Assembly: GCA_024280375.1 (NCBI GenBank)
Contig: JAJRQF010000035.1
Location: 62,001-126,000 of the forward strand
Reading direction: 5' to 3'
Source: Alphaproteobacteria bacterium
GTDB taxonomy: Bacteria; Pseudomonadota; Alphaproteobacteria; Rhizobiales; Rhizobiaceae
DNA length: 64,000 nucleotides
Positions 1 to 64,000 of the stretch are shown piece after piece (position 1 is the first letter of the stretch; each line of letters starts with the position of its first letter). The position numbers were made by a program, and so were the translations under genes. The notes beneath the pieces are model-generated. The model saw only the letters and a program-made list of their open reading frames with translations, searched no databases and was not told the DNA's origin.

Positions 1-435
1 CAACATATTCAGCAAATTTCGTACGCCAGCAATATTTTGATTAATCTGTCCAACCAGATATGCGGATCGGGTTTTATGAAAATAGCTCAACCCCAGTCTG
101 ATTAAGTGATCAAACAAGCGGGTTTGGTAACGAGCGACAATATTATTGGCAATTTTATTGAGCTGGACATCTTGAATATAGGTGGCCGCCCCTTTTATTA
201 GGTAAACTGCAAAAACTGAGCCGGAAATAATATAGGCGGTTTTCAAATTATGATTGACGAACACGTCATCAACAAGGATTTGCATAATCCACGCACTGAA
301 TGCCGTTGTTGTTGCAACAATAATCAGGCAGACACCGGCAAGAATATATCCGGAGATATGTCCTTTTGCATTTTCTTTCGCAACACGGGAGATTATGGAG
401 AGAGTATCCGATGATCGAATGTATTTTTTTAGCAT
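1..435 (-). CDS. ABC transporter, MsbA-like exporter (N-terminal fragment, runs off the window)
   Basis: Translating the minus strand from the ATG at 433-435 gives an open frame to the window edge, so only the first 145 residues are seen. The sequence has a charged N-terminus, a hydrophobic segment at about residues 24-48, the acidic DDVF loop typical of the type IV exporter fold, a second hydrophobic segment at about 60-80, and the amphipathic stretch with YQTRLFDHL and LSYFHKTRSA that leads to transmembrane helix 3 of MsbA/lipid flippase-type half-transporters. The ATP-binding domain would lie outside. The family flips lipids or drugs across the inner membrane; the substrate cannot be told. 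It lies in tandem with glk on the same strand, about 110 bp downstream. Confidence 0.75.
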   Translation of the reverse strand, partial: MLKKYIRSSDTLSIISRVAKENAKGHISGYILAGVCLIIVATTTAFSAWIMQILVDDVFVNHNLKTAYIISGSVFAVYLIKGAATYIQDVQLNKIANNIVARYQTRLFDHLIRLGLSYFHKTRSAYLVGQINQNIAGVRNLLNML

Positions 436-548
436 GCGGCGCAAGTGTGGTGAATCCGGTTATTGGTATTGATCACATACATATATAGCGGCCTTAACCA
501 AAAATATCTATTGTGCATTTCACGCTTTAAATTGGTGAATGAGTATTT

Positions 549-1565
549 TCAAACGCGCCAATGGCGACCCTTTGTATCAATCCCAAAACTTGACTGATTT
601 CTTGCGAATGCAGCCAAGCCTGATAATGCGGCATTTTCATGAATAATCAAATAAGTGGGAATTGAGCGCATCAGATCGGAATGGGGATGCTTGTTTTCAA
701 ACTCAGAGCGAAATTGGCTTTCAGCCAGTATTGGCAAAATATGTTTCCCAATTCCGCCGGCGATATAAACGCCACCCCTCGCCAGGTAAGTTAATGCCAG
801 GTCACCCGCGACCCTGCCAAGATAGCGGCAAAATAGTTCTATAGTTTTAACCGCCAAATCATCCTTGGCTTTAAGAGCGGCCGCTGTAATCGCTTCGGGG
901 CTCGTTAGTTCCTGTTTGCGACCTCTTGCTAAAGAAACCGCATTGTAAATATTCACTATGCCTCGGCCGGAGATTATCTGTTCTGCTGATACTCGTCCTG
1001 AGCCGTTATCAAAATGTTGCCAGATGGAAAAGTCTTCCTTGCTTTGCGGCCCAGTACTCACATGCCCACCTTCACTTGGTACCGGTATCCAGGTGTTTTG
1101 GTTTGAAATTAGGCCGGAAACACCCAACCCGGTGCCTGGGCCAACAATAACTCTGTTGCTGTTATCGATTGGCTCGCCATTGCCTAGCTTGATTATATCT
1201 CCAGGTTTAAATGAAATTGTTGCCAACGCCTGAGCTTCAAAATCATTTAGCAGGGCGAGTTCTTCAATTTTCAATTTGTTCAGAAAACCGTCTGGTTTAA
1301 TTGTCCAGTTATGGTTTGTTAGATCAAGGCTTTGATTCTCAATGGGACCCGCTGCTGCAATTAAGGCCGCCTTCGGTTTAACTTCGGTCTTGTCCAGAAT
1401 TCCAGATTGGATTGCCTGTTCTATTGTTGGGTGATTAGCCGTGAGCAAGTTAGGGAATGAAATAGGCTCTGAAACACGATCCTTCAGGATTTGGAATCTT
1501 GCATTTGTGCCTCCTATATCTCCAATGAGGAGAGGAAAGGCGATTTGGGCGTCATCTGTGTTCAT
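549..1565 (-). CDS. glk: Glucokinase
   Basis: ATP-dependent phosphorylation of glucose to glucose-6-phosphate in the cytoplasm. The protein (338 residues) has the ATP-phosphate loop GDIGGTNARF at residues 15-24, the catalytic Asp in LLNDFEAQA, the second glycine-rich motif VGPGTGLGVSGL and the sugar-binding SEGGHVS motif, all in the order of the bacterial Glk (ROK-distant, hexokinase-like) family. I prefer the ATG at 1565: the frame extends to a TTG at 1601, but the 12 added residues are not family-like. It lies downstream of the thioesterase gene with about 110 bp between them, and upstream of the exporter. In this order glucose is mostly used by the Entner-Doudoroff route, which needs this enzyme. 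Confidence 0.93.
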   Translation of the reverse strand: MNTDDAQIAFPLLIGDIGGTNARFQILKDRVSEPISFPNLLTANHPTIEQAIQSGILDKTEVKPKAALIAAAGPIENQSLDLTNHNWTIKPDGFLNKLKIEELALLNDFEAQALATISFKPGDIIKLGNGEPIDNSNRVIVGPGTGLGVSGLISNQNTWIPVPSEGGHVSTGPQSKEDFSIWQHFDNGSGRVSAEQIISGRGIVNIYNAVSLARGRKQELTSPEAITAAALKAKDDLAVKTIELFCRYLGRVAGDLALTYLARGGVYIAGGIGKHILPILAESQFRSEFENKHPHSDLMRSIPTYLIIHENAALSGLAAFARNQSSFGIDTKGRHWRV

Positions 1566-1674
1566 GCTTTTATAAATTCGCCTGTCTATGCAAGTTGGCA
1601 ACCCATATTGTCGTAAATTATATTTAGCATAGTGTTAACCAAAGTCAGATTGAAGCATCATTCGTTGGTCGACT

Positions 1675-2112
1675 TTATAGATCGTGAGCCGTTTGAAATA
1701 AATTGAGATGGAAATCTTCAAGTGGTGTTGGCTTGCGCGATTCCCGATCAACCAAAACGTGGACAAACCTGCCAAGGGCACATGCAGCGCTTGCATCATT
1801 GCGAAAAAGGGCAATATCGTAAGTTACCGACGAGTTGCCAATTTTTTCAACCTTAATTCCTGCGTAGACAACATCCGGAAAAATAATTTCTCCAAAATAT
1901 GTGCAATTGGTTTCCACAACTAGAAAAATCTTTTTCCCTGAAGCCATATCAATCAGATTATTTTCCAAATACCAACCGTTTACAGCAGTATCAAAGTAGC
2001 TCAGATATTCCACATTATTAACGTGGCCATAGCTATCCACATCCATCCAGCGGGTAGGGATGGTTCTGAAAACTGGATACTCAGAGCGCGTTGGAACTTG
2101 TTTTGTGGTCAT
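1675..2112 (-). CDS. Acyl-CoA thioesterase of the 4HBT hotdog family
   Basis: A 145-residue single hotdog-fold protein. The motif DVDSYGHVNNVEYLSYFD near residues 25-42 carries the catalytic Asp and the HVNN turn of the 4-hydroxybenzoyl-CoA thioesterase/FadM-YbgC group, which hydrolyses acyl- or hydroxybenzoyl-CoA to free acid and CoA. Length is normal for the family. The ATG at 2110-2112 lies 14 bp downstream of the lysS stop, so the two genes are probably co-transcribed; the link to LysRS looks incidental. Substrate chain length cannot be told from sequence. Confidence 0.85.
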   Translation of the reverse strand: MTTKQVPTRSEYPVFRTIPTRWMDVDSYGHVNNVEYLSYFDTAVNGWYLENNLIDMASGKKIFLVVETNCTYFGEIIFPDVVYAGIKVEKIGNSSVTYDIALFRNDASAACALGRFVHVLVDRESRKPTPLEDFHLNLFQTAHDL

Positions 2113-2126
2113 GAACAGGCTCGGCC

Positions 2127-3740
2127 TTATGACGAATCTTCGGATAGTCTGCTTTTGATCAGCGTGATTGTCTCATCAATTCCATATAAAGCAACAAATG
2201 AGCCAAATCTTGGGCCCTGTGTTTGTCCCAGCAGCACTTGATACAGCGCCTGAAACCAGTCCCGCAGCTTTTCAAACCCGTGATCATTGCCAATGGCATA
2301 GACAATATCCTGAATGGCCCCACCATCCGTATTACGATCCAACGCTTCGAGTTTTGATTGAAGGTCAATCAAAGCGTTGCGTTCCTGCTCACTTGGCTCC
2401 CGGAATGATTTGGTTGGTTTGACAAAATCCTCATAATAGCGAATTGCATATTCAACCAGTTGATCAAGCTTCGGATTGGTCGATGATGATGTGTCTTTCA
2501 CATAGCGTGAAATAAAGCCCCACAGGACATCCTTGCTGCTGGCATTTGAAGCGCTTACCAAATTGAGCAACATGGAAAATGTAATTGGCGTTCCCTCGCT
2601 TGGCAATTTTCCTGAATGAATATGCCATACGGGGTTTTGCAACAATTGGGCCGGGTCTTGAGTTTGTGCGCCTTCCAAATGTTTGAAATAATCATCCACA
2701 TTTCGTGGGATAATATCAAAATACAGTTTCTTGGCGGTCTTAGGTTTTTGGTACATGAACAATGAAAGGCTTTCAGGCGATGCGTAGTTTAGCCAGTCTT
2801 CGATGCTCAGCCCATTGCCGATTGATTTGGATATTTTTTGCCCGTTTTCATCCAAAAATAATTCATAATTAAAGCCTTCGGGTGGTTTCTCTCCAAGCGC
2901 ACGGCAAATTTTGGAAGACAACTTTACAGAATCTATCAGATCCTTTCCAGCCATCTCATAATCGACGCCAAGAGCCGCCCATCGCATTGCCCAATCTGCT
3001 TTCCATTGACACTTAACTTTGCCACCTTTTACAGATGTTTCAACCAACTGATTATTGGCAGGGTCCCGATAAACAATAGTAGCATTCGCGACATTTCGTT
3101 CAATGATTGGAACCTGAAGAACTTGGCCTGTTTGATCTGATATTGGTAAAAATGGCGCATAGGTTTCGCGCCGCTCAGGGCCAAGTGTCGGCAGAATAAT
3201 AGCCATGATGTCATCATAAACATCCAGCATTCGAGTAAGCATGTCATCAAATCTGCCAGACTCGTAGTACTTGGTTGAGCTTGCGAATTCGTAGTCAAAT
3301 CCAAAGTCGTCAAGAAATTTGCATAACCGGGCATTGTTGTGATGCGCAAAGCTTTCATGTTCACCTGAAAATGGGTCAGGAACGCGAGTGAGCGGCAAGT
3401 TCAGATGTTTGGACAACATTTCCTGATTGGGGACATTGGTTGGAACTTTTCTAAATCCATCCATATCATCGGAAAAGCAGAGCAGTTTAGTTTGCACCTT
3501 GTTCTCTGTGAGAACCTGAAATGCATGCATTACCATCGAGGTTCTGGATACCTCACCAAATGTACCGATATGGGGTAAGCCAGAGGGGCCGTAGCCGGTT
3601 TGGAACAATACTTCCTCTGGAAACCCGGAATTTTTATAACGCGCAACAACCTTACGGGCCTCTTCAAACGGCCAAGCTTTGGCGTTTTCTGCCAGAGCAA
3701 CTAAATTTTCTACCTGGTTGGGAAGCTCATTTGCGTTCAT
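2127..3740 (-). CDS. lysK: Lysyl-tRNA synthetase, class I
   Basis: Charges tRNA-Lys with lysine. This 537-residue protein is of the class I type, found in archaea and a subset of bacteria including most alphaproteobacteria, and is unrelated to E. coli LysS. Class I signatures are visible: HIGT at residues 57-60 (HIGH motif) within [16 protein letters not shown], and KISKS at 302-306 (KMSKS loop). The acidic [13 protein letters not shown] stretch near residues 88-100 also fits the family. Length is as usual (about 520-550). The start is the ATG at 3738-3740, and divergent transcription from the TerB-like gene leaves a 158-bp promoter region. No class II LysRS was seen in the window. Confidence 0.95.
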
Positions 3741-3898
3741 TTACATTATCCAATTAAAATTCATGGAATTAAGCGACTATTGTTTTACCAATTTCGGATA
3801 ATTTTGAAATTATTCATAGTTTTTTGAGGATGTGTTGTACAATCCTCCTGAAGGTCCTACTTTCCAAATCTGATAAAACATTACAAGAGGTAATTTGT

Positions 3899-4306
3899 AT
3901 GTCCACCATACCGGTTCACGATTCACTCATTTATATCATGGTGACCATGTCTATGGTTGATCGAAAAATGAGCAATCTGGAATTATCCCGCATCGGTGAT
4001 ATCATTAAATCGCTGCCTGTATTTGCCAAGTTTGATGAGAACCGGTTAACGGAAGTCTCCAAGACTTGCGGAGAAATTTTGCAGAATGAGGAAAATTTGA
4101 GCACCATCCTCAACATTGCTGCAGAGCTGCCGGAGAATCTGTACGAGACGGCTTATGCTTTGGCAGTTGAAGTTGCTGCCGCTGATTTGCATGTTGAGCA
4201 GGAAGAACTAAGGTTCTTGCAGTTGCTTCGCAATAAGCTTGAGCTGGACAAGCTTGTGACCGCCGCTCTTGAAAGAGGCGCTCGCGCTCGTCACCAGTCC
4301 GGATGA
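3899..4306 (+). CDS. TerB-like (tellurite resistance protein B family) protein
   Basis: A 135-residue, largely helical, acidic protein. The opening SLIYIMVTMSMVDRKMSNLELSRIGDII and the later AYALAVEVAAADLHVEQEELRFLQLLRNKLELD are the paired acidic helices (xDxxxxxxE) of the TerB/DjlA-N fold, which is thought to bind divalent metal. I chose the ATG at 3899, preceded by AAGAGG at good distance, over the in-frame ATG at 3824 whose 25 extra residues do not look like the family. It is transcribed away from lysK and converges with the solute-binding protein gene 18 bp later. The role is unknown; many alphaproteobacteria have such stand-alone TerB proteins with no tellurite operon. Confidence 0.8.
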   Translation: MSTIPVHDSLIYIMVTMSMVDRKMSNLELSRIGDIIKSLPVFAKFDENRLTEVSKTCGEILQNEENLSTILNIAAELPENLYETAYALAVEVAAADLHVEQEELRFLQLLRNKLELDKLVTAALERGARARHQSG

Positions 4307-4324
4307 AATTGATGGGTCCTGACC

Positions 4325-5212
4325 CTAGAACAAGCTTACAGGAAAATATCGCAAGTAAAGCTCTGACAAAATACCTTTGTCATTGATTGCTTTAAGCGCA
4401 AAATTCAACGTATTTAAGAGTTCTTTATTTTCGACGTTCACTGCGATCGCTAATCCGTGGCCAAAGTAATTGTTTGACAAATAGGGCCCCCCAACAAATT
4501 TACAGCAATTATTGGATTGTTTCGAATGCAGCCAAAATGAGCCCTGTAACGCATTTGACAGCAGGACCTCTATCTCTTTATTGATCAAAGCAGAGTATGC
4601 TAATTTTTGGTCTGCAAATATTAGCAGTTTCGATTTTTTGAAATTTGAAATGAGAAATGCCTCATGCGAAGTGCCTTCAACAACTCCAATAGTTTTGCCG
4701 CTTAGACTTCGAAAAAGCGGCTCCCTGATAATGTTGGTTTTTCGACCTATAAATCTGGCGGGTAAGGTAAGATAGCTCCTAGTATACCGGTATTTTTTTC
4801 TCGATGTTTGATCAATTGCCAGCCCGGAAATCAGTACAGAATTCTTATCTTGTTTCATGGCAGCTTCATGTTCCTGCCATGGAAGTGCCTGAATTTGGCA
4901 CGCGCTCAATATTCCCAATTCAGCACAAATGGCACGGGCTAAGTCTAAGTGAAATCCAGTAATCTGTTTCTCGCCTCCAATGAAACTGAAAGGTGGAAAG
5001 TCTGTTGTTGTTATGAAATTAATATTTGCTGATTTTGTCGTGATTGGCTTAGTAAACCGCTCATTTGGGTCCCAATTATTAGGAATCGCAATTTCTTCCG
5101 AAAATGCCATTTTAGTGACTAGAATGAGAAACAACACGGCGTATGCAAGAGTTAAATTGAGTAAAATTACAGCGGTTGTTCTCATAACATGAGAATTTTC
5201 CAATGTAGTCAT
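4325..5212 (-). CDS. Extracellular solute-binding protein, family 3 (amino-acid type), orphan
   Basis: A 295-residue precursor. After an N-terminal hydrophobic stretch (about residues 10-38, a Sec signal or anchor ending near MAFSEE) comes the SBP_bac_3 pattern: FITTTDFPPFSFIGGEKQITGFHLDLARAICAEL, followed by the SGLAIDQTSRKKYRYTRSYL block and GVVEGTSHE. Proteins of this fold bind amino acids or small organic acids in the periplasm for an ABC transporter, or act as sensors. No permease or ATPase gene is next to it. It is divergent from luxR over 125 bp, so the two promoters may influence one another. An alternative start is the ATG at 5185, just before the hydrophobic core. Confidence 0.8.
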   Translation of the reverse strand: MTTLENSHVMRTTAVILLNLTLAYAVLFLILVTKMAFSEEIAIPNNWDPNERFTKPITTKSANINFITTTDFPPFSFIGGEKQITGFHLDLARAICAELGILSACQIQALPWQEHEAAMKQDKNSVLISGLAIDQTSRKKYRYTRSYLTLPARFIGRKTNIIREPLFRSLSGKTIGVVEGTSHEAFLISNFKKSKLLIFADQKLAYSALINKEIEVLLSNALQGSFWLHSKQSNNCCKFVGGPYLSNNYFGHGLAIAVNVENKELLNTLNFALKAINDKGILSELYLRYFPVSLF

Positions 5213-5337
5213 GATTTAGAGCCTCATTAATATTTGTAAGTGTTGTGAAGTTATTTTATCAGGCATATGTTCGGGTTTTGTTACTTGCGTGATATTGTAT
5301 ATTAATGTTAGGTTTATTTTTTGTTTGAGGGACGAAA

Positions 5338-6111
5338 ATGGACAATTCAGTAAATAGATTATTACATCATTTATTAGATGAGTTACAAAATATTTCTCAA
5401 AGTGGTGATACGCCGCCTAACAAGGTGAATTCCGATCAATATCTACTTGATTCGATTTTGTCCTGTTACGGACTTGAGAACCTAGCCTACATTACGACAG
5501 ATCCTTTCTCACTGGAAAGTCGAGACCCAATTTACAAGGTTACATATTCGTCTGAATGGCAGGAATTTTATCTTCGTACTGATGCAGAAAATCATGACCC
5601 CGCAGTAATTTACGGTTTGCGCGAAATCGTACCTTTTGAATGGCGAAATGTAGAGTTATACGACCCCGCACAGTTAGCATTTTTAAATGTAGCGAGCGAT
5701 TTTGGGTTGGGGGAAAATGGGTTCAGCATTCCAATCAGAGATCGATTTGGTGCCCGGGCACTTGTATCCATGACAATTAGCCTCAATGATCAGAAATGGG
5801 AAAAATATTCACGCCGTTACCGCAGCGAACTGGTAAATATTGCCTATCTGTTACATGAAAGATTTTCTCCAAAATGCAATTCTTCTATTGAAGAGAAATA
5901 TATTGGGGAAGATTTAACAGCCAGAGAGATAGAATCTTTGCAATGGACAGCATTGGGAAAAACCTCTGAGGAAACTGCTATTATTCTCGGCTTATCAAAG
6001 CGCTCAGTAAACTTCCATGTAAACAATGCAAAATTGAAGCTGGATACCGTTACCAGATCTCATGCGGTCGCCCGTGCTTCTGCTCTTGGGCTAATTCTTC
6101 CCGTGCTCTAA
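5338..6111 (+). CDS. LuxR-family quorum-sensing transcriptional regulator
   Basis: A 257-residue regulator with an N-terminal autoinducer-binding domain and a C-terminal GerE-type helix-turn-helix. The pocket residues conserved in AHL receptors are all present: W74, Y78, D87-P88, W102 and G128. The DNA-binding domain starts at LTAREIESLQWTALGKTSEE and ends with the recognition helix SKRSVNFHVNNAKLKL (about residues 193-240). It should therefore bind an acyl-homoserine lactone and then a lux box; one is present just downstream before luxI. The start ATG follows GAGGGACGAAA. The gene lies 84 bp before luxI on the same strand, the classic adjacent receptor/synthase pair, and is divergent from the solute-binding protein gene. 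Confidence 0.93.
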   Translation: MDNSVNRLLHHLLDELQNISQSGDTPPNKVNSDQYLLDSILSCYGLENLAYITTDPFSLESRDPIYKVTYSSEWQEFYLRTDAENHDPAVIYGLREIVPFEWRNVELYDPAQLAFLNVASDFGLGENGFSIPIRDRFGARALVSMTISLNDQKWEKYSRRYRSELVNIAYLLHERFSPKCNSSIEEKYIGEDLTAREIESLQWTALGKTSEETAIILGLSKRSVNFHVNNAKLKLDTVTRSHAVARASALGLILPVL

Positions 6112-6119
6112 TTAAGTCA

Positions 6120-6139
6120 ACCTGTTACTTATGACAGGT
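6120..6139 (+). promoter_or_regulatory. lux box upstream of luxI
   Basis: ACCTGTTACTTATGACAGGT is a 20-bp dyad with perfect 6-bp arms (ACCTGT / ACAGGT). Its outer arms are identical to those of the classical Vibrio fischeri lux box. It lies between luxR and luxI, 56 bp before the luxI start codon, where a LuxR dimer bound to AHL would activate luxI. Possible -10 elements follow at 6153-6158 (TAAATA) and 6165-6170 (GATAAT). Autoinduction of luxI is inferred. Confidence 0.88.
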
Positions 6140-6165
6140 ACAAATTCTCAATTAAATATGCACAG

Positions 6166-6194
6166 ATAATATCCTAAATTACGGAGGATATTAT
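6166..6194 (+). promoter_or_regulatory. Hairpin covering the luxI ribosome binding site
   Basis: ATAATATCCT (6166-6175) and AGGATATTAT (6185-6194) are perfect 10-bp inverted repeats around a 9-nt loop. The 3' arm includes part of the Shine-Dalgarno GGAGG (6183-6187) for the luxI ATG at 6196. If the transcript starts upstream of 6166 the leader can mask the ribosome site, as in RNA thermometers or translational switches. If it starts near 6176 only the 3' arm is transcribed and there is no hairpin. Confidence 0.6.
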
Positions 6195-6195
6195 T

Positions 6196-6840
6196 ATGAT
6201 TGTTACAATAAATGGAAATGAAAGATCACGTTATCCCGAACTTATTGATCAGATGCATGTGCTTCGAAAAGAAGTTTTTCATGAACGCTTAAAATGGGAC
6301 GTTGAGATTAAGGGCGATTGGGAAATCGATAAATTTGACGATTACGACCCTCTTTATCTCCTTTCGTTGGATGATGCAGGGTATGTAAGAGGTGCGCTGA
6401 GGCTTTTGCCGACAACCGGCCCAAATATGTTGCGCGACGTTTTTCATTGCCTTTTGCCTGCCGGTGAAATTATTGAATCACCTGTAATTTGGGAAAGCAG
6501 CCGATTTTGCGTAAGTTTGCGTGACCGTGATGGAAATCGGTCGTTGTCTAATCTGAACACGGCAACAGCCGAAATAATTGCCGCGATGGGAGAGGTCGGC
6601 GTGCTTGCGGGCCTGTCGAATATCGTTACCGTCTATGACCATTTTCTGAGACGAATAATTTCCCGTGCTGGCTGCGATGAGACGCTGGTTGGCGGGCCGG
6701 TTGATATAGGTGGTGTGAAAACCTACGCCGGAATGTTCAAGGTTGATGAGTATGACCTTGAACAGTTTAAGCTGAGATGGGGCCTTGAAGGTGATTTAAT
6801 CAATCATCAGGAGCCTCGCGTCATAGGCGCGGCTGCTTAA
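6196..6840 (+). CDS. Acyl-homoserine-lactone synthase (LuxI family)
   Basis: A 214-residue autoinducer synthase that joins S-adenosylmethionine and an acyl-ACP (or acyl-CoA) into an N-acyl-homoserine lactone. All the invariant LuxI residues are present at near-canonical positions: R24, F28, W34, D45, D48, R69, E100 and R103, in the blocks LRKEVFHERLKW, DKFDDYDPLYLL, GALRLLPT and WESSRFCV. The ATG follows a strong GGAGG. The acyl chain cannot be predicted from sequence. The gene follows luxR and a lux box and is followed by a terminator-like hairpin and a GT2 glycosyltransferase in the same direction. Confidence 0.95.
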   Translation: MIVTINGNERSRYPELIDQMHVLRKEVFHERLKWDVEIKGDWEIDKFDDYDPLYLLSLDDAGYVRGALRLLPTTGPNMLRDVFHCLLPAGEIIESPVIWESSRFCVSLRDRDGNRSLSNLNTATAEIIAAMGEVGVLAGLSNIVTVYDHFLRRIISRAGCDETLVGGPVDIGGVKTYAGMFKVDEYDLEQFKLRWGLEGDLINHQEPRVIGAAA

Positions 6841-6847
6841 ACAATTT

Positions 6848-6881
6848 CCAACTGGCCCCTTGAGGCATCGGGGTCAGTTGG
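6848..6881 (+). terminator. Strong hairpin between luxI and the GT2 gene
   Basis: Arms CCAACTGGCCCC (6848-6859) and GGGGTCAGTTGG (6870-6881) pair over 12 bp (one G-T wobble) with a 10-nt loop. The following ATTTCTCCC has only a short T run, so this is an intrinsic terminator of moderate strength or an attenuator/processing stem rather than a classic one. Confidence 0.6.
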
Positions 6882-6919
6882 ATTTCTCCCAAGATTTCTG
6901 AACTGTAGAGATAACTCTA

Positions 6920-8866
6920 GTGACTAACGGCGATCCATATCCCGATGGCGTGCAGGATAATTCCTGCGCGCGACCATTGTATACAGAAACCGATCCTGAG
7001 GTTTGGAAGAGAATCGGGAGCCGCATTGCCGCGCGCTTGCTACCGGAGGATATAGTTTTTCTGCATCAATATGGAATAAGCCACCAAACGCTCAAAGAGG
7101 CCTCGGTGAAGTCTGAAACAGATGAAAAATCCGCAGCCGAGATTATGATAGCTGACGGGATGATCTCAGAAGTAGACTATTTTAGGTGCATGGCTCACTA
7201 TCTGGAATTGCCTTTTGATAATGCTGAATTGGATATTAATGCATGTTTGGGCGAACTGGCTAACGCATCCAATAAAATTGACAACGCGAAACTGACACTT
7301 ATTCGAGGTGCCGACCAATCTTCCTTCGTTTACACATCGCCAAACCGACGAATTCTGATCGAGCTGAGAAAGTTCCTGGAAAAGTACCCGGCCCTTAAGA
7401 AAAGGACGGTAATTACGACCTTTACCAATAGCAGACGTATGTTCATTGCAAGAAGGCAGCGCCCTCTTGTCCGTTCAGCAGTATTTTCGTTGCTTCAAAA
7501 GTTTCCGACCTACTCTGCCAAAACTACAATCACAGGACTACAATCTGGGATACTCATTTTTATAATGTCTACCTTGGCGATTGGAGCCGCATTTTTTAGC
7601 AAAGTCGTTGTAATTGCAATTCATATGGTTGCGTCAATTTTCTATCTTTTATGTATATGGGTAAGAATGGTTGCTGCTTTTGATTATTGTTCCATTCAAA
7701 CGAACCCTCAACGAAGGGATGTTAGGGCTGATGATAATGAGCTTCCCGTCTATTCGATACTTGTTGCTTTGTATCAGGAAGAAAATCAAATCAAAGATTT
7801 GATTAATTCACTGTCAAAACTTGACTGGCCGCGATCCAAACTAGAAATAAAATTAATTTGTGAAGGTGATGATTACGCGAGTATCAGTGCAGTAAAGGCA
7901 GCAATCCATGGGCTACCATTTGAATTGGTTGTCGTTCCACCAACCCTTCCACGAACCAAACCGAAAGCATTGAATTTTGCCTTTCCGCTATGCACAGGAC
8001 GATATCTAGTTATATATGATGCAGAAGACAGGCCCCATCCAGGGCAACTCCGAGAAGCCTATTCAAGATTTTGCAATGATGGTGGCAATTTGGCCTGTTT
8101 GCAGGCCCCGCTTGTCATTCATAATGCGCATCAGGGTTGGTTGCCGTCTTTATTCGCGATCGAATATTCGGCCTTGTTTCGTGGACTGCTGCCAACATTG
8201 GCAAAATGGAAAACACCAATTCCCCTTGGTGGAACTTCCAACCATTTTCGCCGATCCATATTGGAAAAGATAGGTGCCTGGGACCCTTACAATGTTACTG
8301 AAGATGCTGATTTAGGCATTAGATTGTCGCGTATGGGCTTTTTGACCGGAACCCTCCAATACCCGACTTATGAGGAAGCTCCCGTGCATTTAAGTTCTTG
8401 GATCAGGCAAAGAACCAGATGGTTCAAGGGCTGGTTACAGACTTGGTTGGTTCATATGCGCCATCCTGTAAAACTTCGCAGGGATCTTGGTTGGTACAAT
8501 ACATTTATATTCCACACTATTATCACGGGTATGATTGTTTCCGCCTTAACGCATCCATTTTTTTTAGTTTCACTGGCCTCAACAATTGTGCACATCGTAT
8601 CTGCGCAAAATGTTGAAGTTTACTACTATGTATTGGCCGTCGTCGATATCTCCAACATTCTATTTGGCTATCTCGCATTTTCAATCTTGGCTTGGCGAAC
8701 ACTCCCTGTTTGTGGCCATAAATCCTTGCGGCCAAAGCTGATTGGTGTTCCGCTTTACTGGTTGCTAATCTCGGTTGCAGCGTGGAGGGCGGTTTGGCAT
8801 CTAATCCGACGGCCATTTGAATGGGAAAAAACTACTCATTTAATGAGTTCCTCAAAGGTTGAGTAA
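6920..8866 (+). CDS. Membrane glycosyltransferase family 2 with N-terminal GspE-N-like domain
   Basis: A 648-residue processive-type GT2. Residues about 20-110 form an extra domain whose AAEIMIADGMISEVDYFRCMAHYLELPF resembles the GspE/MshE N-terminal domain. Two membrane helices follow (about 210-260), then the GT2 core with YSILVALYQEENQI, the metal/UDP site DAEDRP, the acceptor TEDADLG and the QRTRWFKGW motif of cellulose-synthase-like enzymes, then three or more C-terminal membrane helices. Such enzymes polymerise and export polysaccharide; the sugar is unknown. The start is GTG at 6920; no in-frame ATG lies nearby. It sits 79 bp after luxI with a hairpin in between, which suggests (inference) quorum-linked exopolysaccharide or biofilm production. 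Confidence 0.87.
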   Translation: MTNGDPYPDGVQDNSCARPLYTETDPEVWKRIGSRIAARLLPEDIVFLHQYGISHQTLKEASVKSETDEKSAAEIMIADGMISEVDYFRCMAHYLELPFDNAELDINACLGELANASNKIDNAKLTLIRGADQSSFVYTSPNRRILIELRKFLEKYPALKKRTVITTFTNSRRMFIARRQRPLVRSAVFSLLQKFPTYSAKTTITGLQSGILIFIMSTLAIGAAFFSKVVVIAIHMVASIFYLLCIWVRMVAAFDYCSIQTNPQRRDVRADDNELPVYSILVALYQEENQIKDLINSLSKLDWPRSKLEIKLICEGDDYASISAVKAAIHGLPFELVVVPPTLPRTKPKALNFAFPLCTGRYLVIYDAEDRPHPGQLREAYSRFCNDGGNLACLQAPLVIHNAHQGWLPSLFAIEYSALFRGLLPTLAKWKTPIPLGGTSNHFRRSILEKIGAWDPYNVTEDADLGIRLSRMGFLTGTLQYPTYEEAPVHLSSWIRQRTRWFKGWLQTWLVHMRHPVKLRRDLGWYNTFIFHTIITGMIVSALTHPFFLVSLASTIVHIVSAQNVEVYYYVLAVVDISNILFGYLAFSILAWRTLPVCGHKSLRPKLIGVPLYWLLISVAAWRAVWHLIRRPFEWEKTTHLMSSSKVE

Positions 8867-8891
8867 TCATCAATTCTTGTTCCAATTGAAA

Positions 8892-9674
8892 TCACCTGTT
8901 TTCAAGTAATTGCTCCAATATGTACTTCATAACCACAAGGTCCTGATCTCGAGAAAGACGGTGATTGCCATCTTTTATTAAGGTCATGGTCACGTTTGCA
9001 GATGGTAAATGGTCGATTAGCTTCATGGCATGTTTATAAGGAACGTCTGGATCTCTCATGCCCTGCAAAATTGCAACTGGACACCCGGTGTTAATAATCC
9101 CGTTCAAAACCAGATTATTTCTGCCATCTTCGATGAGGTTTTTCGTAATAATATTGGGCTCGTCGGAATATTCAGTGGCTTCGCTGATATAGCCTTGGGT
9201 TTCCAATTCCTTCAATTGGGCACTGGAAAAGTATGGTTCCATTAACTCAATTGTAAAGTCAGGAGCCGGCGCGATCAGCAGCATCCCAGCAAGTCTATTG
9301 GGTATTCTTGTCTTTTTTAGTTCTTGCGCCATTCTGAGCGCGATCCAGCCCCCCAAAGAGGAGCCCACCAGAATTTGTGGCCCTTCGGTGTATTCTTGAA
9401 AAACAGCAAGAGTTTCTTCCAGCCAGCGAGAAACTGTACCCTCACGAAATTCTCCACCGGATTCACCATGGCCAGAATAGTCAAATCGAACGGCGGAAAG
9501 GCCGCGTTTCTGAGACCAATCCATAATAACACGCGCTTTCGTACCGGTCATGTCCGAACGATATCCACCAAGCCAGATCAATCCAGGAGTTCCCCCGTCA
9601 ATTTTTCTAACAGCTATTTCACGTGCATGTTTCCCATCGCCAACTTTTAGACTATGTCTTGTTTCAATTGCCAA
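8892..9674 (-). CDS. Alpha/beta hydrolase
   Basis: A 260-residue single-domain alpha/beta hydrolase. The oxyanion strand LIWLGGYRSDM, the FDYSGHGESGG turn, the nucleophile elbow GSSLGG (Ser near residue 105), an acid in the QGMRDPDVP loop and the catalytic His in DGNHRLSR are all in place, so it should be active. The layout resembles the bacterial relatives of ABHD10-type thioesterases/carboxylesterases; the substrate is unknown. It probably starts with TTG at 9674, 6 nt after AAAGG; no in-frame ATG is available nearby. It converges with the GT2 gene (25 bp apart) and diverges from the GT4 gene. Confidence 0.85.
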   Translation of the reverse strand: MAIETRHSLKVGDGKHAREIAVRKIDGGTPGLIWLGGYRSDMTGTKARVIMDWSQKRGLSAVRFDYSGHGESGGEFREGTVSRWLEETLAVFQEYTEGPQILVGSSLGGWIALRMAQELKKTRIPNRLAGMLLIAPAPDFTIELMEPYFSSAQLKELETQGYISEATEYSDEPNIITKNLIEDGRNNLVLNGIINTGCPVAILQGMRDPDVPYKHAMKLIDHLPSANVTMTLIKDGNHRLSRDQDLVVMKYILEQLLENR

Positions 9675-9751
9675 TTTATGCCTTTACCTTTCTAGGGTAC
9701 TAAAAACGTGCGCCAATCAATTGTCTCAAGCCAGGAATTATTAGCTCTCAC

Positions 9752-10927
9752 ATGTCTGATTTGGATTCAATGACATCCATATTGCAAATTATTCCGAGAC
9801 TTGGTTCCGGTGGCGCAGAAAAAACTACTCTGGATATTGCGCGTGCGATTGTTGAAAATCAATGGGCTTCGATTGTTGTTTCAGAAGGTGGGCGGTTAGT
9901 TGAGAGTCTGCAGAAGCAGGGCTCTACCCATATTAAAATGTCAGCTGCCAGCAAGAACCCAATCAAAATAGTATTTAATGCATTGCGGCTGGTTTCGATT
10001 ATTCGCCAGAAAAACATCTCTATCATTCATGCGCGTTCGCGCGCACCAGCTTGGTCGGCATTGTTGGCCTCTAGAATATGCGGCATTCCATTAGTTACCA
10101 CCTACCATGGTGCCTACAAACAAAGTACCAAAATAAAAGCTCTTTATAATTCGATTATGGTTCGCTCCAGTATTGCAATTGCCAACTCAAATTGGACTTC
10201 AAATCTTATTCGCTCGAGATACCCAAACAGAGATTTGAAAATTCAAACTGTTTATCGAGGGACTGATTTTGATGAATTTGATAAAGCGGCGGTAAACCAT
10301 ACGCGCCAACAAAATATGCGGGACATGTGGCGTGTTGAAGAAAGCCAGGTAATTATTTTGAATTTGGCCAGAATCACAGAGCTCAAAGGTCAACGAACTT
10401 TGGTTGAAGCAATTCCTGCAATCTTGGGTTCCAATCCGGATGCAGTTATTGTGTTTGCAGGTGATGATCAGGGCCACTCAGGCTACCGGCAGGAGCTTGA
10501 GAAGCGTTGCGCTGAGCTGGGTGTCTCTCAGAATGTTCGATTCCCAGGCCATTGTGAAGATCCTGCAGCCGCTTTTTCAATCAGTCAGGTAACGGTTGTT
10601 TCATCCCATCAGCCTGAAACTTTTGGACGTGTTGCTGTGGAAGCTCAGGCTCTAGGTTCACTTGTTGTTGTATCTGATCTTGGCGGAGCAGGGGAAACAG
10701 TATTATCGCCGCCAATTGTTGACGAAAAATACAGAACAGGTTGGAAAATACCAGCGAAAGATGTTCTTGCCATGCAAAGCGTGATTGTGGAGGTTTTGCA
10801 AATTGATGCGAAAAATCAACAACGAATAACACAAAATGCACGCCTTCATGTTGTCGAGAAGTTTTCCACACAGCGCATGTGTTCAGAAACAATCAAAATA
10901 TATGAGTCTTTGATCAGGAATCGATAG
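9752..10927 (+). CDS. Glycosyltransferase family 4 (group 1)
   Basis: A 391-residue GT-B-fold retaining glycosyltransferase. The N-terminal acceptor domain opens with LQIIPRLGSGGAEKTTLDIA, and HARSRAPAWSALLASRICGIPLVTTYHGAY follows. The C-terminal donor domain has NLARITELKGQ and the donor-binding EX7E motif in HQPETFGRVAVEAQALG. Enzymes of this type move a sugar from a nucleotide-sugar onto lipopolysaccharide, capsule or other cell-surface glycans at the inner membrane. An alternative start is the ATG at 9770 directly before the first beta-strand. The gene stands alone, not in a visible polysaccharide cluster, though the GT2 gene is only 0.9 kb away. Confidence 0.88.
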   Translation: MSDLDSMTSILQIIPRLGSGGAEKTTLDIARAIVENQWASIVVSEGGRLVESLQKQGSTHIKMSAASKNPIKIVFNALRLVSIIRQKNISIIHARSRAPAWSALLASRICGIPLVTTYHGAYKQSTKIKALYNSIMVRSSIAIANSNWTSNLIRSRYPNRDLKIQTVYRGTDFDEFDKAAVNHTRQQNMRDMWRVEESQVIILNLARITELKGQRTLVEAIPAILGSNPDAVIVFAGDDQGHSGYRQELEKRCAELGVSQNVRFPGHCEDPAAAFSISQVTVVSSHQPETFGRVAVEAQALGSLVVVSDLGGAGETVLSPPIVDEKYRTGWKIPAKDVLAMQSVIVEVLQIDAKNQQRITQNARLHVVEKFSTQRMCSETIKIYESLIRNR

Positions 10928-11082
10928 ATATTCGATTATTACGGCCGTTTTCCGATGGCAATTGGCTCTTCCCGTCGACTATATAAATTGATTGAAACTT
11001 TGGAAGACATAACCCAGTGGAATTCAAAAGAAATTACCTAATGCATCGCTATTTCAGTTCCGGTTTGCATAATTTCGTGATT

Positions 11083-11120
11083 ACCAAACTTTGACGTTTA
11101 CGGAAACGTCAAAGTTTGGT
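11083..11120 (+). promoter_or_regulatory. 17-bp-arm palindromic operator of the beta-oxidation operon
   Basis: Arms ACCAAACTTTGACGTTT (11083-11099) and AAACGTCAAAGTTTGGT (11104-11120) are perfect inverted repeats around the 4-nt centre ACGG. They overlap a plausible promoter: -35-like TTTACG (11097-11102), a 17-bp spacer and -10 TATGAT (11120-11125). A bound protein would cover the -35 region, so repression is likely. The core TTGACGTTT resembles sites of MerR/TetR-type regulators of fatty-acid and branched-chain acid breakdown, but the regulator is not in the window. Confidence 0.8.
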
Positions 11121-11163
11121 ATGATGAAAGCAGATATTAATTTCCCGACTGTGGAGACAGTAA

Positions 11164-12948
11164 ATGCCAACCTACCAAGCCCCTACCAGCGATACCCTGT
11201 TCGTACTCAATGACGTTCTTGGCTTCGAGCGTTATAATAATCTTCCAGGCTTTGCCGATGCTACGCCTGATATGATTGAAGCAATTCTTGGGGAGGCAGC
11301 AAAGTTTTCAGAAGAGATCTTGCAGCCACTCAATCGGATTGGGGATAGCGAAGGCTGTACCCGCAGTGATGATGGCTCGGTTAAAACGCCAACTGGCTTT
11401 AAAGAAGCTTATGACGCTTATACAGAGGCAGGTTGGGGAACACTTCCCTTTAGTTCAGAATTTGGTGGGCAAGACTTGCCGGCAACTTTGGCAACGGCTG
11501 TCAGCGAGTTTATGACCGGGGCCAATATGTCTTTTGGCATGTATCCAGGACTAACCGCCGGCGCATCAGCTGCATTGTTGGCGCACGCTTCCCAAGAGCA
11601 AAAAGAAAAATATTTACCCAATATGATTGCGGGTAAATGGACAGGCACCATGAACCTGACTGAACCACATTGTGGTACCGATTTGGGTATGCTGCGCACC
11701 AAAGCTGTTCCGCAGGCAGATGGGTCCTATAAGCTTTCAGGTCAGAAAATATTCATATCCGCCGGTGAGCATGATTTGACCGAGAACATTATTCATCTGG
11801 TTATCGCACGGATTGAAGGCGCGCCAGAAGGCACCAAAGGTATCTCGTTGTTTGTTGTTCCAAGAAATTTGATCAACGAGGACGGCAGTTCTGGCGAAAA
11901 AAATGGCGTTACCTGCGGCTCAATTGAAGAGAAGATGGGTCTGCATGGAAACTCAACCTGCGTTTTGAATTTTGACGATGCGACCGGCTGGTTGGTTGGT
12001 GTTGAGAATAAAGGCCTTCGTGCCATGTTCACAATGATGAATGAAGCGCGCCTCGGTGTTGGTATGCAAGGTCTTGCGGTTTCAGAAGTTGCATATCAAA
12101 ATGCGGTAACCTATGCGAAAGACCGCTTGCAGGGCCGGTCGATCTCAGGTGTTAAAGCGCCGGATAAAAAAGCCGACCCGATTATCGTTCATCCTGATAT
12201 TCGACGCATATTGATGACCATCCGTTCCATTAACGAAGCCTCCCGTGCCCTGATTTTGTGGACCGCATTGAAGGGAGACATCAATCGGCGTTCTGACAAT
12301 GAGGAAGACCGTGAAGCAGCCGAAGATTTCATGGAGCTTTTGACGCCGGTTATTAAAGGCGTTGTAACTGACAAGGGTTTCGAAAATACCGTAATGGCTC
12401 AGCAGGTCTATGGCGGTCATGGCTATATCGCAGAATGGGGCATGGAGCAATTTGTGCGCGATTCACGTATTGCCATGATTTATGAAGGCACCAACGGCAT
12501 ACAAGCGCTTGATCTGGTTGGCCGTAAACTTGGTGCCAATGGTGGTCGTGCGATACAGGCGTTTTTCAAAGAAGTAGGCAGCTTTATTTCCGCAAATAAA
12601 AAAAATGATGCAATGGCTCCTTATACCAAGCCATTGTCAAAAGGGTTGACCGATCTGCAGTCTGCTTCCATGTGGTTGATGCAAAATGCCATGCAAAAAC
12701 CAGACAATGCGGGCGCCGCATCAACTGATTATATGCACCTGTTTGGCCTTGTTGCTATGGGCTATATGTGGGGCCTAATGGCGAAGGCAGCGCTTGAAGC
12801 CGATGGTGACAATAATGAATTTATGCAGAAAAAGCTGATTACCGGAAAATATTTTATGGAACGTATTATGCCGGAGACCTCTGCCCATCTTGCCCGAATT
12901 TCAACTGGCTGCGATACGATGATGGCCCTTGAGGCTGATGCGTTTTAA
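11164..12948 (+). CDS. Acyl-CoA dehydrogenase, long (about 600-residue) type
   Basis: A 594-residue FAD enzyme of the large acyl-CoA dehydrogenase group (AcdA/DmdC-like) with an added N-terminal segment and a C-terminal domain. Seen: the middle-domain motif TMNLTEPHCGTDLGMLRTKAV, KIFISAGEHDLTENI, and the active-site region MIYEGTNGIQALDLVGRKL, where the Glu of YEGTNG is the usual catalytic base. It forms the 2,3-double bond in acyl-CoA and passes electrons to ETF. It is the first gene of the operon behind the palindromic operator, with GTGGAGACAG before the ATG. Some relatives act on 3-methylmercaptopropionyl-CoA (DMSP breakdown), but no dmd gene is nearby, so a general fatty acyl-CoA role is favoured. 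Confidence 0.9.
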   Translation: MPTYQAPTSDTLFVLNDVLGFERYNNLPGFADATPDMIEAILGEAAKFSEEILQPLNRIGDSEGCTRSDDGSVKTPTGFKEAYDAYTEAGWGTLPFSSEFGGQDLPATLATAVSEFMTGANMSFGMYPGLTAGASAALLAHASQEQKEKYLPNMIAGKWTGTMNLTEPHCGTDLGMLRTKAVPQADGSYKLSGQKIFISAGEHDLTENIIHLVIARIEGAPEGTKGISLFVVPRNLINEDGSSGEKNGVTCGSIEEKMGLHGNSTCVLNFDDATGWLVGVENKGLRAMFTMMNEARLGVGMQGLAVSEVAYQNAVTYAKDRLQGRSISGVKAPDKKADPIIVHPDIRRILMTIRSINEASRALILWTALKGDINRRSDNEEDREAAEDFMELLTPVIKGVVTDKGFENTVMAQQVYGGHGYIAEWGMEQFVRDSRIAMIYEGTNGIQALDLVGRKLGANGGRAIQAFFKEVGSFISANKKNDAMAPYTKPLSKGLTDLQSASMWLMQNAMQKPDNAGAASTDYMHLFGLVAMGYMWGLMAKAALEADGDNNEFMQKKLITGKYFMERIMPETSAHLARISTGCDTMMALEADAF

Positions 12949-12963
12949 GGTGAAAATCTGACA

Positions 12964-14133
12964 ATGACCCTTCCATCCGAAATATTGCAAACGCCTGTTC
13001 CAGAATGGCGCACAGGTGATGTGGCTCAACTTGAGGAAATGGCCAACCGGTTCTTTTCTGCTGAGCTGTTGCCGCATTATGATGAATGGGAAAAGCAGGA
13101 GATTGTTGATCGCAGCGCTTGGGAAAAATCAGGCAAAGCGGGACTACTTTGCGCCTCCATGCCGGAAGAATATGGTGGCGCTGGTGGAACCTATGCCCAT
13201 GAGGCTGTTATCACCGAAGCCATTGGACATGTGGGGATAGACGGCTTTGGCCTGGCGCTGCACAATTCAATCGTTGCGCCTTACATCTTGCATCATGGTT
13301 CAGAAGAACAAAAGCAAAAATGGCTGCCCCGCATGGCATCAGGCGAGCTAATCGGTGCTATTGCCATGACAGAGCCCGGTGCCGGATCGGACCTTCAAGG
13401 CATTCGCACAAGCGCTGTTAAAGACGGCAATCATTATCTGATCAATGGTTCAAAGACCTTCATTACCAACGGTCAGCGCGCCAATCTGATTATTGTCGTG
13501 GTAAAAACCGATCCATCCAAAGGCGCCAAAGGTACATCACTTGTGGTGCTTGAAACGGACGAACTGGAAGGGTTTCGTCGCGGGCGTAATCTCGATAAGG
13601 TCGGGCTGAAAGCCAATGATACATCAGAGTTATTTTTCAACGATGTGCGCATTCCAACATCAAACATGTTGGGTTCAGAAGAGGGGCTTGGCTTTTTCCA
13701 ACTGATGCAGGAATTACCGCAGGAACGATTGTTGATCGCCAATCAGGCAATTTGCGCAATCGAACGGGCGCTAGCGCTAACGGTTGATTATGTCAAAGAG
13801 CGCAAAGCCTTTGGCAAATCTATAATGGACTTTCAAAACACCCAGTTCAAACTGGCTGAATTAAAAACCGAAGCAACCATTGCGCGGGTATTTATTGATA
13901 ATTGCGTTACCCAACATCTCGAATGCCTACTCGATCAAACGACAGCGTCGATGGCCAAGTACTGGGTGACAGATCTTCAATGCAAAGTGATGGATGAATG
14001 CCTGCAATTGCATGGCGGTTATGGTTATATGAATGAATATCCAATTGCCCGCATGTTCCGTGATGCGCGGGTACAGCGTATTTATGGCGGCACAAACGAA
14101 ATTATGAAACTGCTGATCGCGCGGAGCCTATAA
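12964..14133 (+). CDS. Acyl-CoA dehydrogenase
   Basis: A 389-residue acyl-CoA dehydrogenase of the standard length. Signatures: AMTEPGAGSDLQGIRTSAV (FAD/substrate motif), GSKTFITNGQRANLIIVV, and the C-terminal QLHGGYGYMNEYPIARMFRDARVQRIYGGTNEIMKLLIARSL. The catalytic carboxylate of short/medium-chain members lies at the GGTNE glutamate. It begins 15 bp after the previous gene in the same operon; two paralogues with different lengths suggest different chain lengths or branched substrates (inference). Confidence 0.93.
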   Translation: MTLPSEILQTPVPEWRTGDVAQLEEMANRFFSAELLPHYDEWEKQEIVDRSAWEKSGKAGLLCASMPEEYGGAGGTYAHEAVITEAIGHVGIDGFGLALHNSIVAPYILHHGSEEQKQKWLPRMASGELIGAIAMTEPGAGSDLQGIRTSAVKDGNHYLINGSKTFITNGQRANLIIVVVKTDPSKGAKGTSLVVLETDELEGFRRGRNLDKVGLKANDTSELFFNDVRIPTSNMLGSEEGLGFFQLMQELPQERLLIANQAICAIERALALTVDYVKERKAFGKSIMDFQNTQFKLAELKTEATIARVFIDNCVTQHLECLLDQTTASMAKYWVTDLQCKVMDECLQLHGGYGYMNEYPIARMFRDARVQRIYGGTNEIMKLLIARSL

Positions 14134-14136
14134 ATC

Positions 14137-14571
14137 ATGAACAACATATCTTTTTCGCCAGAAATGGCCCCGCCTAGCGCTAAATTTCTTGGCATGGACC
14201 TTGTGGAAATGGATGCTGAAAAAGGCTTTGTGAAGGTTTCATTTGATCCAAAACCAGAATTGCTCAATTTCAATGGTGTCATTCAAGGTGGTTTTCTTGC
14301 GGCAATGATGGATGATACAATGGGGTTCAATGCTTTTGTCCATCTTGGCATGAAGGTTGGTATGGCCTCAATCGATTTGCATACTCATTTCATGCGTCCG
14401 GTTCCAATGGGCAAAATTACTGTTGAGGCCCATGTGACGCGTGCTGGGAAATCCGTAATTTTTATGGAAAGCAAATTGTTCGATCTTGAAGGACGCCTTG
14501 CTGCGCGTTCCACTACAAGTGCCCGTATCATGCCGCTTTCCGCAACTGCGAAAACAGGAAAAACTCAATGA
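14137..14571 (+). CDS. PaaI-family hotdog thioesterase
   Basis: A 144-residue hotdog-fold protein. NFNGVIQGGFLAAMMDDTMG near residues 46-65 matches the PaaI-type active site (HGG-x-x-x-x-L-x-D), with Gln in place of the usual His before GG and Asp kept. SIDLHTHFMRPVPMGKITVEAHVTRAGKSVIFMESKLFD is the typical second half. It hydrolyses acyl-CoA and probably frees CoA from dead-end intermediates of the pathway. It starts 3 bp after the acyl-CoA dehydrogenase stop and overlaps the next gene by ATGA. Confidence 0.88.
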   Translation: MNNISFSPEMAPPSAKFLGMDLVEMDAEKGFVKVSFDPKPELLNFNGVIQGGFLAAMMDDTMGFNAFVHLGMKVGMASIDLHTHFMRPVPMGKITVEAHVTRAGKSVIFMESKLFDLEGRLAARSTTSARIMPLSATAKTGKTQ

Positions 14572-15206
14572 GCGAATATTCCCTGTATGGATTTTCAGAA
14601 TCCGGCAATTCCTACAAAGTCGCATTGATGCTTAAACTCATTGGGGCTGACTGGGAGCCAATATTTGTAGACTTTGGCAAAGGCGCGACGCGGGAGAAAC
14701 AATTCCGTGACACAAATGTCATGGGCGAGGTGCCTGTTTTGGTTCATCATAAAAGTGAAGGTGATTTTACGCTTTCGCAATCTGGTGCAATTCTGACTTA
14801 TCTTGCCAAGCGGTCTGGCAAGTTTGGTGGTGCTGATGAGATGGAAGATCTCGAAATTCTGCGATGGATATTATTCGATAACCACAAATTGACGGGTTAC
14901 ACCGCATCAGCCAGGTTTATGCGAACATTTATGGGTAAAGCGGACGAGCCTGAAACAAAATTTATGCATGCGCGAGCGCTGTCAGCATTTAAAGTACTCG
15001 ATGCCCATCTTGATGGGCGCAAATGGGTGGTGCTGGATCGACCGACTATTGCAGATATCTCACTCTGCGGTTATCTGTTTTGGCCAGATCATATGGGAAT
15101 ATCATGGGATCAATATCCGAATATAAAATCATGGCTTGAAAACATACAGGCAATTGAAGAATGGTCCCCATCTGAAGAATTGTTACCATCAGCACTAGCA
15201 GGTTAA
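14568..15206 (+). CDS. Glutathione S-transferase
   Basis: A 212-residue cytosolic GST. The N-terminal thioredoxin-fold domain (LYGFSESGNSYKVALMLKLIGADWEPIFVDF) ends with the glutathione-contact motif FTLSQSGAILTYLA, followed by the all-helical C-terminal domain. Ser or Tyr near residues 8-12 would activate glutathione. Its start overlaps the thioesterase stop by 4 bp, so it is translationally coupled within the fatty-acid operon; the substrate is unknown. GST genes recur in acyl-CoA operons of this order, perhaps for reactive enoyl or aldehyde products (inference). Confidence 0.9.
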   Translation: MSEYSLYGFSESGNSYKVALMLKLIGADWEPIFVDFGKGATREKQFRDTNVMGEVPVLVHHKSEGDFTLSQSGAILTYLAKRSGKFGGADEMEDLEILRWILFDNHKLTGYTASARFMRTFMGKADEPETKFMHARALSAFKVLDAHLDGRKWVVLDRPTIADISLCGYLFWPDHMGISWDQYPNIKSWLENIQAIEEWSPSEELLPSALAG

Positions 15207-15253
15207 ACCAATTAATAATGAAATGTTCCAAGAGGGACTGATAGGAGAAGAAA

Positions 15254-16462
15254 ATGCCGGAAGCATTTATTTACGACCACATGCGCACCCCGCGTGGACG
15301 TGGCAAAAAAGACGGCTCACTGCACGAAGTGCCGGCCGTTCGTTTGGCCGCTCACACTTTGAACGCTTTGCGCGACCGCAATGGCATTGATACCAGCACT
15401 GTCGATGACGTGATTTTAGGCTGTGTGGACCCGGTCGGTGAAGCGGGTAGTGATATTGCCCGCGCTGCCGTATTCGAAGCCGGATATGACACCAGCGTTC
15501 CCGGTATGCAGATCAACCGTTTTTGCGCATCAGGGCTTGATGCCATCAACATGGCGACAGGCAAAATTATGTCCGGCACCGACGATATCGTCATTGCAGG
15601 CGGCGTCGAGAGCATGAGCCGCGTCGGGCTTGGTGCATCCGGTGGTGCATGGCCGATGGACCCAAGTGTTGCTGTACCTTCTTACTTCATGCCGCAGGGC
15701 GTTTCTGCCGATTTGATCGCAACCAAATACGGTTTCTCACGCGATGATGTCGATGCCTATGCGGTTGAAAGCCAGAAGCGCTCGGCCAAATCATGGGAGG
15801 ACGGATTGTTCGATAAATCTGTGGTTGCAGTGAAAGACATCAACGGATTGACCATTCTCGACCGCGATGAGCACATGCGTCCCGGTACCGACATGCAGTC
15901 GCTTGCTTCCCTCAATGCATCATTTGTTATGATGGGCGAAATGGGTGGCTTTGATTATGTGGCCATTCAAGCCCACCCTGATGTGGAAGCCGTTAATCAC
16001 GTGCACCATGCGGGCAACTCATCCGGCATCGTTGATGGAGCAAGTGCTGTATTGATGGGCTCTAAACGCGGCGGCAAATCGCTGGGACTGACACCACGCG
16101 CTAAAATTCGGGCTTTTGCCAATATTGGTTCAGACCCGGCATTGATGCTTACCGGACCGGTGGACGTGACCGAAAAGCTGCTTAAGCGGTCGAAAATGAA
16201 GATCGAGGATATTGATCTGTTTGAGCTGAACGAAGCATTTGCTTCCGTGGTTCTGCGCTATATGCAGCATTTTGATATTTCGCACGACAAAATGAACGTC
16301 AATGGCGGGGCGATTGCCATGGGCCATCCGCTCGGTGCAACCGGCGCGATGATCCTTGGTACTGTGCTAGATGAGCTCGAACGCCGCGACCTCAACACTG
16401 CATTGGTAACCCTTTGCATTGGTGCCGGAATGGGCACCGCGACAATCATCGAGAGAGTGTAG
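15254..16462 (+). CDS. fadA: Acetyl-CoA C-acyltransferase (thiolase)
   Basis: A 402-residue thiolase that cleaves 3-ketoacyl-CoA with CoA to acetyl-CoA and a shortened acyl-CoA. The nucleophilic Cys is in [15 protein letters not shown] (near residue 92), the catalytic His in [16 protein letters not shown], and the second Cys in [17 protein letters not shown]. The ATG follows AGGAGAAGAAA. It belongs to the operon of acyl-CoA dehydrogenases and the downstream FadJ-type enzyme, with which it probably works in beta-oxidation. A purely biosynthetic (PhaA/AtoB) role is less likely from the context. Confidence 0.92.
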
Positions 16463-16467
16463 GGGCA

Positions 16468-16929
16468 ATGCCTAAAATCGACATTGCATCGATTACCCCT
16501 GACAAAGGTTCCAGTTATCCGGAACCTTATCGGGAAATGGCCGCCAAAAAAACCTGGCTGGAACTTGGCAAAGCTGCCAATCTCACCCAATTTGGTGTCA
16601 GTTTGATGACCATTGAACCGGGAAGCATTTCTTCGCAACGCCATTGGCATGAAGGAGAAGATGAATTTCTGATGATGCTAAGCGGTGAACTTGTTCTTGT
16701 TGAAGAGAATAGCGAAACCATCATGCGGGCCGGTGATGTGGCAGGGTTTAAGGCGGGTGTTGCCAATGGGCATCACATGGTCAATCGAAGCAATGAAGAG
16801 GCAAAATTTCTGATTGTCGGAACTTCCGCCACCAAAGATATTTGCCACTACCCAGACATTGATCTGCGATTTGAAGCAGACGAAAACGGCCAGCGCTTTG
16901 TCAACAAAGCCGGCGTTCCTTACAAGTAA
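16468..16929 (+). CDS. Cupin-domain protein
   Basis: A 153-residue single-cupin protein. The metal-binding motif 1 is seen in [23 protein letters not shown] (two His and a Glu), and motif 2 around [15 protein letters not shown] (His). Start chosen at the ATG 16468, 6 bp after the thiolase stop and preceded by AGGGGC, rather than the in-frame ATG at 16414 inside the thiolase gene. It lies between fadA and fadJ in the same operon. The function is unknown; cupins of this size can be small-molecule binders, isomerases or dioxygenases. Confidence 0.85.
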
Positions 16930-16965
16930 TATGAACCTACGCTAACCTATAGCGGGAGAAATTAA

Positions 16966-19179
16966 ATGACCTACAAAAATTTTAGTCTTGAAACCGACAA
17001 TGACGGCATCGCCCTGATAACTTGGGATATGCCCAACAAATCCATGAACGTTATCGACCAATCGGTTATGGATGAACTGGATGCGGTGATCAACGAAGTC
17101 GCCTCAACTGACGCCATCAAAGGCGCTGTTATCACCTCTGGCAAAAAAGCCTTTGGTGCCGGTGCAGACCTGACCATGCTGCAAGATATGTTAGCTGATT
17201 TTCAGTCGAAGCAGGGCGCTGACAAGGAGGCCGCAACTCAGACTTTGTTTGATAATGCATACCGGTTGAACCTGATGTTGCGTCGGTTGGAAACTGGCGA
17301 TAAGCCTTGGGTTGCAGCTCTTAACGGCCTTGCCATGGGTGGTTGTTTTGAAATTGCACTTGCCTGCCACGCGCGCGTTGCCAGCGATGATCCAAAACTG
17401 CGCGTAGGTCTGCCAGAAGTAAAAGTTGGCCTTTTGCCCGGTGGTGGTGGAACCCAGCGCGTGCCGCGTTTAACCAACACTCAAGATGCGCTTCAAATGC
17501 TGTTGCAAGGCAAGGCTCATCCGGCCAAAAAAGCCAAATCGCTTGGCCTGTTGACTGAAGTTGTTCCTGCCAATGAAGTTGTTGAAAAATCGAAAGAACT
17601 GATCCGCAATGGTTTGGAAGCCAAGCAACCTTGGGACAAAAAAGGTTATCGCCTGCCGGGTGGTAAGGTTTATTCACCTGCCGGGTTCAATCTTTTCCCA
17701 CCGGCCAATGCGCTCTATCGTAAAGAAACCTACGATAATTATCCCGGTGCTCGCGCCATCATGAAATGCGTATATGAAGGTCTATTGTTGCCGTTTGATA
17801 CAGCACTTAAGGTTGAGTCACGCTATTTCGCCAATGTGCTGCAGACAACAGAAGCAGCATCGATGGTTCGCACCCTGTTTATTTCCATGCAGGAATTGAA
17901 TAAGGGCGCGCGTCGCCCATCGGATATTCCCGCTAACAAAATCAAAAAAGTCGGCGTCGTTGGTGCGGGCTTCATGGGCGCAGGCATAACCTATGTCACC
18001 GCCAAGGCAGGCATCGAAGTTGTGCTGATCGACCGCGAACAGGAATATGCCGAGAAAGGCAAATCCTATTCCGCCGACCTGATGGATAAGGCAATCAAAC
18101 GTCGCCGCGCCACAGCCGAAGACAAAGAGGCGCTGCTTGGATTGATCACGGCGACCACCGATTATGACGCGTTGGCAGACTGTGATCTGGTCGTCGAAGC
18201 GGTGTTTGAAGACGCGGCCATCAAGGCCGATGTGACGCAAAAAGTTGAAGCGGTTGTCTCAAATGATGTGACCTTCGCCTCCAACACATCGACCATTCCG
18301 ATCACCAATCTCGCCAAAGCCTCCAAGCGGGCCAAGAATTTCATCGGTATTCACTTCTTCTCACCGGTTGATCGTATGCTGCTGGTGGAAATCATTCTGG
18401 GCAAGGAAACCGGCGATGCCGCCCTTGCGATGGCGATCGACTATGTGCTGGCGATCAAGAAGACCCCGATCGTGGTCAACGACACGCGTGGTTTCTTCGC
18501 CAATCGTTGCGTGTTCCGTTATATGAACGAAAGCTACAACATGTTGATGGAGGGCGTTCCTCCGGTGATGATCGAAAATGCTGCCAAAATGGCAGGCATG
18601 CCGGTCGGGCCATTGTCGCTCAACGATGAAGTCGCAATTGATTTGTCGCAAAAAGTATTGCGTCAAACGGTGAAAGATCTTGGTGAAAAAGCCGTTGATC
18701 CACGTTATCTGGAACTGGTTGATACGATGGTTGAAACCAACGGACGCCGAGGTCGCAAAAACGGCAAAGGCTTCTATGATTACCCTGAAAAACCGGCGAA
18801 AAAACATCTGTGGCCAGAGCTTAAAAACCTCTATCCACAGCAAGACCCGGATGATGTGAGCGTTCAGGATTTGAAGGACCGTTTCCTCTTTACGATGGCG
18901 ATGGAAGCCGCGCGCACCATTCAGGAAGGCGTTGTAACCGATATTCGTGAAGCAGATGTGGGCGCAATTATCGGTTTTGGTTTCGCGCCTTATACCGGCG
19001 GGCCGCTTTCGTTCATTGATGGTATGGGAGCCAAAGCATTCGTTGCCCGTTCAAAGCAATTAGCGAAGAAATATGGCGCACATTTCAAACCCATCAAACT
19101 GATGAACGAAATGGCCAAGAATGGCGAAACATTCTATGGCCGGTTTGATCCTGCTGCTTCAAAGGACAAAGCTGCATAG
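16966..19179 (+). CDS. fadJ: 3-hydroxyacyl-CoA dehydrogenase / enoyl-CoA hydratase fusion (FadJ type)
   Basis: A 737-residue multifunctional beta-oxidation alpha subunit. The N-terminal crotonase domain (about 1-190) has the oxyanion-hole segments FGAGADL and NGLAMGGCFEIALACHARV, and PGGGGTQRVPRL. The central NAD-binding dehydrogenase domain begins with VGVVGAGFMGAGITYVTAKAG (near residue 325) and includes the catalytic HFFSPVDRMLLVEII, followed by the two C-terminal 3HCDH domains. It hydrates enoyl-CoA and oxidises 3-hydroxyacyl-CoA; with fadA it completes the cycle. It is the last gene of the operon, with a strong terminator 26 bp later. Confidence 0.95.
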   Translation: MTYKNFSLETDNDGIALITWDMPNKSMNVIDQSVMDELDAVINEVASTDAIKGAVITSGKKAFGAGADLTMLQDMLADFQSKQGADKEAATQTLFDNAYRLNLMLRRLETGDKPWVAALNGLAMGGCFEIALACHARVASDDPKLRVGLPEVKVGLLPGGGGTQRVPRLTNTQDALQMLLQGKAHPAKKAKSLGLLTEVVPANEVVEKSKELIRNGLEAKQPWDKKGYRLPGGKVYSPAGFNLFPPANALYRKETYDNYPGARAIMKCVYEGLLLPFDTALKVESRYFANVLQTTEAASMVRTLFISMQELNKGARRPSDIPANKIKKVGVVGAGFMGAGITYVTAKAGIEVVLIDREQEYAEKGKSYSADLMDKAIKRRRATAEDKEALLGLITATTDYDALADCDLVVEAVFEDAAIKADVTQKVEAVVSNDVTFASNTSTIPITNLAKASKRAKNFIGIHFFSPVDRMLLVEIILGKETGDAALAMAIDYVLAIKKTPIVVNDTRGFFANRCVFRYMNESYNMLMEGVPPVMIENAAKMAGMPVGPLSLNDEVAIDLSQKVLRQTVKDLGEKAVDPRYLELVDTMVETNGRRGRKNGKGFYDYPEKPAKKHLWPELKNLYPQQDPDDVSVQDLKDRFLFTMAMEAARTIQEGVVTDIREADVGAIIGFGFAPYTGGPLSFIDGMGAKAFVARSKQLAKKYGAHFKPIKLMNEMAKNGETFYGRFDPAASKDKAA

Positions 19180-19204
19180 ATGAAACGACAGCATTGAATT
19201 GATT

Positions 19205-19232
19205 AAGGGGCGGCTTTTAAGCTGCCCTTTTT
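19205..19232 (+). terminator. Rho-independent terminator after fadJ
   Basis: AAGGGGCGGC pairs with GCTGCCCTTT (with G-T wobbles) across a short AT-rich loop, followed by TTTTTA. It lies 26 bp after the fadJ stop and closes the operon. Confidence 0.85.
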
Positions 19233-19373
19233 ATCTTTCACTGCTATTCCAATGCTGCGCCGAATAGCTTGCATTGGGCCTGCAAGGGCGCGCCACAAAA
19301 GCGGCGGCTCGAAGTTGTCTCGCTGTAACGCAAACACCGATTTAAGTTTTTACCGGTACATCAACTTGGCGTC

Positions 19374-20759
<1,386 letters not shown>

Positions 20760-20905
20760 TTATCATGAGCCCCTGTTGATTAGCACAAGCATTCGCAATG
20801 ATCATCCCAATCGCTGCATTTATTTGTGTTCATTCAGGCGTGATGATGACGCGCATCAATCTAACATGTAAGGTGGGGCAATAAATTTTCAGGCGAATCT
20901 CAAAT

Positions 20906-22807
20906 ATGGCAACGACACCAAATTCATTGCAAAATCATAAAAATTATCAGAAAGGCTCAAAGCTGGAGCATTTCTGGCTTGATGGCGAAGAGGGCAAACT
21001 GCACCCGGCAGAACAAAAGCTGTTGGAATGTGTGGCAGTGGGTGAGATCTGCGAAATTGCCAGCGAGCGGCCCGTTGCCGCCACCCGCGAAAACACAATT
21101 CGATCATCATTCCTGCGGTTTTTAATTCTTGGAGGTGATGAGCAAGCGCATGTGCATGAGCGGGGCATAAGAGTTAAGGGCGCATTTGTAGATTGTGAGT
21201 GTTCAAAGGGTAATTTGGACTTAGAAGGTGCATTCATAAGCCATGACATAGATCTTAGAATCTGTGAGATTGCCGGCGATATTTTATTTGTGGGAGCAAT
21301 TGCAAAAACAATAAGCCTTCAAGGCTCAAGTGTAGCCAAGATTGATGGTGATAGAGCTAATTTATCAGGTGATCTGTTTCTTCAGAATGGGTTTCACGCT
21401 AAAGGATCTGTTCGATTTTTGAATGCCAAGATTGTATCAAGTTTTGACTGCGGGAACAGTAAGTTTGCTGATTCTACATTTGCTTTAGTCCTTGATGGGG
21501 CCAAGATTGGCGGCACTTTATTTCTGGGTGAGAATTTTGGAGCCATTGGCGTAGTTCGTTTGTTGGGAACAAAAATTGGAAGCAATTTGGTATGTCGTGA
21601 TGGGTATTTTGGAGACAATGGACAATCATTAACCGCATCAAATACTCAAATAGGCGGCAATCTGTTCCTCGATGATGGCTTCCAAGCCCGTGGCGAAGTT
21701 GATTTTCGCAATGCTCATATCGGAGGGAACGTCTATTGCGATGATGCGATTTTCTCCTGCAAAAATCAGGCTTTGGTTTTCAATCGCGCCACAATCGACG
21801 GAATGGTGCTGCTCGGCAAAGGGTTGATGTCAGCCGGGCAAATATCCTTCTCAAGCACCAAAATCGGCCGTGATTTATCCGTTCAGGGTGTTTCACTCGA
21901 GGGCAATCCTTGTCTACAATTGCGCAATGCGGAAATACGCGGCACGCTTACCTGGCGCGGGATAAAATATGCCCGTGGCCAGCTGGATTTAACCGGCGTT
22001 TCCTGTCGCGATTTCAGTTTTGACGAACCATCCTGGCAAAAACCGCGTGAAATAAAACTCACCAATTTCACCTATAAAAGCTTTACTGAATTGCCGAAGG
22101 ATGCGGATGGCGATTTCTGGTGTGATTGGTTAAACAAGCAGCCAAACTCTCACCAGCAAACTAAATTTCGCCCAAAGCCCTATGAGCAATTGGCCTATGT
22201 GCTTACCGAAATGGGCTACAGCGAGGAAGCCCGTGCTGTGCGGATTGAAAAACAACACAGGCAGACAGATTTTATCCGGCGCTATCAATCTGCGCCCAAA
22301 CGGCCAAATGCAAGATTGCTGCGCGCTCTGAATATTTTCTGGCGTCGTGCGGTATTGGGCCTAATTATTGATTATGGCTATCGCCCCGGCAAAGCACTGC
22401 TTTACCTATTGGGCATTGGAATTTTTAGTTCATTTATTTTTTGGTGGGCTGCATGGGTTGGAATAATGACCCCAACCCATCCGCTGATCTATAAGGAAGC
22501 GCATGCAAGTAATGGAGCGATTTCGCAAGATTGCCGGGAAAACTGGGTCTACCCGAGTAAAGAATGTGTGGCGTCACTGCCATCAGAACATTCAGAATTT
22601 CAACCGATAATTTACGCATTCGATGTGTTGCTGCCGGTTGTAAATCTGCGGCAGGAGGTAGACTGGGCACCACGGGTTGTACATGTGGACGGATCAACCT
22701 GGCGGGCCGGTCATTTCATCCGTGTTTGGGAATGGTTCGAAATTATCGCAGGCTGGGTATTATCGCTGCTACTGGTCAGTGCAATAAGTGGCGCAATCAA
22801 ACGGTAG
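20906..22807 (+). CDS. Membrane-anchored beta-helix-like repeat protein
   Basis: A 633-residue protein I cannot assign to a named family. After a short N-terminal region, residues about 85-370 form imperfect repeats of about 35-40 residues with the recurring pattern G-x-V/I-x-F-x-x-A-x-I-G-G-N-L-F-L, for example GGTLFLGENF, GGNLFLDDGF and GGNVYCDDAIF. This is as expected of a right-handed beta-helix (pentapeptide-like or bactofilin-like). The C-terminus has a hydrophobic segment at about 490-512, an intervening loop with two Cys residues (QDCRENW, SKECVAS), and a last membrane segment at about 605-628. The function is unknown; it is possibly a scaffold or surface-ordering protein. The neighbours (aroA, uxaA-like) give no clue. 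Confidence 0.7.
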   Translation: MATTPNSLQNHKNYQKGSKLEHFWLDGEEGKLHPAEQKLLECVAVGEICEIASERPVAATRENTIRSSFLRFLILGGDEQAHVHERGIRVKGAFVDCECSKGNLDLEGAFISHDIDLRICEIAGDILFVGAIAKTISLQGSSVAKIDGDRANLSGDLFLQNGFHAKGSVRFLNAKIVSSFDCGNSKFADSTFALVLDGAKIGGTLFLGENFGAIGVVRLLGTKIGSNLVCRDGYFGDNGQSLTASNTQIGGNLFLDDGFQARGEVDFRNAHIGGNVYCDDAIFSCKNQALVFNRATIDGMVLLGKGLMSAGQISFSSTKIGRDLSVQGVSLEGNPCLQLRNAEIRGTLTWRGIKYARGQLDLTGVSCRDFSFDEPSWQKPREIKLTNFTYKSFTELPKDADGDFWCDWLNKQPNSHQQTKFRPKPYEQLAYVLTEMGYSEEARAVRIEKQHRQTDFIRRYQSAPKRPNARLLRALNIFWRRAVLGLIIDYGYRPGKALLYLLGIGIFSSFIFWWAAWVGIMTPTHPLIYKEAHASNGAISQDCRENWVYPSKECVASLPSEHSEFQPIIYAFDVLLPVVNLRQEVDWAPRVVHVDGSTWRAGHFIRVWEWFEIIAGWVLSLLLVSAISGAIKR

Positions 22808-22838
22808 TTAGTTGATTGACTAAGAATTGGAGTTATCT

Positions 22839-24362
22839 ATGGCGGAAAATGGTTCTACGACAGTTCGGCTCGATAAGGCAGACAATGTGGTTGTCGCGCG
22901 CCGCAAACTGACATCTGGCGACCCGGTTGAAAATACGGTTTCGCTTGATGAAATTCCAACCGGTCATAAGGTTGCAACTCGAGAAATCAAAAAGGGCGAG
23001 AGCGTTATTAAATATGCTCAGAATATCGGCTATGCGGCAGAAGATATTTTGCCCGGCAGCCATGTGCATAGCCATAATCTCGAATACCGTGATGTGGGTC
23101 ACGATTATCAATTTTGCATTGATGCTAAAAGCCCTGAAATCTTGCCGCTGGAACAACAAGCAACCTTCAAAGGTTATCGCCGTGCGAATGGTAAAGTCGG
23201 CACCCGCAACACAATTGCGGTTTTAACCAGTGTTAATTGTTCGGCGACTGCCGCGCGGTTTATTGCTGAGGCCTTTAACGCCGAAAGCCTTTCGGCCTAT
23301 CCCAATGTGGACGACGTGACGGCCTTTGTGCACGGCACTGGCTGCGGCATGGCCGATAGTGGTGATGGCTTTGCAAACTTGCAACGCGTGCTTTGGGGCT
23401 ATGCCCGGCACCCCAATGTGGCCGGGGTGTTGCTGGTCGGGTTGGGTTGTGAGGTTAACCAGATCGATTTTCTGCTGGAAGCCTATGGCATAGAACGTGG
23501 GCCTCTGTTTCAAACCATGAATATTCAAACAACAGGCGGCCTGCGCAAAACTGTTGAGGCCGGGGTATCAATTGTAAAATCTATGCTTAATAAGGTGAAT
23601 TCCATTGAACGCTCCACCTGCCATGCATCTGAATTGATGCTCGCATTGCAATGTGGTGGTTCTGATGGTTGGTCCGGTATCACGGCTAATCCGGCGCTTG
23701 GCTATGCGGCAGACAAATTGGTGCGCCACGGTGGAACTGCCGTATTGGCCGAAACACCGGAAGTATATGGCGCGGAACATTTGCTAACCCGCCGTGCGAT
23801 TGATGAGGAAACAGGACAAAAGCTGGTCGAGCGAATTATGTGGTGGGAAGATTACACCAAACGCAATTTCGGCTCGATGGACAATAATCCATCGCCGGGA
23901 AATAAACGCGGTGGCTTAACGACCATATTGGAAAAATCCCTGGGAGCGGTCGCCAAGGGAGGGACGACTGCACTTAATGGCGTTTTTCGGTATGGTGAAA
24001 TGGTTGATCGAAAGGGCTTTGTTTTTATGGATAGTCCCGGCTATGACCCGGCCTCTGTTACCGGGCAAATCGCCTCCGGATGCAATATGGTTTGCTTTAC
24101 TACCGGGCGCGGGTCAGCTTTTGGCTGTAAACCGTCACCCTCTATAAAAATAGCGACCAACACAACAATGTACGATCGCATGAGCGAGGATATGGATATT
24201 AATGCCGGGCGGATTATTTCGCACAATGCTACCATTGAAGAAGTGGGGGAGGAAATTTTTGCCTACATTTTGGCCGTGGCCTCCGGTGAACAATCTCTTT
24301 CAGAAGCGCAAGGCCTGGGCGATTATGAATTTGTGCCATGGCAAATTGGCGCGACTATGTGA
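22839..24362 (+). CDS. UxaA/GarD-family sugar-acid dehydratase
   Basis: A 507-residue member of the altronate/galactarate dehydratase family: an N-terminal SAF domain (residues about 10-100) followed by the large GarD-like catalytic domain (KVGTRNTIAVLTSVNCSA, FVHGTGCGM, LALQCGGSDGWSGI, TTGRGSAFGCKPSPSIKI). These iron-dependent enzymes dehydrate aldonate or aldarate sugar acids to 2-keto-3-deoxy acids. The start is the ATG at 22839, 7 nt after GGAG; a TTG at 22827 is also open. No other uronate genes are adjacent, so altronate, galactarate or another sugar acid all remain possible. Confidence 0.88.
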   Translation: MAENGSTTVRLDKADNVVVARRKLTSGDPVENTVSLDEIPTGHKVATREIKKGESVIKYAQNIGYAAEDILPGSHVHSHNLEYRDVGHDYQFCIDAKSPEILPLEQQATFKGYRRANGKVGTRNTIAVLTSVNCSATAARFIAEAFNAESLSAYPNVDDVTAFVHGTGCGMADSGDGFANLQRVLWGYARHPNVAGVLLVGLGCEVNQIDFLLEAYGIERGPLFQTMNIQTTGGLRKTVEAGVSIVKSMLNKVNSIERSTCHASELMLALQCGGSDGWSGITANPALGYAADKLVRHGGTAVLAETPEVYGAEHLLTRRAIDEETGQKLVERIMWWEDYTKRNFGSMDNNPSPGNKRGGLTTILEKSLGAVAKGGTTALNGVFRYGEMVDRKGFVFMDSPGYDPASVTGQIASGCNMVCFTTGRGSAFGCKPSPSIKIATNTTMYDRMSEDMDINAGRIISHNATIEEVGEEIFAYILAVASGEQSLSEAQGLGDYEFVPWQIGATM

Positions 24363-24374
24363 GTTTGGGCGATT

Positions 24375-25133
24375 ATGAGATTTCCATTGCGTAACAGAAA
24401 GCAGCCAAAGAAAAATCAATCAGTTCCTCGCAACACATGGCTTGATGTGGACGGGCGTGATGTGCCTGTGACTATATCAGAAAACTCCCGCAGTCAGCGA
24501 TTAACCCTGCGCATCCAGCCCGGTGGCAAGGAATTGCGGGTTTCAGTTCCCCTCAATACGCCTTTTCGAGAAATTGACAGCTTTTTACGCAAGCACCAAA
24601 ACTGGGTAGCATCCAGACTTTCACGAATGCCAAAAGTAAAATCTATTACGGCCGGTGAAGTGATAAATTTGCGTGGGGTTCCACATGAAATTGTTCATAT
24701 GGGAAAAGGTAGAGGGGGTGTTAAAGCCGTTTTTCAGAATGAACAACATCTGATTCAAGTGTTTGGTGACGAACGCCATATGCAACGCCGTGTATTGGAT
24801 TTTTTAAAGAAACAGGCGCGATCAGACTTGGCAGCGGCCGTCGAAGTGCATGGTGTGCGTCTTGGCGTAAAGGCAAAATCTATAAGCATTAGAGATAGCA
24901 AAACCCGTTGGGGGTCTTGCTCATCCAGCGGAACGCTTTCTTTTTCCTGGCGTGTAATTTTGGCACCGCCAGACATTCTCGATTATCTCGCCGCGCATGA
25001 AGTGGCACATTTGAGAGAAATGAACCATTCGTCCCGTTTTTGGGCATTGGTTGAGCAAACCTGTGCACATACAAAATCATCGCGCTCGTGGCTGAAGACG
25101 CATGGAGCAGAATTACATGCTCTAATTATTTGA
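24375..25133 (+). CDS. YgjP-like (DUF45/M48-type) zinc metallopeptidase
   Basis: A 252-residue protein with the YgjP/SprT layout: the N-terminal beta-rich region RSQRLTLRIQPGGKELRVSVP, RWGSCSSSGTLSFSWRVI and the zinc-binding HEVAHLREMNHSSRFW (HExxH plus a third His). Proteins of this family are predicted metal-dependent hydrolases with poorly known substrates. The start lies 12 bp after the previous gene. A conserved RWG-S-C motif followed by a hydrophobic strand is diagnostic for the family. Confidence 0.85.
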   Translation: MRFPLRNRKQPKKNQSVPRNTWLDVDGRDVPVTISENSRSQRLTLRIQPGGKELRVSVPLNTPFREIDSFLRKHQNWVASRLSRMPKVKSITAGEVINLRGVPHEIVHMGKGRGGVKAVFQNEQHLIQVFGDERHMQRRVLDFLKKQARSDLAAAVEVHGVRLGVKAKSISIRDSKTRWGSCSSSGTLSFSWRVILAPPDILDYLAAHEVAHLREMNHSSRFWALVEQTCAHTKSSRSWLKTHGAELHALII

Positions 25134-25189
25134 AGCAATCATTAGCCATTTTCAAATAATTGAATTGGAAAAGATCTGCTGTGTTTTGT

Positions 25190-25480
25190 TCACATGCCAT
25201 CAATAATGATGGTGGTGCATTCAGCATTTGCGTTCCGAATTGCCTTTATCGGGGCGTACTCTTCGCAGCTTACAAAATCATGCGCAGATTTCATATCAGG
25301 AAACTCCAGCATGACGATTCTCGTTGGCGACCAAAGTTCATTTTCCACCACCTCCATGTCACCGCCGCGAGCCAGGTAAACAGCGCCATATTTCTCTGCA
25401 ATCGGGCGCGCCAGAGCCTTGTATTTTTCATAGGCATCCGGGTCACTGATTTTGGTATCAACAATTACATATGCGCTCAT
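25190..25480 (-). CDS. DUF1330 family protein
   Basis: A 96-residue protein of the ferredoxin-like dimeric alpha/beta-barrel type. The pattern MSAYVIVDTKISDPDAYEKYKALARPIAEKYG...LARGG...EFPDMKSAHDFVSCEEYAPIKAIR is the signature of DUF1330. The function is unknown. AAAGGAGG lies ahead of the ATG at 25480. It is on the same strand as pheA (25 bp after its stop) and could be the third gene of the kdsB-pheA unit. Confidence 0.85.
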   Translation of the reverse strand: MSAYVIVDTKISDPDAYEKYKALARPIAEKYGAVYLARGGDMEVVENELWSPTRIVMLEFPDMKSAHDFVSCEEYAPIKAIRNANAECTTIIIDGM

Positions 25481-25504
25481 ACTACAATCCTCCTTTGGGA
25501 ATCA

Positions 25505-26365
25505 TTATACGCCGTTCTTGTTTTTGGTTCGAAAGTCACTGGCGGGGTAAACACCAAGTATAGTTTTGTGCACCGAGAAGAAATCCATTTCTTCCAATGC
25601 AAATTTCACCGATTGATCATCTGGGTGGCCTTCAATGTCGGCGTAAAATAGCGTTGCTGTAAATGCCCCGCCAATCTGGTAGGATTCTAGTTTGGTCATG
25701 TTAATGCCATTGGTAGCAAAACCGCCCATCACTTTGTAAAGTGCTGAAGGTACATTGCGTACTTGAAAAACAAAAGATGTAATCACCGGCCCATTGTCAG
25801 CAGGTGGAATTTCAGCTTCCCTCGAAAGAATAACAAATCGGGTTGTGTTATGCTCTTCGTCTTCGACATCCTCACATAATATTTCGAGATTATAAAGTGA
25901 AGCGGCGAGCCTTGGGGCTAAGGCCGCACAGGAAGGGTCGTCCATTTCACTGACCATTCGTGCAGACCCTGCGGTATCTCCATTGACAATTGCTTTCCAG
26001 CCGTTTTCGCGGATGATATTACGGCATTGGCCCAACGCATATACATGGCTGTATACAGTTTTAACATCGTTGAAGCCAACGCCGGGCTTTGCCATTAGCT
26101 GAAAATGAATAGGTAAAAAATACTCACCAATTATGTACAAATCTGAGTTTGGCAACAGGTGGTGAATATCAGCGACCCTTCCGGCAATTGAGTTTTCAAT
26201 CGGGATCATTGCAAGATCAGCCCGATGGTCCTTAAGCGCAGCAAACGCCTCCTCGAATGTTGGGCAGGGCAATGGTTCCATGTCGGGATACATATCACGG
26301 CAGGCCGTATCGGAGTTTGCACCGGGCTCTCCCTGAAATGCGATTGTACCGGTTGTTTTTGCCAT
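25505..26365 (-). CDS. pheA: Prephenate dehydratase
   Basis: Converts prephenate to phenylpyruvate for phenylalanine synthesis. The 286-residue protein has the dehydratase domain (IAFQGEPGANSDTACRDMYP; MIPIENSIAGRVADIH) with the catalytic TRF motif in NTTRFVILSRE (about residue 165), followed by an ACT domain (VPSALYKVMGGFATNGINMTKLESYQIGG) that in this family senses phenylalanine. It is a stand-alone enzyme without a chorismate mutase domain, as usual in alphaproteobacteria. The start is 2 bp after the kdsB stop, so the genes form an operon. Confidence 0.94.
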   Translation of the reverse strand: MAKTTGTIAFQGEPGANSDTACRDMYPDMEPLPCPTFEEAFAALKDHRADLAMIPIENSIAGRVADIHHLLPNSDLYIIGEYFLPIHFQLMAKPGVGFNDVKTVYSHVYALGQCRNIIRENGWKAIVNGDTAGSARMVSEMDDPSCAALAPRLAASLYNLEILCEDVEDEEHNTTRFVILSREAEIPPADNGPVITSFVFQVRNVPSALYKVMGGFATNGINMTKLESYQIGGAFTATLFYADIEGHPDDQSVKFALEEMDFFSVHKTILGVYPASDFRTKNKNGV

Positions 26366-26367
26366 TA

Positions 26368-27123
26368 TTATTCCGATTTATTTGCTAAAATAGTGCGGGC
26401 GCGCTGAAGATCCGCTTCAGTATCAACGCCTAGCGGAACTGTGTCAACGAGCACTGCATCAATGCGCATTCCTGCTTCCAATGCGCGAAGTTGTTCAAGT
26501 TTTTCACGTAATTCCAGAATTGAAGGTTTAAGTGCCACGAACTTTTCCAATGCATCACGTCGCCATGCATAAAGACCGATGTGATGATACAGAGGACCAT
26601 CACCATAGGGAGCCGTTGCACGAGTAAAATATAGGGCTTTAAAGGTTCGTGCGCTTGTCGGAGAGCCAATCATCTTCACAACATTTGGATTTGCGCGCTC
26701 TTCTTCAATTTTGATTTCAGCAACCAGCGTTGATAAGTCTACATCAGGGTTATTGAGCGGAATAAGGCTGGCTTGAATGGATTCTGGCTCAATGGTTGGC
26801 AGGTCACCTTGAACATTTATAATTACGGCAACTTTTTTTTCCGGGTCAATTATTTCCAGTGCTTCAAAAATTCGATCAGAACCCGATAGGTGACTGGAAG
26901 AAGTCATGACCACTTCGCCCCCATGAGATAGAACAGTATCAAATACTTCTTCCGAATCGGTAGCAACAACTACTCGGCCAACATTTGCTTCTATTGATCG
27001 TTTCCAAACATGAACAATCATTGGAAGTCCATGAATATCGGCAAGGGGCTTGTCAGGCAGTCGGGTTGATGCCATGCGAGCTGGAATCATAATAATAATA
27101 TCGGATTTTTGAAGTCTCGCCAT
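26368..27123 (-). CDS. kdsB: 3-deoxy-manno-octulosonate cytidylyltransferase
   Basis: Activates Kdo to CMP-Kdo for lipopolysaccharide core synthesis. Signatures in the 251-residue protein: [29 protein letters not shown] (nucleotide-binding loop with R and K), [27 protein letters not shown] and [12 protein letters not shown] (the family's NVQGDEP, with Leu for Glu). The start is the ATG at 27123; the frame is open to TTG at 27147. It is the first gene before pheA and divergent from the cytochrome c gene. Confidence 0.95.
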
Positions 27124-27283
27124 ATTCAGCCTGTTCACAAGTGTCAATTGGTCTCACATTGAAGGCCTTCTATAGGTGTTGCAAGATAAGTGCAAAAGTC
27201 ATAGTTTCCGGCAAAATGTTGGAATACTAATAAAGCGTACTGATTTTTGATGCAGCGCTTTTTCTTTTTGGAGTGGTCAAACC

Positions 27284-27838
27284 ATGGATTCATATCAACT
27301 GAACAAGATTGCAGGCGCACTTCTTGGTACGCTTTTTGTTATTTTGAGCCTGTCATTTCTTTCGGATGCAATATTCACCAGCCATGCGCCGGAAACAGCA
27401 GGCTTTGCCATCGAAGTTGAGGGCGATGATGGTGAACACGCTGCCAAGAAAGAGAAAACCGGCCCAACGATTGAGCCGATTGCAGCGATGCTTGCATCAG
27501 TTGATGTGGCGGCAGGACAGAAAGTTGCAAAAAAATGTGCGGCTTGTCATACCTTTGATAAAGGTGGGAAAAAGAAAGTTGGTCCAAATCTCTACGGTGT
27601 AGTTACTCGTGCCGTTGGATCAGTGGGTGGATTTTCATATTCAACTGGCATGAAAGAGTTTGGCGAAGGTAAAACCTGGACCTATGCTGAACTAAACCAT
27701 TTTTTATATAAACCAAAAGCTTATGTTAGTGGCACATCAATGGGTTTTGCCGGTTTGAAAAAAACGGCTGACCGTGCAGCATTAATCGGATTTTTACGCT
27801 CCCTTGCTGAAACCCCGGCGGCTTTGCCTGCTGAGTAA
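27284..27838 (+). CDS. Membrane-anchored class I cytochrome c
   Basis: A 184-residue cytochrome c of the CycM/c552 type. An N-terminal hydrophobic anchor (residues about 9-30), an acidic/charged linker, then one haem domain with CAACHTF (CXXCH, near residue 85), KVGPNLYGVV and the axial Met in GTSMGFAG. It should sit on the periplasmic side of the inner membrane and carry electrons to terminal oxidases. RBS GGAG precedes the ATG at good spacing. Divergence from kdsB-pheA is a common arrangement in the order. A strong terminator follows. Confidence 0.92.
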   Translation: MDSYQLNKIAGALLGTLFVILSLSFLSDAIFTSHAPETAGFAIEVEGDDGEHAAKKEKTGPTIEPIAAMLASVDVAAGQKVAKKCAACHTFDKGGKKKVGPNLYGVVTRAVGSVGGFSYSTGMKEFGEGKTWTYAELNHFLYKPKAYVSGTSMGFAGLKKTADRAALIGFLRSLAETPAALPAE

Positions 27839-27860
27839 CCTGCAAATTTGAGAAATTAGA

Positions 27861-27893
27861 AACCGGCCTCTAAATTAGATGGCCGGTTTTTTT
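27861..27893 (+). terminator. Rho-independent terminator after the cytochrome c gene
   Basis: AACCGGCC (27861-27868) pairs with GGCCGGTT (27881-27888), separated by a 12-nt loop, and is followed by a run of seven T. It lies 23 bp after the stop codon. Confidence 0.9.
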
Positions 27894-28046
27894 GTATGAA
27901 AGCTGCATTAAATCTGGAAAATGCGGAGATTTTTGAAATCTGGATTGATCACGCTCAGATTAATTTTTCGTCATTATTCATATTTTGCCTGCAAGCCGCC
28001 CAAAATCACATTATGCTGTAAATTTTATACAATCAGGAGATCATCC

Positions 28047-29912
28047 ATGAATCGCTATTTGTCCGTAATCATTACGACATTAATCCTGATATCGCCTTTT
28101 AAGGCTTTGGCTGGAGACAGTGGCTGGATTACGATTTCATCCTTGATCGGCAAATCGAAATATCAGGACAGCTTCACTAAATATGATTTTGTAAACGCAG
28201 ATGCGCCCAAAGGCGGTACATTAAATTCCGTATCAAGAGGTACGTTCGACACCTTCAATCCGTTTGTTATTCGCGGGACCCCCGCGACCGGGGTCAATTA
28301 TCAAGGTGGCATTCTTTATGACAATTTGATGGATAAGTCCGTCGATGAATCCAGTACTACTTACCCAATGATTGCCGAGGCCTATAAATATCCAGATGAC
28401 TATTCTTCAGCAACTTACCGTATTAACTCTGCCGCCAAATGGCACGACGGAACTTCGATTACGGTCGAAGATGTAAAATGGTCGTTTGAAAAGCTCAAAG
28501 AACATTCCCCGCAATACACCCAATATTTTCGCAATGTGACCAGCGTGCGTATTGATAATGAACGCGAAGTGACTTTCTTGTTTGATCAAAAGAACAACCG
28601 GGAGCTTCCGTTAATACTGGGTGATTTGCCCGTCTTGCCGAAACTCTGGTGGGAGGGAATCAACGCCAAAGGTGAAAAGCGCGATATTTCTAGTCCCACC
28701 CTTGAGCCGCCTTTGGGTAGTGGGCCTTACAAAATTGAGAGTTTCAAAAGCGGCGAGGAAATTATCTGGCAACGGGTGGAAAATTATTGGGCAAAGGATA
28801 TGCCAACCCGGGTTGGTCGATTTAATTTTGATCGGCTTCGCTATGTGTATTTCAAGGACGAAAATTCTATGTGGCAAGCTTTTACCAAGGGCGGGTTTGA
28901 AGATTATCGAAGAGAAAACCGGTCGCAGAAATGGGCGATTGGTTATGATTTCAAGGCTTTTAAAGCCGGTGACGTGATCAAAGAAGAATTTGATACGAAT
29001 TCCAGTCAGACAATGCAGGGTGTTGTTATCAACACCAGACGTGACAAGTTTAAAGATCGACGCGTGCGGCAGGCACTTACGCTTGCCTTTGATTTTGAAA
29101 CCATGAACAAAAATCTGTTTTATGGACAATATGTACGCACTGACAGTTATTTTGAAGGTACAAACCTTGCTGCAAGTGGATTGCCGACTGGTAAAGAGCT
29201 GGAAATATTGGAGAAATTCAAAGGAAGAATTCCAGACGAAGTCTTTACCGAGGAATTCAAGCTTCCAAAATTTGATTCTCGCAACGCAACCCGAAAAAAT
29301 TTAAAAGCTGCATTTCAATTGTTGAAACAGGCCGGGTGGATCAATAAAGGTGGTAAGTTAGTTAGCGAGAAAACTGGTGAACAGTTCAAAATAGAATATC
29401 TTGCACGTGACGCATCGGCTGAGCGGGTAGTTAATCCATACATCGCAAATTTAAAGCGCCTTGGATTTGACGCGACTCTTCGGATTGTCGACGTCTCTCA
29501 ATATATCGGGCGGATGAACGATTCAGATTTTGACATGACAACTCTCGGGGTGAGGCAATCCCAATCGCCAGGAAATGAGCAGCGTGAATATTGGGGCTCG
29601 ATTGCCGCAGATCGCAAAGGTTCACAAAACTATCCAGGTATAAAAAACCCTGCAGTTGATGAGCTTATTGAACAACTGATATTCGCTAAAGACCGAGAGG
29701 AATTGGTCGCCTTAACTAAAGCGCTGGACCGTGTGTTGCTATGGAATTACTATTATATTCCTCAATGGCATAACCCCAAAGTGTGGGTCGCATATTGGAA
29801 TAAGTTCGGAATCCCGCGCCCGCAACCCAAATTTGTTGGATTGGATCCTTTTTCCTGGTGGATTGATGCCGATAAGGAAGCGGAACTCGCAAAGAAATAT
29901 AGAGGTCGTTAA
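28047..29912 (+). CDS. yejA: Extracellular solute-binding protein, family 5 (YejA type), Sec-exported
   Basis: A 621-residue periplasmic binding protein of the Opp/Dpp/YejA family. The signal peptide MNRYLSVIITTLILISPFKALAG is a typical Sec type; the mature part begins with a GDSGW motif. The two-lobe SBP_bac_5 domain follows with GTLNSVSRGTFDTFNPF, AAKWHDGTSITVEDVKWSFE and the YFEGTNLAASGLP stretch. It binds oligopeptides or microcin C-like compounds for the YejBEF transporter below. The true start is the ATG at 28047 after CAGGAG; the frame is open to 27921 but the extra part is not a signal peptide. It is the first of two tandem binding-protein genes. Confidence 0.9.
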   Translation: MNRYLSVIITTLILISPFKALAGDSGWITISSLIGKSKYQDSFTKYDFVNADAPKGGTLNSVSRGTFDTFNPFVIRGTPATGVNYQGGILYDNLMDKSVDESSTTYPMIAEAYKYPDDYSSATYRINSAAKWHDGTSITVEDVKWSFEKLKEHSPQYTQYFRNVTSVRIDNEREVTFLFDQKNNRELPLILGDLPVLPKLWWEGINAKGEKRDISSPTLEPPLGSGPYKIESFKSGEEIIWQRVENYWAKDMPTRVGRFNFDRLRYVYFKDENSMWQAFTKGGFEDYRRENRSQKWAIGYDFKAFKAGDVIKEEFDTNSSQTMQGVVINTRRDKFKDRRVRQALTLAFDFETMNKNLFYGQYVRTDSYFEGTNLAASGLPTGKELEILEKFKGRIPDEVFTEEFKLPKFDSRNATRKNLKAAFQLLKQAGWINKGGKLVSEKTGEQFKIEYLARDASAERVVNPYIANLKRLGFDATLRIVDVSQYIGRMNDSDFDMTTLGVRQSQSPGNEQREYWGSIAADRKGSQNYPGIKNPAVDELIEQLIFAKDREELVALTKALDRVLLWNYYYIPQWHNPKVWVAYWNKFGIPRPQPKFVGLDPFSWWIDADKEAELAKKYRGR

Positions 29913-29914
29913 AA

Positions 29915-31804
29915 ATGGCTTTGGAAGGGTTTAAACTTAATCGCCGCAAGTTTCTGGCACTTACCAGCGGAACCGCCGTTGCGGGCGCTACCGGTATGTG
30001 GCCTGAAATATCCCTGGCTGGAAACAAAACCGGTATATCATTACACGGTCTTTCAGCATTTGGGGACCTGAAGTATTCTAAAAGATACAGTCATTTTGAT
30101 TACATTAATCCAAATGCGCCAAAAGGCGGAACTTTTAATTTTTCGGTATCAAACTGGAATTTTAATCAAAACACTCAAACCTTTAATACATTAAATTCAT
30201 TTGTCCTGAAAGGCGAAGCACCGCCGCGCATGGAGCTATGCTTTGATGCATTGATGACCACGGCTCTGGACGAACCTGATTCTGTCTATGGTTTGGTTGC
30301 TGAAACTGTTACGATATCTGAAGATCGAAATACCTATCAATTTAAATTGCGAAATGAAGCTCGCTTTCATGATGGCTCTCCTCTTACGGCTGAAGACGTT
30401 GCGTTTTCTTATGAAATTTTGCGTGAAAAAGGGCACCCCGATCTTTCGCTTGATTTAAGGGACCTGACCAAAGCGGTGGCACTGGACCCCTCGACTGTTG
30501 AACTTAGATTTAATGGCAAGCAATCGGACCGGACAATTTTGACTTTGGTTTCATATCCGATTTTTTCCAAGGTGTATTATTCTGCCCGTGAGTTTGACAA
30601 ATCCACATTGGATATTCCGCTGTCTTCCGGCCCCTACCGGGTTGGTAAAATTAACGTAGGAATATCTATTGTATATGAGCGAGTCGAAGATTACTGGGCC
30701 ATGGATTTGCCTTTTGCCATTGGGCATAATAATTTTGATCGATTAAAAATCGAGTTTTTTCGTGAACGTCAGGCGGCTTTTGAGGCATTTAAAAAGGGCA
30801 AGATCAATTGGCGGGAAGAATTTACTTCGAAAGTTTGGGCAACAGAGTATAATTTTCCTGCGCTTAAAGAAGGAAAGGTGATCAAGCGGCATTTTACTGA
30901 CGAATTGCGGCCAACTCTGCAAGGTTGGGCAATCAACTCCAGGCGTGATAAATTCACGGACCAAAAAACACGGCAGGCAATCGGGCTTTGCTTTGATTTT
31001 GAATGGACAAATGAACAGCTGTTTTATGGCGCCTACACTAGGTCGCAATCGCTGTTTGAAACCTCGAATTTTCGAGCAGATGGTTTGCCGTCCCCCGGTG
31101 AGCTGGTTTTGCTGAATCCTATGCGCTCAATTCTACCGCGTGAAGTATTTGGCGGCTCTGTTTTGCAACCCGTAACTGATGGCTCGGGCAATGTGCGTTC
31201 CTCACTTCGAAAAGCCGCACGATTGCTCAAGAAAGCCGGTTGGCAACGCAAAGGCCGCCAACTGGTTGATGAAAATGGGAAACCCTTTACATTGGAATTT
31301 CTCATTCGCTCCCCGACATTTGAACGCATACTCAGTGGGTTTGTAACCAATCTGAAAGCCATTGGCATTGATGCATCAATAAGGCTCGTCGATCCCGCAC
31401 AATATCAAGCAAGACTGGAAGAGTTTGATTTTGATGTTACTGGAATTGCCTTTTCTTTGCAGGCAACTCCAACAGGCGAAGGCATGAAACAGTTCTTTTT
31501 TTCGGAATATGCCAATCAGAATGGTAGTAAGAATTATCCAGGCATTAACCTGGAAAGCGTTGATAAACTGATTGATGTGGTGGGTATGGCCCAGTCTCGC
31601 GAAGATTTGGTGTATGCTATGCGTGCCCTTGATAGGGTGTTGAGGACCTATTATCATTGGATCCCGAATTGGTATTCTGCCAATCATCGAATTGCCTATT
31701 GGGATATGTTCGGATTCAAAGAGCCAAAACCGGATTACGGATTTCCAGTCGAGCAAATATGGTGGTTTGACGAGAAAAAGGCTAAAGCCATTGGCAAAGC
31801 CTGA
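29915..31804 (+). CDS. yejA: Second YejA-type solute-binding protein, Tat-exported
   Basis: A 629-residue paralogue of the preceding protein, with matching lobes (GGTFNFSVSNWNFNQNTQTFNTLNSF; ARFHDGSPLTAEDVAFSYE). Its N-terminus, NRRKFLALTSGTAVAGATG, is a twin-arginine signal (RRKFL followed by a mildly hydrophobic stretch), unlike the Sec signal of its neighbour. The ATG lies 2 bp after the stop of the first yejA, so the pair is co-translated. Binding specificity is likely different from the first copy (inference); both would feed one YejBE/F transporter. Confidence 0.9.
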   Translation: MALEGFKLNRRKFLALTSGTAVAGATGMWPEISLAGNKTGISLHGLSAFGDLKYSKRYSHFDYINPNAPKGGTFNFSVSNWNFNQNTQTFNTLNSFVLKGEAPPRMELCFDALMTTALDEPDSVYGLVAETVTISEDRNTYQFKLRNEARFHDGSPLTAEDVAFSYEILREKGHPDLSLDLRDLTKAVALDPSTVELRFNGKQSDRTILTLVSYPIFSKVYYSAREFDKSTLDIPLSSGPYRVGKINVGISIVYERVEDYWAMDLPFAIGHNNFDRLKIEFFRERQAAFEAFKKGKINWREEFTSKVWATEYNFPALKEGKVIKRHFTDELRPTLQGWAINSRRDKFTDQKTRQAIGLCFDFEWTNEQLFYGAYTRSQSLFETSNFRADGLPSPGELVLLNPMRSILPREVFGGSVLQPVTDGSGNVRSSLRKAARLLKKAGWQRKGRQLVDENGKPFTLEFLIRSPTFERILSGFVTNLKAIGIDASIRLVDPAQYQARLEEFDFDVTGIAFSLQATPTGEGMKQFFFSEYANQNGSKNYPGINLESVDKLIDVVGMAQSREDLVYAMRALDRVLRTYYHWIPNWYSANHRIAYWDMFGFKEPKPDYGFPVEQIWWFDEKKAKAIGKA

Positions 31805-31851
31805 TTCTTACGCATAGTTGTCGGGTTTAAGCAGAAAGAGATCGCGACCAA

Positions 31852-32955
31852 ATGGGTGCATATATATTTAGACGATTGCTGCTGATGATCCCTACGATCC
31901 TCGGTATTATGTTAATCAGCTTTGCCATTATCCAGTTTGCACCAGGAGGGCCTGTTGAGCAGGTAATCGCCCAAATTACAGGGCAGGGAGGAGCCGCAAC
32001 GGACCGGATTTCCGGCGGCGGTGGTGATCTTACGCAGCAGAATTCATCTGTCAGCGGTGGTGAAAATACTTCAAAATATCGTGGCGCACAGGGGTTAGAC
32101 CCTGAATTTATCAAGAAGCTGGAAAAGCAATTCGGATTTGACAAACCCGCATGGGAGCGCTTTGCCATGATGATCTGGAATTACTCCCGTTTTGAGTTTG
32201 GTGAAAGTTATTTTCGCGATATTTCAGTTTTGGCTTTGATCAAGGAAAAAATGCCGGTGTCAATATCGCTTGGTATCTGGATAACGTTGATCTCCTATTC
32301 AATATCAATTCCACTCGGCATAAAAAAAGCCGTTAATGATGGTTCTGCGTTCGATGTGTGGACCAGCGGATTGATAATTATTGGTTATGCCGTGCCAGGA
32401 TTTCTATTCGCGATTTTATTGATTGTACTTTTTGCCGGGGGGTCGTTTTGGGATTTATTTCCCTTGCGTGGGCTAACATCCGACAATTTCGATGATCTGA
32501 GTATTTTGGGTAAGATTGCAGATTATTTCTGGCACATGGCTTTACCACTTATCTCTTTGACCTTAGCGGCATTCGCAACCACCACATTGCTGACCAAGAA
32601 CTCTTTCCTGGACGAAATTAAAAAACAATATGTTGTAACGGCCAGGGCGAAAGGCTTGAACGATCGGCAGGTGCTTTATGGACATGTGTTCAGAAACGCC
32701 ATGTTGATTGTTATAGCGGGGTTCCCCGGAGCTTTCATATCCGCATTTTTTACCGGTTCTTTACTGATTGAAGCAATCTTTTCGCTGGATGGGTTGGGAT
32801 TATTAGGATTCACCTCAATCATCAATCGGGACTACCCGGTGGTTTTTGCAACCTTGTTTATTTTCTCGCTGATGGGGCTTTTAGTATCACTGGTTTCCGA
32901 TCTGGTTTATACTTGGATTGACCCGCGCATCGATTTTGACCGGCGGGATGTGTAA
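31852..32955 (+). CDS. yejB: Peptide/microcin C ABC transporter permease YejB
   Basis: A 367-residue inner-membrane permease of the DppB/YejB type: an N-terminal helix ([31 protein letters not shown]), a long periplasmic loop with Gly-rich [15 protein letters not shown] and SKYRGAQG segments, then four or five helices. The EAA loop that contacts the ATPase is seen in [25 protein letters not shown]. The extended loop between the first helix and the rest is a YejB feature. The gene follows both yejA copies and ends 1 bp before yejE. Confidence 0.93.
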
Positions 32956-32956
32956 A

Positions 32957-34111
32957 ATGGATCAGACACTCGACGTCGAAATTGGTGCAAAAGAAGCCAC
33001 AAATAAACCCGGTCGGTTTGCTCTATCACCACTAAACCAACGCCGCTGGGCGGGGTTTAAAGCCAATCGACGCGGATATTGGTCGATGTGGATATTTTTG
33101 TTTTTGTTTGTGTCGGCAATGTTGGCCGAATTTATCGCCAATGATCGTCCAATTCTTATCTCATACAAAGGCGAGATATTGGCGCCAGTATTCATTGATT
33201 ACCCGGAAGAAAAATTTGGCGGTTTCTACGCGATAACAGACTACCGCGACCCGGTAATTTCGGATGAAATTGAAGCCAATGGCTGGATGCTTTGGCCTCC
33301 AATTCGCTATTCTTATCAAACCGCAAATGTCGATATTCCTTCCCCCGCTCCAGCCAAGCCCTCATGGATGTATACCAACGAAGAACGGTGTAAAAAATAT
33401 GAAACAGGAATGGATGATGTACGCTGCGTTCTTGGAAACTGGAACTGGGTTGGCACCGATGATCAAGCCCGCGATGTTGCCGCGCGGTTGATTTACGGAT
33501 TTCGCGTATCTGTACTTTTTGGCCTTATTTTGACCGCAGCATCTGCTGTCATCGGGGTCACCGCTGGAGCCGTGCAAGGCTATTTTGGTGGTTGGGTAGA
33601 CCTTTTATTCCAACGCTTTATTGAAATCTGGTCGTCTATTCCTGTTCTGTATTTACTGATGATTATTGCAGCGGTATTACCACAGGGTTTTTGGATTCTA
33701 CTTGGCATCATGCTGCTGTTTTCGTGGGTTAGTTTTGTTGGCATTGTGCGGGCTGAATTTCTTCGTGCCCGAAATTTTGAATACGTAAATGCAGCCCGGG
33801 CGTTGGGTGTTTCTAATCCAACCATTATGTTCAGGCATCTGCTGCCAAATGCGATGGTTGCGACCCTTACATTCCTGCCATTTATTCTAAGTGGTTCAAT
33901 CACCACATTAACCTCGCTGGATTTCTTGGGCTTTGGCCTACCGCCGGGTTCGGCTTCGCTGGGTGAATTGCTGCAACAGGGCAAGAACAATTTGCAGGCT
34001 CCCTGGCTGGGGCTGATGGGCTTTTTAGTAATTTCAATCATGCTCTCTCTGCTGATATTTATCGGTGAAGCTACCCGTGATGCTTTTGACCCAAGGAAGA
34101 ATTTCAAATGA
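32957..34111 (+). CDS. yejE: Peptide/microcin C ABC transporter permease YejE
   Basis: A 384-residue permease of the DppC/YejE type. A cytoplasmic N-terminal region is followed by a first helix (WSMWIFLFLFVSAMLAEFI), a large periplasmic insertion of about 130 residues with the motif YPEEKFGGFYAITDYRDP typical of YejE, and then the transport helices with EAA loop YVNAARALGVSNPTIMFRHLLPNAM. I chose the ATG at 32957, 1 bp after the yejB stop; the frame extends upstream to 32918 within yejB. It pairs with YejB to make the membrane channel. Confidence 0.93.
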   Translation: MDQTLDVEIGAKEATNKPGRFALSPLNQRRWAGFKANRRGYWSMWIFLFLFVSAMLAEFIANDRPILISYKGEILAPVFIDYPEEKFGGFYAITDYRDPVISDEIEANGWMLWPPIRYSYQTANVDIPSPAPAKPSWMYTNEERCKKYETGMDDVRCVLGNWNWVGTDDQARDVAARLIYGFRVSVLFGLILTAASAVIGVTAGAVQGYFGGWVDLLFQRFIEIWSSIPVLYLLMIIAAVLPQGFWILLGIMLLFSWVSFVGIVRAEFLRARNFEYVNAARALGVSNPTIMFRHLLPNAMVATLTFLPFILSGSITTLTSLDFLGFGLPPGSASLGELLQQGKNNLQAPWLGLMGFLVISIMLSLLIFIGEATRDAFDPRKNFK

Positions 34112-35778
34112 TGAGTAGAAATTCTTCAAATGATGGCAGCATGAACGCCAAGGGCGAACCGTTGCTGGATGTAAGAGACCTTTCGGTTACCTTTTCGTCG
34201 GGTGGAATAGTTTCAACTGCGGTCGACAAAATATCTTTTCATATTAAAAAAGGCGAAACCCTTGCTTTAGTTGGTGAAAGTGGTTCGGGCAAATCCGTAT
34301 CAGCTTTGTCCGTGCTAAAACTGTTACCCTATCCGACGGCTGCTCACCCCACAGGGTCCATTTTATTCAAGGGGCAAAACCTGTTAGATAGTGATGAGAA
34401 GGATCTTCGTCGGGTTCGTGGTGATGATGTCACGATGATATTTCAGGAGCCGATGACATCGCTAAACCCGTTACATACAATTGAATTACAGATTGGCGAA
34501 ATTCTGCGCCTGCATCAACTTATGGATGAAAAGCAGGCGCGGGCGCGCATATTAGAACTGCTTAACCAGGTTGGTATCCATGATCCCGAGAAACGGCTTC
34601 ATGCATATCCACATCAATTGTCAGGTGGGCAGCGCCAACGGGTGATGATCGCCATGGCGCTCGCCAATGAACCTGAGCTTTTGATTGCGGATGAACCAAC
34701 CACTGCGCTTGATGTTACTGTTCAAGCACAAATATTGGAACTTCTCGGAAAATTGCAGCGTGAGCGTGGTCTTTCCATGCTGTTTATCACTCATGATTTG
34801 GGAATTGTGCGAAAAATCGCCGACCGGGTTTGTGTCATGACAAATGGTAAGATTGTTGAACATGGGCCGACAAATGAAATATTTAAAAGCCCTCAACACG
34901 AATATACTAAGCATTTATTGGCAGCAGAACCAAAGGGCGACCCACCAAAATCGGATAATAATGCACCCATCGTATTGAAGGGTGAGCAGATTAAAGTCTG
35001 GTTTCCAATTAAGGCCGGCTTTATGCGTAAGACGATTGACCATGTTAAGGCGGTTGATGGTATCGATCTGGTTTTGCGAGAAGGGCAAACGCTGGGCGTG
35101 GTTGGTGAATCTGGTTCTGGAAAAACTACACTTGGGCTTGCTCTTTCAAGACTGATTTCCTCAGAAGGTAAAATCGGTTTTGTCGGCAAAAGCATTGATG
35201 AATATTCTTTCAAACAAATGCGGCCACTGCGTCGGGAAATGCAGATTGTTTTTCAAGATCCCTTTGGTTCGCTTTCTCCCAGAATGTCGATTGCTGAAAT
35301 TGTTGCCGAAGGGTTGGGAATTCACCGACCTGGGTTGAATGGCGAACAGAAAAATGAAACCGTGTGTAATGCCCTTCACGAAGTTGGGCTGGACCCGGAA
35401 GCGCGACATCGCTATCCCCATGAATTTTCTGGTGGCCAGCGGCAACGCGTCGCCATTGCCCGTGCAATGGTGCTGGAACCGAAATTTATAATGCTGGATG
35501 AGCCAACATCCGCACTGGATATGAGCGTGCAGGCACAGGTGGTGGATTTGTTGCGGGACCTGCAGAAGAAACACAACCTTTCCTATATGTTTATTTCGCA
35601 TGATTTGAAAGTTGTGCGGGCGCTTGCCAATGAAGTTATCGTCATGCGCCATGGTAAGGTGGTTGAACAGGGCGCGTCTGCGCAAATATTTGATGACCCG
35701 CAAACTGATTACACCAAAGCATTGATGGCGGCCGCTTTTTCTTTAGAAACCGCGCCAGTCGGTATCGTTAACGATTGA
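34108..35778 (+). CDS. yejF: Peptide/microcin C ABC transporter ATP-binding protein YejF (two ATPase domains)
   Basis: A 556-residue fusion of two ABC ATPases. Domain 1: Walker A GESGSGKS, signature [32 protein letters not shown]. Domain 2: Walker [10 protein letters not shown], signature [32 protein letters not shown]. Each domain ends with an oligopeptide-transporter C-terminal extension. It powers the YejBE channel. The start overlaps the yejE stop (ATGA), so the operon yejA-yejA-yejB-yejE-yejF is tightly coupled. The stop overlaps with a possible TTG start of the ghrA-like gene. Confidence 0.94.
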
Positions 35779-35795
35779 TTGGGAATATTGGTCCC

Positions 35796-36740
35796 TTGAG
35801 TTTATTACTTGATATAAAGTTCGATAGCACTTCAAATTTTGATTGCTTTGCAAATGCAATGCCGGGCAGGGAAATTTGTAATTGGCGAGATAACAAAAAA
35901 ATTGATCGCTCTTCTGTTAAATATGCAGTTGTCTGGAAGCCTGATCCCGGTCTTTTGGCTTCAATGCCAAATCTTGAAGTGATATTCTCCGCCGGTGCCG
36001 GGGTTGATCATATTTTCGAAGACACAAAATTACCTAAGAACATACCGATCGTTCGTTTTGTTGATCCTGATTTGAGGGACCGCATGAGCGAATGGATTGT
36101 TCTCCAGTGTTTGATGCATCTTCGCCAACAGCGCTCTTATGATAGAAATCAAAGGCAACATAGTTGGCTAGAGCTCCAACAGCCGATCGCATCCGAAGTG
36201 CGGGTAGGCGTGATGGGATTGGGTGAACTGGGAAAAGATGCAGCGCTAAAATTGAAGATGATGGGGTTTCAGGTTTCTGGATGGAGCCGCAGTAAGAAAA
36301 ACATTGAAAACATCCCGACTTTTGCCGGCGATAATGATTTTAATGAGTTTTTGTGCCAATCAGATATTATTGTGAATTTATTGCCTTTGACGAATAAAAC
36401 AACCGGAATATTGAGTCGTGATCTCATTGAGAAATTACCTCAAAATGGTGCAATTAAGCCGGTAATTATCAATGCAGGCCGTGGTGGTAGCCAAGTTGCG
36501 GCCGATATTATAACGGCGCTACAAAAAGGTATATTGGGCGGGGTTTCACTTGATGTCTTTGAGCAGGAACCACTTTCAGAAAGTAGCGCGCTTTGGGATA
36601 TTGAAAATGTGATTCTAACGCCCCATGTTGCAGCGGTAAGTAGTATGCTGGCGCTTGCTTCATATGTTACGCAATGCATAGAAAATTATGAGGCTAATGG
36701 TTCTTTAACAAATCTTGTTGATACCAAAAGCGGCTACTAA
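35796..36740 (+). CDS. Glyoxylate/hydroxypyruvate reductase A-like 2-hydroxyacid dehydrogenase
   Basis: A 314-residue D-2-hydroxyacid dehydrogenase of the GhrA group. The NAD(P) fold is [21 protein letters not shown]; catalytic Arg is in NAGRGGSQV, Glu in FEQEPL and His in LTPHVAAVS. It reduces glyoxylate or hydroxypyruvate with NADPH. No ATG start is visible: TTG at 35796 ([11 protein letters not shown]) matches the family start best; TTG at 35775, overlapping the yejF stop by 4 bp, is the other choice and would couple the genes. It is not obviously linked to peptide transport. Confidence 0.85.
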
Positions 36741-36826
36741 ACGTCACTGTTGATCGCTTGCATCTTGTAGAAGCTGGCACGCCGTGCCATATCCATTATC
36801 GTAACCAGAAAATTGAATTAGTGATC

Positions 36827-38020
36827 ATGTTGAACTCTCTGCAACTTCCCGGACGGCCAGAAGATACCCGCATTGTTGTGGCAATGTCGGGTGGCGTCGA
36901 CTCATCTGTAGTTGCCGGTTTGCTCAAGGCCGAAGGCTACGATGTTATTGGCATGACCATGCAGCTCTACGATCATGGCGAAGCTGTCCATCGCAAAGGT
37001 GCCTGCTGTTCCGGGCAGGATATTCATGACGCAAAGAGAGTTGCTGAAACATTGGGTATTCCGCATTACGTGCTGAATTACGAAGAGAAGTTTCAAAAAT
37101 CGGTTATTGACCCATTTGCCCAAAGCTACATTCATGGCGAAACGCCAATTCCATGTGTTGCCTGTAATCAGACCGTTAAATTTGTTGACCTGTTAGCGAC
37201 AGCAAAAGAGCTTGGTGCAGCAGCATTGGCTACCGGACACTATGTATCCTCTCGACTGGCAGGAAATCAGCGAGCGCTGTTCAGGCCAGTTGATGAGGAA
37301 CGTGATCAGAGCTATTTTCTTTTTACCACAACACAGGAACAGTTGGAGTTTTTGCGGTTTCCCTTGGGCGATCGCCCAAAAGCGGAAACCCGTGAGCTTG
37401 CTCGCAATATGGGCCTGTCGGTTGCGGAAAAGAGCGACAGTCAGGACATTTGTTTCGTTCCCCATGGCCGGTATTCAGATGTGATTTCAAAGCTAAAACC
37501 TGAAGCCGTCGAGCCCGGCAAGATTGTTCATTTGGATGGTCGCGACTTGGGTATGCACAAAGGCATTATTAATTTCACTATTGGCCAGCGTCGCGGCATC
37601 GGTGTTGCAGTAGGTGAGCCGCTCTATGTGGTGCATCTGGATGCAGAAAATGCGCGGGTTATTGTCGGGCCGAAGGAGGCATTGGCGACCCATAAATTAT
37701 ATTTGCGTGATGTGAACTGGATCGGTCCAACGTCGCTCGAAGATGCGATTGCAGATGGTTTGGATATTCATGCACGTGTGCGTTCCACCAGAGCGCCGAA
37801 GCCTGGTGTGTTGAGTCTGTCGGACGGGCAGGTTTGCGTTGAGCTTGCAAATGGCGAGGATGGTGTTGCTCCGGGGCAAGCCTGTGTTTTTTATGAAGAC
37901 AATACCCAAAGCTCCAGAATTTTGGGCGGCGGCTGGATTGAGCACTCGGAACGCGAAGCATTTGCTGAACAGGCGCTTGCAAAGATCACCGGAAACTCTA
38001 TTGCAGCCTTTGCCGGTTAG
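36827..38020 (+). CDS. mnmA: tRNA-specific 2-thiouridylase MnmA
   Basis: Thiolates U34 in the wobble position of tRNA-Lys, -Glu and -Gln. The 397-residue protein has the PP-loop [16 protein letters not shown] at about residues 19-35, the catalytic Cys pair in [10 protein letters not shown] (near 108) and CFVPHG (near 206), and the C-terminal beta-barrel with [10 protein letters not shown] chose the ATG at 36827; the frame is open to TTG at 36758. It stands between ghrA-like and the sugar isomerase-like gene, both on the same strand. Confidence 0.95.
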
Positions 38021-38065
38021 GCTGTATCCTCTGTTTCGCAACCGATCGAATAGAGGAATTCATCC

Positions 38066-38746
38066 ATGAAGCGCTCGCAGGTAAATGAAATTATTCGCCA
38101 GTCAGATGCATTCATTCGTTCCTTTGGGTATGTTTTACCCCCATTTGCCTATTGGTCGCCGTCAGAATTGAGTTCAAAAAAACCAGAAGGAATAATTGCC
38201 GCCAGACTGGGTTGGGATATTACCGATTATGGTAAGGGAAAGTTCGATGAATTGGGCCTTTTTTTGTTTACGGTCAGAAATGGTTTTGCCGCTGATCTAA
38301 ATAAAGGGCGAGGCATGCTCTATGCTGAAAAAGTTATGATTTCCAGGAAGAACCAGATGTCGCCGATGCATCGTCATAACATCAAGGCCGAAGATATTAT
38401 CAATCGCGGTGGCGGCAAGCTGGTTTTAGAATTATTTATGTCGGATTCTGGCGACGGCATTGATCGCAATGCTCCGGTCTCAGTACCCTGCGATGGCGTA
38501 GAGCGGAAACTCCCTCCTGGTGGCTTGTTGAAGCTCGATCCAGGTGAAAGCGTTACCTTATTACCAGGTGTATGGCACGCATTTTGGGCTGAAGAAGATG
38601 ATGTGCTCATTGGCGAAGTTTCAACGGTCAACGATGACCGAACTGATAATGTGTTTGCAGAGCCTATAAGCCGGTTTTCCAAAATTGAAGAAGACGAAGC
38701 TCCCGTTCATCTGCTAGTGAGTGATTACGAAGAGATGATTGTGTGA
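38066..38746 (+). CDS. D-lyxose/D-mannose isomerase-like cupin protein
   Basis: A 226-residue protein of the D-lyxose isomerase (YdaE-like, cupin) family. The N-terminal stretch PPFAYWSPSELSSKKPEGIIAARLGWDITDYGKGKFDELGLFLFTVRNG and the manganese-binding MSPMHRHNIKAEDIINRGGGKLVLELF (two His, Lys, Glu) followed by LLPGVWHAFWAEEDDVLIGEVST are characteristic. The family converts D-lyxose to D-xylulose and D-mannose to D-fructose. It follows mnmA by 45 bp, with AGAGGAATTC before the ATG. Ring or pathway partners are not nearby. Confidence 0.88.
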   Translation: MKRSQVNEIIRQSDAFIRSFGYVLPPFAYWSPSELSSKKPEGIIAARLGWDITDYGKGKFDELGLFLFTVRNGFAADLNKGRGMLYAEKVMISRKNQMSPMHRHNIKAEDIINRGGGKLVLELFMSDSGDGIDRNAPVSVPCDGVERKLPPGGLLKLDPGESVTLLPGVWHAFWAEEDDVLIGEVSTVNDDRTDNVFAEPISRFSKIEEDEAPVHLLVSDYEEMIV

Positions 38747-38754
38747 ACAGGCGA

Positions 38755-38861
38755 CTAAAGCATGATTCCCAAAAGTAGGAGCCGGTTTTAGGAATAAAGA
38801 CATGAGACAACAAAGAGATAAAGTATATCGGACGAGTGCAATTGAATGCGATATGCTTTAG
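38755..38861. repeat. RIME-like palindromic intergenic element
   Basis: A 107-bp element just after the sugar isomerase gene, bounded by perfect 9-bp inverted ends, CTAAAGCAT (38755-38763) and ATGCTTTAG (38853-38861). Inside is a second inverted pair, ATTCCCAAAA and TTTTAGGAAT, around 38766-38797. The sequence style (GCATGATTCCCAAAAGTAGG, ACCGG-like core, GGAATAAAGACATGA) is that of the intergenic mosaic elements spread over Rhizobium-type genomes. Only one copy was noticed in this window. Confidence 0.6.
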
Positions 38862-38886
38862 ATGGTTTTTGTGGCGTGCTGCAATC

Positions 38887-38925
38887 AAAACCCCGTCGCG
38901 CTCTGTAAACTTGCGCCGACGGGGT
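38887..38925 (-). terminator. Minus-strand rho-independent terminator
   Basis: Read on the minus strand, CCCCGTC-GGCGC pairs with GCGC-GACGGGG around an 11-nt loop, followed by TTTTG. No minus-strand gene ends near it; the nearest upstream one is slyX, 490 bp away, so it may serve a non-coding transcript. Confidence 0.65.
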
Positions 38926-38929
38926 GAAA

Positions 38930-39260
38930 TCAGACCGGTTTTTCCGGCTGTATATTTCGGACTGGTTTTACATTTGCACTATTAGCTGGTCAGCAATGCT
39001 GGGCTTTCGCCATAGAACGCGTTTTGCATTCAACTAAACAAATAGCCGACTGGAAAATATTAACGCTCGCCATCCGATAAGTTTGTCAAATTTTAATATT
39101 ACGCTGTTTGAATCGCAATTTGAATATTTAGGTCCGCGACCCAAACGGTGACCTTCCTTTCGGAAATGGTCAATTTACACTCTCAGGTGGACTCATGGCT
39201 CCTCCTTCTGACTATTCACCCGATCAACGGTAGAAAAGAATTGCGATAGACCGCAATTTT
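38930..39260 (-). other. Unclassified structured non-coding region (possible minus-strand RNA)
   Basis: On the minus strand there is a perfect AGGAGG (39201-39206), then an ATG at 39196 and eight codons (Met-Ser-Pro-Pro-Glu-Ser-Val-Asn) ending in TGA at 39170-39172. That TGA is the first base triplet of a hairpin (39149-39172) with TGACC and TTCC arms and a GAAA tetraloop; a GGTC-GCG-GACC mini-hairpin (39131-39141) follows. Upstream, AATTGCG / CGCAATT arms (39239-39258) form an operator-like dyad. A terminator lies at 38887-38925. This resembles a leader peptide plus attenuator, or a stand-alone small RNA, but no gene follows in the reading direction. I do not recognise it. Confidence 0.4.
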
Positions 39261-39413
39261 CAAGGAAATCTCAAATACAAACACATAGGGGTGCGTATGA
39301 AATTTGGATTTCAAGTTGAATAGTCCATAATAGAATGGTCCCAAAATAGTGGCTGGTCAATCACTGATTAATCACATTTTATTACTGTTGAAGGTCTGAA
39401 TTATCAGAGATAT

Positions 39414-39626
39414 TTAATAATGTGGCGGCTTGGTAACTTCATGAGGCTGTCCATCATCTTCAATTGACAGCACCTGTTCAGAAAGCAAGCGAACCTGACG
39501 AGATAGCCGGTCAACCTCTTTCCATTGATTGATAACCGCTTCGTTGAGCGTGTCTATAGTTTCATTCTGATGGGTAATTTTAACCTCGAGATCAGCAAGT
39601 CGCTGCTCCAATTTGGTATTGCTCAT
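39414..39626 (-). CDS. slyX: SlyX family protein
   Basis: A 70-residue coiled-coil protein (NTKLEQRLADLEVKITHQNETIDTLNEAVINQWKEVDRLSRQVRLL) ending in the proline/histidine-rich tail KPPHY. This pattern (a leucine-zipper-like dimer followed by PPHY) is the SlyX signature. The function is unknown. It is downstream of recR on the same strand with 67 bp between. Confidence 0.88.
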   Translation of the reverse strand: MSNTKLEQRLADLEVKITHQNETIDTLNEAVINQWKEVDRLSRQVRLLSEQVLSIEDDGQPHEVTKPPHY

Positions 39627-39693
39627 ATGCTGCGTCTTCTTTTGTTAAATCGGGTTCAATGGCCCGGCGCCCCAATATGGGCATGCACAAATA

Positions 39694-40299
39694 TCAAAAC
39701 TTGGTACGCGCTCTCATGGCCGCCAACAAGGTGCCCTCATCGAGATAATCCAGCTCACCACCTACTGGTACACCATGCGCCAAACGTGAAATGGAAATAT
39801 CGAAATTATCCAATTGCTCGGTTATATAATGGGCAGTGGTTTGGCCTTCAACTGTGGCGTTTACCGCGATAATTACTTCATTAACATCAAATTTTGCCAC
39901 GCGGTCAATAAGAGACGCAATTGCCAAATCTTCCGGCCCCACTCCATCCAGGGGTGATAATGTACCACCCAATACATGATAGGAAGCTCTAAGAGCCGAT
40001 GCCCGCTCAAGTGCCCACAAATCTGAAACATCCTCGACAACAATAATTGTCGAAACATCCCTGCGAGGATCAAGACAAATAGTGCATGGAGACTGCGTAT
40101 CAATATTGCCGCAAGTCTCACACACTTTAACTTTTTCAACGACCTCTGCCATGGCCGCAGCCAGGGGCACCAATAAGGTTTCTTTCTTTTTGACCAGATG
40201 GAGAGCAGCTCTTCTGGCCGAGCGCGGACCAAGGCCCGGCAAGCGTGATAATAACTGGATTAACCGTTCCAGTTCGGGGCCGGTGACACGTTTTGACAT
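39694..40299 (-). CDS. recR: Recombination mediator protein RecR
   Basis: With RecO, RecR loads RecA on SSB-coated single-stranded DNA in the RecF pathway. The protein (201 residues) has the HhH-containing start [29 protein letters not shown], the C4 zinc finger [16 protein letters not shown] near residues 57-72, and a Toprim domain ([37 protein letters not shown]). I chose the ATG at 40299, giving the usual 200-residue length, over GTG at 40326. The usual upstream partners dnaX and ybaB are not present next to it; slyX follows. Confidence 0.95.
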
Positions 40300-40502
40300 A
40301 TCAATACTGTACTGTGATTCGGGCACGTTTTGCTATTGCCTGATGCCAATTAATTACCCCAATGAAATAAAATAGCCATCATGCTTCAGTAACGTGCTTA
40401 TCAAAGATATGTCAGCGGCCTTGCGAATACCAAGTCTAAACGATATTTACGAACTTCAGGGCATTGCCCTTCTATTGGGATGTAACACGGGAAATCAAAA
40501 AT

Positions 40503-40823
40503 ATGTTTTCATTTATTGCACGCGCGTTAGGCTTGCTATCATTGGCTATTGCTCTGGCAACTGCCGTTATGGATATAACTAAATCTATTGGGGCATCAGA
40601 AATTGTGCTGACCCCGCTTGGTGCAACCTGGGTAAGCTTAAGCATTACCAGCATTCAAGCTGCACAAGGTGCAATTCAAGGCTATATTCATCCGCTCCTG
40701 TGGGACCCGGTAATCCAATGGATATTGCTGTGGCCAACCTGGTCTGTATTTGCGGTATTGGCAATTGTTCTTTTACTTCTTGGAAGACCAAGAAGACGGA
40801 AATTTGGCCGCTTTGCCAGTTAG
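40503..40823 (+). CDS. Small inner-membrane protein
   Basis: A 106-residue hydrophobic protein: a first membrane segment near residues 2-22 (FSFIARALGLLSLAIALATAV), a loop with the conserved-looking TPLGATWVSLSITSIQAAQGAIQGYIHPLLWDP, a second segment near residues 72-94 and a basic tail (RPRRRKFGRFA). The ATG at 40503 follows GGGAAATC. It is not recognised as a named family. It is divergent from recR. Confidence 0.7.
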   Translation: MFSFIARALGLLSLAIALATAVMDITKSIGASEIVLTPLGATWVSLSITSIQAAQGAIQGYIHPLLWDPVIQWILLWPTWSVFAVLAIVLLLLGRPRRRKFGRFAS

Positions 40824-40872
40824 TGATGGAATGGCGGAATGGCCAGCTTACTAACGAAGATGGAGTTTGACG

Positions 40873-41538
40873 ATGTTTTTAATTGACCGCCTGACAAGTA
40901 AATACAAACTGCCAGATGCAGAAAATGCACTTCCGGGGCGGGATAATGTGTTGCCAACGGCAATCAACCATTTTGTCAATGGCAAGCCATTGAAGGGCCC
41001 TTTTCCTGACAATACCCAGTCTATCATTTTAGGGCTTGGCTGTTTTTGGGGCGCAGAACGTATATTCTGGAACCTACCTGGCGTTTATGTGACTGCTGTT
41101 GGATATGTGGCTGGTATGACAAAAAATCCAACATATCAGGAAGTTTGCACAGGACTAACCGGCCACAACGAGGTCGTGCTTGTTGTCTTTGACCCGAATG
41201 TTCTTTCTCTAGGCGAGCTGTTAAAGATTTTTTGGGAAAGTCATGACCCAACGCAAGGAATGCGGCAGGGAAATGACAGGGGTACCCAGTATCGTTCTGG
41301 CATATACACGACCTCATCGGAGCAGAAGAAAATAGCAGCAGATTCAAAATCAACCTATCAAATGGCGCTCAATGAGGCTGGCCGTGATAAGATTACGGCG
41401 GAAATTTTGGATGCCTCTGAATTTTATTTTGCCGAAGAATATCATCAGCAATATTTGGCCAAAAATCCCGATGGCTATTGCGGGTTGGGCGGAACTGGCA
41501 TTGCTTGTCCGGTGAACATGGGCGCGTCTGCCGAATGA
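40873..41538 (+). CDS. msrA: Peptide-methionine (S)-S-oxide reductase
   Basis: Repairs methionine-S-sulfoxide in proteins. The catalytic Cys is in [18 protein letters not shown] (near residue 57), and the following [26 protein letters not shown] and [27 protein letters not shown] motifs are standard. The C-terminal Cys pair in [17 protein letters not shown] could act as resolving residues. I chose the ATG at 40873 after GGAG; TTG at 40867 is also open. The stop overlaps the start of the YjbR-like gene (ATGA). Confidence 0.95.
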
Positions 41539-41933
41539 CGCTTGATGAGTTTAATCAGTTTTGTTCTGAGCTCACCTCCACTACAAAAGTTATCCAATGG
41601 GGCGGTGCGCATGTCTGGAAAATTGGCGGTAAAATATTTGCCATCGCTTCCTATTGGGGTCCAAACAAAAAAAATACCAAACTGCCGGAAGAGGGCAGCA
41701 AAATATCTTTTAAGTGTTCTGATTTTTCATACTCGATATTGATCGAACAGGAAAATATCATTCCCGCTCCATATCTGGCGCGCGCCAAATGGGTACAGTT
41801 AGAACAAAGCGATGCCCTGAATGACGACGATTTAAAACTGTATATTGCTCAGGCACATTCCATTATTTCGGCAAAATTGACCAAAAAACTGCAAGTGGAA
41901 CTTGGTGTTTTGCCTTCGCAAATTGAAGCCTAA
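41535..41933 (+). CDS. MmcQ/YjbR family protein
   Basis: A 132-residue protein of the YjbR (DUF419) fold. [38 protein letters not shown] and [35 protein letters not shown] are the family pattern; the fold resembles a DNA-binding domain but the function is not known. Its ATG overlaps the msrA stop, and its stop converges with the serine hydrolase-like gene (4-bp overlap). The longer frame that opens at 41478 lies inside msrA and is not used. Confidence 0.85.
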
Positions 41934-43114
41934 TCGTCCAAAGCCTGATAGACGGCATTTCTTATATCATCGCCTATCGGAATTTTGGAGCCAAGATATT
42001 GCGTCATTGTCAGGCCAATAATATCTTCTTTCGGGTCAATCCAGAAATATGTGCTTGCAGCACCAGCCCATCCACATTCGCCTTGGCTTGTCAGGCCATA
42101 AGCCTTGCCAATATCCATCATTACGCGCCCTGCAAGGCCAAATCCATAACCGGGTAACAGGACCGGGCCAATTCTCAGTGGTAACTGATTATCAGGAATG
42201 CGGTTTGTCCACATCAACTCTATCATTTTGCTGGATAGCAGTCGCTCTCCCCTGCTTGTTAGGCCAGAACCAAGAAAGTCGACACAGCGTGAATAGTCAT
42301 CAATCGTGGAATAAAGCCCATAGCCACCACGGCAAAACTTTTTATCGTTGACAGGATGATGATCTGACGGATCAGAAGGTATCAGGGTTTGCGGTTTGTC
42401 ATCATAATTCATGACCTCATTGAGATCACTTTTGCCGAACACGGAAAGAAGTCTCGATTGTTGCGACGCTTCAATATGAAACCCGGTATCAACCATCCCA
42501 AGTGGCAGCAGCAGCAGTTCATTCAAAATATCAGGTAGGTTTTTGCCGAGTACTACTTCCAAAACTCTGGCCAAAACATCGGTTGCAACGCTGTATTGCC
42601 ATCGTTTGCCCGGCTCAAATACAAGTGGCATTTCAGCAATTCTCTTGATTGCCTCTTCCAAAGAAAGATTTGCATCATTGATATCAGATTGGCGATAAAA
42701 TTTACTTACCGGACAATCAGTTATAAACCCATATGTAAATCCGGCCCGGTGGGTCAAGAGATGCTCAATAATAATCGGGGATTTAGCAGGTATTGTGCTG
42801 CCATTTTCTTGAATGATCGACATATTCGCGAATTCGGGCAAATAAGCCGCAACGGGGTCAAATAATCGCAGTTTTCCCATTTCCACCAGCATTAAAGCAA
42901 CTGCGGAAACAATCGGCTGTGTCATAGAATAATTCCGGTAAATCGGTTTATTCGGCAGTGGCATTTTGTTTACTGCATCGCTATAGCCCACTCTGCCGCT
43001 CGACCAGGTTTCCCCTTTTCGCTTTACCAACCACTCAATGCTGCTGAATGCGCCTTCGTCAATATGCTTTTGGGCAATATTCTCTATGCGTTGAAAGCGG
43101 GTTGATGTTGACAT
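41930..43114 (-). CDS. Beta-lactamase-fold (class C / serine hydrolase) protein with altered SxxK motif
   Basis: A 394-residue beta-lactamase/penicillin-binding-protein-like protein: IYRNYSMTQPIVSAVALMLVEMGKL (the Ser-x-x-Lys helix), PGKRWQYSVATDVLARVLE (the second YSx motif), and GWAGAASTYFWIDPKEDI (strand with the family's G-x-G turn). The position of the catalytic Lys is Gln (S-M-T-Q, codon CAG) rather than the usual S-M-T-K, so catalysis may be lost or altered. I chose the ATG at 43114 after GGGAGA; the open frame continues to 43552 through trpF. The function is unknown; esterase, D-aminopeptidase and carboxypeptidase activity occur in this superfamily. Confidence 0.82.
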   Translation of the reverse strand: MSTSTRFQRIENIAQKHIDEGAFSSIEWLVKRKGETWSSGRVGYSDAVNKMPLPNKPIYRNYSMTQPIVSAVALMLVEMGKLRLFDPVAAYLPEFANMSIIQENGSTIPAKSPIIIEHLLTHRAGFTYGFITDCPVSKFYRQSDINDANLSLEEAIKRIAEMPLVFEPGKRWQYSVATDVLARVLEVVLGKNLPDILNELLLLPLGMVDTGFHIEASQQSRLLSVFGKSDLNEVMNYDDKPQTLIPSDPSDHHPVNDKKFCRGGYGLYSTIDDYSRCVDFLGSGLTSRGERLLSSKMIELMWTNRIPDNQLPLRIGPVLLPGYGFGLAGRVMMDIGKAYGLTSQGECGWAGAASTYFWIDPKEDIIGLTMTQYLGSKIPIGDDIRNAVYQALDD

Positions 43115-43364
43115 GAGTGTTCTCCCAAACAGTTTAGAACCAGCGTTGATCTGCTCACTTTTATGCAGCTGTGTGTTCACGAAGAAAGAGACGTAAAGTG
43201 CAGACGGAAAATGAACCAGAATAAAGCTGCTGGAAATATGGGCCAGAAAGAATGAAATTCCAAGGGCGTCAAGTCGCTTTGTCTGGCCTGAAATCAAGCC
43301 AATTATGCCAAGAAATATAGACAAAACAGCAGATTCATGCCAGTTGAGCGGCATGCAGGACCAA

Positions 43365-44012
43365 ATGAAAAATAATGTAAAGATATGTGGGTTAAAAACC
43401 ATCGAGGCGGTTGAGGCAGCACTTGCCGGTGGCGCGAGCCATATCGGGTTTATTTTCTTTGAAAAGAGCCCGCGCAATGTTTCTCCGACTGAGGCGGCAA
43501 TTTTAAGAAAAACGGTGGCGGGCCGCGCGAAAATCGTTGCGGTGACAGTCAATGCCGGTTTTGATAGACTGGATGAAATTGTTGAAATTGTTGCACCGGA
43601 TATTCTGCAATTGCACGGTAACGAAACACCGGAGCGGGCTGAAGAAATAAAGGCGCGCTACGGTCTTTCAATAATGAAGGCCTTTGCCATCAGAACGCTG
43701 GACGACATGCAGGCAGCCAATCAATATTCAGGCACCGCGGACATGTTGTTATTTGATGCCAAGCCACCAAAAGGGTCGGAGCTACCCGGTGGCAATGGCG
43801 TTAGTTTCGACTGGTCACTGCTGACCAAATTCAAGTCGAAATCTCCAATCATGCTCTCCGGCGGTTTGAATAAAGAAAATATTATCGAAGCAATATCAAT
43901 TGCAAGGCCCGCAGGTATTGATATTTCCTCTGGCGTAGAAATAAAACCTGGTGTTAAAGACATTAGGTTGATTTCACAGTTTTTAAGCAAATTGAACAAC
44001 TACGAATACTAA
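43365..44012 (+). CDS. trpF: Phosphoribosylanthranilate isomerase
   Basis: Third step of tryptophan synthesis, Amadori rearrangement of phosphoribosylanthranilate. A TIM barrel of 215 residues with the catalytic Cys in VKICGLKT (residues 4-11) and catalytic Asp in LLFDAKPPKGSELPGGNGVSFDW, and the phosphate-binding LSGGLNKENI. The start can be ATG 43365 (after CAGGAC) or ATG 43353; family members begin close to the KICGL motif, which favours 43365. The first gene of trpF-trpB-trpA; divergent from the serine hydrolase-like gene. Confidence 0.95.
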   Translation: MKNNVKICGLKTIEAVEAALAGGASHIGFIFFEKSPRNVSPTEAAILRKTVAGRAKIVAVTVNAGFDRLDEIVEIVAPDILQLHGNETPERAEEIKARYGLSIMKAFAIRTLDDMQAANQYSGTADMLLFDAKPPKGSELPGGNGVSFDWSLLTKFKSKSPIMLSGGLNKENIIEAISIARPAGIDISSGVEIKPGVKDIRLISQFLSKLNNYEY

Positions 44013-44049
44013 CGCAAACAGAGCGTTGAAAGACTAGAAAGTTTAGAAA

Positions 44050-45276
44050 ATGAGTGAACATAAACCCAATTCATTTCGCAATGGACCAGATGAACAAGGA
44101 ATGTTTGGAATTTTCGGTGGGCGCTTTGTGGCCGAAACCCTCATGCCAAATATTCTGGAATTGAATGACGCTTGGGAAAAGGCAAAAAAAGATCCTGAGT
44201 TTCAAAAAGAACTGCAAGATCTCAACACTCATTATACCGGTCGGCCAAGTCCGCTTTATTATGCTGAACGCCTGAGTAATCATCTTGGTGGCGCGAAAGT
44301 CTATTTCAAGCGCGATGAGCTAAATCACACGGGCAGCCACAAGATCAACAATTGCCTGGGACAGATTTTGCTCGCCCGACGCATGGGCAAAACCCGGATT
44401 ATCGCAGAAACCGGCGCAGGCCAGCATGGCGTTGCATCCGCAACCGTTGCCGCGCGATTTGGGTATCCATGTGAAGTGTACATGGGCGCCAAGGATGTTC
44501 ACCGTCAGGCACCCAATGTGTTCCGCATGAAACTTTTGGGTGCCGAAGTCCATCCGGTAACAGCCGGGGCTGGCACTTTGAAAGATGCGATGAATGAGGC
44601 TCTTCGTGACTGGGTAACCAATGTTGAAGATACCTATTATCTTATTGGCACGGCCGCGGGCCCGCACCCCTATCCAGAACTTGTTCGGGACTTCCAATCG
44701 GTGATTGGCAATGAGGTGCGTGAGCAGATGATGGCTGCAGAAGGGCGCTTGCCAGACATGCTGATTGCAGCTGTCGGTGGTGGCTCCAATGCAATTGGCC
44801 TGTTTCATCCTTTTTTGGATGATGAAGGAATAGAGATTATCGGGGTCGAAGCCGGCGGCAAAGGCTTGGACACCGAAGAGCACTGCGCCTCGCTAACCGC
44901 TGGACGACCCGGCGTGTTGCATGGCAACCGGACCTATCTTTTGCAGGATGATGAAGGCCAGATATTAGAAGGTGCATCCATCTCGGCTGGTCTTGATTAT
45001 CCAGGCATTGGTCCCGAACATTCGTGGTTGCAGGAATCGGGTCGGGTGAGTTATGTGCCTATTGGTGATGTTGAAGCGCTGGATGCTTTTCAGCTTCTCT
45101 GCAAGCTTGAAGGTATTATTCCAGCACTTGAACCAAGCCATGCGCTGGCTGAGGTCATTAAACGTGCGCCGACGATGTCAAAAGACCAGATTATTGTCAT
45201 GAACCTCTGTGGTCGCGGCGACAAGGATGTCCATACTGTCAGCGAAGCGCTGGGCATGCTGGGGGAGGCGACATGA
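44050..45276 (+). CDS. trpB: Tryptophan synthase beta chain
   Basis: Condenses indole and serine to tryptophan using PLP. The 408-residue protein has the PLP lysine in [13 protein letters not shown] (near residue 98), [24 protein letters not shown], the [13 protein letters not shown] phosphate cup, and [16 protein letters not shown]. It is the TrpB1 type that pairs with TrpA. It lies 37 bp after trpF and overlaps trpA by 4 bp (ATGA). Confidence 0.97.
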
Positions 45277-46100
45277 CAACACGTATTGATACTCGCTTTG
45301 AGGCACTGAAAAAAGAAGGCCGTCCGGCTCTGGTTACTTTCCTTACTGGCGGAGATCCAGACTATGATACATCGCTAGCGATCATAAAAGGACTGCCTGC
45401 GGCTGGTTCAGACGTGATTGAGATCGGCATGCCATTTTCTGATCCGATGGCTGATGGCCCATCAATTCAAGCCGCCGGGCTGCGCTCACTGGCAAACGGT
45501 CACACAATGGAAAAAACCCTTTCTATGGTGAAGAGCTTCCGTGAGGATGACAATGAGACACCCATTGTTTTAATGGGATATTATAATCCAATTTATTCAT
45601 ACGGGGCGGAAAAATTCCTTGATGATGCGAAAGAGGTCGGCGTGGATGGATTTATCATTGTTGATCTTCCGGCTGAAATGGACGATGAACTTTGCATTCC
45701 TTCAATTGAGCGGGGCCTGAATTTCATTCGTCTGGCAACACCAACGACTGACGAGAAGCGGTTGCCAAGAGTTCTGACCAATACATCAGGGTTCCTGTAT
45801 TATGTGTCTATCAACGGCATTACAGGCATGGCAGCACCGGACCCGCAAGACGTTGCCCGATCAGTTGCCCACATTAAGGCAAGTACAGATATTCCTATTT
45901 GTGTCGGCTTTGGTGTTCGCTCAGCCGAGCAGGCGGAAGCAATTGGTAGAGCCGCTGACGGTGTAGTTGTCGGTACAGCTTTGGTTAATGCTGTTGCAGA
46001 TAGTCTTGATGATGAGGGTCTGGCAACCGGTTCCACTGTCTCTGCTGTCACGTCATTGGTGGCAGAGCTGGCTGTGGGTGTTCGCGCTGCCGGTCGTTAA
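45273..46100 (+). CDS. trpA: Tryptophan synthase alpha chain
   Basis: Cleaves indole-3-glycerol phosphate to indole, passed to TrpB through the intersubunit tunnel. A 275-residue TIM barrel with catalytic Glu in [19 protein letters not shown] (near residue 50) and Asp in the same motif, [13 protein letters not shown], and the phosphate-binding [17 protein letters not shown]. The start overlaps the trpB stop. Downstream accD follows after about 100 bp, an order common in alphaproteobacteria. Confidence 0.97.
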
Positions 46101-46201
46101 ACTTGATGGTTGCAAACAACCTTGAAACTCACTTTAATATCGCCACATTACCGGTATCGACCATCGCGTAATAATTTTGAATTTAAAAACTGGAAATACC
46201 G

Positions 46202-47212
46202 ATGAACTGGATTACCAATATCGTCCGCCCCAAAATTGGCAACTTGCTGTCACGCAAGGATCTGCCAACAAATTTGTGGATTAAAGATCCTCAATCTGGG
46301 GAAATGGTATTTCATAAGGACTTGGAGCAAAATCAGTGGGTGGTTCCTGCGTCTGGGCATCATATGAAAATTGGCGCAAGAGACCGGCTAACCAATTTTT
46401 TTGACGATGGTGAATTTGAAGAAATTTCCTATCCCGAAGTTCCGGTTGATCCGTTGAAATTTCGTGATGAGCGCCGTTATGTTGATCGCCTGAAGGACAA
46501 CAGGACAAAGACCAAAATGGAAGACGCCGTACTTATTGGCGTTGGCAAGGTCGAAGGTATTGAAATGACCAGTGTGGTCCAGGACTTCACCTTTATGGGT
46601 GGGTCGCTCGGTATGGCTGCTGGTGAGGCGATAATTAAAGGGTTTGAGACCGCAATTGAGCGAAAATCGCCATTAATTCTCTATGCCGCATCTGGTGGTG
46701 CACGTATGCAGGAGGGGATTTTGTCACTCATGCAGCTGCCGCGCACAACGGTTGCTGTGCAACTGCTAAAAGAGGCTGGGTTGCCCTATATTGTTGTTTT
46801 AACAAACCCAACCACTGGTGGCGTAACCGCGTCCTATGCCATGCTTGGCGATGTCCACATTGCAGAACCGGAAGCTTTGATCGGCTTTGCGGGCCCAAGA
46901 GTTATTGAGCAGACTATTCGTGAAAAAATGCCGGAAGGCTTCCAGCGTTCCGAGTTTTTGCAGGAACATGGCATGGTCGATATGATCGTTTCTCGTCTCG
47001 ATATGCGATCAACCATTGCCCGTATCGTTAGTCTATTATGCAAACTACCAGCGGTTGAAAAAACAGCTGAGCTTGTTCCAGCAACTGCTGATGAACCAAA
47101 TAAGAAACAACAAGACGCGGCTAATGAGGGCCATACAAAAGTACAGTCGTCGGATGCAGAACAAAATGATGCGCAAGATAGCCAATCTGGCGAAACTACC
47201 TCAAGTAGTTAG
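46202..47212 (+). CDS. accD: Acetyl-CoA carboxylase carboxyltransferase beta subunit, zinc-ribbon cysteines lost
   Basis: With AccA forms the carboxyltransferase that makes malonyl-CoA for fatty acid synthesis. The 336-residue protein has the crotonase-type core [45 protein letters not shown] and [23 protein letters not shown]. In E. coli an N-terminal C4 zinc ribbon contacts the partner; here the same region (residues 22-55) has no Cys at all, for example [10 protein letters not shown] and [10 protein letters not shown]. Reduced-Cys forms are typical of this order. The C-terminal about 45 residues are polar, acidic and low in complexity. It precedes folC by 60 bp. Confidence 0.93.
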
Positions 47213-47272
47213 GTATCTTTAGGCAGCTAGCCTGCCCGATATTTTGGCTCCCATGCGTCGACTGGATTTTCA

Positions 47273-48598
47273 ATGGAAAACAGTAAAGCCCTTGAGCTGA
47301 TTAATCAGCTAATGAAGATACACCCGAAGGGCTATGACCTTTCGCTGGGGCGTATTGGGCGCCTGTTGGAAAAGCTTGGAAATCCCCAAGATAAATTACC
47401 ACCCGTAATTCATGTGGCTGGCACCAATGGAAAAGGCTCGACCATCGCACTTTGCCGGGCAATGTTGGAGGCCGCTGGCAAGATTGTTCACGTGGATACC
47501 TCTCCTCATCTGGTTCATTATCATGAGCGTTTTAGGATAGGTCAAAAAGGCGGTGGTAAATTTGTTTCAGATGAAGAGTTTGCAAATGCGCTCCAGAGAG
47601 TGGCGGATGCAAATGACGGCCAGCCAATAACCGTATTTGAAATCCTCTCTGCCGCTATGTTTATTCTGTTTGCAGAAAATCCTGCTGATGTTGCATTGAT
47701 TGAAGTTGGGTTGGGTGGGCGATTTGATTCAACCAACGTCATTAAAAAATCGGCGGTGAGCATAATCACGCCAATATCCCTTGATCATGAAAAATTCCTG
47801 GGTGATGCGGTGGATAAAATAGCCTTTGAGAAGGCCGGTATTATCAAGTCTGGTTGCCAGGTTGTTATTGCCGAGCAAGGTGATCTTTCTCGCGAAGTAC
47901 TGGAAAAGGTAGCCATACGGGCTGGCGCACCAATTGCTATTGGTGGACAGGACTTTTCGTCCCATGAGGAACGCGGTCGGCTGATTTACCAAGATGAAAA
48001 TGGATTGCTTGACCTGCCCATGCCGAAACTCGTCGGGGATCATCAGGTTGTTAATGCAACGACAGCAATTGCAGCTTTACGGTATGGTGGGTTTGATGTT
48101 TCAAATGATGCAATTGATGCCGGATTGTCAAATGTATATTGGCCCGGACGATTGCAAAAGCTGCAAGGTGGAGCATTGCTGGAATTTACACCGCTTGATA
48201 GTGAGCTATGGGTAGATGGCGGACATAATCCGAACGCAGGAGAAGCGATCGCTGCGTTTTTTCAGGAATTAAACCGCCGTAGTCGCAGAAAGTTTATACT
48301 GGTTTTCGGTATGCTTAAAACCAAGGACCCGGAAGGTTATATTCAGGAATTTTCGAAATTGGCAGACCAGGTTTATACAGTGCCGATCACCTCAAGCGAT
48401 GCGGGCTATTCGCCTGAAGAGCTGGCAGAGATTGCGCAAAATGCCGGTTTGGTGGCAAAACCACTCGGTTCTGTTCGTGATGCTATTGATGAGATTAAGG
48501 CAAGCTGGGCCGGCGAACAAGCGCCGCGTATTTTGTTTTCTGGAACGCTTTATCTGGTCGGCGATGTTTTGGCTCAAAATAAAACACCGCCAGTGTAA
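47273..48598 (+). CDS. folC: Folylpolyglutamate synthase / dihydrofolate synthase
   Basis: Adds glutamate to dihydropteroate and to folates. The 441-residue Mur-ligase-fold protein has the P-loop HVAGTNGKGSTIALCRAML (near residue 46), VDTSPHLVHYHERF, the LIEVGLGGRFDSTNVI motif and the DGGHNPNAGEAIAAFF C-terminal start with catalytic His. Length and order match FolC. It follows accD and converges with trxA. Confidence 0.95.
   Translation: MENSKALELINQLMKIHPKGYDLSLGRIGRLLEKLGNPQDKLPPVIHVAGTNGKGSTIALCRAMLEAAGKIVHVDTSPHLVHYHERFRIGQKGGGKFVSDEEFANALQRVADANDGQPITVFEILSAAMFILFAENPADVALIEVGLGGRFDSTNVIKKSAVSIITPISLDHEKFLGDAVDKIAFEKAGIIKSGCQVVIAEQGDLSREVLEKVAIRAGAPIAIGGQDFSSHEERGRLIYQDENGLLDLPMPKLVGDHQVVNATTAIAALRYGGFDVSNDAIDAGLSNVYWPGRLQKLQGGALLEFTPLDSELWVDGGHNPNAGEAIAAFFQELNRRSRRKFILVFGMLKTKDPEGYIQEFSKLADQVYTVPITSSDAGYSPEELAEIAQNAGLVAKPLGSVRDAIDEIKASWAGEQAPRILFSGTLYLVGDVLAQNKTPPV
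48576..48597 (-). terminator. Possible trxA terminator
   Basis: On the minus strand, ACAC and GTGT arms enclose TGGCG, followed directly by TTTTATTTT. It is in the 3' end of folC, 33 bp beyond the trxA stop. The stem is short (4 bp), so the call is tentative. Confidence 0.35.
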
Positions 48599-48629
48599 TC
48601 CGGCGATGTCAAAAAAAGGTTCTTACCAC

Positions 48630-48950
48630 TTATACTTCTGAATTGATCCAGTCAGAAAGTTTGCTTTTTGGTGCAGCACCGACCTGGATTGCAACAGGTT
48701 CACCACCTTTAAACATCAATAAGGTCGGGATTGAGCGAACGCCATACTGTGCGGCCAATTCAGGGTTTTCATCCATATTCAATTTGGCAATCTTCACTTT
48801 GCCAGCCATCTCATCAGAAATTTCTTCAAGACTGGGAGCAATCATTTTACATGGTCCGCACCATTCGGCCCAAAAATCCACCACAACAGGGATTTCGGAT
48901 TTTAGAACTTCTGCTTCAAAATTGCTATTGTCTGCTTTGTGTGTGGCCAT
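48630..48950 (-). CDS. trxA: Thioredoxin
   Basis: A 106-residue classical thioredoxin that keeps cytosolic disulfides reduced together with thioredoxin reductase. The redox motif is [18 protein letters not shown] (Cys 29 and 32), with the cis-Pro loop in [13 protein letters not shown]. The ATG at 48950 follows a purine-rich GGAGATAATT. It is downstream of addA on the same strand and is likely the end of the addB-addA unit, or has its own promoter in the 91-bp gap. Confidence 0.96.
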
Positions 48951-48998
48951 ATTAATTATCTCCTTGGAAGGTTCGATTCGGGCTTAGCCTCGTTGGCA

Positions 48999-49023
48999 GG
49001 AAGGTAAGTATTGATACCCTTCC
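48999..49023 (-). other. Hairpin between addA and trxA
   Basis: GGAAGGTA (48999-49006) and TACCCTTCC (49015-49023) form a stem with one bulged C and an 8-nt loop, 19 bp after the addA stop. No T-run follows in the minus direction, so it is a weak terminator or a processing/stability stem. Confidence 0.35.
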
Positions 49024-49041
49024 AGTCAAGGACGCGGATTG

Positions 49042-52000
49042 TCACCTTTGTGCTATTTTGGATAATTGTTCGTCTAACATATCTTGAGGAATATACATCA
49101 TCTGCGGAATTTCACACCAAAGAAGCGCAGATTTCACCTCCCGGCCGGGATATATTCTGCCAACCAGCAGTTGATAAAGTGCAAGTTGGCTAATATAGGC
49201 GGCAGGAACATCTGCAATTTGGGTTGGTGGTGATCGATTTGTTTTATAGTCAATGATGATAACCTGATCATCCTCAACAACCAGCCGGTCGATTTGTCCT
49301 GAAATAAATCTGGACTGGCCACCAAGCTCAATTGTTCCTGATACCGACATTTCAGCACCGCTATTGCCGAGCGCAAACAAAGTGTTGAACTGTGTATTAT
49401 CCAGAACAGAAAATACCTGGGTAATAATCTGCTCTTTATTCCCATCAGGCCATTTTGGAAAACTTGTTTGAAGATATTGATTAGCTGCATCCCGCCGCAT
49501 TTGTGATGTTGAATTCAAATCAGTATCAGCCTCACCAATATCAGGCAAAACCTGTAGCAGGCGATGGATGGCGATGCCTCTTTGCAAAGCAAAGGATGGG
49601 CTGATTTTATCCCGCGACAAGGGGGATGCTGCTGATTGCACCCAATTCTGTGCATCAATCATTGCCTGAGCGCCTGATGGCGTTAAAGGCTTTGGTAGAA
49701 CCGGTTCAGGTTTCATCGCCGACCCAATCCATTCCGGTAACTTTACCTGTGCTGACATGCTGCCATCAACGTCTTTGGTTGCCTGTATTTCTGTTTGTAC
49801 TTTCAATTTTTGCCAGCGATGGAACTGAAGTTCATTATCTTCATTTAAATGCTCTTCACACTCATCGAGCAATGCGTGGGTGACGACCTTGTGCCAACAG
49901 TGTTCATTGGCATCATGCTTCCCTGTGATCCCGCAGATGATGAGCCTGTCTTCAGCCCGTGTCATGGCCACATATAACAAGCGTAAATATTCTGCTTCCG
50001 CTTGAAGCTTGTTTTTATCAAGAGCCTCATATGCTGCTGGAGCGGCAGAGGCTTTATTGGGCACCCAAAGAAACCCTGAGAGAGCTTTACCGTCGGTTTC
50101 ACCTATTTCGACTTCAACCAGCGCTGGATCATGTCTGCCGTGATAGGGGGCAGCACCCTTATCAACCAAAAACACAATCGGGGCTTCCAATCCTTTGGCC
50201 GCGTGAACGGTCATAATCTTGATTGTCTTATCTTCAAAATCAAATTCACGTTTGATTTCAGGCGCCGAAGACTGCAGCCAGTCAATAAAGTTCTGTAATC
50301 CCGGAAGTCCGGATTGTTCGTGTGTAAGGGTTTGTGCTAAAAATGCATCAAGTACATCTTCAGCTTCGACGCCCATTCTATTTAGAATTTTTTGCCGCCC
50401 TCCATCAGCGCCAAGCAATAGGGCAAAAAACTCGTATACACGCATTTTATCTGCGCGTGTTCTTAGTTTTTCAAACTGCTTGAATGCGGATTTTGCAAGG
50501 GAATTACTGAGCGCAAGTTTTTCCAAAGCAGCATAAAGACTGCTAGTGCCGCGCCCTTGGGCAAGCTCAAGCAGCAAGTATTCATCAAAATTGAAGAGCG
50601 GGCTTTTGAGAACTGCCGCAAGTGAAAGATCATCCTTTGGCATTAAAATGACATTTGCCAGCGCCATCAGGTCAAGAACCGCAATGTGATCGGTTAACCG
50701 CAGGCGATCAGATCCGGCAACTGGGATATCTCGCTGTTTTAATTCCCGTGTCAGTGCAGATGCAAAGCGATCTCTGGAGCGCACAAGAACAAGAATATCA
50801 CCAGCCGAAATTGGTCTGCCTTTACCTTCTAATATCGTTTTATTTTGCAGCCAGGATTGGACCTGGTTGGCGATCTGGTTGGCAAGCAGAATTTGCGGGT
50901 CATTACCGGTGAGTTGATCAACCGGCAATTCCCAATTATCTGGCTCAATCGTATCCGTTTTACTGATGATCGGCCAAATATCAACCATGCCCGGATCTTG
51001 GTGGCGAATAGTTCCGTGAACTGTATTTTGTTGATCCCGGCTAAGTGCAGAATAGTTTTCATGCGTGGAGAACACTTTATCAACGGCCGATAGAACATCA
51101 GGAACAGAGCGGAATGATAGCCGTAGATTGATGTCTTCAAAGGTCTTTCCAGCGCGTATTGCCAGCTTTTTCAGCCTGTCGCGTTGGTCGGCAAATGCTG
51201 TGGGTTCCGCCCCTTGAAAAGAATAGATTGATTGCTTTTCGTCACCAACCGCAAAAATGGTACGTTCAGATTCGCGGGCACCTTTACCGGAAAAGAACTC
51301 CTCAATCAGCGAGGTGATCACGCGCCATTGATGCGGGTTGGTATCCTGCGCTTCATCTACCAATACATGGTCTATGCCCTGATCGAGCTTATATTGAACC
51401 CATTGACTGGCGTCCGAGCGACCCAATAGTTCAGCTGAACGTATGATCAGATCATCAAAGTCCAACAACCCGCGGGCGCGTTTTATTTTTTCAAACCGAT
51501 GAATAATCTGATCGGAAATTGTAAACAGGGCTTGGCTTGCATCAAGCTGCTTCAACAGGTTCAACCGCTGCCGTAATTGTTCAAAATTATTCAACTCTTC
51601 CATCAAGCGTTCAGTCAGCTGTGGAATTTGATTTGAAAGTTTTGTGGTAAAAAGACCACGTTGTTTTCTCAAATCGCCATTTTTAGTCAGAAATGCTTGC
51701 TCCATCAGTTCAAATCGTTGTTGTGCTGATTTGGCACTGGCCAATAAACGCATATTTGCTGCAAGTGTTTGATTGGTCTTAACACCGGTGGCATCTCCCG
51801 CCTCGGAAATCTCAATCATTTCAAGCGGCGTTAAAACCAACTCGCTCATAAATTCTTCAATTAAAGAGCTTGCATTTTGGTCTTGCGGAATGCCCCATTG
51901 TTTTTTCATCGCGGAAATGGCGGGCTCTACACCGCCTGAACGCCCCAGCCATTCTTTTAGCGGATGACGGTTCTTAATGAAGCCGTTAATTGCCTCGTCA

Positions 52001-52599
52001 ATTTTTGAATCACTTGCGGCTCTTATCAGCGTTGTCAATGATTGCCCAAGTGAGCCATCCTTGTTCAAACTTGCTTCGATTACGACATTTCGGCGGGCTT
52101 CGCCAATCAGCTCAAACTGGGTTCGGTCATCCATAATTTCGAAATGCCCGGCAATATTTGCTTCCAGCGGAAACTGGTGCAAAAGCGCTTCGCAAAAAGC
52201 ATGAATTGTCTGGATTTTCAAACCGCCTGGCGTTTCAAGTGCCCGGGCGAACAAGCGCCTTGCTTCACGCAATTGCGCCGGTTGGGGCTCAGAGCCCGTA
52301 AGTTCCAATAATGAGCTGGATAGTTTGTCTTCATCCAATATGGCCCAGTCGGATAGAAAATCAAATACCCGGTTGGACATTTCAGCCGCCGCTGATTTGG
52401 TAAATGTCAAACAAAGGATACGCGATGGATCAAAGCCGGCAAGCAGCAATCGAACCACCCTGCGGGTCAAAACATAAGTTTTTCCAGAGCCTGCATTTGC
52501 CGAAACCCAGGCAGAGTTTTTTGGGTTTGAAGCGCGTGCCTGATTTTCTATTGTGGTAAGATCAACACCACTATTCCGTTTTCCGCCTGTTGGGTTCAT
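49042..52599 (-). CDS. addA: Double-strand break repair helicase AddA
   Basis: A 1185-residue helicase-nuclease subunit that works with AddB to resect double-strand breaks in place of RecBCD. Seen: Walker A VSANAGSGKTYVLTRRVVRLL (residues 35-41), LDFDDLI and HVLVDEAQDTNPHQW (helicase motif II), VGDEKQSIYSFQGAEP, and MTVHAAKGLEAPIVFLVD and RLLYVAMTRAEDRL (motifs V and VI). The C-terminal nuclease has GQIDRLVVEDDQVIIIDYKTN (RecB family). It overlaps the addB stop by 4 bp. Confidence 0.96.
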   Translation of the reverse strand: MNPTGGKRNSGVDLTTIENQARASNPKNSAWVSANAGSGKTYVLTRRVVRLLLAGFDPSRILCLTFTKSAAAEMSNRVFDFLSDWAILDEDKLSSSLLELTGSEPQPAQLREARRLFARALETPGGLKIQTIHAFCEALLHQFPLEANIAGHFEIMDDRTQFELIGEARRNVVIEASLNKDGSLGQSLTTLIRAASDSKIDEAINGFIKNRHPLKEWLGRSGGVEPAISAMKKQWGIPQDQNASSLIEEFMSELVLTPLEMIEISEAGDATGVKTNQTLAANMRLLASAKSAQQRFELMEQAFLTKNGDLRKQRGLFTTKLSNQIPQLTERLMEELNNFEQLRQRLNLLKQLDASQALFTISDQIIHRFEKIKRARGLLDFDDLIIRSAELLGRSDASQWVQYKLDQGIDHVLVDEAQDTNPHQWRVITSLIEEFFSGKGARESERTIFAVGDEKQSIYSFQGAEPTAFADQRDRLKKLAIRAGKTFEDINLRLSFRSVPDVLSAVDKVFSTHENYSALSRDQQNTVHGTIRHQDPGMVDIWPIISKTDTIEPDNWELPVDQLTGNDPQILLANQIANQVQSWLQNKTILEGKGRPISAGDILVLVRSRDRFASALTRELKQRDIPVAGSDRLRLTDHIAVLDLMALANVILMPKDDLSLAAVLKSPLFNFDEYLLLELAQGRGTSSLYAALEKLALSNSLAKSAFKQFEKLRTRADKMRVYEFFALLLGADGGRQKILNRMGVEAEDVLDAFLAQTLTHEQSGLPGLQNFIDWLQSSAPEIKREFDFEDKTIKIMTVHAAKGLEAPIVFLVDKGAAPYHGRHDPALVEVEIGETDGKALSGFLWVPNKASAAPAAYEALDKNKLQAEAEYLRLLYVAMTRAEDRLIICGITGKHDANEHCWHKVVTHALLDECEEHLNEDNELQFHRWQKLKVQTEIQATKDVDGSMSAQVKLPEWIGSAMKPEPVLPKPLTPSGAQAMIDAQNWVQSAASPLSRDKISPSFALQRGIAIHRLLQVLPDIGEADTDLNSTSQMRRDAANQYLQTSFPKWPDGNKEQIITQVFSVLDNTQFNTLFALGNSGAEMSVSGTIELGGQSRFISGQIDRLVVEDDQVIIIDYKTNRSPPTQIADVPAAYISQLALYQLLVGRIYPGREVKSALLWCEIPQMMYIPQDMLDEQLSKIAQR

Positions 52600-55500
52600 A
52601 ATTCGCCCTCATCATTGCCGTCATCAAGCGACCATTCCATAACCCTTGCGAGATGGTCATAGTCCCCGGATATATCTCCCTGTTTGAAGGGGCGAGCTCG
52701 GGAAATATAGCCTTTTTCCGGGTTCTCATATGCGCGAACAAGGCTGGTTAAGGCCGCAAGTGCATCTTCGCTTAACTGGTGTGGGTCGACAGCACTTCTG
52801 GAGACTCCAAGGGGTTCCACTTTAAACCCACCTGCCGGGCGTAATCGAACATAGGCAAGGCTATCAATGTTTGATACTTTTACATCTTTGAAAGCACCTC
52901 TAAGGGCCATCGCACCTTCCAGCGGCAATTGCGGTGCAAGCAGTGAGTTTGCCTGACTGACAGACGGATTGGCCCCGGTTTTATAGTCAATAATCGCATG
53001 GCCACCATTTGATAGCTGGTCAATTCGGTCGGCAATGCCACGCAGCATAAATCCATTGCTACCGATCTCAAGCTGCGCCATTAACTCCACTTCTGATTTT
53101 ACAATTTCGTTGCGGCGGCCCGTTTCCCATTTGATAAAATCATTAGCGATTTCCAAATATCGCGGCCACCAGAAGGCGATAATATCTCGCGGAAGATCAA
53201 TTTCTGCAAACTCAATTTTGCCTATCTCAAGGGCTAAATCCAGCGGCGGCTGGTTTTCTGTTTTATGCCAATTTTCACAGAGTTTCTCAAAGATCGCATG
53301 GTAAAGAATACCGCGCTCGCGGGCGTCTATTTGCCGCCTGATCTGCTCCAATGGTTTGAGGCTCAGAACATATTTTGCATAAATTGCATAGGGGTCACGT
53401 ATCCAGGTCTCGACCTCTGTAACGCGAATACGTTTGGGGCGAATTTCCACCGGCGGTTTTGGCTCAGGACGAGAAATATTTAGCAATCCTCCCTCGTCAC
53501 CTATTGGCCGATAGTCAATCTGGTTGGCCCAATCCAGATATCTCTGCCCGGATAACCGAATGGCATCAGCCGCATTCTTACCGGCCAGCGTTAACAGCCG
53601 CTGCACCCATCTGGAGGCAACGGTTGGCGCATTGTCAGCCCGTTTGGTGCGGGTCAAAATAACTTCTTTCGACCCCATCAACATTTGAAAGTCGTGGGCC
53701 GCAAGGCCAATACGGCGTTCTGGCGGCTCCAGCGACAATGTTGCTTTCATCGGCCGATTGAGAAATGGATCATTGTTGGTTGCGGCCGGCCATTTACCTT
53801 CGTTTAGCCCGCCTAGAATAATGCAGTTTGCTTGCTGCAACCGCGCTTCCAACGGTCCAAGAATCGACAGTCTGGAATGGGTGTTTCTATGCAGGCGAAC
53901 TGGCCTTGAACCAAGCAGCGCTTCATAGAACGAGGGCCATCCACGGGCAGATAGTTCAAGTTCGATATCGCCTTCACTGGAAGCGAGCATCAGATCACCC
54001 AGGAACTTGCAAAGTGCTTCTCCTGCTTCACCATGATAGTGCGCGTTGCCATCACCATTTTCATTGCGGGCGACCCCATCCAGAGCTTCAATGCTGGTTT
54101 TGACGAGGTGGCTAAGGCAAACCGGGTCTTGGGCCGTCAATAATGCGTGTAAGGGAGCAAGCACTTCGTCCATCGCGTCTGCAAGTTTTAATGCAAGCTG
54201 CCATTCATCTTCATTGATTAGCTTTTTTTGCTCGATCAGTTTGGTTTTGGCTTTTTGAGCAAGTGTTTTAAAGTGACCCGGAACAAAATCAGCAATATTA
54301 CCCCTGATTACGTCCAGTTCGAGGGTTTTTTGCGCAGTGAAAAGATCATCCTTGTTTAAACCAAAAGATGCAAAGGGATGTTTTATCAAAGATAAAAGAG
54401 CGACCGGGTCGGCCTGTTCCAGAGCAATTGCAAATACCAACCGGGTGAACGCACCCGGCAGCGTTTCGCTTAAAGGAATGCCTGCTGAATCATCAATTTC
54501 AATGCCGAAGCGTTTTAATTCGATGGAAACCCGACGGGCAAGTACCCGGTCTGGAGTAACCAGCGCACCGGTTTTTCCCTCTACTTCCAATAACTCCCGC
54601 ATGGCTAAAGCTATTGATAATGCCTCTTGACGTTCCCCATCAGCTTCGATCAAGGATACGCCGGAAAATGCCAGTTCTGATTTTTCATTGGAAAACCTGT
54701 CGCGGAATTCAGGCCAGTTATCGGTTGTCTCCGAAGGTTCCATTGAAAGGCTTACTATGGATTCGCGCAGGCGGGCATATCCGATAGAGCTATCATCAAC
54801 CCCACCAATATGGGTGACATCATTCCTTTCAACACCCATGCCATCAATCAGTTTTTTCAATCCATATTGCGGATGGCCGGGGGCGGCAGCTTGCTGATGG
54901 GTTACTCTTTTACGAGTATCGATTGGGTTGCTTTTGTCCTGGCTCAGGCTCTGCCAAACGTGATCTGGAATATCGCGGTCAAGGCCCGGCAATATTACTG
55001 CGCCATTGTCCATATGGGCGATTGACCCAAGCAGTGCGGCCGTTGCGGGAATTGAACCCGTTGATCCGGCTGCAATAACCGGCCCCTTGGCGCCAAATTT
55101 GTTATAGTTTTCGGCTTGACGATGAAGGAGTTGACCACGCTTGCTGGCCACATCCGTCGCACCTTTTTCCTGCAAAATAAGTGGCCAGCTTTGTGTGGCG
55201 ATCTTCAGGAATTCAAGAGTTAACTGCCACCAGTCGGAATGATCATTGGGCACCAGTTCTTCCAGTAGCGACCAGTCGGCCTCTTCAGTTGAAACCGTAT
55301 CCATCAGCGACGCAAGATCATTGGCAAGCCATGCTGCGTCCGAAATTGACGCAGGCACCGCCAACGCCTCATCACCAAACAGCTTGAGTGATGATTTCTC
55401 TAACACACTGCTCCATCGATCAATCATCATGGTCAATAGAAGCTGGCGCTCCAGATTGCTGATTGTGAGATCCAGCGTGTTGTCGGTTTGCCGCTCAAAT

Positions 55501-55778
55501 ATAAACTGGTCCTCTTCAATATCGCCCAGTGGCAATATTTTTGGTAGAAGCAGGGCATTATTGCTCATTCTGGCGACAAATTCAGCCTGCAAGGCGCGCG
55601 CGGCACGGCGGGTTGGCACATATATAGTAACGCCCGATAATGCCAGCGGATCGGCATCAGGTTTAAACCCGTCAATCAGATTGCCACTTAGCAGCGCATC
55701 AACCAGTGTCGATAAAAAAGGCGCAGCTGGAGGGATTGAAAAGAGGCGGGGTGGTGTTTTGCGCCGGCTTTCCTGCAT
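52596..55778 (-). CDS. addB: Double-strand break repair protein AddB
   Basis: A 1060-residue partner of AddA. It has a non-canonical N-terminal helicase-like region (VTIYVPTRRAARALQAEFVARM; GSTGSIPATAALLGSI), long helical middle parts, and the RecB-type nuclease near the C-terminus in RGIADRIDQLSNGGHAIIDYKTGANPS. The alphaproteobacterial AddB type lacks the ATPase activity of true AddA-like helicase domains. Its ATG overlaps the TAA of the upstream MurU-like gene by one base, and its stop overlaps the addA start, so the three are translationally coupled. Confidence 0.95.
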   Translation of the reverse strand: MQESRRKTPPRLFSIPPAAPFLSTLVDALLSGNLIDGFKPDADPLALSGVTIYVPTRRAARALQAEFVARMSNNALLLPKILPLGDIEEDQFIFERQTDNTLDLTISNLERQLLLTMMIDRWSSVLEKSSLKLFGDEALAVPASISDAAWLANDLASLMDTVSTEEADWSLLEELVPNDHSDWWQLTLEFLKIATQSWPLILQEKGATDVASKRGQLLHRQAENYNKFGAKGPVIAAGSTGSIPATAALLGSIAHMDNGAVILPGLDRDIPDHVWQSLSQDKSNPIDTRKRVTHQQAAAPGHPQYGLKKLIDGMGVERNDVTHIGGVDDSSIGYARLRESIVSLSMEPSETTDNWPEFRDRFSNEKSELAFSGVSLIEADGERQEALSIALAMRELLEVEGKTGALVTPDRVLARRVSIELKRFGIEIDDSAGIPLSETLPGAFTRLVFAIALEQADPVALLSLIKHPFASFGLNKDDLFTAQKTLELDVIRGNIADFVPGHFKTLAQKAKTKLIEQKKLINEDEWQLALKLADAMDEVLAPLHALLTAQDPVCLSHLVKTSIEALDGVARNENGDGNAHYHGEAGEALCKFLGDLMLASSEGDIELELSARGWPSFYEALLGSRPVRLHRNTHSRLSILGPLEARLQQANCIILGGLNEGKWPAATNNDPFLNRPMKATLSLEPPERRIGLAAHDFQMLMGSKEVILTRTKRADNAPTVASRWVQRLLTLAGKNAADAIRLSGQRYLDWANQIDYRPIGDEGGLLNISRPEPKPPVEIRPKRIRVTEVETWIRDPYAIYAKYVLSLKPLEQIRRQIDARERGILYHAIFEKLCENWHKTENQPPLDLALEIGKIEFAEIDLPRDIIAFWWPRYLEIANDFIKWETGRRNEIVKSEVELMAQLEIGSNGFMLRGIADRIDQLSNGGHAIIDYKTGANPSVSQANSLLAPQLPLEGAMALRGAFKDVKVSNIDSLAYVRLRPAGGFKVEPLGVSRSAVDPHQLSEDALAALTSLVRAYENPEKGYISRARPFKQGDISGDYDHLARVMEWSLDDGNDEGEL

Positions 55779-56509
55779 TATGATATAAACTCGCTTATCG
55801 CACTTTCAGCCTCATTAATGGATGCTGGTGTTCCCACATGCAACCAAAGCCCTTCTAACTTCGTGCCATATAGGCGGCCATTTTCAATCGCTTCATTAAA
55901 CAAGGTGTTTAGTGAAAATGGGCCATCTGGCGAATTGGCGAATATACGTGGATGAAGGATTGCAGCACCCGCATAAATAAAGGGGGCAGATTTTTCATCA
56001 CCACGTCGGGTAAGCCTGCCTGCGGGGTTCATAAAGAAATCTCCCTTACCATCAAACCCGACGGCTTTTTCTTTTGACGAAACAAGCAGCAGAATATCCA
56101 TGTCATCATCGTTCCAAACCGAAGACATTTTGGCAAGGTTTGTTGACTTTTTTTCTACCCAGAACGAATCCGCATTGAGTAGAAAAAAGGCACCATTGCC
56201 CAGTTCTGGCAGTGCTTTTTTTACTCCACCGGCGGAATCCAACAATAGATCTCGTTCATCAGAAATGGTAACTATCGGTGTCTGCCGGAGGCTTATATGG
56301 GCCTCAATTTGATCTGCCAGATAGTGCACATTGACCACGATTTTTTTAACCTCGGCATCAGCAAGCGCATCAATGGCATGATCAAGCAGCGTTTTATTCC
56401 AGACTGCAATCAAAGGCTTGGGTGTGGTATTTGTTAGTGGTCGCATACGGGTGCCAAGTCCGGCAGCAAGAACGATAGCATGATCAGGTTTTGTTTTAGC
56501 TGAAGTCAA
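55778..56509 (-). CDS. Sugar-phosphate nucleotidyltransferase, MurU-like
   Basis: A 243-residue nucleotidyltransferase of the N-acetylmuramate-1-phosphate uridylyltransferase (MurU) type. The N-terminal LAAGLGTRMRPLTNTTPKPLI is the nucleotide-binding loop with catalytic Arg and Lys; the VNVHYLADQIEAHI, LLNADSFWV and HVGTPASINEAE stretches follow the family. It would make UDP-MurNAc from MurNAc-1-P in peptidoglycan recycling. It lies next to the tsaE-kinase fusion, whose kinase half resembles the MurNAc/GlcNAc kinase AmgK, which supports this role; a mannose-1-P guanylyltransferase-type function is the alternative. It is coupled to addB. Confidence 0.85.
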   Translation of the reverse strand: MTSAKTKPDHAIVLAAGLGTRMRPLTNTTPKPLIAVWNKTLLDHAIDALADAEVKKIVVNVHYLADQIEAHISLRQTPIVTISDERDLLLDSAGGVKKALPELGNGAFFLLNADSFWVEKKSTNLAKMSSVWNDDDMDILLLVSSKEKAVGFDGKGDFFMNPAGRLTRRGDEKSAPFIYAGAAILHPRIFANSPDGPFSLNTLFNEAIENGRLYGTKLEGLWLHVGTPASINEAESAISEFIS

Positions 56510-56608
56510 TTTTTGCGGGGCCCTGCGTAAGTTTAGAAATATTATTTTGTGTTGATGCCAATATTACAATTTATGAATACCGAACACTTGATTAGTCAAA
56601 TATGCACG

Positions 56609-58117
56609 TTAAAACCCGGCATTGGTACTCAGCCAGCTTTTAAGTTTTGCAAGTATGGGGTGTTTGAGTGAGTGCTTTAAATAAGCTTGCATGTGCGGTA
56701 TATGCGCAAGATAGGCGGGTTTTCCATCGCGTTCATTCAGCCGAACAAAAATGCCCAATACTTTGGTTGCTCTTTGGGCTGCCATTATTGCGTATGCTTC
56801 CAAAAAACCATCACGGTCAAAATCGGCTTGAAAAGCACGTCTTTCCTGAAGGTATTTGTTGAGCAAATCCTGTTCAAGCTCTTGCGGTACAGCCACTCGG
56901 GCGTCTTGCGCAAGTGATGCAACATCATAGGCGCTTGGGCCGATCATAGCGTCTTGAAAATCAATCAACCCAATCCGGTGATCAGGCTCATTTCCCGCAA
57001 GCCATAGCAGATTGGGCGAATGGTAATCGCGTAATACCAATGTCTTTTCAGCACCTGCCAAATGCTTGATCAACTCGCGCCAAATGGCTTCGAACGCTTC
57101 TTGCTCACCGTTGTTAAGTGGTTTTCCAGTGAAACGCGGAACATACCATTTTGCCAGCAAATCAACTTCAATCATCATTGCATCGAGGTCATAGGTGGGG
57201 ATTATGTGGATACCATTTTCACCCAATGGCACCTTATCCGGCCAGCTGTAGCTGTGCATTTGAGCAAGAACTTTAATGGCTGCTAAATATTTGGATGCAT
57301 CGGGTGCGCCTTCATTATCCAGAACGCCCTCATGTCCGAGATGGTCAATAATCAGGAAGCCGTTATCAAGGTCCTGCGCATAAATTTCGGGCGCTTCAAA
57401 CCCGCGTTCGCGCAGTAAATGAGTAATGGCGACATAGGGTCGAACATCTTCGGCCAAATGGGCAATTTGGGAGTAGGGCTTGCCATTAGCAATAATAGGC
57501 CCATCCGCCATTGGAGGGGCATTCATCAAAATTCGCTTATACTCATCAAGTTCGGCAGTCTCATAAGCTCGGGTTGAGGCATCCCCCAACATATACCGGC
57601 GAGTTACACTCGAGCTCCAGTTTTCTGAAAGAAATTTTCGGATTGCCAAACTGCGCTCAATGCGCTCTATCACCGACAGTCTGCCGCTTATTTTTGCCGA
57701 TCTTGCAGCTGGCCCGGTTTCTGCAAGTTCGATTTCTAAATCAAAGTCGGGAATAAATCCTGACCCGCGTTCCGGCCATTCAATCAAAGCGATGCCAGTT
57801 TCCAATGCATTATCAATTCCAAGCTCTTCCGCCTCAAAGCCATCTTCAAGCCGATAAAGGTCGAAATGCGCAATCGGGCCGGTCGCTGAGTTCCCGTGAT
57901 AGGCTTGTGCAAGAGTAAATGTCGGGCTTGGCACATCAAGGTCTATGTCATCGCAGGCGGCCCTGATAAACGCACGAGCAAACGTACTTTTGCCCATGCC
58001 AAGGTCACCGGTCAGATAAATTAAAGACCCTTTTCCCAAGGCAAGGGCAAGGTCTTCGCCGAGCTGCTTGGTTGCGTTCTCGTTTTCGAGATAAAGAGTA
58101 ATAGTGCGCGACGTCAT
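56609..58117 (-). CDS. tsaE: TsaE (tRNA t6A synthesis ATPase) fused to AmgK-like phosphotransferase
   Basis: A 502-residue fusion. Residues 1-155 are TsaE: the P-loop IYLTGDLGMGKSTFARAFIRA (residues 33-53) and the FTLAQAYHG and HFDLYRLEDGFEAEELGID motifs, needed to regenerate the TsaBD complex for N6-threonylcarbamoyl-adenosine on tRNA. Residues about 165-500 are an aminoglycoside-phosphotransferase-fold kinase: GDASTRAYE, LIDHLGHEGVL, catalytic RDYHSPNLLWL and the metal site LIDFQDAMIGPSAYDVASLAQDAR, as in the anomeric sugar kinase AmgK. It follows the histidine kinase gene by 8 bp and is 99 bp before murU-like. Such fusions are common in Rhizobiales. Confidence 0.93.
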   Translation of the reverse strand: MTSRTITLYLENENATKQLGEDLALALGKGSLIYLTGDLGMGKSTFARAFIRAACDDIDLDVPSPTFTLAQAYHGNSATGPIAHFDLYRLEDGFEAEELGIDNALETGIALIEWPERGSGFIPDFDLEIELAETGPAARSAKISGRLSVIERIERSLAIRKFLSENWSSSVTRRYMLGDASTRAYETAELDEYKRILMNAPPMADGPIIANGKPYSQIAHLAEDVRPYVAITHLLRERGFEAPEIYAQDLDNGFLIIDHLGHEGVLDNEGAPDASKYLAAIKVLAQMHSYSWPDKVPLGENGIHIIPTYDLDAMMIEVDLLAKWYVPRFTGKPLNNGEQEAFEAIWRELIKHLAGAEKTLVLRDYHSPNLLWLAGNEPDHRIGLIDFQDAMIGPSAYDVASLAQDARVAVPQELEQDLLNKYLQERRAFQADFDRDGFLEAYAIMAAQRATKVLGIFVRLNERDGKPAYLAHIPHMQAYLKHSLKHPILAKLKSWLSTNAGF

Positions 58118-58125
58118 ATGGGCGA

Positions 58126-60642
58126 TTACTCTGCAGCCTCTGAAAGCAGGATTGGCTTGCGCGGGAATTTGCAGATAACTGTTGTGCCTTTGCCTTTGGT
58201 TGAGGTCAATTCAGTTGTGCCACCGTGAAGCTCCACAAAGCTTTTGACAATTGCCAATCCAAGTCCGGCACCGCCCCGACGCTGTAAGCTTGGGTGACTC
58301 TCAAATCGGTTAAAAACAGTTTCAAGATCATCTTCCGAAATTCCGTTCCCCGTATCAGAAACGGTAAAGACTACATTATCTGGCTCATCCATACACGTAA
58401 GCAAAATACGACTACCATCAGGAGAGTAGGTCATTGCATTTGATAGAAGATTGAACAAAACTTGGCGAATCCTGTTTTCGTCGCCAACAAATACATCATC
58501 TGCGGTCTGAATTTTTATATCCAGAGTAATGCCGCGCTCCTGCATACGGTCTTTGATGCCATCATTTGCAGCTTGAATAATGCCTGAAATACTAACTCTT
58601 GTCAGGTCCAGCTCCATTATGCCCGCATCAACAGTTGCAAGATCAAGAATATTATTAACAATTGATAGCAGTGACGATGATGATGAGTTTATGTGATCCA
58701 GATACTCACTCTGCTTGGTATTTAGTGCTCCAAATTCACGGCTACCCAGTAATTCAGCAAAGCCAATAATGTTCGTTAGTGGAGAGCGTAGCTCATAAGA
58801 GACATGTTCAATGAATGCGTTCTTCAGATTGTCTGCCTGCTCAAGTGCGGTGTTGCGATTTACCAAAACATTTTCAACTTCAACACTTGCGCTAACATCT
58901 ACAAATGTCACCATAGACTGCCCATTCGGAAGAGGCATCAATGCATAATCCACTGATCGGCCGCTGTTTAGTTTCATGCGACCGGCAATGCTTCCGCGCT
59001 CATCAGCAAGGCCGGTGATGGTAATCTGCAAATTTTCCCAGGATTGAGGAACTTCAATTCGGGATGCGCAAAGCCGGGTAATTGTCGAGATATGAGCGTT
59101 TTCACCAAGATCATTATCGCTTAGTTCCCACATTGTTTGGAAAGTCGGATTAGATAATCGAAGTGTTCCATCGGGGGCAAAAACCGCAACCGCCTCAGAC
59201 AGATGATCAAGAGTCTCTCCCTGAACCTGAATGAGTGCGTTGTAACGACTTTTTAAATCAAGTTCTTCTGTGACATTTTCAAACACCCAGGTGACGCCAT
59301 CATGTGCGTGGGGATTGGCAATGACCCGAATGGTTCGCCCGTCTGGCAAATACCACCAATGTTCGCAAGGGTCACGACCCTGGTAAACATCAAACAGGTC
59401 ATCTTTCCATTTTTGCCAGTCCTGCTGTTCCGGCAGCATGCGCGCCGTGCGAAGGTTGATCAATACAGTATTGTGGTCCGGATGTGCATCGAGAAAGGCG
59501 GGGTCAAGATTCCATAGATTTTGAAAGGCTGCGTTATAGAATTGCAGATGTTTCGAACTGTCAAAAATAGCAACTGCGGTTGCCAATTGGTCGAGCGTGC
59601 GAGCATGGCTTTCAATCGTTTTGCGTAATCGGGATTGGGCGTGTTCAATTTCATTCATGTCAGTGGCAATACCGGCACTACCATGTCTTAGTGCAACATC
59701 CACCACATCAAGCACTCGCCGGTCACCGGCAACAACCGCTGGCACCCGCGCTGAGAATACTTCGTTCTTCTGATGCGCCAGCTGCACTGCATCGCGCTCG
59801 TTTGTATCGAGTAAGCAGATGTTTTTTTCTACAGCATCAACACCATTTTTGGCGTCCACCGCAAAAGCATATGCACTATTTACCCAAACAAGCCTACCAT
59901 TTCGATCGCGCAACCAAACCGGCATTTTGATTGCCTCAAACAAAGATTGAACTGTATCGAATGTTTGCAGCAGATTTGTATATTCAGCTTCGAGATTTGC
60001 AAGCGCCGCCCGCTCCCCGGCTAACGGGATGAAGCGGACAAATGCATAGATGCCGGTCGTTCGGCCCAGTGCTTCGATGACCGAGCCTCGTTGGGTGCTG
60101 ATGGTTAAATCAAAGCTCTCTGCATTCGCACGCAAATTTTGAACGGCGCGATCAAATTGTTGAGCGGAATCAGCATCCATCCACGCTCCAAATGCGACAA
60201 AATCTGTATCTTTGACCGGCGCTCCTGTCGAAAGGGGTAGCGTGCCCATGATTTCGGGAACATTCTCCGCCCCCGACCAAAGTGCAATGCGTTGATCAGG
60301 CGCATCAAGCAGTGCAAGGTTGCGCTCATGCCTGGCCTTGATATCAGCGTGCGCCAACATCAATATCTTGTTTTGATTGGTTGTTTTGGCGCGTTCACGG
60401 ATCATCCAGAAGGCCGATAGAATGGCAAAGCTCATCGCCCCGGCAAATACCGCGAACTGAACAACTTCAAATTGATTTACGCCTGGAATATGAGCCAGAA
60501 CACTATTCAAAATATTATCAGCAAATGAAGGAACTGTACCCAACAATAGTGTAGCGATAGCCAGCCCCGCGCTGCTTGCCGTGGATAATATTTTTGTTAT
60601 GTCGCCGCCCATTGCCGTGCCATTGGGAGATTGCCCCGGCAT
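58126..60642 (-). CDS. PAS-domain sensor histidine kinase
   Basis: An 838-residue inner-membrane histidine kinase. Two hydrophobic segments lie near residues 18-40 and 58-78 (GLAIATLLLGTVPSFADNIL; FEVVQFAVFAGAMSFAILSAFWMI), then several PAS-like repeats (FEAIKMPVWLRDRNGRLVWVNSAYA; AVAIFDSSKHLQFYNAAFQNLW; AVAVFAPDGTLRLSNPTFQTMW). The kinase core has the H-box FIEHVSYELRSPLTNIIGF (His near residue 612), N-box LFNLLSNAMTYSP, DTGNGISEDD and GGAGLGLAIVKSFVELHGG. I prefer the ATG at 60642, 9 nt after GAGG; ATG at 60648 is close. No response regulator is adjacent; the ligand and partner are unknown. Confidence 0.9.
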   Translation of the reverse strand: MPGQSPNGTAMGGDITKILSTASSAGLAIATLLLGTVPSFADNILNSVLAHIPGVNQFEVVQFAVFAGAMSFAILSAFWMIRERAKTTNQNKILMLAHADIKARHERNLALLDAPDQRIALWSGAENVPEIMGTLPLSTGAPVKDTDFVAFGAWMDADSAQQFDRAVQNLRANAESFDLTISTQRGSVIEALGRTTGIYAFVRFIPLAGERAALANLEAEYTNLLQTFDTVQSLFEAIKMPVWLRDRNGRLVWVNSAYAFAVDAKNGVDAVEKNICLLDTNERDAVQLAHQKNEVFSARVPAVVAGDRRVLDVVDVALRHGSAGIATDMNEIEHAQSRLRKTIESHARTLDQLATAVAIFDSSKHLQFYNAAFQNLWNLDPAFLDAHPDHNTVLINLRTARMLPEQQDWQKWKDDLFDVYQGRDPCEHWWYLPDGRTIRVIANPHAHDGVTWVFENVTEELDLKSRYNALIQVQGETLDHLSEAVAVFAPDGTLRLSNPTFQTMWELSDNDLGENAHISTITRLCASRIEVPQSWENLQITITGLADERGSIAGRMKLNSGRSVDYALMPLPNGQSMVTFVDVSASVEVENVLVNRNTALEQADNLKNAFIEHVSYELRSPLTNIIGFAELLGSREFGALNTKQSEYLDHINSSSSSLLSIVNNILDLATVDAGIMELDLTRVSISGIIQAANDGIKDRMQERGITLDIKIQTADDVFVGDENRIRQVLFNLLSNAMTYSPDGSRILLTCMDEPDNVVFTVSDTGNGISEDDLETVFNRFESHPSLQRRGGAGLGLAIVKSFVELHGGTTELTSTKGKGTTVICKFPRKPILLSEAAE

Positions 60643-60778
60643 TATCATAGTCCTCTTCGCTGTTATAGGTCCGCACGCCAAACACCAAAGACCGTACTCG
60701 AACATTACCGGTCGCCTCAACGGGCAATGCGAATCAGCCTAATGTAGCGGTTTGGTGATTCCGCAGGAAGGCTTAAGC

Positions 60779-60815
60779 GAAAAAAAAGTCCGACTGTTAT
60801 GAAAAACAGCCGGAC
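60779..60815 (-). terminator. Rho-independent terminator after ahcY
   Basis: On the minus strand GTCCGGCTGTT pairs with AACAGTCGGAC (one G-T) around a short TTTCAT loop and is followed by nine T. It lies about 115 bp after the ahcY stop and ends the ahcY transcript before the histidine kinase gene. Confidence 0.88.
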
Positions 60816-60929
60816 AATTATTGTTTCAATGGTTATTTTGAGATCAAATTCTCGAGCTTATTGAGAAATTTAGCCATTTTGCAGGATATACCGCATGCTA
60901 CATAGCTTCATTTCCATTCTGGATTAAGT

Positions 60930-62342
60930 CTAATAACGGTATTGTTCCTGTTTGAAAGGACCATCCTGTCCAACACCAATATACTCGGCTTGTTCGTCTG
61001 TAAGCCTTGTCAATGTTGCGCCAAGTTTTTCAAGGTGCAATTCGGCAACTTTCTCATCCAGATGTTTTGGAAGTGTGTGAACGCCGATTTCATAGTTCTC
61101 GCCTTTAGTCCAAAGCTCAATTTGAGCAAGGGTCTGGTTGGCAAAAGACGCTGACATAACAAAACTTGGATGGCCTGTCGCATTACCAAGGTTAACCAGA
61201 CGTCCTTCAGACAACAGCAGCATGCGCTTACCATCAGGGAATTCGATCATATCAACCTGACCTGCATCGGCAGGCTTTACATTGGTCCATTTCATATTGC
61301 GCAAACCATCGACCTGAATTTCATTGTCGAAATGGCCGATATTGCAAACAATCGCCATGTCTTTCAATGCGCGCATATCGTCAACTGTCAGCACATCTTT
61401 GTTGCCCGTTGCAGTCACAACGATGTCTGCGCGCGGGGCGGCTTCCGCCAATGTGACAACTTCAAAGCCGTCCATTGCAGCCTGCAATGCGCAAATTGGG
61501 TCAACTTCGGTAACCAGAACCCGAGCGCCTGAACCCATGAGCGATTGGGCAGAACCTTTGCCAACATCGCCATACCCGCATACAATCGCGACCTTGCCGG
61601 CCATCATTACATCGGTTCCGCGACGGATTGCGTCAACCAAAGATTCGCGACAGCCATATTTATTGTCAAATTTAGACTTGGTAACACTGTCGTTCACATT
61701 AATGGCAGGGAAGGGTAGGTCGCCTTTTTCATGCAGTTGATAAAGCCGCATAACACCGGTTGTGGTTTCTTCCGAAACACCTTTGATGTTGGCACGAACT
61801 TTTGAATAAAAATTAGGATCAGTCGCAAGACGTTTCTTTATTGTGGCAAAGAAGAACTCTTCTTCTTCGTTTTTAGGGTTGTCAAGAATTGAAATATCTT
61901 TTTCAGCTTTGGCGCCGAGAATAATCAACATGGTGGCATCACCGCCATCATCAAGAATCATGTTTGCAGTTTCGCCATTGCCCCAATCAAAAATACGATC
62001 AGCAAAATTCCAATACTCTTCCAAAGTTTCACCCTTGTGGGCAAATACCGGAATTCCGGCAGCAGCAATGGCAGCAGCAGCATGGTCCTGGGTTGAGAAG
62101 ATATTGCAAGATACCCAGCGCACTTCAGCGCCAAGCGCAACGAGTGTTTCAATCAATACCGCCGTTTGAATCGTCATATGCAGAGAGCCGGCAATACGAG
62201 CGCCTTTTAGGGGCTGTTGATCAGCAAATTCGCGACGAATGGACATAAGTCCCGGCATTTCAATTTCTGCAATATCCAGTTCCTTACGGCCGAAATCCGC
62301 AAGATTGATGTCTTTAATAGCATAATCAGTAAAGTCTGACAT
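60930..62342 (-). CDS. ahcY: Adenosylhomocysteinase
   Basis: Splits S-adenosylhomocysteine to homocysteine and adenosine, keeping SAM-dependent methylation running. The 470-residue protein has [42 protein letters not shown] near the N-terminus, the NAD-binding fold [29 protein letters not shown], and the C-terminal NAD-contact [24 protein letters not shown] with final QYRY. I chose the ATG at 62342, after AAGGAACCACCC; the frame is open to 62426. No SAH riboswitch was recognised in the leader. Confidence 0.97.
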
Positions 62343-62677
62343 GGGTGGTTCCTTTAATCGATAATAGTCAGGGAATTCGTTTATCCCGCAAAAATTCAAC
62401 GGGCATTTACAGAATGAATAAATCAACCTGTATTTAGCCCACCCCTAACAGTATTTTAATCACCGGGCAAGAGCACATAAAGAAATGTTTATATCGTTCT
62501 ATCATGTGTATTATGGGTATGATCTCGATTTCATTGATCACACAATGCTCGCGTTTGAACACCCAAATTTGAATGCGAAATAAATCAGGGAAAACTAGAA
62601 TAAACATATTCGCACTTGTCAGATTGCGCATCCAGCTGCAATTGTTGATATGTAAATCAAATAATTCTGGGGCAAAT
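62343..62677. other. 335-bp intergenic region between ahcY and the phosphatidyltransferase gene
   Basis: Both flanking genes are transcribed outward from this stretch, so it should contain two promoters. It is AT-rich; the 5' untranslated part of ahcY and the GGGG-containing ribosome site of the plus-strand gene (62668-62672) are the only elements I can point to. No riboswitch, tRNA, repeat or strong dyad was recognised. Confidence 0.5.
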
Positions 62678-63286
62678 ATGTTAGACAACAAGGTAAGAAC
62701 CTGGATAGACCCGGTCATTGACAAGATTGCCCTAAAATTGGCACGGGCTGGAATTTCGGCAAACACCGTCACCATATTTGGATTTATAACCGGGGCCGTA
62801 GCCGCCTTGGAAATCGCATTTGAAAATTACTATGCTGGCATTGTATTGATATTGATTTCCCGCCTTGCCGATGGTCTTGACGGGGCCGTGGCGCGCGTGA
62901 ATAAAAAAACCGATCTTGGTGGCTTTCTAGATATAACACTGGATTTTTTCTTTTACGGTATGATTCCGCTGGCATTTATGTTTGCAAATCCGGCTGCCAA
63001 TGCACTCGCAGGCGGCACATTGATATTTACATTCTATACAACTGGCGCAAGTTTTCTGGCTTTTGCCCTAATGGCTGAAAAGCGTGGCATAGATGATGAT
63101 GCACGAGGTTCCAAATCGCTAGTCTATACGACCGGCCTTGCAGAAGCGACTGAAACAATTATTGTTTTTATTGCGTTTTGCCTGTTTCCCCAATGGTTTT
63201 CGGAGATAGCTTACGGGTTTGCGGCTCTCTGTCTGATTACCGTTACAGCCCGAATCTGGCTTGCTGTGCAAACATTCACCGATTGA
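62678..63286 (+). CDS. CDP-alcohol phosphatidyltransferase family protein
   Basis: A 202-residue integral membrane enzyme with the complete catalytic motif D-x2-D-G-x2-A-R-x8-G-x3-D-x3-D at DGLDGAVARVNKKTDLGG-FLDITLD (about residues 64-90) and five or six hydrophobic segments. The family joins a CDP-linked lipid with an alcohol such as glycerol-phosphate, inositol or serine; the exact alcohol cannot be told from sequence. I chose the ATG at 62678, 5 nt after TGGGGC; the frame is open to 62573. The stop overlaps the stop of metZ by 11 bp (convergent). Confidence 0.9.
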   Translation: MLDNKVRTWIDPVIDKIALKLARAGISANTVTIFGFITGAVAALEIAFENYYAGIVLILISRLADGLDGAVARVNKKTDLGGFLDITLDFFFYGMIPLAFMFANPAANALAGGTLIFTFYTTGASFLAFALMAEKRGIDDDARGSKSLVYTTGLAEATETIIVFIAFCLFPQWFSEIAYGFAALCLITVTARIWLAVQTFTD

Positions 63287-64000
63287 CAGTTTCAATAGCC
63301 ATCAAAATGTCATCGATGAGATCATCGGCATTTTCTAGCCCGACGGACAAACGCACCAGTCCCTCCGATATTCCGAGCATTTCCCGATTTTCATCCGTAA
63401 GGTTCTTGTGGGTGGTTGTCGCGGGGTGGGTTATCAGGCTTTTAGCATCCCCCAGATTGTTTGAAATTTTGATGATCTCGAGAGCATTTTGGAATGCAAA
63501 TGCCTGTTGCTTGCCGCCCTCAAATTCAAATGCCACCATGGTGGAGCCAGCCCCCATTTGCTTCTTCACGATGTCAGCTTGAGGGTGGTCCTCTCGTCCC
63601 GGATAGATCAGTCGTGTGATGTCATTTTGCCCGGCGATCGCATCTGCGATTTGTTTGGCATTTTTACTTTGCTGGCCAACGCGCAGGGGTAAGGTCTCCA
63701 AGCCTTTCAACAATACCCATGCATTAAATGGGCTGATGCCTGGCCCTGTATGTCGGTAAAAATCAAACAGATATTCATCAATCCAGTCTTGCGTTGAAAG
63801 AACGACCCCACCAAGGCATCGCCCCTGACCATCAATATGTTTGGTGGCTGAATAAACCACAACGTCAGCACCAAGCTCCAGCGGTTTTTGCCAAATCGGG
63901 GTGGCAAACACATTGTCGACGACGAGCCTTGCATTGTTTTCTTTGGCAAGAGCCGCAACAGCCGCAATATCAACAACTTCCAGTGTCGGATTGGTTGGGC
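63276..64000 (-). CDS. metZ: O-succinylhomoserine sulfhydrylase, MetZ type (C-terminal part, starts beyond the window)
   Basis: A Cys/Met-metabolism PLP enzyme. The visible part begins with PTNPTLEVVDIAAVAALAKENNARLVVDNVFATPIW and shows the PLP lysine in VYSATKHIDGQGRCLGG, then PFNAWVLLKGLETLPLR and SEGLVRLSVGLENADDLIDDIL. It makes homocysteine (or cystathionine in relatives) from activated homoserine. About 240 C-terminal residues are here; the N-terminus lies to the right of the window. MetZ is favoured over MetB/MetC by the FATPIWQKPLELGADVVV context typical of alphaproteobacterial MetZ, but this is a close family. Confidence 0.88.
   Translation of the reverse strand, partial: PTNPTLEVVDIAAVAALAKENNARLVVDNVFATPIWQKPLELGADVVVYSATKHIDGQGRCLGGVVLSTQDWIDEYLFDFYRHTGPGISPFNAWVLLKGLETLPLRVGQQSKNAKQIADAIAGQNDITRLIYPGREDHPQADIVKKQMGAGSTMVAFEFEGGKQQAFAFQNALEIIKISNNLGDAKSLITHPATTTHKNLTDENREMLGISEGLVRLSVGLENADDLIDDILMAIETVNR

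Follow-up and report, generated by a model that had tools for sequence, protein, structure and literature searches.

Arrest leader peptides of the MgtL type, and other attenuators that rely on proline, combine a short ORF containing prolines, a strong Shine-Dalgarno (SD) sequence, a hairpin at the front edge of the stalled ribosome and an intrinsic terminator. Stand-alone RNAs with very short ORFs include rreB, a small mRNA of the Bradyrhizobiaceae that is ~165 nt long and carries a 17-nt extended SD and a GTG start codon. In Sinorhizobium meliloti, rnTrpL/peTrpL is a dual-function sRNA with a short translated ORF that can act in trans; it is leaderless and derived from the trp attenuator (PMC7298713, PMC10117765). 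PPD, PPG, PPE and PPN are among the motifs at which ribosomes pause in dependence on EF-P (PMC4140641), and PPD, PPG and PPN are among diprolyl arrest motifs (PMC6544042); a pause at PP-X motifs is not always seen in vivo (PMC4140641).

The window analyzed here, 64,000 nt of a Rhizobiaceae contig (JAJRQF010000035.1), carries a minus-strand element that invites comparison with each of these systems. Like the MgtL-type leaders, it has a short ORF with prolines, a strong SD, a hairpin placed at the front edge of a ribosome that would stall on them, and a terminator; unlike them, it appears to be a complete transcription unit with no regulated downstream gene in most lineages, and only Pro3-Pro4-X5 is conserved. 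It shares with rnTrpL the character of a small rhizobial RNA with a short ORF, but has an SD, a promoter of its own and a Pro-Pro-X motif, and the sequences are unrelated. With rreB it shares the stand-alone small mRNA type, a strong SD, a very short ORF and an occurrence in the Hyphomicrobiales; by description the two are set apart, since the RNA described here is 300–440 nt long, encodes Pro-Pro, always starts with ATG rather than GTG, and has a short SD with a GGAG(G) core only in place of the ~17-nt extended one. The EF-P-dependent motifs PPD, PPG, PPE and PPN (PMC4140641, PMC6544042) are the same as those found here, but they sit inside ordinary proteins, whereas here they form the conserved content of a mini-ORF in a structured RNA.

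The features of the element are listed in Table 1. An initial annotation had described, on the minus strand, a dyad, AGGAGG, the mini-ORF MSPPESVN*, a hairpin with a GAAA loop and a terminator, all of which are present where it placed them; on that strand (38925-38883) the terminator stem reads ACCCCGTCG...CGACGGGGT-TTTG. Its 'second small hairpin' corresponds to a helix within 39147-39102 that is longer than H2, and the element reaches further upstream than the span it gave, to the promoter. With a putative transcription start near 39325, the minus-strand element would run from ~39325 to 38883 as a predicted stand-alone transcription unit of ~440 nt.

Table 1. The minus-strand RNA element and its neighbors, in window coordinates
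Feature	Position	Strand	Description
Promoter	39332..39360	-	-35 TTGACC (39360-39355), 17-nt spacer, -10 CATTCT (39337-39332)
5' hairpin H1	39239..39258	-	AATTGCGG-TCTA-TCGCAATT; AATTGCG/CGCAATT dyad; predicted fold
SD sequence	39197..39206	-	AGGAGGAGCC; AGGAGG at 39206-39201
Mini-ORF MSPPESVN*	39170..39196	-	ATG AGT CCA CCT GAG AGT GTA AAT TGA
Hairpin H2	39149..39172	-	TGACC-ATTTCC-GAAA-GGAA-GGTCA; GAAA-loop upper stem; first pair at +25 of ORF
Helix H3	39102..39147	-	CGTTTGGGTCGC pairing with GCGATTCAAACAGCG; predicted fold; longer than H2
Helix H5	38928..38963	-	AGTC...CCGG-loop-CCGG...GATT; from sequence
Intrinsic terminator	38883..38925	-	ACCCCGTCGGCGC...GCGCGACGGGGT-TTTGATT; same position in most family members
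SlyX-like gene (70 aa)	39414..39626	-	Upstream neighbor; ORF; outside RNA
recR	39694-40326	-	slyX lies behind recR
226-aa ORF	38066..38746	+	Convergent downstream neighbor; ORF; outside RNA; presumably cupin/D-lyxose-isomerase-like

That the region is structured beyond chance is borne out in several ways. A 380-nt stretch has a better predicted fold than each of 100 dinucleotide shuffles (z -3.0). In two congeners with 90% and 70% DNA identity, the SD, mini-ORF and hairpin are nearly invariant while the flanks diverge, and the terminator is likewise nearly unchanged where the contig extends that far. In the closest congener H1 persists, with pairs changed from G-C to G-U and from G-U to A-U; the 5' hairpin at this place is a different one in other lineages. 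Most pairs of H3 are kept in the 70% identical congener, including a change of UUUG/CAAA to GGUUG/CAGCC, and a long helix occupies the same place in the Rhizobiaceae and Hyphomicrobiaceae alignments; the CCGG..CCGG helix (H5) also appears in the Rhizobiaceae consensus. A longer ORF over H2 (TTG at 39173, 24 aa), open in three congeners, was rejected, as by inspection it changes without synonymous bias.

Plain BLAST gave no significant match past the genus. With a short IUPAC pattern around SD-ATG-CCACC, copies that share the mini-ORF, hairpin and terminator came to light in other families, and carriers in a genome-wide pattern scan included Hyphomicrobium zavarzinii, Methylocapsa aurea and metagenome-assembled genomes of Aestuariivirga, Afifella and Rhodobiaceae; among the 26 matches at least three (L109, L114, L117) lacked the hairpin and terminator and looked like chance hits. 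A first covariance model (R1), run on 397 genomes, gave mostly chance matches below ~22 bits, and its matches were used only after inspection for the full layout. A core alignment of 27 sequences (A3) was the basis of a second model, R2, which matched 48 of 103 genomes of the Hyphomicrobium family, 74 of 200 of the window's own family, 22 of 249 sampled across the order and 15 of 385 across the class, most of these last being weak; two phylum-level matches outside the class were also weak. The covariance searches yielded 129 family members, from Rhizobiaceae, Hyphomicrobiaceae, Aestuariivirga-like, Afifella-like, Methylocapsa and other lineages, mostly with one copy per genome and roughly 300–420 nt long in relatives. 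Their common layout is a TTGAC-N17 promoter, 5' hairpin, GGAG SD, mini-ORF, covarying H2, further helices and intrinsic terminator. These sequences delineate a candidate RNA family that is absent from Rfam 15 and common to many soil and plant-associated bacteria.

The mini-ORF begins with ATG in all 129 members, with GGAG 9–11 nt upstream in 120. Pro3-Pro4 is present in 129/129, and its codons change only synonymously: codon 3 is CCA in 114 and CCG in 15, and codon 4 is CCG in 78, CCT in 35, CCA in 9 and CCC in 7. At codon 2, Thr (106) is followed by Ser (8), Asn (8), Ile (5) and Met (2). Residue 5 is Asp in 62, Gly in 39, Glu in 11 and Asn in 6, the other 11 having Q, A, K, T, Y, S or H; one of D/G/E/N thus stands at residue 5 in 118/129, compared with 7/129 at residue 6. 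The covariance model was trained on sequences selected with CCACC and therefore favors Pro-Pro copies. The codon-3 wobble base, however, is as invariant in the training alignment as the Pro bases are, and the model disfavors change at both alike; the wobble base nonetheless changed in 15/129 and the first and second Pro bases in 0/516 (Fisher p = 1.7e-11, an indicative value, as the members are related and the counts are non-independent events). At the level of sequence, these comparisons demonstrate amino-acid-level selection on the mini-ORF for M-x-Pro-Pro-[D/G/E/N], the conservation expected of a polyproline-type arrest mini-ORF. A purine bias at codon 5 acting at the RNA level is not fully separable from the choice of amino acid.

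The same counts bear on the idea that the SD-to-CCACC block is a base-pairing or protein-binding motif, through SD sequestration (GGAGG/CCACC) or target pairing, with an incidental ORF. No part of the RNA is more conserved than this block, which can fold into a weak GG-GG/CC-CC hairpin, but that hairpin shows almost no compensatory change, the Pro codons vary at the wobble position only, and codon 4 takes all four CCN forms. We regard this explanation as quite improbable.

Conservation vanishes past residue 5 or 6, ORFs have 6 to 40 codons, and stop positions are spread from +19 to past +100, with a mode at +58. The TGA stop that opens H2 in the window (39172-39170), placed at the hairpin base by the initial annotation, is therefore a local arrangement and not a feature of the family. 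This pattern, with conservation ending early while length and stop vary, is more in keeping with an arrest signal than with a functional peptide, and the earlier suggestion that the adjacent prolines stall ribosomes gains strong comparative support. A role for the short peptide as the actual product, whether regulatory or secreted, seems extremely improbable on these grounds, even though Hyphomicrobium-like copies have a frame of 18–19 residues (MTPPGYLAGPRAEARSKLG). In Hyphomicrobium-family copies such as L148, L149 and L150 the ORF crosses H2 and ends GPRA-x-ARS-K/R-LG, and this C-terminal likeness is explained by the H2 sequence that overlaps the ORF end.

H2 shows strong covariation. In the 27-sequence alignment, 45 cells changed on both sides compared with 18 in shuffles (score 0.50 versus 0.23), and slid controls were all far lower; with 68 distinct sequences the count was 120 versus 41. 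The first pair of H2 lies at +25/+26 in 108/129 members. The front edge of a ribosome is 15–16 nt from the P-site codon, and when codon 4 (+10 to +12) occupies the P site it would reach ~+25, so that the front edge of a ribosome halted at Pro4 is expected to be flush with H2. As judged by comparison across the family, the SD, M-x-Pro-Pro-[D/G/E/N] and a hairpin start at +25/+26 are its fixed features. An EF-P gene is present in the window's genome.

Evidence for a free-standing unit comes from both ends of the RNA. Among the 106 members with enough upstream sequence, 102 have TTGAC 50–220 nt upstream on the sense strand, whereas its reverse complement occurs in 5, with ~14 expected; TTGAC is typically followed after ~17 nt by a CAnAnT-like -10. 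Both promoter elements of the window are kept in the two congeners, with 17-nt spacing. In consensus folds, built from 54 members of the window's family and from 14 Hyphomicrobium-like ones, H2, a long H3 and a terminator with a U tract are seen, as are a fourth and a fifth helix that show compensatory changes. Of the terminator stem pairs, 52–53 of 53 form in Rhizobiaceae, and the G-C core is intact in 14/14 Hyphomicrobiaceae. A simple count of hairpins followed by T-runs (98/124, compared with 60/124 on the opposite strand) is not discriminating alone, and the aligned stem was used as evidence instead. Taken together, the comparisons establish a conserved, predicted structured RNA with its own putative promoter and terminator, which are the attributes of a stand-alone sRNA or small mRNA; of the two origins first proposed for the element, an independent regulatory RNA is thereby favored.

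The other proposed origin, a leader whose gene was lost, finds no support in relatives. There too the RNA has a terminator of its own at its end; the gene beyond it is in many cases convergent, and none follows consistently. Neighbors vary by lineage: slyX in the window and, as orthologues, next to the RNA in both congeners; regR/actR in one group; and, in many Rhizobiaceae, a uvrA that is divergent, the downstream gene being ssb in one of these and a convergent gene in another (in GC-rich loci ORFs were called by length only and named by sequence recognition, making orientations and names provisional). Since neighbors differ between lineages, there is no lost target gene to restore. A transcription attenuator, in which arrest would decide terminator formation and transcription of the next gene, that gene having been lost in the window, accounts for the leader-like order of parts, and EF-P-dependent stalling can alter termination (PMC5021804). 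One Rhizobiaceae locus (L182) has ssb downstream in the same direction at +412, and a local cis role there is possible. Against an attenuator, the window, an informative congener and many other copies have their next long ORF on the opposite strand, a co-directional downstream gene is not conserved across relatives, and in a non-exhaustive search of the consensus folds we saw separate helices and a terminator, with no conserved antiterminator alternative. As no cis gene is conserved, we consider this reading improbable.

We think it probable that the element is a free-standing small RNA on which a ribosome is held at Pro-Pro-X; H2 would serve as the read-out, EF-P would set the dwell and a downstream domain would act. 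A ribosome would load at the strong SD and make fMet-x-Pro-Pro; the slow peptide bond from Pro-Pro to Asp, Gly, Glu or Asn, which would need EF-P, would then cause a pause with the front edge at ~+25, flush with H2. Dwell time would depend on how active EF-P is and on the cell's translation state. During arrest H2 and the downstream fold would stay intact, and on release they would be opened by the ribosome. Since no gene is regularly served in cis, the downstream domain would then most likely act in trans or by way of RNA stability. Translation of the mini-ORF, the arrest, the role of EF-P as sensor and the output in trans are what we infer from sequence comparison. A further proposal, to which we give somewhat less than even weight, is that this widespread, uncatalogued alphaproteobacterial RNA family senses the state of EF-P or of proline decoding, the trapped ribosome setting the fold of a trans-acting 3' domain; it would amount to a polyproline 'leader peptide' that works apart from any leader.

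One alternative is a small mRNA or dual-function sRNA whose ORF, by being translated, simply protects or exposes it, Pro-Pro tuning early elongation without regulated arrest or EF-P sensing. This would account for the strong SD, the invariant ATG and a short ORF with an unconserved C-terminus and stop, and dual-function rhizobial sRNAs such as rnTrpL are known (PMC10117765). It leaves unexplained the restriction of residue 5 to strong arrest partners and the fixed distance from H2 to Pro4, and we judge it rather unlikely. The arrest reading, if true, would provide a natural reporter of EF-P function and would mean that leader-peptide logic is able to work on independent RNAs. With this family, a conserved RNA missing from Rfam joins those of a much-studied bacterial order that includes the rhizobia. 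The family appears to be built around a ribosome-arrest motif and not a regulated neighbor gene, and can be tested directly in laboratory species that grow in culture.

The initial annotation had recognized no known class, and database comparisons agree. On the RNA strand of the window, Rfam 15 gave no match at the gathering threshold and none credible at lax thresholds, and scans of the RNA strand of homologous loci from many lineages gave no credible match. The rhizobial sRNA families ar7, ar9, ar14, ar15, ar35, ar45, suhB and BASRCI are likewise intergenic small RNAs of the same order, but none matches the RNA strand in the window or the scanned homologous loci, lax thresholds included. On the plus strand, 38748-38909 has a sub-threshold match to BASRCI27 (26.7 bits, cut-off 59.8, E 0.0014); it has the look of a dispersed palindromic repeat (AAAGCATGATTCC...CGGTTTT), and it overlaps the terminator region of the RNA at its edge. 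A tRNA/tmRNA scan of the window found none. The main texts of the literature covered contain no description of the RNA, and those of the sRNA surveys make no mention of ssb or uvrA. A homologue, one of BjsR1-R10 included, is possibly listed without function in an sRNA or transcriptome catalogue.

Several variants were noted at the margins of the family. Six genomes (G829, G855, G857, G863, G1061, G300) have two covariance-model matches each, possibly paralogues. In family f132, matches L143-L147 were judged mostly false, and L132 (MQELPPG..., MQELPPGHPVWPR*) was kept only as a possible divergent member; its start is two codons further upstream and the 13-nt spacing from Pro-Pro to the hairpin is kept, as the arrest model predicts. 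L261 and L268 (genus g71) are clear members (MTPPDQTGDLAQRKV...) with a terminator, and could be an sRNA already detected by Northern blot. L187 and L194 (genus g470) carry a second tiny ORF, ATGAAAATCAAATCTCTTTGA (MKIKSL*), at ~+190 to +215 from the mini-ORF start, which occupies the place of the terminator in relatives and may represent a differently wired variant.
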